A stretch of 19,661 nt of DNA from Candidatus Iainarchaeum sp. (GTDB lineage: Archaea > Iainarchaeota > Iainarchaeia > JAADDC01), in contig JASUTF010000016.1 in NCBI GenBank assembly GCA_030445695.1, forward strand, positions 1-19,661. The letters run 5' to 3'. This document shows, one piece after another, positions 1 to 19,661 of this stretch (position 1 is the stretch's first letter; the number at the start of each line of letters is the position of its first letter). Both the position numbers and the translations under genes were made by a program. The notes beneath the pieces were generated by a model. That model worked only from the letters and a program-made list of their open reading frames with translations. It ran no database searches and was not told where the DNA came from.

Positions 1-58
1 CCGGCAGAGCGCCCGCCTTGCACGCGGGAGGCCCCGGGTTCAAATCCCGGCGGGTCCA
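1..58 (+). tRNA. tRNA-Ala(UGC), 5' end cut off
   Basis: This is the 3' three quarters of a tRNA. The anticodon stem 12-16/24-28 is CCCGC/GCGGG, with a seven-base loop CTTGCAC that gives anticodon TGC (Ala). The T stem is 34-38/46-50 with loop TTCAAAT. The acceptor 3' strand is 51-57 (CGGGTCC), followed by discriminator A at 58. Position 70 is a T, consistent with the G3:U70 alanine identity pair, but the partner lies outside the window. CCA is not encoded. Confidence 0.93.
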
Positions 59-63
59 CTTGA

Positions 64-80
64 AGGGGCTTTGCCCCCTT
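64..80 (+). terminator. possible hairpin terminator after tRNA-Ala
   Basis: A GGGGC/GCCCC stem with a TTT loop, flanked by AA and TT, starts 6 bases after the tRNA-Ala end. It could end the tRNA transcript or be a processing structure. There is no long T tract, so the call is weak. The rest of 81-134 shows no convincing TATA box or other feature. Confidence 0.3.
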
Positions 81-134
81 TCATCCTTGCTGGGCCTCCC
101 AGGATTGGCGGGCTCTGCAACAGAACCTTTTGGT

Positions 135-208
135 GCCGCGGTAGCTCAGTCCGGCAGAGCGGCCGCCTCGTAAGCGGCAGGTCGCGGGTTCAAATCCCGC
201 CCGCGGCT
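135..208 (+). tRNA. tRNA-Thr(CGU)
   Basis: A complete cloverleaf is visible. Acceptor 135-141 (GCCGCGG) pairs with 201-207 (CCGCGGC). The D stem is GCTC/GAGC, the anticodon stem GCCGC/GCGGC, and the loop CTCGTAA gives anticodon CGT (Thr). The T stem is GCGGG/CCCGC with loop TTCAAAT. The discriminator is T and CCA is not encoded. U36 and A37 are present, as expected for a t6A37 substrate that reads an A-starting codon. The gene ends one base from the convergent methylthiotransferase stop codon. Confidence 0.96.
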
Positions 209-209
209 T

Positions 210-1463
210 TCACTCTTGAATTTCTCCACGCAGAAACAGGGGGAGCGCCTCGGTTATGTATACGTCCTTGAACTCCCCCAGGATGTTTCCCCCGTGCACC
301 ACGACCGGCTTGTAGTGTTCCGTTCTTCCGATGAATGCCCCGTGGCGCCCCTTTTCGACAAAAAGCGTTCTGAACGTTTTCCCGACGTATTGCTTGTTCC
401 ACTCCTTTCCAACGCGGAGATGGACTTCGGTCAGGTATTTCGAGCGACGCTTCTTTTCGTTGGGCGATATATGGCCCTTCATGCGTGCTGCCACCGTTCC
501 CGGGATCGCAGAGTAGCGGGAGATGTTCAGCACGTCTATTTTCAGCTCCTCAATAAGGCGTGCGGAGTCAAGGAACTCTTCCCACGTCTCGGTGGGGAAG
601 CCGACGATTATATCCGTTGAGATGCTCGCCAGCGGAAAGCGCTTTCTTATCTTCATCACAACCTCCCGAAAGTCCTCCACCGTGTAGTTCCTCCCCATGA
701 GTTTCAGAATCCTGTCGTTACCGCTCTGCACGGGGATGTGGAAGAACTTGTAGAGCCGTGGATCCTCAAAGACGTCCAGCAGCCCCTCGTCGATGAGGCG
801 GACTGCATGATCCACGTTCATCATTCCCACACGTATCCTGTAGTCGCCTTTCACGCTGTCCAGAATCTCTCCCAACAGTTCCACAAGATTTGTCCCTATA
901 TCAACGCCGTATGCCCCCGTGTCCTGCGATGTCAACCGTATCTCCTTTCTCCCTTCTTCTACCGCCTCTTTCACGCTCCTGACGATGTCCCCCGGCCTGT
1001 AACTGCTGATGTATTTGCGGGCGAACTTCGTGGCGCAGTATGTGCACGTTCCTGTGCATCCCTCAGATATGACGACGGACGCGATGAACGGCTCCGTCCT
1101 TATCTGCGGAACGCCCGCCTTTCTGTCCGGCAGTTTCACACCTAAAATTTCAGATAGCTTTTCCCACTCCCTTGGCCCCGCAATCTCTGCTTCCGGTGCG
1201 ATTTTTCTTATCTCCTCAGGGAGCACGTTGGCCAGGCAACCCGTTACCACGAACTTCTTCCCTTCCTTTGGAAGGCGACGGATCCGGGAGAGCATGTGCG
1301 CTATCGTCTTTTCCTTGACTGCACAGGTATTTAGTATGATCGTGTCCGCCTCTTCTGGATACTCCACTCTCTCCCAGCCCTTGGACGAGAGGGCTGCCAT
1401 GATGATCTCCGAATCCACCTTGTTCGCCACGCAGCCGTACGTTTCGATGTAGTATTTTGCCAC
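210..1463 (-). CDS. tRNA N6-threonylcarbamoyladenosine methylthiotransferase (CDKAL1/MtaB type radical SAM)
   Basis: This enzyme is predicted to convert t6A37 to ms2t6A37 in ANN-decoding tRNAs, using radical SAM chemistry and two Fe-S clusters. Numbering from the start given here (417 residues), the N-terminal MTTase domain has the three cluster cysteines C11 (ETYGC), C47 (LNTC) and C76 (VTGC). The radical SAM CxxxCxxC motif is C136, C140, C143 (sequence CTGTCTYC). The C-terminal ~60 residues look like a TRAM domain. An upstream in-frame GTG at 1502 would add 13 residues, but an AT-rich TATA-like element at 1484-1494 lies inside that extension and is centred 26 bp before the GTG at 1461-1463. 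I therefore prefer 1463, as a leaderless start. The position immediately after the first strand also fits the family's usual N-terminus. The gene diverges from the next gene and converges on tRNA-Thr. The family is clear; the exact start is inferred. Confidence 0.9.
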   Translation of the reverse strand: MAKYYIETYGCVANKVDSEIIMAALSSKGWERVEYPEEADTIILNTCAVKEKTIAHMLSRIRRLPKEGKKFVVTGCLANVLPEEIRKIAPEAEIAGPREWEKLSEILGVKLPDRKAGVPQIRTEPFIASVVISEGCTGTCTYCATKFARKYISSYRPGDIVRSVKEAVEEGRKEIRLTSQDTGAYGVDIGTNLVELLGEILDSVKGDYRIRVGMMNVDHAVRLIDEGLLDVFEDPRLYKFFHIPVQSGNDRILKLMGRNYTVEDFREVVMKIRKRFPLASISTDIIVGFPTETWEEFLDSARLIEELKIDVLNISRYSAIPGTVAARMKGHISPNEKKRRSKYLTEVHLRVGKEWNKQYVGKTFRTLFVEKGRHGAFIGRTEHYKPVVVHGGNILGEFKDVYITEALPLFLRGEIQE

Positions 1464-1483
1464 GTTCTCATTCGTTCTGGGAA

Positions 1484-1494
1484 TCTTAAAAAGG
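1484..1494. promoter_or_regulatory. shared bidirectional TATA-like element
   Basis: The run TCTTAAAAAGG is AT-rich on both strands. It is centred about 26 bp before the preferred GTG start of the minus-strand methylthiotransferase (1463) and about 25 bp before the GTG start of the plus-strand gene (1514). That is the archaeal spacing for leaderless transcripts, so one element may serve both directions. This is inferred from spacing only. Confidence 0.5.
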
Positions 1495-1513
1495 GTGGCC
1501 ACGTTCTTTTAGC

Positions 1514-2170
1514 GTGGTCGAGGAGATCGCAAGGAAGGTGTATTTCTCGCGCCTCCGGAAGCTGAACGGGCAGTTCCGCGAGAAACTGCTGGAGCTGCGT
1601 GATAGGAAGGGGTATCATCTAGCGAAGGATGCATTGCGGTTTAGTCGGACAGAGGAAGCGTTTCACGTTTTCCACGATGCGTTCCAGCGTGTTCTCGACG
1701 AGATAAATCGGTATCCTGGTCGCAGGGTTGTCATAGCGCCGGTTCCCCACGGCGGCGAGTTTGTGGGCACCCTGTTTCATGAAGCACTGCAGGCCCTGCG
1801 TGAACGGGGACTGGTCGACAAGGACGTGGAATTCCTGCGCATCGAAAAGCTTCCCGGGAGGGAGTTCAGGTACACGCCTCCCGAGGGGGAACACCTCTTC
1901 ATACTGGTGGACGACGCCTACGGATCTGGCAACACGGCCCGGAAAGTGCTTTCCAGGCACCCTCGGCCACAGGACGCCAAGGTAGTAGCCCTGTCGGCTC
2001 CGGAGCGGAGCGACCGTTACATGTATGCAAAGATGCTTGCTGTTTTGTCTTATCTGGACCGTGCTCTCCGTGGTGAGCCAGAACTATTAGATGAGCTTGT
2101 GGAGAAAAAGAAGAACAAGGGCGCGTATGTATCCACCCACCGGGACGCTTGGCGGGTTGATGACTTCTGA
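1514..2170 (+). CDS. phosphoribosyltransferase-fold protein, function unassigned
   Basis: The 218-residue product has a type I PRTase signature at about residues 128-142: hydrophobic strand, DD (D133, D134), then AYGSGNTAR, which matches the PRPP-binding loop pattern. An upstream strand and loop at 71-82 (VVIAPVPHGG) fits the start of the Rossmann-like core. The first ~65 residues are basic and helical and are not part of a standard PRTase. The C-terminal tail is charged (EKKKNKG). I cannot name the substrate: no orotate, hypoxanthine, uracil or adenine PRTase hood is recognisable, and PRTase-fold regulators also exist. GTG start with a TATA-like element 25 bp upstream. Its stop codon directly abuts that of the convergent prenyl synthase. 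The fold call is fairly safe; the role is unknown. Confidence 0.8.
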   Translation: MVEEIARKVYFSRLRKLNGQFREKLLELRDRKGYHLAKDALRFSRTEEAFHVFHDAFQRVLDEINRYPGRRVVIAPVPHGGEFVGTLFHEALQALRERGLVDKDVEFLRIEKLPGREFRYTPPEGEHLFILVDDAYGSGNTARKVLSRHPRPQDAKVVALSAPERSDRYMYAKMLAVLSYLDRALRGEPELLDELVEKKKNKGAYVSTHRDAWRVDDF

Positions 2171-3238
2171 TCACTTCTCTCTCCTTATGATGTACTCTGC
2201 CAGTTCCGCGAGCACCCCCTTGACGCCCTCCTCGACGGGTGCATCCCTGAGCGACGCCACACCCTCTTCTACGAGCTTTTCCATCAACTGCTTGCAGTAG
2301 TCAAGGGCCCCTGTCTCCACGATGATGTCCTTTATCTCTTCGATCTCCTCCGGCGTTGCACTTTCCCTGCCAAGGACCGCCTTTATGAGTTTCCTTTGGG
2401 CGGGCGTGGCGTTCTCATAGGCCTTCACTATGAGCAGCGTTCTCTTTCCCTCCCGGATATCGGAACCGACGGGCTTTCCTGTTTTCTTCTCGTCGCCGAA
2501 CACGCCGATTATGTCGTCCTGTAACTGGAACGCAATGCCCACGGGGATAGCGTAGTCCGAGTATGCCTTGAAAACATCTTCTTCCGCCCCTGCAAGACGT
2601 GCACCGAGGTGTAACGGCCCTTCTAAAGTGTATTTTGCCGTTTTGAGTTCGTGAACACGCAGAACGTCCTCTTCCCGAACGTCTCCTATGGGCAGGAACT
2701 CCAAGGAGATGTCAAGGACTTGGCCGTAGCCGGTGCGTTCAGCGATCTCGTGGAGTTCCTTTACTGCTAACACCGTTGTCTCCGGGTCGAACCCCGCATC
2801 TATTAACGCTTCTGTTGCGTAGGTCTCTGCGAGATCACCTGCTGCCATGGCCAGGGACTCGGCATCGTGCCGTTCTAACTCGCATTTCACGTAATGATCC
2901 AAGAAACTCTTCCAGACGGTGGGCTGGCCTCGTCGTAGCTCATCCCTGTCCATTATGTCGTCGTGGATGAGGAGGTAGTTATGTAGAAGTTCGTATGAGA
3001 TGCTTGCCCTTGCGGCTCTTTCTGGTTCTTCACCGCCAGCACCGAGGTACCCGGCCACAACGAGGACCGGTCGTACGCGTTTCCCGCCCGATTTCGCGAA
3101 TCGGAGAATCTCTTCAACGACTCGTCTGTTGAAAGGGTCGGTCTGCATCTCCATTTTTCTTTCGAGGAAGGAGTACAGTTCCCTGTCGATTTTCGGCACC
3201 CACTCGGCGAAGAACGCCTTCATGTTCTCGAACGCCAT
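2171..3238 (-). CDS. idsA: geranylgeranyl (polyprenyl) diphosphate synthase
   Basis: This trans-prenyltransferase condenses IPP with allylic diphosphates, supplying the C20 (or related) chains for archaeal ether lipids. The 355-residue product has the first aspartate-rich motif DDIMD at 93-97 followed by RRGQPT, and the second at QDDIIGVFGD (D241, D242). The GGKRVRP substrate motif is at 51-57. Residue 88, the fifth before the first motif, is Tyr. An aromatic there is usual in archaeal type I synthases, so chain length could be C15 or C20. The frame runs open into the tRNA-Leu gene, so the longer reading is rejected. ATG at 3238 has a TATA-like box centred 26 bp upstream and fits homologous N-termini. 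Confidence 0.95.
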   Translation of the reverse strand: MAFENMKAFFAEWVPKIDRELYSFLERKMEMQTDPFNRRVVEEILRFAKSGGKRVRPVLVVAGYLGAGGEEPERAARASISYELLHNYLLIHDDIMDRDELRRGQPTVWKSFLDHYVKCELERHDAESLAMAAGDLAETYATEALIDAGFDPETTVLAVKELHEIAERTGYGQVLDISLEFLPIGDVREEDVLRVHELKTAKYTLEGPLHLGARLAGAEEDVFKAYSDYAIPVGIAFQLQDDIIGVFGDEKKTGKPVGSDIREGKRTLLIVKAYENATPAQRKLIKAVLGRESATPEEIEEIKDIIVETGALDYCKQLMEKLVEEGVASLRDAPVEEGVKGVLAELAEYIIRREK

Positions 3239-3259
3239 GGTTCTGAATTGTGTCGGAAG

Positions 3260-3268
3260 TTTTAAGAT
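3260..3268 (-). promoter_or_regulatory. TATA-like box for prenyl synthase
   Basis: The minus strand reads ATCTTAAAA, centred 26 bp before the ATG at 3238. This supports both that start and a leaderless mRNA. Confidence 0.55.
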
Positions 3269-3288
3269 CGTTGAGGGGGCTATTCGAC

Positions 3289-3294
3289 AAAAAA
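3289..3294 (-). terminator. oligo-T terminator of tRNA-Leu
   Basis: On the minus strand a run of six T follows the tRNA-Leu 3' end by about 28 bases, and a TTTT lies just before it. Archaeal RNA polymerase terminates at such T tracts. The element also lies upstream of the prenyl synthase promoter. Confidence 0.4.
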
Positions 3295-3322
3295 CGGTTT
3301 TATCTACCTGATTTTGGAGGAG

Positions 3323-3406
3323 TGCGGGGGCGGGGATTCGAACCCCGGGAGGCACTAAGCCACCGGATCCTAAGTCCGGCCCCTTTGGCCGCTCGGGCAC
3401 CCCCGC
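3323..3406 (-). tRNA. tRNA-Leu(UAG)
   Basis: A class II tRNA of 84 nt. On the minus strand the acceptor GCGGGGG (3406-3400) pairs with CCCCCGC (3330-3324), with discriminator A at 3323. The anticodon stem is CCGGA/TCCGG and the loop CTTAGGA gives anticodon TAG (Leu). The extended variable arm can form GGC/GCC. The T stem is CGGGG/CCCCG with loop TTCGAAT. There is no intron. Its first 14 bases plus one flanking base are repeated 123 bp upstream (see the hairpin array). Confidence 0.96.
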
Positions 3407-3407
3407 A
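3393..3407 (-). repeat. 15-bp direct repeat, copy 1 (5' end of tRNA-Leu)
   Basis: The plus-strand run TCGGGCACCCCCGCA covers the first 14 bases of tRNA-Leu plus one flanking base. An exact copy lies at 3516-3530 in the same orientation. The two copies bound 108 bp of hairpin-rich DNA. Confidence 0.85.
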
Positions 3408-3515
3408 CCAGATTCTCTGGTGGCGCGAACGCGCCTGCGGGTTTACAACCCGCACCCACAACTGTGCGTCCGATCGTCAGATCGGGCCCGCGGCTCGCCA
3501 GCCGCGTACCGGCTG
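3407..3515. repeat. array of short perfect hairpins upstream of tRNA-Leu
   Basis: Successive inverted repeats sit with little or no spacing: 3407-3421 (ACCAGA/TCTGGT), 3422-3435 (GGCGC/GCGCC), 3436-3454 (TGCGGGTT/AACCCGCA), then a weak 4-bp CACA/TGTG at 3457-3466, then 3470-3485 (CCGATC/GATCGG) and 3489-3506 (CGCGGCT/AGCCGCG). Stems are 5-8 bp with loops of 3-4 bases. The sequences differ from one another, so this is not a simple tandem repeat. No convincing reading frame or complete tRNA is present. The remaining gap to the winged-helix gene holds the repeat copy and promoters. Structure is seen directly; function is unknown. Confidence 0.75.
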
Positions 3516-3530
3516 TCGGGCACCCCCGCA
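3516..3530 (-). repeat. 15-bp direct repeat, copy 2 (orphan tRNA-Leu 5' end)
   Basis: This is an exact copy of the tRNA-Leu 5' end. It is not followed by a foldable tRNA body: no matching CCCCCGC acceptor strand occurs before the real tRNA-Leu. Confidence 0.85.
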
Positions 3531-3559
3531 GCCCCTCCATTTCCTGGCCGGCGGGAAGC

Positions 3560-3568
3560 GTTATATTG
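3560..3568 (-). promoter_or_regulatory. TATA-like box pointing into the hairpin array and tRNA-Leu
   Basis: The minus strand reads CAATATAAC, centred near 3564. Normal spacing predicts transcription from about 3538, roughly nine bases before the orphan tRNA 5' copy and far (about 130 bases) from the real tRNA start. No TATA-like sequence is visible in the GC-rich 3407-3530, so this may drive the whole unit. Confidence 0.4.
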
Positions 3569-3625
3569 ATGAGTGTGACTATTTTAATTGGGAACTCTCG
3601 ATTTGCTCTCCAGTTCTGGCAGGGG

Positions 3626-3949
3626 ATGTCTGTGAGGGTCGAGGAAATAAAGGGCCTCATGAAGAGTTTAGGTGCAAAGCGTTCAGAGATTCTCGTCTAC
3701 CTGGCACTGCGGCGAATTGGCGGGCCTGCTTCCATATCCCAGATCCTCGACTCGGTGAACCTTTCAGAGAAGACGGTCCGCAACGCCCTCGATGCCCTCA
3801 TGAAGAGAGGACTTGTTGTTCGCAGGGGAAGAGGCAGGGGAACGAGATACATAGCCAAAGGGACGAGGGCGCTGATGCACAGGGTAAAAGAAAGGATAGA
3901 GGAGGGCGTTCAGGAAATCTTCACTCATCTTCGATTCCGTTCATCGTGA
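3626..3949 (+). CDS. small winged-helix DNA-binding protein
   Basis: The 107-residue product looks like a single winged helix-turn-helix domain. A first helix runs at about 17-30 ([12 protein letters not shown]). The HTH follows at about 35-62 ([27 protein letters not shown]), and a basic wing at 63-77 ([13 protein letters not shown]). It ends in an amphipathic helix. It resembles the TrmB/MarR/ArsR-like archaeal regulators, and its target cannot be read from sequence. The open frame extends upstream through the hairpin array, but ATG at 3626 is preceded by AGGGG and by ATTTTAATT at 3581-3589, and it begins where the domain begins. Its 3' end overlaps the convergent radA gene by 29 bp. Confidence 0.8.
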
Positions 3950-4871
3950 TGCGGAAGACCGCCTCACCCTCTGGCAGGTGCGGTGAGTCCACGAGTCGCG
4001 CGATTCTCTTATCTCCCTTGCCCTTCCTCAGATATATCCTATACGTTGCTGCGTGGCCCAGTACGTGGCCACCCACGGGCTCCGTGGGGTCGCCGAAGAA
4101 CATATCCGGCTTTGCCATTACCTGGTTCGTCACGACCACAGCGAGGTTATACGTGTCTGCCAGCTTCTGCAGGGCGTGTATGTGCCTATTCAGCTTTTGC
4201 TGCCGCTCTGCCAGGGCCCCGCGACCCACGTACTCCGCCCTGAAGTGAGCCGTTAGAGAGTCCACCACGATGAGCTTTATGTTCTTCTCCTCTATGATCT
4301 CGCGGGCCTTCTCTACGAGGACCATCTGGTGGTCGGAGTTGTAGGCCCTTGCCACGTATATGTGCTCCAGTGCCTTCTCAGGATCAAGACCCACGGCCTT
4401 CGCCATCTGAACAGCCCTTTCTGGCCTGAACGTGTTCTCCGTGTCTATGTAGAGGGCGTTGCCGTCCAGTCCTCCCTTATCCATTGGGAGCTGAACGTTA
4501 ACGGCGAGCTGGTGACAGATCTGTGTTTTTCCGGATCCGAACTTTCCGTAGAATTCCGTTATGGCCTGCGTTTCCACGCCTCCGCCTATGAGCTCGTCCA
4601 GTGCCCGGGAGCCCGTTGTGATTCTTCCCACAATGGTCCTTTTTTCCATGAGTTCCTTGGCTGACATCCAAGACATCTCAAGGGCGTCGCGGGCGGCGTT
4701 GATGACCTTTATTGCCGTACCCTCTCCAAGGCCTGCTACTTCCATGAGTTCCGCGGGAGAAGCGACTGCTATGGATTCTATTGTCGTGTATCCTGCTTCC
4801 CTGAGCTTCTCTGCTGTTGTGGGACCGATTCCGGGTAGATCTTCAATCTTTTGGATCTTCTTCTCTGCCAT
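3921..4871 (-). CDS. radA: RadA recombinase
   Basis: This is the archaeal RecA/Rad51-family ATPase that forms filaments on ssDNA for homologous recombination. Its 316 residues are close to the usual archaeal length. An N-terminal helix-hairpin-helix domain spans about 8-62 ([17 protein letters not shown]). Residues 67-75 match the linker and polymerisation segment. Walker A is GKFGSGKT at 109-116 with K115, and Walker B is LIVVD ending at D204. The L2 region follows VTNQV at 248-252. There is no intein. ATG at 4871 has a strong TATA box centred 26 bp upstream. It lies just downstream of RPA on the same strand but has its own promoter. Confidence 0.98.
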
Positions 4872-4892
4872 AATAGGAACGGGTGCCGATGG

Positions 4893-4901
4893 TTATTAAT
4901 A
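4893..4901 (-). promoter_or_regulatory. TATA box of radA
   Basis: The minus strand reads TATTAATAA, centred at 4897, exactly 26 bp before the radA ATG. This implies a leaderless transcript. Confidence 0.65.
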
Positions 4902-4924
4902 TGGGGACGTAGTATAGCTTTCCC

Positions 4925-6271
4925 CTATTCCTCTAAAAGTGACTTTACTTCGGAGAGCATTCTCTGCACTTCGTAGTCCCAGTTGGGCTCTCGCAGGACT
5001 TTTGCTACCAGTTCCAGCGAGTCGAAGTACTTGTTTCTCCTAACGTATCCGGAGACAACGATCTCCTCACCAAGGAGCTTCTTCTCGGCTATTTCGTGCA
5101 GGTCGATGTCCGGATTTATCTTTTCCCCGTATACCTTTTCCGCCTGCCTGTCGAAGGCAATGACGCGTATGCTGCCCGTCCCGTCGTCCAGTTCGAAACT
5201 CAGTATCGGCACAACTCTGACGTCCTCGGAGCCGCACTCCGTGCAGACCCATCTGCCGTCCTTCCACTCCGCCTTTGCGCCGCAGGAGTTGCATACTGCC
5301 GTTACGGGGTTTATACTGTAGACCTGCACCACTGTACCCCTTACCTCAACGAACTTGTTCCCCTCTTCGAGTTCCGCCACGTGTTTTCTTTCCTTCTGGG
5401 GCGTGACCGTAATGTCGCTGAACTGTTCCTTGAGGTCGTCGCGGATCTGGACGATCCCCATGCGGCCCACGTGGACATTTATCCCTGAGACGCCCTCCCT
5501 TGTATATCCGGAGGAGATCTTGATCACGTCCCCCTCCTTCAGATCCACCTTTGCCCTTTCGTCCCATAGGACGATTCTGACGCTCCCTGTCTCATCCGCC
5601 CCAATAAACGCCCGCATGGTTGTCTCTGTCCCGTCGGAACGTTTTATTACCTTGGGCGGAAAGACGCGAACCACTTTCACAATGAGATCCACGTCCTGCA
5701 TGTCCGGAAGAAGATCCTTCACCTTGACAAGGACGTTTTTCGCTTCCGGAAGTTTTGAAGTGTCCACATCCGGGTTCACGATGATGCGGCTGTCAAAGGA
5801 AAGGGTCAGAACGGGCTCGCCGTTGTATTCTCGAACGTATCCGTTCAGGATTTCTATGACCTGCCCGCTCTCAAGTTTTCCGTGTTCTACCAGGGCGACG
5901 TCCCTGTTCCACAGCGTAAGCCGTATGGTTCCCGTCTCGTCCCCTATGATCATGCGGCAGTACTTGCCCGTTCGGCCGTCCTTCTTGAAAACGCGGGGAG
6001 GAAATATGCGCAGGATCCGGGCAACGACGTCAACACGCTCCATTCCTGGTTTGAGGTCTGAAATTTTTACACGCTGGCTGAGCTCCCTCTCCACGTCAAT
6101 ATCGACGCCGAGTTCCTTGGCCACTGCGTATGCGGCTCCCGCCTCCGTAAGAAGACCGGCAAATGCCTTTATCTTCTCCCTTATACGTTTCCTTACCTCC
6201 TCCTCGCTCATACCCGTGGATTCAACGATCTTCTTAATGATCTTGTCCGCGTCTGCAATCACAATAAACAC
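4925..6271 (-). CDS. replication factor A, ssDNA-binding protein with three OB folds and a zinc finger
   Basis: This RPA70-like protein coats single-stranded DNA in replication, repair and recombination. In the 448 residues, an N-terminal helical segment (1-66) is followed by OB folds at about 68-165, 183-275 and 300-425. Each contains the strand pattern ending in DETG/DDGTG plus a W or F (IGDETGTIRLTLW, GADETGSVRIVLW, DDGTGSIRVIAF). A CxxC-12-CxxC zinc finger (C327, C330, C343, C346) lies inside the third, as in euryarchaeal RPA. The C-terminus is a short helix. The start is a GTG at 6271. A second GTG three codons on (6262) is also possible, as the weak TATA-like box near 6290 is 19 and 28 bp away respectively. 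It diverges from truA with only 20 bp between starts. Confidence 0.95.
   Translation of the reverse strand: MFIVIADADKIIKKIVESTGMSEEEVRKRIREKIKAFAGLLTEAGAAYAVAKELGVDIDVERELSQRVKISDLKPGMERVDVVARILRIFPPRVFKKDGRTGKYCRMIIGDETGTIRLTLWNRDVALVEHGKLESGQVIEILNGYVREYNGEPVLTLSFDSRIIVNPDVDTSKLPEAKNVLVKVKDLLPDMQDVDLIVKVVRVFPPKVIKRSDGTETTMRAFIGADETGSVRIVLWDERAKVDLKEGDVIKISSGYTREGVSGINVHVGRMGIVQIRDDLKEQFSDITVTPQKERKHVAELEEGNKFVEVRGTVVQVYSINPVTAVCNSCGAKAEWKDGRWVCTECGSEDVRVVPILSFELDDGTGSIRVIAFDRQAEKVYGEKINPDIDLHEIAEKKLLGEEIVVSGYVRRNKYFDSLELVAKVLREPNWDYEVQRMLSEVKSLLEE
6262..6270 (+). promoter_or_regulatory. TATA-like box of truA
   Basis: CAATAAACA is centred 26 bp before the truA ATG at 6292 and overlaps the start region of the divergent RPA gene. 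Confidence 0.5.
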
Positions 6272-6285
6272 TATGGTTGTTCATC

Positions 6286-6294
6286 TTCTTAATG
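6286..6294 (-). promoter_or_regulatory. weak TATA-like box of RPA, overlapping the truA start codon
   Basis: The minus strand reads GCATTAAGA. It overlaps the truA ATG and lies 19-28 bp from the two candidate RPA GTG starts. Confidence 0.35.
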
Positions 6295-7077
6295 CGATAT
6301 GCGTTCCGCGTGGGTTACGTGGGCGAGGGGTTTCACGGCCTTGCCCGTCAGCCCGGCGTCCGGACGGTCGAAGGAGAGATCCTCCGCGTTCTGACAGAGA
6401 GGGGATACCGTGTGGAGGACGACTTCTTCCTCTTCTCCAGCAGGACTGATAAGGGGGTCAGCGCATTCGCCAACGTCTTCGCAGCGGAGATAAGAAAGGA
6501 GCCAAAGCTCGGGGAGATTAACGCTCGTCTAAAAGGCATCTGGATATGGGCATACGCACCTGTCCCCCACTCCTTCAACCCCATACGCGACGCAAAACTT
6601 AGATGGTACCGCTACGTCTTCCCTGAACGTTACACGCTGGAACAGGAGGAACTCATGCGCGAGGCCGCCCGACTCTTCGTGGGTAAACACGACTTTTCAT
6701 CCTTTGCCATCCTCGAGGACAAGAACCCTGTCAGAACAGTGAGGCGCATCGAGATCTTCAACACGGGCTACACGGTGATGGACATATACGCCCCTGGCTT
6801 CCTCCGCCAGATGGTGAGAAGGATCGCCACTGCCCTAATGCGTGTGGCCTCCGGAGAGTGGGATCTTGAGGAGATCGAACGTCGTTTGGAGGAAAGGGAC
6901 CCGGTTCCACCCGCGCCGCCGGAAGGCCTGATACTCATGGACGTCCACTACCCGAACATCTCCTGGAACGTGGACCCGGATTGGTACCAAAAAATGATGG
7001 ATTACTGGGCCGAGGAAGAAAGGAGGAGTATGGTGCGGGCGTCTCTGGCGAGAGCACGCCTATTCTTCCAGCCGTAG
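6292..7077 (+). CDS. truA: tRNA pseudouridine synthase A
   Basis: This enzyme isomerises uridines 38-40 in the tRNA anticodon arm to pseudouridine. The product is 261 residues, a normal TruA length. The catalytic motif SSRTDKGVSA is at 49-58, with nucleophile D53. The RNA-binding RYVFPERY-type strand and the C-terminal motif around GFLRQMVRRIATAL are present. ATG at 6292 is chosen over a TTG five codons upstream because the mature N-terminus (RYAFRVGYVG) starts there and a TATA-like element lies 26 bp before it. It is followed 8 bp later by an unassigned gene in the same orientation. Confidence 0.95.
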   Translation: MRYAFRVGYVGEGFHGLARQPGVRTVEGEILRVLTERGYRVEDDFFLFSSRTDKGVSAFANVFAAEIRKEPKLGEINARLKGIWIWAYAPVPHSFNPIRDAKLRWYRYVFPERYTLEQEELMREAARLFVGKHDFSSFAILEDKNPVRTVRRIEIFNTGYTVMDIYAPGFLRQMVRRIATALMRVASGEWDLEEIERRLEERDPVPPAPPEGLILMDVHYPNISWNVDPDWYQKMMDYWAEEERRSMVRASLARARLFFQP

Positions 7078-7085
7078 GTGGTCTC

Positions 7086-8153
7086 ATGGAGGAAATACCG
7101 CGTTTGATAAGGGGCGCACTGGAGGGCGACGGAAGGCACGCCCAGCGGCTTTATTTCCTTGCCGAGAAAAATCCCGACGCAATTTTCGAGCACATCTCCG
7201 ACGAGGATTTCCTTCACCTCATTTCCACAACAACACAGTTCAAGCCACATCACCAGCTCCTTGTTCGGTCTCTTCTAAGGGCACGGCCGGAGCGGGTCAT
7301 TCCCCTTCTGGAAAATGCGAGCTTCGAGAATCCTTACCTCCCAAAACAACTTATAGCGGACATCTATGACCTTGCCCGTGCGGGGAAGGTAGATAGGGGG
7401 CGTGCAGCTGGTGTGATACATAAACTGATGTCCGTCATTTATTCCAAGCGCTACGGAACGCCCCCGGAACCCAGGAACCCCTCGCTGCCCAAACGGATAG
7501 AGCATGAGGTTTTTGACCGCCAGAAAGATCTGGAAGGCATCAACCCTCAAGATCTTGCCCGGGCCAAGGCAATACGGAAAGTTTGGCCGGAGATGTTGCC
7601 CAAAGATGCATATGAATGGATCGCAGCCCGTGTACGTGCATCCAGCGATTGTACTGTTCCGCACTCGCTTCAGGCAGGTTTCATTGAACACACAGTGCCT
7701 TACTACTTCGCGGGTAACGCGGCTACATACAAGATAATGGCGGAGCATCATGACACTCGCAGGGGCGGGAAGGGCGCACGTGTGAGGAAGAACCGTCATG
7801 TGGGCAACGTTTATCTGTCGGAGATTCGGACGAAAGACGGCAGGAAAGTTCTCTACGTCTCTGGGATCCAAATCCACGACCTTTACAAACACGAGATCAA
7901 CTCGTGGATCGGAGAGGCAGTTGTTAATGCTCTTAGGGATATGGCAAAGGAGCAGGGTTACCACGAGTTATGGATTCATGCCGATCTTCTATCGCATTAC
8001 GTTCGCCTGCTCAGGAATGCTGTGAATGCAGCCCTTCGCCATGGTGGTAAAGAAATTCAGCCGCGGTTGGAAGAACTGGATTACATCGATCTACCCGCGG
8101 ATCACTACGCTGCCCCGCACAAGGGGCGGGTTGTCGCTATTCGCCTCCGATAG
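7086..8153 (+). CDS. unassigned protein downstream of truA
   Basis: I do not recognise this 355-residue protein. The N-terminal ~110 residues look all-helical (repeated Leu and Ala helices such as FLHLIS and LLVRSLLRARPERVI), somewhat HEAT-like. The centre is basic with many Tyr, Trp and His. Near 265-330 a strand (KVLYVSGIQIHD), a helix (GEAVVNALRDMAKEQG) and a strand (ELWIHADL) follow in the order of a GNAT acyltransferase core, but the acetyl-CoA loop is not convincing. There is no signal peptide or membrane segment. ATG at 7086 is set by the ribosome-binding site AGGTGGT at 7076-7082, which overlaps the truA stop, so the two genes are likely co-transcribed. Its stop directly abuts the convergent lysS stop. 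Function unknown. Confidence 0.85.
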   Translation: MEEIPRLIRGALEGDGRHAQRLYFLAEKNPDAIFEHISDEDFLHLISTTTQFKPHHQLLVRSLLRARPERVIPLLENASFENPYLPKQLIADIYDLARAGKVDRGRAAGVIHKLMSVIYSKRYGTPPEPRNPSLPKRIEHEVFDRQKDLEGINPQDLARAKAIRKVWPEMLPKDAYEWIAARVRASSDCTVPHSLQAGFIEHTVPYYFAGNAATYKIMAEHHDTRRGGKGARVRKNRHVGNVYLSEIRTKDGRKVLYVSGIQIHDLYKHEINSWIGEAVVNALRDMAKEQGYHELWIHADLLSHYVRLLRNAVNAALRHGGKEIQPRLEELDYIDLPADHYAAPHKGRVVAIRLR

Positions 8154-9707
8154 TTATTCTTCTAACCGTAGCCGCTTCACCACGAATTCCCTGTCCATGG
8201 AGAGGAGGAAACCGGCCGCTCTCGGCCCCCTGTCCCTTCCTATGAACAGGCGGTAGATCCACGGGAAGAAATCTTTCGGCGTTGAGACGCTCTTCGCCGT
8301 CTCGAATATGATTGCGTTCAACTCCTCCTCTGAAACGCCCCGCTCTATGGCCTCCGCAATCCTCTCCAGCCCATCTTTGACGTTCTCCGGGACGTCGATT
8401 TCGGGCATTGTCTCCAGTATCCTGAACCGCACGTTCTCCGGTGCATACTTCTCCACCCAGTTCCTTGCCCGCTCTGCCCGTGAGATTACCCGTTTCCAGT
8501 CGTCCTCGCTGATGTCCTCGGGGATCTTGCCCATTCTTACAAGGGTTTCCCTCAACTTTTCCTCGTCCATACCGGGCAATTGGACAAGGTTCACGAGCGT
8601 TGAGAAAGAAACTCTCACGGGCTTCTCCTTCGGCATGGGCTCCATGGCTATCCAGTATGCACGGAGAAGATCTTCATCAAACTCTTTTCCTTCCCAGTAT
8701 GCATCCTCCGTCCTGTCAAACTCGTCGTACTGCTTTATCAGGTCCAGACCGAGGTCTATCTTGATTTCCTTGCTCGGCCGGTATCTTGCGTAGTAGAAGA
8801 GTATCAGTTCTGGCTCCATGACCTCGAGGAGGTCGGATATGAGGATAACATTGCCCTTTGAGCCGCTCATCTTCCCCTTCTGCCCCTTTATGCTCACGAA
8901 CTCATACATCAGCGATGCCGGTGGCTCTGCCCCGAAGATCCTCCTCACTATCCTGCTGCCCGTGTCAAAGGAGCCGCCTGCCGCGTGGTGGTCCTTCCCC
9001 GCCGGCTCGAAGTCGATACCCAGTTTCGCCCATCTTGCCGGCCAGTCCACCCGCCAACGCATCTTCACGTTTCCTTCGCGTATATGCGTTTTCCCCTCGT
9101 GCCCGCACTCCTTGCACCGGTAATGAACGTATTCTCCGTCGAATGACAGGATTTCCGTGTTGTCTTTCCTACACTTCTCACAGTAGACGTAGACGGGCCA
9201 CCAGTTTTTGGGTAACGGCTCCTGCTTTGCCTGCTCTCTAATTTCGTTCAGCACTTTTCTGACTTCTTCTCTCTTCTCAATTGCCGTTCGTATCTCGTTC
9301 TCGAAGAACCCTTCTTTGTACAATCGCTCAGCGTGCAGGAACTCCACTTCCATGCCCAGTTTTGCTATTTCGTCCTCGAACTGGTCCATGAAATGGTGAG
9401 CGTAACTCTTGTGGCAGCCCCATGGATCTGGAACTTCCGCCACGGGCCTGCCCAGGTGCTCTTTCCACTCCTCCGGCACGTTCTTTGGCACCTTTCTAAA
9501 TCGGTCGTAATCGTCCCAGAAGTGAATGACTCGGACCTTCTTGCCTTTTGAGCGTAACGCCTTGGCAACGGCCCACGTGGTGAACGCCTCACGGAAGTTG
9601 CCGATGTGCACAAACCCTGACGGCGTTATGCCCGACTCGAAGACGTACTCCTCCTTATCTCCACGCTCCTTTATGATTCTCTCCGCTGTAACGTCTGTCC
9701 AGTGCAT
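8154..9707 (-). CDS. lysS: lysyl-tRNA synthetase, class I
   Basis: This enzyme charges tRNA-Lys with the class I Rossmann catalytic domain typical of many archaea, not the class II bacterial form. The product is 517 residues. The HIGH motif is HIGN at 34-37, preceded by PSGF, and the KMSKS motif is KMSGS at 279-283. A zinc-binding insertion has CxxC pairs C176/C179 and C198/C201. The C-terminal ~150 residues are helical, as in the alpha-helix-cage anticodon-binding domain. A TATA-like sequence (CACTATAAGC, 9741-9750, minus) is centred about 38 bp before the ATG, allowing a short leader. The gene follows a small membrane-anchored protein on the same strand. Confidence 0.97.
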   Translation of the reverse strand: MHWTDVTAERIIKERGDKEEYVFESGITPSGFVHIGNFREAFTTWAVAKALRSKGKKVRVIHFWDDYDRFRKVPKNVPEEWKEHLGRPVAEVPDPWGCHKSYAHHFMDQFEDEIAKLGMEVEFLHAERLYKEGFFENEIRTAIEKREEVRKVLNEIREQAKQEPLPKNWWPVYVYCEKCRKDNTEILSFDGEYVHYRCKECGHEGKTHIREGNVKMRWRVDWPARWAKLGIDFEPAGKDHHAAGGSFDTGSRIVRRIFGAEPPASLMYEFVSIKGQKGKMSGSKGNVILISDLLEVMEPELILFYYARYRPSKEIKIDLGLDLIKQYDEFDRTEDAYWEGKEFDEDLLRAYWIAMEPMPKEKPVRVSFSTLVNLVQLPGMDEEKLRETLVRMGKIPEDISEDDWKRVISRAERARNWVEKYAPENVRFRILETMPEIDVPENVKDGLERIAEAIERGVSEEELNAIIFETAKSVSTPKDFFPWIYRLFIGRDRGPRAAGFLLSMDREFVVKRLRLEE

Positions 9708-9752
9708 GGTATGATTGGGAAGAAAGGGAAGAAAAAGGATGCTTATAGTGAC

Positions 9753-10193
9753 TTACGGCACTACGATTACGGTGTTTCCCTCTTTGCCTTCAATTTCTAC
9801 TCTGACCGTGTATGTCTTGCCCGACTCGAGAGTCCCTACGTCCACTATCACAGGTATCATTCCCTCTCCCTCAACGTTCAGCTCCCACTGCTTCACCGTA
9901 TTCCCGTCTTCGATCAGAGAAACCCTTGCGGGCCCGCTGACGTGTTCACCCGCGTCGACAAAGACCATTATCTGGTTCCCGTCGTAGTTGGCCGACACGA
10001 TGTTCAGGGACGCACTTCCCTTTAGAACGCCGGCCGTTCCTCGGATTTGCAAGAAGTATATGAACCCGGCCAGGGTAATTAACACCACAATTGCGATGCC
10101 AATGCTTCGCGTGTTGTTGGCTTCCAGACGTTCCGCTTTTTGTGCCCCTTTCGGTTTTTTCACACTTCTTGTTGTCTTTCTCTTTCGGGGCAT
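9753..10193 (-). CDS. small membrane-anchored protein with a beta-sandwich-like exterior domain
   Basis: The 146-residue product has a strongly basic cytoplasmic N-terminus (MPRKRKTTR), one membrane helix at about 29-50 ([20 protein letters not shown]), and an external part of about 95 residues. That part alternates strands in the style of CARDB or Fn3-like domains ([26 protein letters not shown]). N-in, C-out topology is inferred from the positive-inside rule. I cannot assign a function. ATG at 10193 follows GGTGGT, and a TATA-like box lies at 10224-10233. The frame is open further upstream through the rtcB start region, but that extension is antisense to rtcB and is rejected. Confidence 0.8.
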
Positions 10194-10202
10194 GATACCA
10201 CC

Positions 10203-10211
10203 AATTAAATC
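10203..10211 (+). promoter_or_regulatory. TATA-like box of rtcB
   Basis: AATTAAATC is centred 27 bp before the rtcB ATG (10234). It lies directly next to the ribosome-binding site of the divergent gene. Confidence 0.55.
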
Positions 10212-10223
10212 TTGTTTGCCCTT

Positions 10224-10233
10224 CAATATAAAC
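10224..10233 (-). promoter_or_regulatory. TATA box of the membrane-anchored protein gene, abutting the rtcB ATG
   Basis: The minus strand reads GTTTATATTG. Transcription from about 26 bp downstream would start near 10203, just before GGTGGT at 10196-10201 and the ATG at 10193. Confidence 0.5.
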
Positions 10234-11673
10234 ATGCCCAGAATTCTCAAGATCAGGGAGGGCGTCTGGGAGATTCCGAAGTCCGAGCGTCCCGACATGA
10301 GGGTCCCAGCACGCATATATGGAACCGAGAAGATAGTGAACGCGCTGGACGAGGGGGCCATAACTCAGGCCATGAACGTTGCGACCCTTCCGGGCATCCA
10401 GAAGTATTCAATCATGCTCCCCGATGCTCACCAGGGCTATGGATTCCCTATCGGTGGTGTTGCTGCCTTTGACTCGGAGGAAGGCGTTATTTCCCCCGGC
10501 GGCGTCGGTTTTGACATTAACTGCGGCGTGCGTCTCATCCGGACTGACCTAACGTACTCCGACGTGAAGGACAGGATAAACGAGCTCGTGGACGTCCTGT
10601 TCAGGAACGTGCCCGCCGGTCTCGGATCTGAAAGCCATATACGTCTTAGTGACGCGGACTTCGACGAGGTAATGACGGAGGGTGTCTACTGGGCGGTGGA
10701 GCAGGGCTACGGCTGGGAGGACGACCCAAAGCACATTGAAGAGAACGGTGCAATGCCCGGAGCAGATCCCGAAAAGGTCTCTACCCGTGCAAGAAAGCGT
10801 GGGAGAACCGAGTTAGGGACGCTTGGTTCGGGAAACCACTTCCTTGAGGTGCAGAGAGTGTCAAGGATTTTTGACGAAAAGATAGCGAAGCGCTTCGGAC
10901 TCTTCGAGGATCAGGTCGTTGTCATGGTGCACACGGGCTCCCGCGGTTTCGGGCACCAGATTGCATCGGACTACATACGCATCATGGAGGAGGCGGGCAG
11001 GAAGTATGGCATAAAACTCCCGGGCAGGCAGCTGGCGGCGGCACCGTTCCAGTCCGACGAGGCGCAGGACTACTTCGCCGCCATGAAGGCAGCGGTTAAT
11101 TTTGCCTTTACCAACCGCCAGATGATCACTCACTTCGTCCGGCGGTCCTTTGAGGCGGTGTTCGGCGAGAGCGCAGAGGATTTAGGGATGGGTATCGTTT
11201 ACGACGTGGCCCACAACATCGCCAAGCTTGAGGTGCACCGAATTGATGGAGAAACGAGGAAAGTCGTTGTCCACCGCAAGGGAGCAACAAGGGCGTTCCC
11301 CGCCGGCCGTCCGGAGGTGCCCGAAACGTATGCCGACGTGGGCCACCCCGTCCTCATTCCCGGCAGCATGGGCACCGCATCCTACGTGATGGTCGGAACA
11401 GAAAAAGCTCTGGAGGAGACCTTCGGAAGCATATGCCACGGTGCCGGCCGTGTCCTCTCCAGAACGAAGGCGAGGAAAGTCCACCCCGGTGAGGACGTGT
11501 TGAGGCGTTTGCAGGCACAGGGCAAGGCCGTCCGAGCCGTCTCCATGAAGGTGCTTGCAGAGGAGGCCCCCGATGCGTACAAGGACGTGGACGAGGTCAT
11601 AAAGTCCGTTGAGATCGCGGGGATAGCCAGAAAGGTTGCCAGAATGGTTCCGCTGGGCGTCGTGAAGGGCTGA
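10234..11673 (+). CDS. rtcB: RtcB-type tRNA-splicing RNA ligase
   Basis: This GTP- and Mn2+-dependent ligase joins 2',3'-cyclic phosphate and 5'-OH ends, sealing tRNA exons after intron removal. The product is 479 residues with all metal ligands visible: D94 and C97 (GFDINCGVR), H202 (GSGNHFLEV), H233 (HTGSRGFG) and H327 (YDVAHNIAK). The guanylylated histidine is H402 (CHGAGR). There is no intein. The long upstream open frame is antisense to the neighbouring gene; ATG at 10234 matches the usual N-terminus and has a TATA box 27 bp before it. All three tRNA genes in the window lack introns in the parts visible. Confidence 0.97.
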
Positions 11674-11677
11674 CCCC

Positions 11678-11686
11678 CTTTAAACC
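11678..11686 (+). promoter_or_regulatory. promoter of the psmA-exosome operon
   Basis: CTTTAAACC lies just after the rtcB stop, with predicted initiation near 11708. Unlike the leaderless genes here, this gives a leader of about 23 nt containing a ribosome-binding site (GAGGTGAG, 11717-11724) six bases before the psmA ATG. Confidence 0.55.
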
Positions 11687-11730
11687 TTTTCTCCACCCAT
11701 CAATAGGTATAGGAGTGAGGTGAGTGGAAG

Positions 11731-12444
11731 ATGTATCCGTTTTCTGGTGCAGCAGCGTATGACCGGGCGATCACGGTCTTTTCGCCAGAGGGCGAACTCT
11801 ATCAGGTGAAGTATGCAACGAAGGCCGCAGAGAGGGGAACTCTGGGAGTGGGCATCGTTTACAATGATGGTGTGCTCCTTGCCGCGGACAAGCGTGTTAC
11901 GTCGAAGCTCCTGGTCTCCCCGACGCTGGAGAAACTCTTCATCATAGACGATCACATTGCCATACTCTACTCCGGGCTCGTGGGGGATGCCCGGGTCCTT
12001 GCAGAGTATGCGAGGGACATTGCGGAGCAGCACAAGATCCTTTACGACGAGCCCATACCCGTGGAGCGTCTCGTGAAGGAGATCGCAAAGATCAAGCAGG
12101 CCTACACGCAGTATGGGGGGACAAGACCCTTCGGCGTTTCTTTCCTGATAGCTGGCTACAACGAGCACCCGCGCCTCTTTGAGACGCAGCCCTCCGGAAC
12201 GCTTTTGGAATACAAGGCGGATGCCATAGGAAACAGGAAATACGACGTTATGGAACTACTGGAGAAGGAGTGGAGGCCTGACCTGACGAGGGATGAGGCG
12301 ATAGCCCTCGCGATAAAGGCACTCAGGATCCCGCTGGAGGAGGGTGACGAACTAACGCCAGAACGCCTGATACTCGCATACATAGAGAAGGATCGTCAGG
12401 TCCACGTTCTGAACCCCGAGGACATAAAACCGTATCTGGGGTAG
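11731..12444 (+). CDS. psmA: proteasome subunit alpha
   Basis: This subunit forms the outer, non-catalytic rings of the 20S proteasome and gates substrate entry. The 237-residue product begins with the alpha signature YDRAITVFSPEGELYQVKYA (10-29), including the N-terminal gating residues. GVLLAADKR and the conserved GLVGDAR segment follow. The C-terminus is acidic and basic as usual. It is the first gene of an 11-gene operon. SBDS starts 6 bp after the stop. The same proteasome-SBDS-exosome order is widespread in archaea, so co-regulation of protein and RNA turnover is likely. Confidence 0.98.
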   Translation: MYPFSGAAAYDRAITVFSPEGELYQVKYATKAAERGTLGVGIVYNDGVLLAADKRVTSKLLVSPTLEKLFIIDDHIAILYSGLVGDARVLAEYARDIAEQHKILYDEPIPVERLVKEIAKIKQAYTQYGGTRPFGVSFLIAGYNEHPRLFETQPSGTLLEYKADAIGNRKYDVMELLEKEWRPDLTRDEAIALAIKALRIPLEEGDELTPERLILAYIEKDRQVHVLNPEDIKPYLG

Positions 12445-12450
12445 TAGGCC

Positions 12451-13143
12451 ATGGTAAGCGTTGACAAGGCAATTATAGCCCGATATGAGCGTGGGGGACA
12501 CCGTTTCGAGATACTCGTAGATCCTGACCTTGCCTGGCGCCTGAAGCGTGGCGAAGAGGTAGACATGGACGATCTTCTCGCATCCCTTGAGGTTTACAAG
12601 GACGCGAAGAAGGGTGAGCGTGTCTCCGAGGAACTCCTGCAGAAGACCTTTGGGACAACGGACATCTACGAGATTGCGAAATACATCATACGCCACGGGG
12701 AGGTTCACCTCACCACGGAGCAGAGGCGGAGAATGCACGACGAGGTGTGGAACAAGATCGCCCATCTCATTGCTCGCAGGGCGGTAGACCCCAGAACAGG
12801 GGCACCACACCCCGTCCAGCGCATACTCAACGCCATGGAGCAGGCAAAGGTCCACGTGGACATATTCAAGACGCCGGAGGAGCAGGTGCAGCAGGTGGTG
12901 GACGCCATAAGAAAGATCATCCCCATACGGATGGAGACGAAGAAGGTCCAGATCATCGTGCCGCCCCAGTATACGGGGAAGGTCTACGGGCACCTGAAGC
13001 ACTACAAGATCCTCCGCGAGAACTGGGGCAACGACGGTTCCCTATCCGTGGTCATCGAAATACCCGCCGGGATGGTGGAGGATCTGCTCCACGAGGTGGC
13101 GGGCCTCACACACGGTGATGTTCAATCAAAGATTCTGGAGTGA
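12451..13143 (+). CDS. sbds: SBDS / Sdo1 ribosome maturation protein
   Basis: This is the archaeal orthologue of the Shwachman-Bodian-Diamond protein, which helps release the anti-association factor aIF6 from the large ribosomal subunit. The product is 230 residues with the usual three parts: an N-terminal FYSH domain (about 1-90, with RGGHRFEILVDPDLA), a helical middle (about 95-160), and a C-terminal ferredoxin-like domain (about 165-230, KKVQIIVPPQYTGKVYG). It lies between psmA and the exosome genes. Its stop codon overlaps an ATG in the rrp4 frame. Confidence 0.97.
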   Translation: MVSVDKAIIARYERGGHRFEILVDPDLAWRLKRGEEVDMDDLLASLEVYKDAKKGERVSEELLQKTFGTTDIYEIAKYIIRHGEVHLTTEQRRRMHDEVWNKIAHLIARRAVDPRTGAPHPVQRILNAMEQAKVHVDIFKTPEEQVQQVVDAIRKIIPIRMETKKVQIIVPPQYTGKVYGHLKHYKILRENWGNDGSLSVVIEIPAGMVEDLLHEVAGLTHGDVQSKILE

Positions 13144-13148
13144 TGAAA

Positions 13149-13817
13149 ATGGCAGAACAGGCGACTGAAAAGCCGAACAGGTGGCTCGTAGTTCCGGGCG
13201 AGGTGGTAACGGAGGAGAGAGTGAAGCTCGGTCCCGGTGTGTACGTGCGTGACGGAAAGGTTGTCGCGAAGACCGTGGGCCTCGCCGAAGTGAAGAACGG
13301 TATGGCCCGCGTGATACCGCTCGAGGGCAAGTACGTGCCGAAGGTGGGCGACTCCGTCATCGGCATCATAGTGGACGTGAAGATCCCCGGCTACGACGTG
13401 GATATAAACTCCCCTTACACTGCGTTCCTGCCAAAGGACGCCGTGGAGGGGGAAGTGGACTACGGCGACGTGATCGTTGCCACCGTTAAGTATGTGGACG
13501 AGGTGCGGAACGCCCTCCTTGAGAACGCGTCCGTCCTGAAGGGCGGGGAACTCATACACATCATACCCTCCCGCGTGCCCCGCGTCATTGGGAAGAACGC
13601 GAGCATGATAACGCTCCTGAAGAACAAGACGGGAGCAGCAATCCTCGTGGGTGCCAACGGGAGGATCTGGATCCACGGCGGCAGGGTGAACCTCGCCAAG
13701 GAGGCCATATTCAAGATAGAGCGCGAAGCACATACATCTGGCCTCACTGACAGAATAACGAAGTTCCTTGATGATAACATCTCGCAGGAAGAGGAGAGTG
13801 ATGAAGATGCCGAATGA
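13149..13817 (+). CDS. rrp4: exosome RNA-binding subunit Rrp4
   Basis: This is the cap subunit that guides RNA into the hexameric Rrp41/Rrp42 ring. The 222-residue product has an N-terminal domain (about 11-60, VVPGEVV), an S1 domain (about 62-130) and a KH domain (about 135-195) with the GxxG loop in VIGKNASMI. It ends in an acidic tail (EEESDEDAE). Three in-frame starts lie together (13140 GTG, 13143 and 13149 ATG). I choose 13149 because the ribosome-binding run GGAGTGAT ends four bases before it. rrp41 has the same arrangement. Confidence 0.96.
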   Translation: MAEQATEKPNRWLVVPGEVVTEERVKLGPGVYVRDGKVVAKTVGLAEVKNGMARVIPLEGKYVPKVGDSVIGIIVDVKIPGYDVDINSPYTAFLPKDAVEGEVDYGDVIVATVKYVDEVRNALLENASVLKGGELIHIIPSRVPRVIGKNASMITLLKNKTGAAILVGANGRIWIHGGRVNLAKEAIFKIEREAHTSGLTDRITKFLDDNISQEEESDEDAE

Positions 13818-14700
13818 CATACGTCCCGATGGAAGAAAGTTCGATGAGCTCAGGAGCATAGAGATCGAGGCAGGCGTCCTTGACCAGGCAGACGGTTCTG
13901 CCCGCGTGAAGTGGGGACTACACACGAAGATCATCTCCGTCGACCCGAGGAAGGAGGCGAAGATAAGGAACCTCGCAGAAGAATACTACATCACCCTTCG
14001 CGGCAAGGAGGGTAAGAAGCTCCTTGTTGAGGTTCCTGAGAAGATCCTGCCTCACATAGAGGATGATCTCGGTTCATACAACGTGGTTGCTGATGGATTC
14101 AAAGGGAACGTTGCCGTTGTTGCTGTCCACGGCCCGAGGGAGCCCATACCACGGCACGTGGGCGATCCCTACAGATCCGTGGTGCGTTTCCGCTACACCA
14201 TGGCCCCCTTCTCCGTGCCGGAGAGGAAGCGACCGGCCCCGGGCCGCCGTGAAGTTGAGATCTCCAAGGTCTGCAAGGAGGCACTGCAGCGTATCGTCTT
14301 TGCAGAGGAGTTCCCCATGACCGTTATCGATGTTTTCGCCGAAATACTTGCGGCAGACGCTGGAACGCGTGTGACAGCACTGACGGCCGCGTCGGTTGCG
14401 CTGGCAGATGCTGGTATCCCCATGAGGGACCTCGTTTCCGCCGTGGCGGCAGGCCGTGCGTTCGGCCACATCGTTGCGGATCTCACGAAGTTCGAGGAGG
14501 ACGCGCCGGACGCGGTGGACGTGCCCATGGCGGTGGTGCCTGGCACCGAGGAGTTCGTGCTCCTTCAGATGGACGGCCGTGTCACGAAGAGGGAGATGGA
14601 TGATATAATCGAACTGGGCCTTGCAAAGGCGAAGGAAGTTGCCGAGCTCCAGCGCAAGGCCCTCAAAGAAAAGTATGCCAGGGTGGTTGAGAATGAATGA
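13807..14700 (+). CDS. rrp41: exosome catalytic subunit Rrp41 with an unusual internal insertion
   Basis: This RNase PH-fold subunit provides the phosphorolytic 3'-5' RNA-degrading activity with Rrp42. Family segments are clear: DGRKFDELR (9-17), ADGSARV (28-34), HGPREPIPRHVGDP (108-121, phosphate-binding Arg), YTMAPFSVPERKRP (130-143) and the catalytic ADAG at 183-186 with D184. The product is 297 residues. A stretch of about 62 residues (about 38-99) interrupts the normally continuous region between ADGS and the GPRE strand. The remaining ~235 residues match the normal size. The N-terminus is shorter than usual. ATG at 13807 has GAGAGTGAT ending four bases upstream; an ATG at 13801 is the alternative. 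It overlaps rrp4 by 11 bp. Confidence 0.94.
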   Translation: MPNDIRPDGRKFDELRSIEIEAGVLDQADGSARVKWGLHTKIISVDPRKEAKIRNLAEEYYITLRGKEGKKLLVEVPEKILPHIEDDLGSYNVVADGFKGNVAVVAVHGPREPIPRHVGDPYRSVVRFRYTMAPFSVPERKRPAPGRREVEISKVCKEALQRIVFAEEFPMTVIDVFAEILAADAGTRVTALTAASVALADAGIPMRDLVSAVAAGRAFGHIVADLTKFEEDAPDAVDVPMAVVPGTEEFVLLQMDGRVTKREMDDIIELGLAKAKEVAELQRKALKEKYARVVENE

Positions 14701-15496
14701 TTTCACGTGGGAGTTTATGAAGGATCGCGTCAGAAAGCTCGCCTTCAAGGGCCTACGCATAGACAGGCGCGGGCCCCTGGATTACAGGCCCATACGCATA
14801 GAGACGAACATTTACCACCACGCGGACGGGTCCGCGTTCGTGGATCTCGGCGGAACGAAGGTGGCAGCCGGCGTGAAGATGGAGATCGGCTCCCCCTTCC
14901 CGGACACGCCGAACCAGGGCGCCATCATGACGGATGCAGAACTCCTGCCCATTGCCAACCCCACGTTTGAACCGGGTCCCCCTGACGAGAACGCCATAGA
15001 GCTTGCCCGCGTTGTGGACCGTGGGATCCGCGAGTCCAACGCCATAGACCTGGAGTCCCTTGTTATCGAGGAAGGAAAGTATGTCTGGCTGGTGTTCACG
15101 GACCTCCGCGTCCTTGACGACAACGGCAACCTCTTCGACGCGGCGTCCCTCGCGGCCATAACGGCCCTTGCCACCGCCCGCATCCCGAAGGTTGAGTACG
15201 AGGGCGAGGAGCCAAAGATCGTGCGCGGTGAGTATGAGGGTCGCCTGCAGCTCAGCGAAATACCTTTATTGACTACCTTCGTCAAGATTGGTACTGCCAT
15301 ATTTAGCGACCCGTCCATGCCCGAGATGAAGGCCGCAGATGCAAGGATATCTGTGGCCACCGTGGACGACGGTTCCATAACTGCCGTCCAGAAGGGTGCA
15401 GAAGGGTCATTCACGAAGCAGGAGCTCTCTCTGGTATTCGAGAGGGCCATTGACCGTGGCAGATACCTCAGAGACATAGTGAAGAAGGTGATATGA
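14693..15496 (+). CDS. rrp42: exosome ring subunit Rrp42
   Basis: This non-catalytic RNase PH-fold subunit alternates with Rrp41 in the hexamer and shapes the RNA-binding site. The product is 267 residues, the usual length. It carries [20 protein letters not shown] (44-63), the Rrp42-typical [13 protein letters not shown], and [21 protein letters not shown], where the Rrp41 catalytic ADAG sequence is replaced by DDNG. There is no insertion at the position corresponding to that in Rrp41. ATG at 14693 overlaps the end of rrp41 by 8 bp. Confidence 0.97.
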
Positions 15497-15497
15497 T

Positions 15498-15767
15498 ATG
15501 GGTAGGACGAAGAAGGTGGGCAGTGCCGGTCGTTTCGGCCCCCGCTACGGTGTGAAGATCCGCAAGCTCGTCGCGAAGATCGAAAGAGTTCAAAGATCCA
15601 AGATGGTGTGTCCCCGCTGCGGGGCCAAGGCGGTGAAGCGTGCCGGATACGGCATTTACCAGTGCAGGAAGTGCGGGGCCGTTTTCGCCGGAGGTGCCTA
15701 CACGCTGAGGACCATCGTTGGAGAGTCCGTGGCCAAAGCCCTTGAGGCAAAGAGGGGATCTGAATGA
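15498..15767 (+). CDS. rpl37ae: large-subunit ribosomal protein L37Ae
   Basis: A ribosomal protein of 89 residues with a basic N-terminus ([17 protein letters not shown]) and a C2-C2 zinc ribbon (C38, C41, C56, C59). The ribosome-binding run AAGGTGAT lies a few bases before its ATG. The start is one base after the rrp42 stop codon. Confidence 0.97.
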
Positions 15768-15898
15768 CATACGTCTGCCCCTACTGCGGGAATCAGTTTG
15801 AGGAGCTCCCGCGGATCGCCATCCGCTGCCCCTACTGCGGGCACAGGATGATCCTTAAGGCGAGACCCGCCGTGGTCAAAGTGGTGAAAGCGCGATAA
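15764..15898 (+). CDS. rpoP: DNA-directed RNA polymerase subunit P (Rpo12)
   Basis: A 44-residue zinc-ribbon subunit, homologous to eukaryotic Rpb12, that supports assembly of RNA polymerase. Its ATG overlaps the L37Ae stop (ATGA). The protein starts [12 protein letters not shown] and carries two CPYCG knuckles (C5/C8 and C22/C25), ending in a basic tail (KVVKAR). Length and order after L37Ae are typical of archaea. Confidence 0.96.
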
Positions 15899-15899
15899 C

Positions 15900-16403
15900 A
15901 TGATCATCATCACCACCTCGCGGAAGCCATCGCGGCGGACGAGGCGGTTCTGCAGGGAGCTCCAGTCAGTTCTCCCCCATTCTTTCTACGTCAACAGGGG
16001 TAAGGCGTCCCTGCGGCTTTTCGCCGAGCGTGCCCGCACTGACGGCTACTATAGGGCGTTCATTGTGGGCGAGACGAAGGGCAACCCCTCCATTATACGC
16101 GTCCTGGATCTTCATGACGAGCCCTTCCGCTGGATGGGCCAGTTATACATCACGAACGTTTCCCTCCTTCTTGACCGAGGTGAGAAGCCGGTTCCTGTGG
16201 ATGCGGACGACCTCGTGGTGGATGTGGACGCTTTCCCCGTGCTGAAAGAGATATTCGATGTTTACGACGGGGAAGAGGGAGTCATTCTCGAGGAGAGAGG
16301 CGGCAGCGTTCGTTTTCTCGTTGACGGAGAGGAGGTGGGACCACGGTTTCGGATAACGGGCTGGGATCCAGTCCCGGCAAAACTGGATTCCGTGCTGAGG
16401 TAG
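15900..16403 (+). CDS. Brix-domain ribosome biogenesis protein
   Basis: The product is 167 residues. It belongs to the single-domain archaeal Brix/IMP4 family, which is thought to bind rRNA during ribosome assembly. The N-terminus MIIITTSRKPSRRTRRFCREL matches the family start, followed by VNRGKASLRLFAERA and an LLDR-containing middle. ATG begins one base after the rpoP stop. Its last ~60 bases overlap the likely start of pcc1, and the strong ribosome-binding run GGAGGTGG (16331-16338) lies within it. Confidence 0.9.
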   Translation: MIIITTSRKPSRRTRRFCRELQSVLPHSFYVNRGKASLRLFAERARTDGYYRAFIVGETKGNPSIIRVLDLHDEPFRWMGQLYITNVSLLLDRGEKPVPVDADDLVVDVDAFPVLKEIFDVYDGEEGVILEERGGSVRFLVDGEEVGPRFRITGWDPVPAKLDSVLR

Positions 16404-16621
16404 ATTTTCCCACGGAGAAGGACGCCGAAGCAGCGTACACGGCCCTTCTTCCCGAGATGGGCCAGTCGAGGCGCTTCAGGGCAGCCCTCAAGGTAGAGGG
16501 AAATAGATTGATACTTGAGGTGGACGCTGACGACCTCTCCGCCCTCCGTGCCGCTCTGAACTCATACCTCCGCTGGATTTCTCTCATAGAAAAGCTTCAT
16601 AAAGCCCTCATCCCTCCTTAA
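16343..16621 (+). CDS. pcc1: KEOPS complex subunit Pcc1, non-standard start codon
   Basis: Pcc1 is the small dimerising subunit of KEOPS, which makes the t6A37 modification with Kae1. The recognisable part runs from about 16388 (FRAEVDFPTEKDAEAAYTAL) through ALKVEGNRLILEVDADDLSAL to AALNSYLRWISLIEKL, a good Pcc1 match with one beta-alpha and one beta-beta-alpha unit. In this frame no ATG, GTG or TTG exists between the stop at 16322 and an internal ATG at 16457, which would delete the first strand and helix. The start given is an ACG at 16343, seven bases after GGAGG; GTT at 16346 and CTG at 16361 are alternatives. A sequencing error or a -1 frameshift from Brix is also possible. The identity is fairly sure; the start is not. 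Confidence 0.75.
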   Translation, partial: TVSDNGLGSSPGKTGFRAEVDFPTEKDAEAAYTALLPEMGQSRRFRAALKVEGNRLILEVDADDLSALRAALNSYLRWISLIEKLHKALIPP

Positions 16622-16636
16622 TTGAGAGGTGATCTT

Positions 16637-17008
16637 ATGGAAATACCGCAGGATGTGCAGAAGGATATTGTGAACTTTCAGGCGCTCCAGAACCAGCTGA
16701 ACATCATACAGACGCAGCTCGCCCAGATCGAGGCGGAACTCCGCTCCATCTCCGAGGCAGTTGCCGCCCTTGAGAGCACTGAGGATGATTTTGCATACAA
16801 GGCAGTGGGTCCGATTCTCGTTCGTGAGCGGAAGTCCGTCCTTCTTGCGGAGCTTAGCGACAGGAAGGAGACGCTTGAGGTGAAGAAGCAGTCCCTTTCC
16901 AAGAAGGCGAAGCAGATAGAGGCAAAGCTCGTCGAGCTGAAGAATAAGATAGAGACGGAGCTCTCCAAACTCCAGCAGGTGGGCGGTAATGCCCCCACAG
17001 GTGCGTGA
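16637..17008 (+). CDS. pfdB: prefoldin subunit beta
   Basis: Prefoldin captures unfolded proteins and passes them to the thermosome. The 123-residue product has two long coiled-coil helices (about 5-45 and 77-115) flanking a short beta region (AYKAVGPILVRE, about 54-65), the standard beta-prefoldin layout. The ribosome-binding site GAGGTGAT (16626-16633) sits three bases before ATG 16637. The gene overlaps the following DHH gene by 20 bp. Confidence 0.96.
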   Translation: MEIPQDVQKDIVNFQALQNQLNIIQTQLAQIEAELRSISEAVAALESTEDDFAYKAVGPILVRERKSVLLAELSDRKETLEVKKQSLSKKAKQIEAKLVELKNKIETELSKLQQVGGNAPTGA

Positions 17009-17948
17009 GCTCCGCTCCGAACTTCTTTCCCTTCGCCCACCTGTCTTGATCGTTCCCCACTCACAGGCGGACGTGGACGCCGTTGCATCGGCGATGGGCG
17101 TTCATTCCTTTCTCCGACATCGCGGGATCTCCGCTGTCCTGCTCTTTCCTTCCCTTTCCGCCCCTGCCGCTAACCTCCTGAAGGATCTTGCGGTGGACTA
17201 TGCAACGGATCTTGACGTGGCGGGCAGGGACGTCGTGGTTGTAGACACGTCTTCGTCCTCCATGCTCCCCGTTGACGTTTTCCCCGCCTCCCGCGTTCTG
17301 GTCATCGACCATCATCGCGGGGGCGACCTCCGCGGCTGGATATTTAATACCCCGTCCCTGTCTGAGGTGGTGGCTCAACTGCTCATCTTCGACGGCATAC
17401 GCGATGAGAAAGCATACCTGGCGCTTGCTGCGGGCATATACTCCGATACTGCCGGCCTGCTTGCCGCGGACTCCGGTTCGCTCCGCGTCCTTTCCGAGAT
17501 AATGGCCATTATAGACGTGAGCGTTTCCGACATCGCCAGAATTCTGGATGTCCGCCCCAGCGTCTCGGAGAGGATAGCCCGCCTCAAGGCACTCAGGAGG
17601 ATGAAGATCCACCGTTTCGGGGACTTTGTGGTCGTTACGTCCTCGGCGGGGGCACACGAGGGTTCTGCCGCCTGGACACTCATTCTCGCCGGTGCAGACC
17701 TCGCTTTCGTTGCCGGGAAGGGCAGGATCATCGGCAGGGCATCCGACGACTTCCTGATCCGTGCCGGTTTTGACCTCACCGACGTGTTCTCCACCGTTTC
17801 GGAGCGTCTGGGCGGGACTTGGGGCGGCCACCCCGCCGCCGCCGGTATCCACGTGTCCGATTCGGAGTCCGCCCTCGAAACAGTGCTCGCGGTGGTAGAA
17901 GAACTAATGCGTAGGAACGGGTTCAAATTCGTGCGCAGGGACTACTGA
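16989..17948 (+). CDS. DHH-family phosphoesterase (RecJ-like)
   Basis: The product is 319 residues. It has the DHH catalytic domain: a metal-binding HSQADVDAVASA motif (24-35), VVVVDTSSS (82-90), DHH at 107-109, and a DHHA1 domain ending in GGHPAAAG (279-286). Members are Mn2+-dependent phosphodiesterases or nucleases. The archaeal group after prefoldin beta is often annotated only as DHH phosphoesterase, so the substrate (oligonucleotide, nanoRNA or cyclic nucleotide) is open. It is the last gene of the operon. Its 3' end overlaps the convergent HTH gene by 7 bp. Confidence 0.92.
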   Translation: MPPQVRELRSELLSLRPPVLIVPHSQADVDAVASAMGVHSFLRHRGISAVLLFPSLSAPAANLLKDLAVDYATDLDVAGRDVVVVDTSSSSMLPVDVFPASRVLVIDHHRGGDLRGWIFNTPSLSEVVAQLLIFDGIRDEKAYLALAAGIYSDTAGLLAADSGSLRVLSEIMAIIDVSVSDIARILDVRPSVSERIARLKALRRMKIHRFGDFVVVTSSAGAHEGSAAWTLILAGADLAFVAGKGRIIGRASDDFLIRAGFDLTDVFSTVSERLGGTWGGHPAAAGIHVSDSESALETVLAVVEELMRRNGFKFVRRDY

Positions 17949-18340
17949 ACGAGTATCTTCACGTCTCCGTCTCTGATCTTCTGCTCCCGGTGGATAATGT
18001 AGTGCACGGTGCTCTTCGGTATGTTCAGCTCCCCCGCGATCTCTCGGACGGACGAACCAGCACGATATAGTGCGATGATCTGGGTCACTGTCTCCAGATC
18101 GATGTCTGCGAACCGCCCCCTCCTTGACAGGAGTTCTACCCTGCCCTTTACGATCTCCTTTGCCCTTCTGGACAGGCGGGCGAGCGTGGAGGGAGGCATG
18201 TAGTATTTCTCGACGTATTCGTCTATTTCCTCGAACACCTCTGCGGGCAACGGTCTCGGAACGTGCACGCGTGCCTTTCCGAGGTTCTTCACGAGTTCGA
18301 TGGCTGCCTCGAGGTTCTTTCGGTCAAGTACCACAAGCAC
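17942..18340 (-). CDS. helix-turn-helix protein, possible regulator
   Basis: The product is 132 residues. The N-terminal ~40 residues (LVVLDRKNLEAAIELVKNLGKARVHVPRPL) are a small strand-helix-strand unit that I cannot name. The middle is helical and basic (LARLSRRAKEIVKGRVELLSRR). The C-terminus carries a clear HTH at about 94-117 (SSVREIAGELNIPKSTVHYIIH), of the type seen in resolvase, sigma-4 and archaeal small regulators. Start GTG at 18340 has a TATA-like box centred 26 bp upstream. Its divergence from the Lon-type protease gene with overlapping promoters makes control of that gene plausible, but this is inference. Confidence 0.8.
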   Translation of the reverse strand: MLVVLDRKNLEAAIELVKNLGKARVHVPRPLPAEVFEEIDEYVEKYYMPPSTLARLSRRAKEIVKGRVELLSRRGRFADIDLETVTQIIALYRAGSSVREIAGELNIPKSTVHYIIHREQKIRDGDVKILVQ

Positions 18341-18341
18341 G

Positions 18342-18348
18342 TTAAAAC
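18342..18348 (+). promoter_or_regulatory. TATA-like box of the Lon-type protease gene
   Basis: TTAAAAC is centred 26 bp before the ATG at 18371 and lies within 8 bp of the divergent GTG start at 18340. Confidence 0.5.
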
Positions 18349-18360
18349 ATTGCCCCCCGC

Positions 18361-18372
18361 TTTAATAATTAT
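18361..18372 (-). promoter_or_regulatory. TATA-like box of the HTH gene, overlapping the protease ATG
   Basis: The minus strand reads ATAATTATTAAA, centred 26 bp before the GTG at 18340. It overlaps the first bases of the divergent protease gene. Confidence 0.5.
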
Positions 18373-19078
18373 GAGGTGGATTACGTTTGCCCTGATTCTC
18401 GTATACGTGATGGCATTCATATCCGGCTTTCTGCTGGGCGGCTACTACGTTGCGTCGCACTCCGGCTCCAAGGCCATGGTGTATGCCGCGGCAGTGGTGT
18501 CCGGTGGAGGAGGAACGCTGGCGGAGGTCTGGGCGGAGGTGCGCCCCGGCTCTGGCAGGGTCTTCCTCACGGTTAACCCCAAGTCCGAGCTGGACACCCA
18601 GGAATCGGCGGAAATCGCCGCGTCCGTTGCCTCCCGTCTCGCCGGCGTCCCCCTACTCTTCCATGACATTGCATTTACCATAAACGCACCCTCCGTCATC
18701 GTTGGGGGGCCCTCTGCCGGTGCTGCCATGACCGTGGCGGCGTACGCCGCGTTAACGGGCAAGACCCCGCGTAGTGATGTTGTCGTTACGGGAGAGATCC
18801 TGCCCGACGGAAGGATCGGCCCCGTCGGTGGACTGGTGGAGAAGTTACAGGCGTGTGCCGATAACGGTATCCGTGTCTTTCTCATCCCGAAGGGGGAGCG
18901 TTACGTGCGCATTGCCCAGCCGGTTACCAAGCGTAGCGAGCCGGTTCCCGGCGTCGTGGTCATTCAGAAGTCGGTGCAGTGGAAGGTGGTCGATCTCGTG
19001 GAGATGGGAAAAGAATTGGGAGTGGAAGTTGTGGAGGTGTCGGATATACGCGACGTCCTCCCCTATTTCTTCAGCTGA
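18371..19078 (+). CDS. membrane-anchored Lon-type (S16) serine protease, no ATPase domain
   Basis: The product is 235 residues. The N-terminal hydrophobic segment (about 4-27, ITFALILVYVMAFISGFLLGG) is a membrane anchor or uncleaved signal. The rest is a Lon proteolytic domain with catalytic Ser115 in GGPSAGAAM and Lys158 in PVGGLVEKLQAC, the S16 Ser-Lys dyad. The family is known in archaea as short secreted or anchored Lon-like proteases of unassigned substrate. There is no AAA+ domain in this gene or beside it, so any unfolding partner must be elsewhere. ATG at 18371 is set by the TATA box 26 bp upstream and by the start of the hydrophobic segment. It overlaps the next convergent gene by 8 bp. 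Confidence 0.9.
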   Translation: MRWITFALILVYVMAFISGFLLGGYYVASHSGSKAMVYAAAVVSGGGGTLAEVWAEVRPGSGRVFLTVNPKSELDTQESAEIAASVASRLAGVPLLFHDIAFTINAPSVIVGGPSAGAAMTVAAYAALTGKTPRSDVVVTGEILPDGRIGPVGGLVEKLQACADNGIRVFLIPKGERYVRIAQPVTKRSEPVPGVVVIQKSVQWKVVDLVEMGKELGVEVVEVSDIRDVLPYFFS

Positions 19079-19661
19079 AGAGCCGCTTCTCCAGATACTG
19101 TGCCACCTCTTCTTTGCCTGCGATGCTGCCCCTGTATGCTTCCAGAAGGACCTCGTTGACCGCCTCAACGATCTTTTCCTCATCCACTCCCTCTTTTCTT
19201 GCCCTGAGGATTGCCTCGACCACCTCTTCGCCCACGTCGCTCTCAACGAAGATCTTTGCCGCCCTCCTGTCAAGCTGGGCCAGGACGGACGATGCGAACT
19301 CGAGGTCTGCCCTGCTGTCCATCTTTTCTATGTTCATCTTCCTGATAATCTCCGCTACCTCGCCTATGCTATACATGGGGATTGCCCTCGCGTTCCTCAG
19401 GAGCGTTGCCAGGTTCTCGATGAACGTCTCCGCCTCTGAAAGGTCCACGGTGTCCGCCGATATATCCGCCATGCCCAGGTAGTAGAAGGCGCCTATGGTG
19501 TCGTCTGGAACTTCACCGTCGAACACCCGAACGCCGTTGCTCTCAAGCAACTTCGATACGCTCTCCCAGAACCTCTCCCTCACTGCCCTCTCAGCCACCG
19601 CCTTCACGGCAGCCGCCAGCTTTACCATCCGTTCTCCGCCCTGATCCGCCAGCTCGTCCCA
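19071..19661 (-). CDS. unassigned helical protein, probably partial at the window edge
   Basis: From the ATG at 19628 the product is 185 residues. The frame continues open for 11 more codons (WDELADQGGER) to the edge, so the true start may lie outside. The sequence is almost entirely helical and charged, with no Cys pairs, signal or membrane helix. Segments such as DLSEAETFIENLATLLRNA and VGEEVVEAILRARKEG look like helical repeats. I do not recognise the family. It converges on the Lon-type protease with an 8-bp overlap. Confidence 0.75.
   Translation of the reverse strand, partial: WDELADQGGERMVKLAAAVKAVAERAVRERFWESVSKLLESNGVRVFDGEVPDDTIGAFYYLGMADISADTVDLSEAETFIENLATLLRNARAIPMYSIGEVAEIIRKMNIEKMDSRADLEFASSVLAQLDRRAAKIFVESDVGEEVVEAILRARKEGVDEEKIVEAVNEVLLEAYRGSIAGKEEVAQYLEKRLFS

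Follow-up and report, generated by a model that had tools for sequence, protein, structure and literature searches.

The window, as we call the whole 19,661-nucleotide stretch of DNA analyzed here, is a contig of a 664-kb archaeal genome that is 88.6% complete. Its open reading frames include what we take to be the genes for RadA, RPA, the exosome, the proteasome, and a class I lysyl-tRNA synthetase. The nearest named relatives are the Micrarchaeota MAGs JALVAT01 and JALTCQ01, together with JAADDH01, which is labelled Diapherotrites; their polyprenyl synthetases are 76–77% identical to that of the window. We refer to the window's genome as G000, to members of the same genus as G001–G004, and to further members of the same family as G005–G009. 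On the minus strand, an array of short hairpins and a partial copy of the tRNA separate an intact tRNA-Leu(UAG) gene from a TATA-like element. The parts of the locus are as follows.

3322–3406, minus strand: intact tRNA-Leu(UAG) gene (Rfam tRNA model, 55.3 bits)
3393–3406, minus strand: inner copy of the tRNA 5′ end, within the intact tRNA-Leu(UAG)
3407–3515, minus strand: hairpin array of about 108 bp, read as an insertion element (folding, hairpin detection, and family matches)
3407–3421, minus strand: right-end hairpin ACCAGA-GAA-TCTGGT, immediately before tRNA +1
3422–3435, minus strand: hairpin GGCGC-GTTC-GCGCC
3436–3454, minus strand: hairpin TGCGGGTT-GTA-AACCCGCA, which recurs near other tRNAs
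3460–3497, minus strand: conserved unit R1, GCSGG-(variable stem-loop)-GCACA (covariance model R1, 44.2 bits)
3470–3485, minus strand: stem-loop of unit R1, a perfect hairpin
3499–3515, minus strand: left-end hairpin CAGCCG-GTACG-CGGCTG, directly adjoining the outer copy (G003 has homologous left modules)
3516–3530, minus strand: outer copy of the tRNA 5′ end (nt 1–14 plus one base), part of a 15-bp exact repeat
3560–3569, minus strand: TATA-like promoter element TCAATATAAC, spaced for a start near the outer copy

The original prediction for this locus, made from the sequence, had described exact direct copies of the first 14 bases of the tRNA plus one on both sides of the block, and the repeat TCGGGCACCCCCGCA is indeed exact at 3393–3407 and 3516–3530. 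The three perfect hairpins said to abut one another (3407–3421, 3422–3435, and 3436–3454) do so exactly; a further one lies at 3470–3485, and the left-end hairpin at 3499–3515 overlaps an alternative pairing, GCGGCT/AGCCGC, at 3490–3505. The count of at least five hairpins agrees with our hairpin-array detector, which found five at the locus against a maximum of three in ten block-shuffled copies of the window. The array folds at −74.2 kcal/mol on the minus strand (z = −4.2) and with a z-score of −5.6 on the plus strand, and none of 200 shuffles folded as well. One detail had to be revised: the supposed 7-base loop TTGTAAA is better read as part of a 7-bp stem, GCGGGTT/AACCCGC, with a 3-nt loop. 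Its resemblance to a tRNA arm is incidental, because in homologous copies the stem persists while its sequence changes.

Related arrays at other tRNA genes

According to the original prediction, copies elsewhere or covarying stems would support a new element or RNA, and both were found. Pieces of the block recur beside tRNA-Val and tRNA-Pro genes in G000, and many copies lie beside tRNAs in other species of the genus. The hairpins at 3436–3454 and 3422–3435 together match elements downstream of tRNA-Val and tRNA-Pro genes (79–86%), and the right-end hairpin recurs before other tRNA genes with altered stems (ACCGGA-GAA-TCCGGT, ACCAT-GAA-ATGGT, and others). By eye, about 20 of the 39 tRNA genes of G000 bear a comparable hairpin block of 60–170 bp.

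These blocks take two forms. In the 5′ form, the tRNA's own 5′ end (nt 1 to ~15) is followed by the hairpin array and then by the intact tRNA; in the 3′ form, the intact tRNA is followed by the array and then by its own 3′ end from the T-loop onwards. We counted own-end copies on both flanks of every tRNA found in G000, with all tRNAs masked and at a fixed threshold, which gave the 5′ form at 12 of 38 tRNAs and the 3′ form at 7 of 38 (two have both; 10 downstream 3′-end copies were seen by eye). When G000, G001, and G003 were pooled, 17 upstream 5′-end copies and 13 downstream 3′-end copies were found in 109 tRNAs, and the wrong-side control gave one match. There were no own-end copies at the 24 tRNAs of class relatives outside the family or at the 20 tRNAs of G005, and many arrays in G003 and G001 have no recognizable own-end copy. 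The same array architecture is present at many tRNAs in several independent assemblies, which argues against an artifact joining two tRNA-Leu copies, an explanation that had been considered for the window. It had also been remarked that a 5′ copy is unusual; this holds for classical integrases, to which the pTN3-like ones are an archaeal exception (PMC8371274), but not for G000, where 5′ and 3′ copies are both common.

The elements at the Arg-ccg, Arg-tcg, Pro-cgg, Pro-ggg, and Ile genes of G000 are 90–96% identical over 91–117 bp, and each of the five is bounded by the terminus of its own tRNA. Thus, the duplicated end is supplied by the target and is not carried by the element. Elements of the 5′ and 3′ types match one another in inverted orientation, and the termini differ among element subgroups. 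The elements have multiplied recently, and they occur in two orientations.

The conserved unit was studied as the module GCSGG-(7–8 bp stem)-GCACA in an alignment of 25 copies. Two-sided changes occur in six of the eight stem pairs, and covariation was 0.557 versus 0.195 in shuffled alignments, for units that had been picked as hairpins. When stretches were selected by the flanking motifs only, 28 of 42 had a perfect stem of at least 6 bp, compared with 0.3% of shuffles. Such compensated stems point either to selection for folding or to template-switch correction of imperfect palindromes. The covariance model identified 86 copies of R1 in G000–G003, 75 of them no more than 300 bp from a tRNA gene (3–4% expected) and 6 of the remaining 11 at contig ends; therefore, the association with tRNAs is close to exclusive. 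Among the class genomes searched, R1 is restricted to the family of the window's genome, with none in 77 genomes outside it.

Insertion junctions and the proposed tRNA precursor

At seven loci, five of the 5′ type and two of the 3′ type, a relative carries an uninterrupted orthologue of the filled gene. In each case, the flank of the empty gene aligns outside the outer copy (z from 5.0 to 16.2) and not with the array (z from −1.3 to 1.0).

Thr-ggt, 5′ type: outer flank z 10.6, inner flank z −0.4; empty in G003
Glu-ctc, 5′ type: outer flank z 13.9, inner flank z −0.1; empty in G000
Gln-ctg, 5′ type: outer flank z 9.5, inner flank z 0.7; empty in G000
Val-cac, 5′ type: outer flank z 9.0, inner flank z −0.5; empty in G000
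Asn, 5′ type: outer flank z 5.0, inner flank z 0.2; empty in G003
Cys, 3′ type: outer flank z 12.3, inner flank z −1.3; empty in G003
Leu-gag, 3′ type: outer flank z 16.2, inner flank z 1.0

G000 and G003 are each empty at some loci that are filled in the other. Since the empty-site flank corresponds to the sequence outside the outer copy, these loci represent insertions with duplication of the tRNA end. As judged by comparison with the uninterrupted genes of relatives, the outer copy is the one joined to the ancestral flank. For the family, then, the early idea that a small insertion had duplicated the tRNA 5′ end is supported, both by empty sites in relatives and by own-end copies at many tRNAs.

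The element sits at the tRNA elbow and has the terminal part of the same tRNA on both sides; one terminal copy completes an intact tRNA, and the other stays outside as a relic. The tRNA-side junction is nearly constant, falling after nt ~15 (D-loop) or before nt ~54 (T-loop) or slightly inside. Where the duplication ends on the far side is variable, ranging from −32 to tRNA +1 on the 5′ side and reaching up to +18 beyond the 3′ end, which differs from a simple transposase footprint. The extremes are locus L056 of G008 (32 nt upstream) and Pro-cgg (18 nt downstream). A perfect case of recent insertion is tRNA-Ser(cga) of G001, where about 34 bp are duplicated around a ~66-bp element. At L056, on contig C54 of this sister-genus genome, a 46-bp stretch is directly repeated upstream of tRNA-Leu(CAA); it comprises an upstream hairpin and the first 14 nt of that tRNA and represents an event of this kind in which the duplication is longer.

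At the window's own locus, we read the outer copy at 3516–3530 as the displaced original 5′ end, duplicated upon insertion; its boundary at tRNA nt ~15 is found likewise in other 5′-type cases. G001 and G003 carry arrays of their own at tRNA-Leu(UAG), and no clean empty site for this gene was found among the relatives compared (G001, G003, and G004). The tRNA-Leu flank of G004 aligns weakly with the outer flank of the window, including part of the TATA-like element (z = 3.1 vs. −0.2 for the inner flank). By family resemblance (duplication of nt 1–14, D-loop junction, common modules, and outside promoter), the window copy is probably an insertion as well.

The TATA-like element at 3560–3569 lies 31–40 nt from the outer copy and ~155 nt from the real tRNA-Leu. 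It had been described as spaced for the outer copy, and the distance is like that in uninterrupted tRNA genes of these genomes, where such elements are mostly 30–50 nt upstream. Of 17 filled 5′-type genes, 9 have a TATA-like element ahead of the outer copy and none has one ahead of the inner tRNA. The A+T fraction at −50 to −25 is 0.56 upstream of the outer copy and 0.28 upstream of the inner one, compared with 0.49 in uninterrupted genes. This placement suggests that the tRNA is made as a precursor with a structured leader of 80–180 nt. The array would then be a long, co-transcribed tRNA leader, as had been conjectured for the window and as the promoter positions, a feature of sequence, now suggest for the family.

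In the mechanism that we propose, the original promoter would drive a precursor consisting of the 5′ copy, the hairpins, and the tRNA, and RNase P would cleave it at the inner 5′ end. The self-contained hairpins would prevent the leader from disturbing tRNA folding, leaving a harmless leader or trailer. Of the 10 family genomes, 8 contain an archaeal RNase P RNA; none was found in the G000 sequence searched. Genuine outer copies diverge while inner ends match their orthologues, indicating that the functional copy is the inner one. For most precursors, ViennaRNA predicts pairing between the outer copy and the tRNA 3′ end, but it does the same with shuffled arrays; the pairing thus reflects the linear multiloop energy model, which favors outer closure.

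Nature and spread of the elements

We consider it probable, at about 77%, that the segment belongs to a family of small (about 60–180 bp), noncoding insertion elements composed of abutting perfect hairpins, which enter the tRNA genes of one Micrarchaeota family, duplicate tRNA ends, and are most likely selfish or near-neutral and non-autonomous. They would be moved by a putative enzyme or by a recombination process that duplicates target sequence. Because the gene must remain intact, the survivors would be only those insertions whose duplication covers the whole tRNA end. We place them among the small palindromic mobile elements, and there is a real chance that their insertion process is new. 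More tentatively, they may form an undescribed class of archaeal mobile element that has only RNA or ssDNA hairpins and amounts to a miniature inhabitant of tRNA precursors. A putative enzyme would move it, recognizing the elbow on the D-loop or T-loop side in nearly all tRNA genes and duplicating the tRNA terminus upon insertion.

The strongest alternative to such an undiscovered enzyme is that recombination or template switching carries the arrays from one tRNA locus to another, with no dedicated transposase. The blocks GTAGCTCAG and GGTTCGAATCC would prime a switch into the array of another tRNA, and the copy would return upstream of the recipient, duplicating its end. This would account for junctions at the edges of the best conserved tRNA blocks, for the near-identity of elements within a genome, and for the variable length of the duplication, and palindrome correction could maintain perfect hairpins. 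It would also agree with our enzyme search, which covered PF00589, Cas1, Y1, and reverse transcriptase in incomplete genomes: none of the four turned up in G000, G001, or G003. The Y1/HUH transposase family PF01797 was absent from all 10 family genomes. Within the family, reverse transcriptase matches occur only in G002, where the two matches (L243 and L244, on contigs C1 and C8) lie in very long open frames of 1607 and 1876 codons. We still regard template switching as rather unlikely, since each event needs two switches, the acceptors differ (Asn, Thr, Gly, Ile, Pro, Leu, and Glu) and yet the inner acceptor strand is in every case that of its own tRNA, and some junctions (Leu and Val of the 3′ type) lie away from long homology.

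A fixed elbow-side crossover with a displaced terminal fragment is also the classical picture for a tyrosine recombinase, whose mini integrative elements would use part of the tRNA as the att site, reconstitute the tRNA, and leave the displaced fragment outside (a 5′ half as in pTN3-like elements, or classically a 3′ end). Archaeal pTN3-like integrases do use the 5′ half (PMC8371274), and PF00589 proteins are encoded in G002, G005, and G007. This explanation is nevertheless improbable: the element-rich G000 (88.6% complete), G001, and G003 have no PF00589 match, of the three relatives with PF00589 genes, only G005 has a tRNA close to that gene (one tRNA-Phe; none in G002 or G007), and no R1 unit was found beside the PF00589 and Cas1 genes of relatives. 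Near-identical elements at different tRNAs, each with its own terminus, further indicate that the fragment comes from the target. We give a distinctly low probability to the arrays being maintained by selection within tRNA precursors as regulators of transcription, processing, or stability. The strong association with tRNAs, the predicted co-transcription, and the compensatory stem changes would suit such a host RNA, but not all tRNA genes bear arrays, species differ in which genes are filled, orthologues do without them, and both sides and both orientations occur. Moreover, Rfam 15 gave only tRNA matches above the gathering score, and no known structured RNA family fits the array. Finally, the outer copy is a partial tRNA that ViennaRNA pairs with the tRNA 3′ end, which could recall a decayed tandem tRNA copy, a permuted or split tRNA, a tRNA intron, or an assembly artifact. 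These are hardly credible here: nothing interrupts the inner tRNA-Leu gene, which is complete; no tRNA body lies in the hairpin block, and unrelated tRNAs carry nearly the same block; shuffled arrays pair in the same way; and several independent assemblies agree. The decayed tRNA-like element of the original prediction is not supported.

Viruses and plasmids classically land in tRNA genes; such elements are large and bring an integrase. Tyrosine-integrase elements, including the pTN3-like ones (PMC8371274), share with ours the tRNA target, the restored tRNA, and the displaced terminal fragment, but they are kilobases long, encode an integrase, and have one or few targets each, whereas our elements are about 100 bp, noncoding, and present in about half of the tRNA genes. 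Casposons (PMC4046053) are likewise archaeal, have direct repeats (median 15 nt), and in some cases adjoin tRNA genes; they differ in being kilobase elements with Cas1, PolB, and terminal inverted repeats and in overlapping only the last 4–7 nt of the tRNA, compared with 108 bp without coding capacity in the window and no Cas1 in G000. The Dada transposons of fish and protists (PMC8869645) insert inside tRNA genes, at the A-box region (nt 8–13), but they are eukaryotic, encode a transposase, and disrupt the tRNA with a 6–7 bp duplication, whereas here the tRNA is intact and at least 15 bp are duplicated. Bacterial REP elements, with their RAYT transposases (PMC3733652), are also small dispersed palindromes with covarying stems and arrays. 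REPs, however, lie in dispersed extragenic DNA and are linked to Y1 transposases, unlike our units with their proximity to tRNA genes in a family whose ten genomes gave no Y1 match.

The mobile palindromic GC clusters (yeast GC42, PMC4478555) and repetitive hairpin elements (RHE, PMC2800124) of fungal, algal, and sponge mitochondria are similar in that short GC-rich hairpins occur singly or merged in arrays, presence is polymorphic, stem changes are complementary, and no transposase is known. Our elements are mobile and GC-rich with insertion polymorphism, as in those systems, a likeness of function for which we claim no sequence homology. In Neurospora, mitochondrial palindromes of this kind flank tRNA genes (Yin et al. 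1981, as cited in that literature). GC clusters and RHE make 2–3 bp duplications, mostly in intergenic DNA; here, by contrast, the host is archaeal, insertion is into tRNA genes, and at least 15 bp of the tRNA end are duplicated. In the open-access full-text literature, a corpus that leaves most subscription journals outside its coverage, we found no description of archaeal hairpin elements that duplicate tRNA ends. A search for virus-borne copies with the exact right-end pattern gave no match, and a single pattern match to the unit on a phage contig was dismissed as chance (no tRNA; R1 score 12.7).

If our reading is correct, tRNA genes can be colonized by gene-less elements, with a 0.66-Mb genome carrying ~100-bp hairpin arrays at roughly half of its tRNA genes. 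They would constitute a natural experiment on the leader and trailer structure that RNase P and the tRNA 3′-processing enzymes tolerate, and they would point to an undiscovered insertion activity in DPANN archaea. With perfect, compensated stems, pairs of species would allow a test of the long-standing problem of what keeps palindromic mobile elements palindromic, be it selection or correction by template switching.

Several minor observations concern the host genomes. Contigs often break within elements (G000 contig C11 end and C4 start; G001 contig C52; G002 contig C75, C5, and C42 ends), indicating that the repeats at tRNA genes limit assembly, and the element copy number is probably underestimated. 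The tRNA content of the site at window positions 3240–3620 varies among relatives: tRNA-Leu(UAG) is found in the window and in G003, JALVAT01 has a tRNA-Pro/Val/Arg/Ser cluster embedded in hairpin elements (L075), and JAADDH01 has no tRNA beside its polyprenyl synthetase gene (L077). The tRNA genes themselves may be moving together with the hairpin arrays. ARAGORN assigns lengths of 109–142 nt to several G000 tRNA genes (L164, L166, L170, and L173), which suggests that they bear introns; one gene annotated as Gly(ccc), with the acceptor CCGGGGG, may in fact be a tRNA-Tyr with an intron that was misread, given that the corresponding gene of G003 is called Tyr. In the region 1–134, the window itself starts within a tRNA gene that is Ala-like by comparison with G003. 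Its trailer contains a short hairpin (about 63–82) before tRNA-Thr(CGU), at a place where G003 has a full hairpin array.
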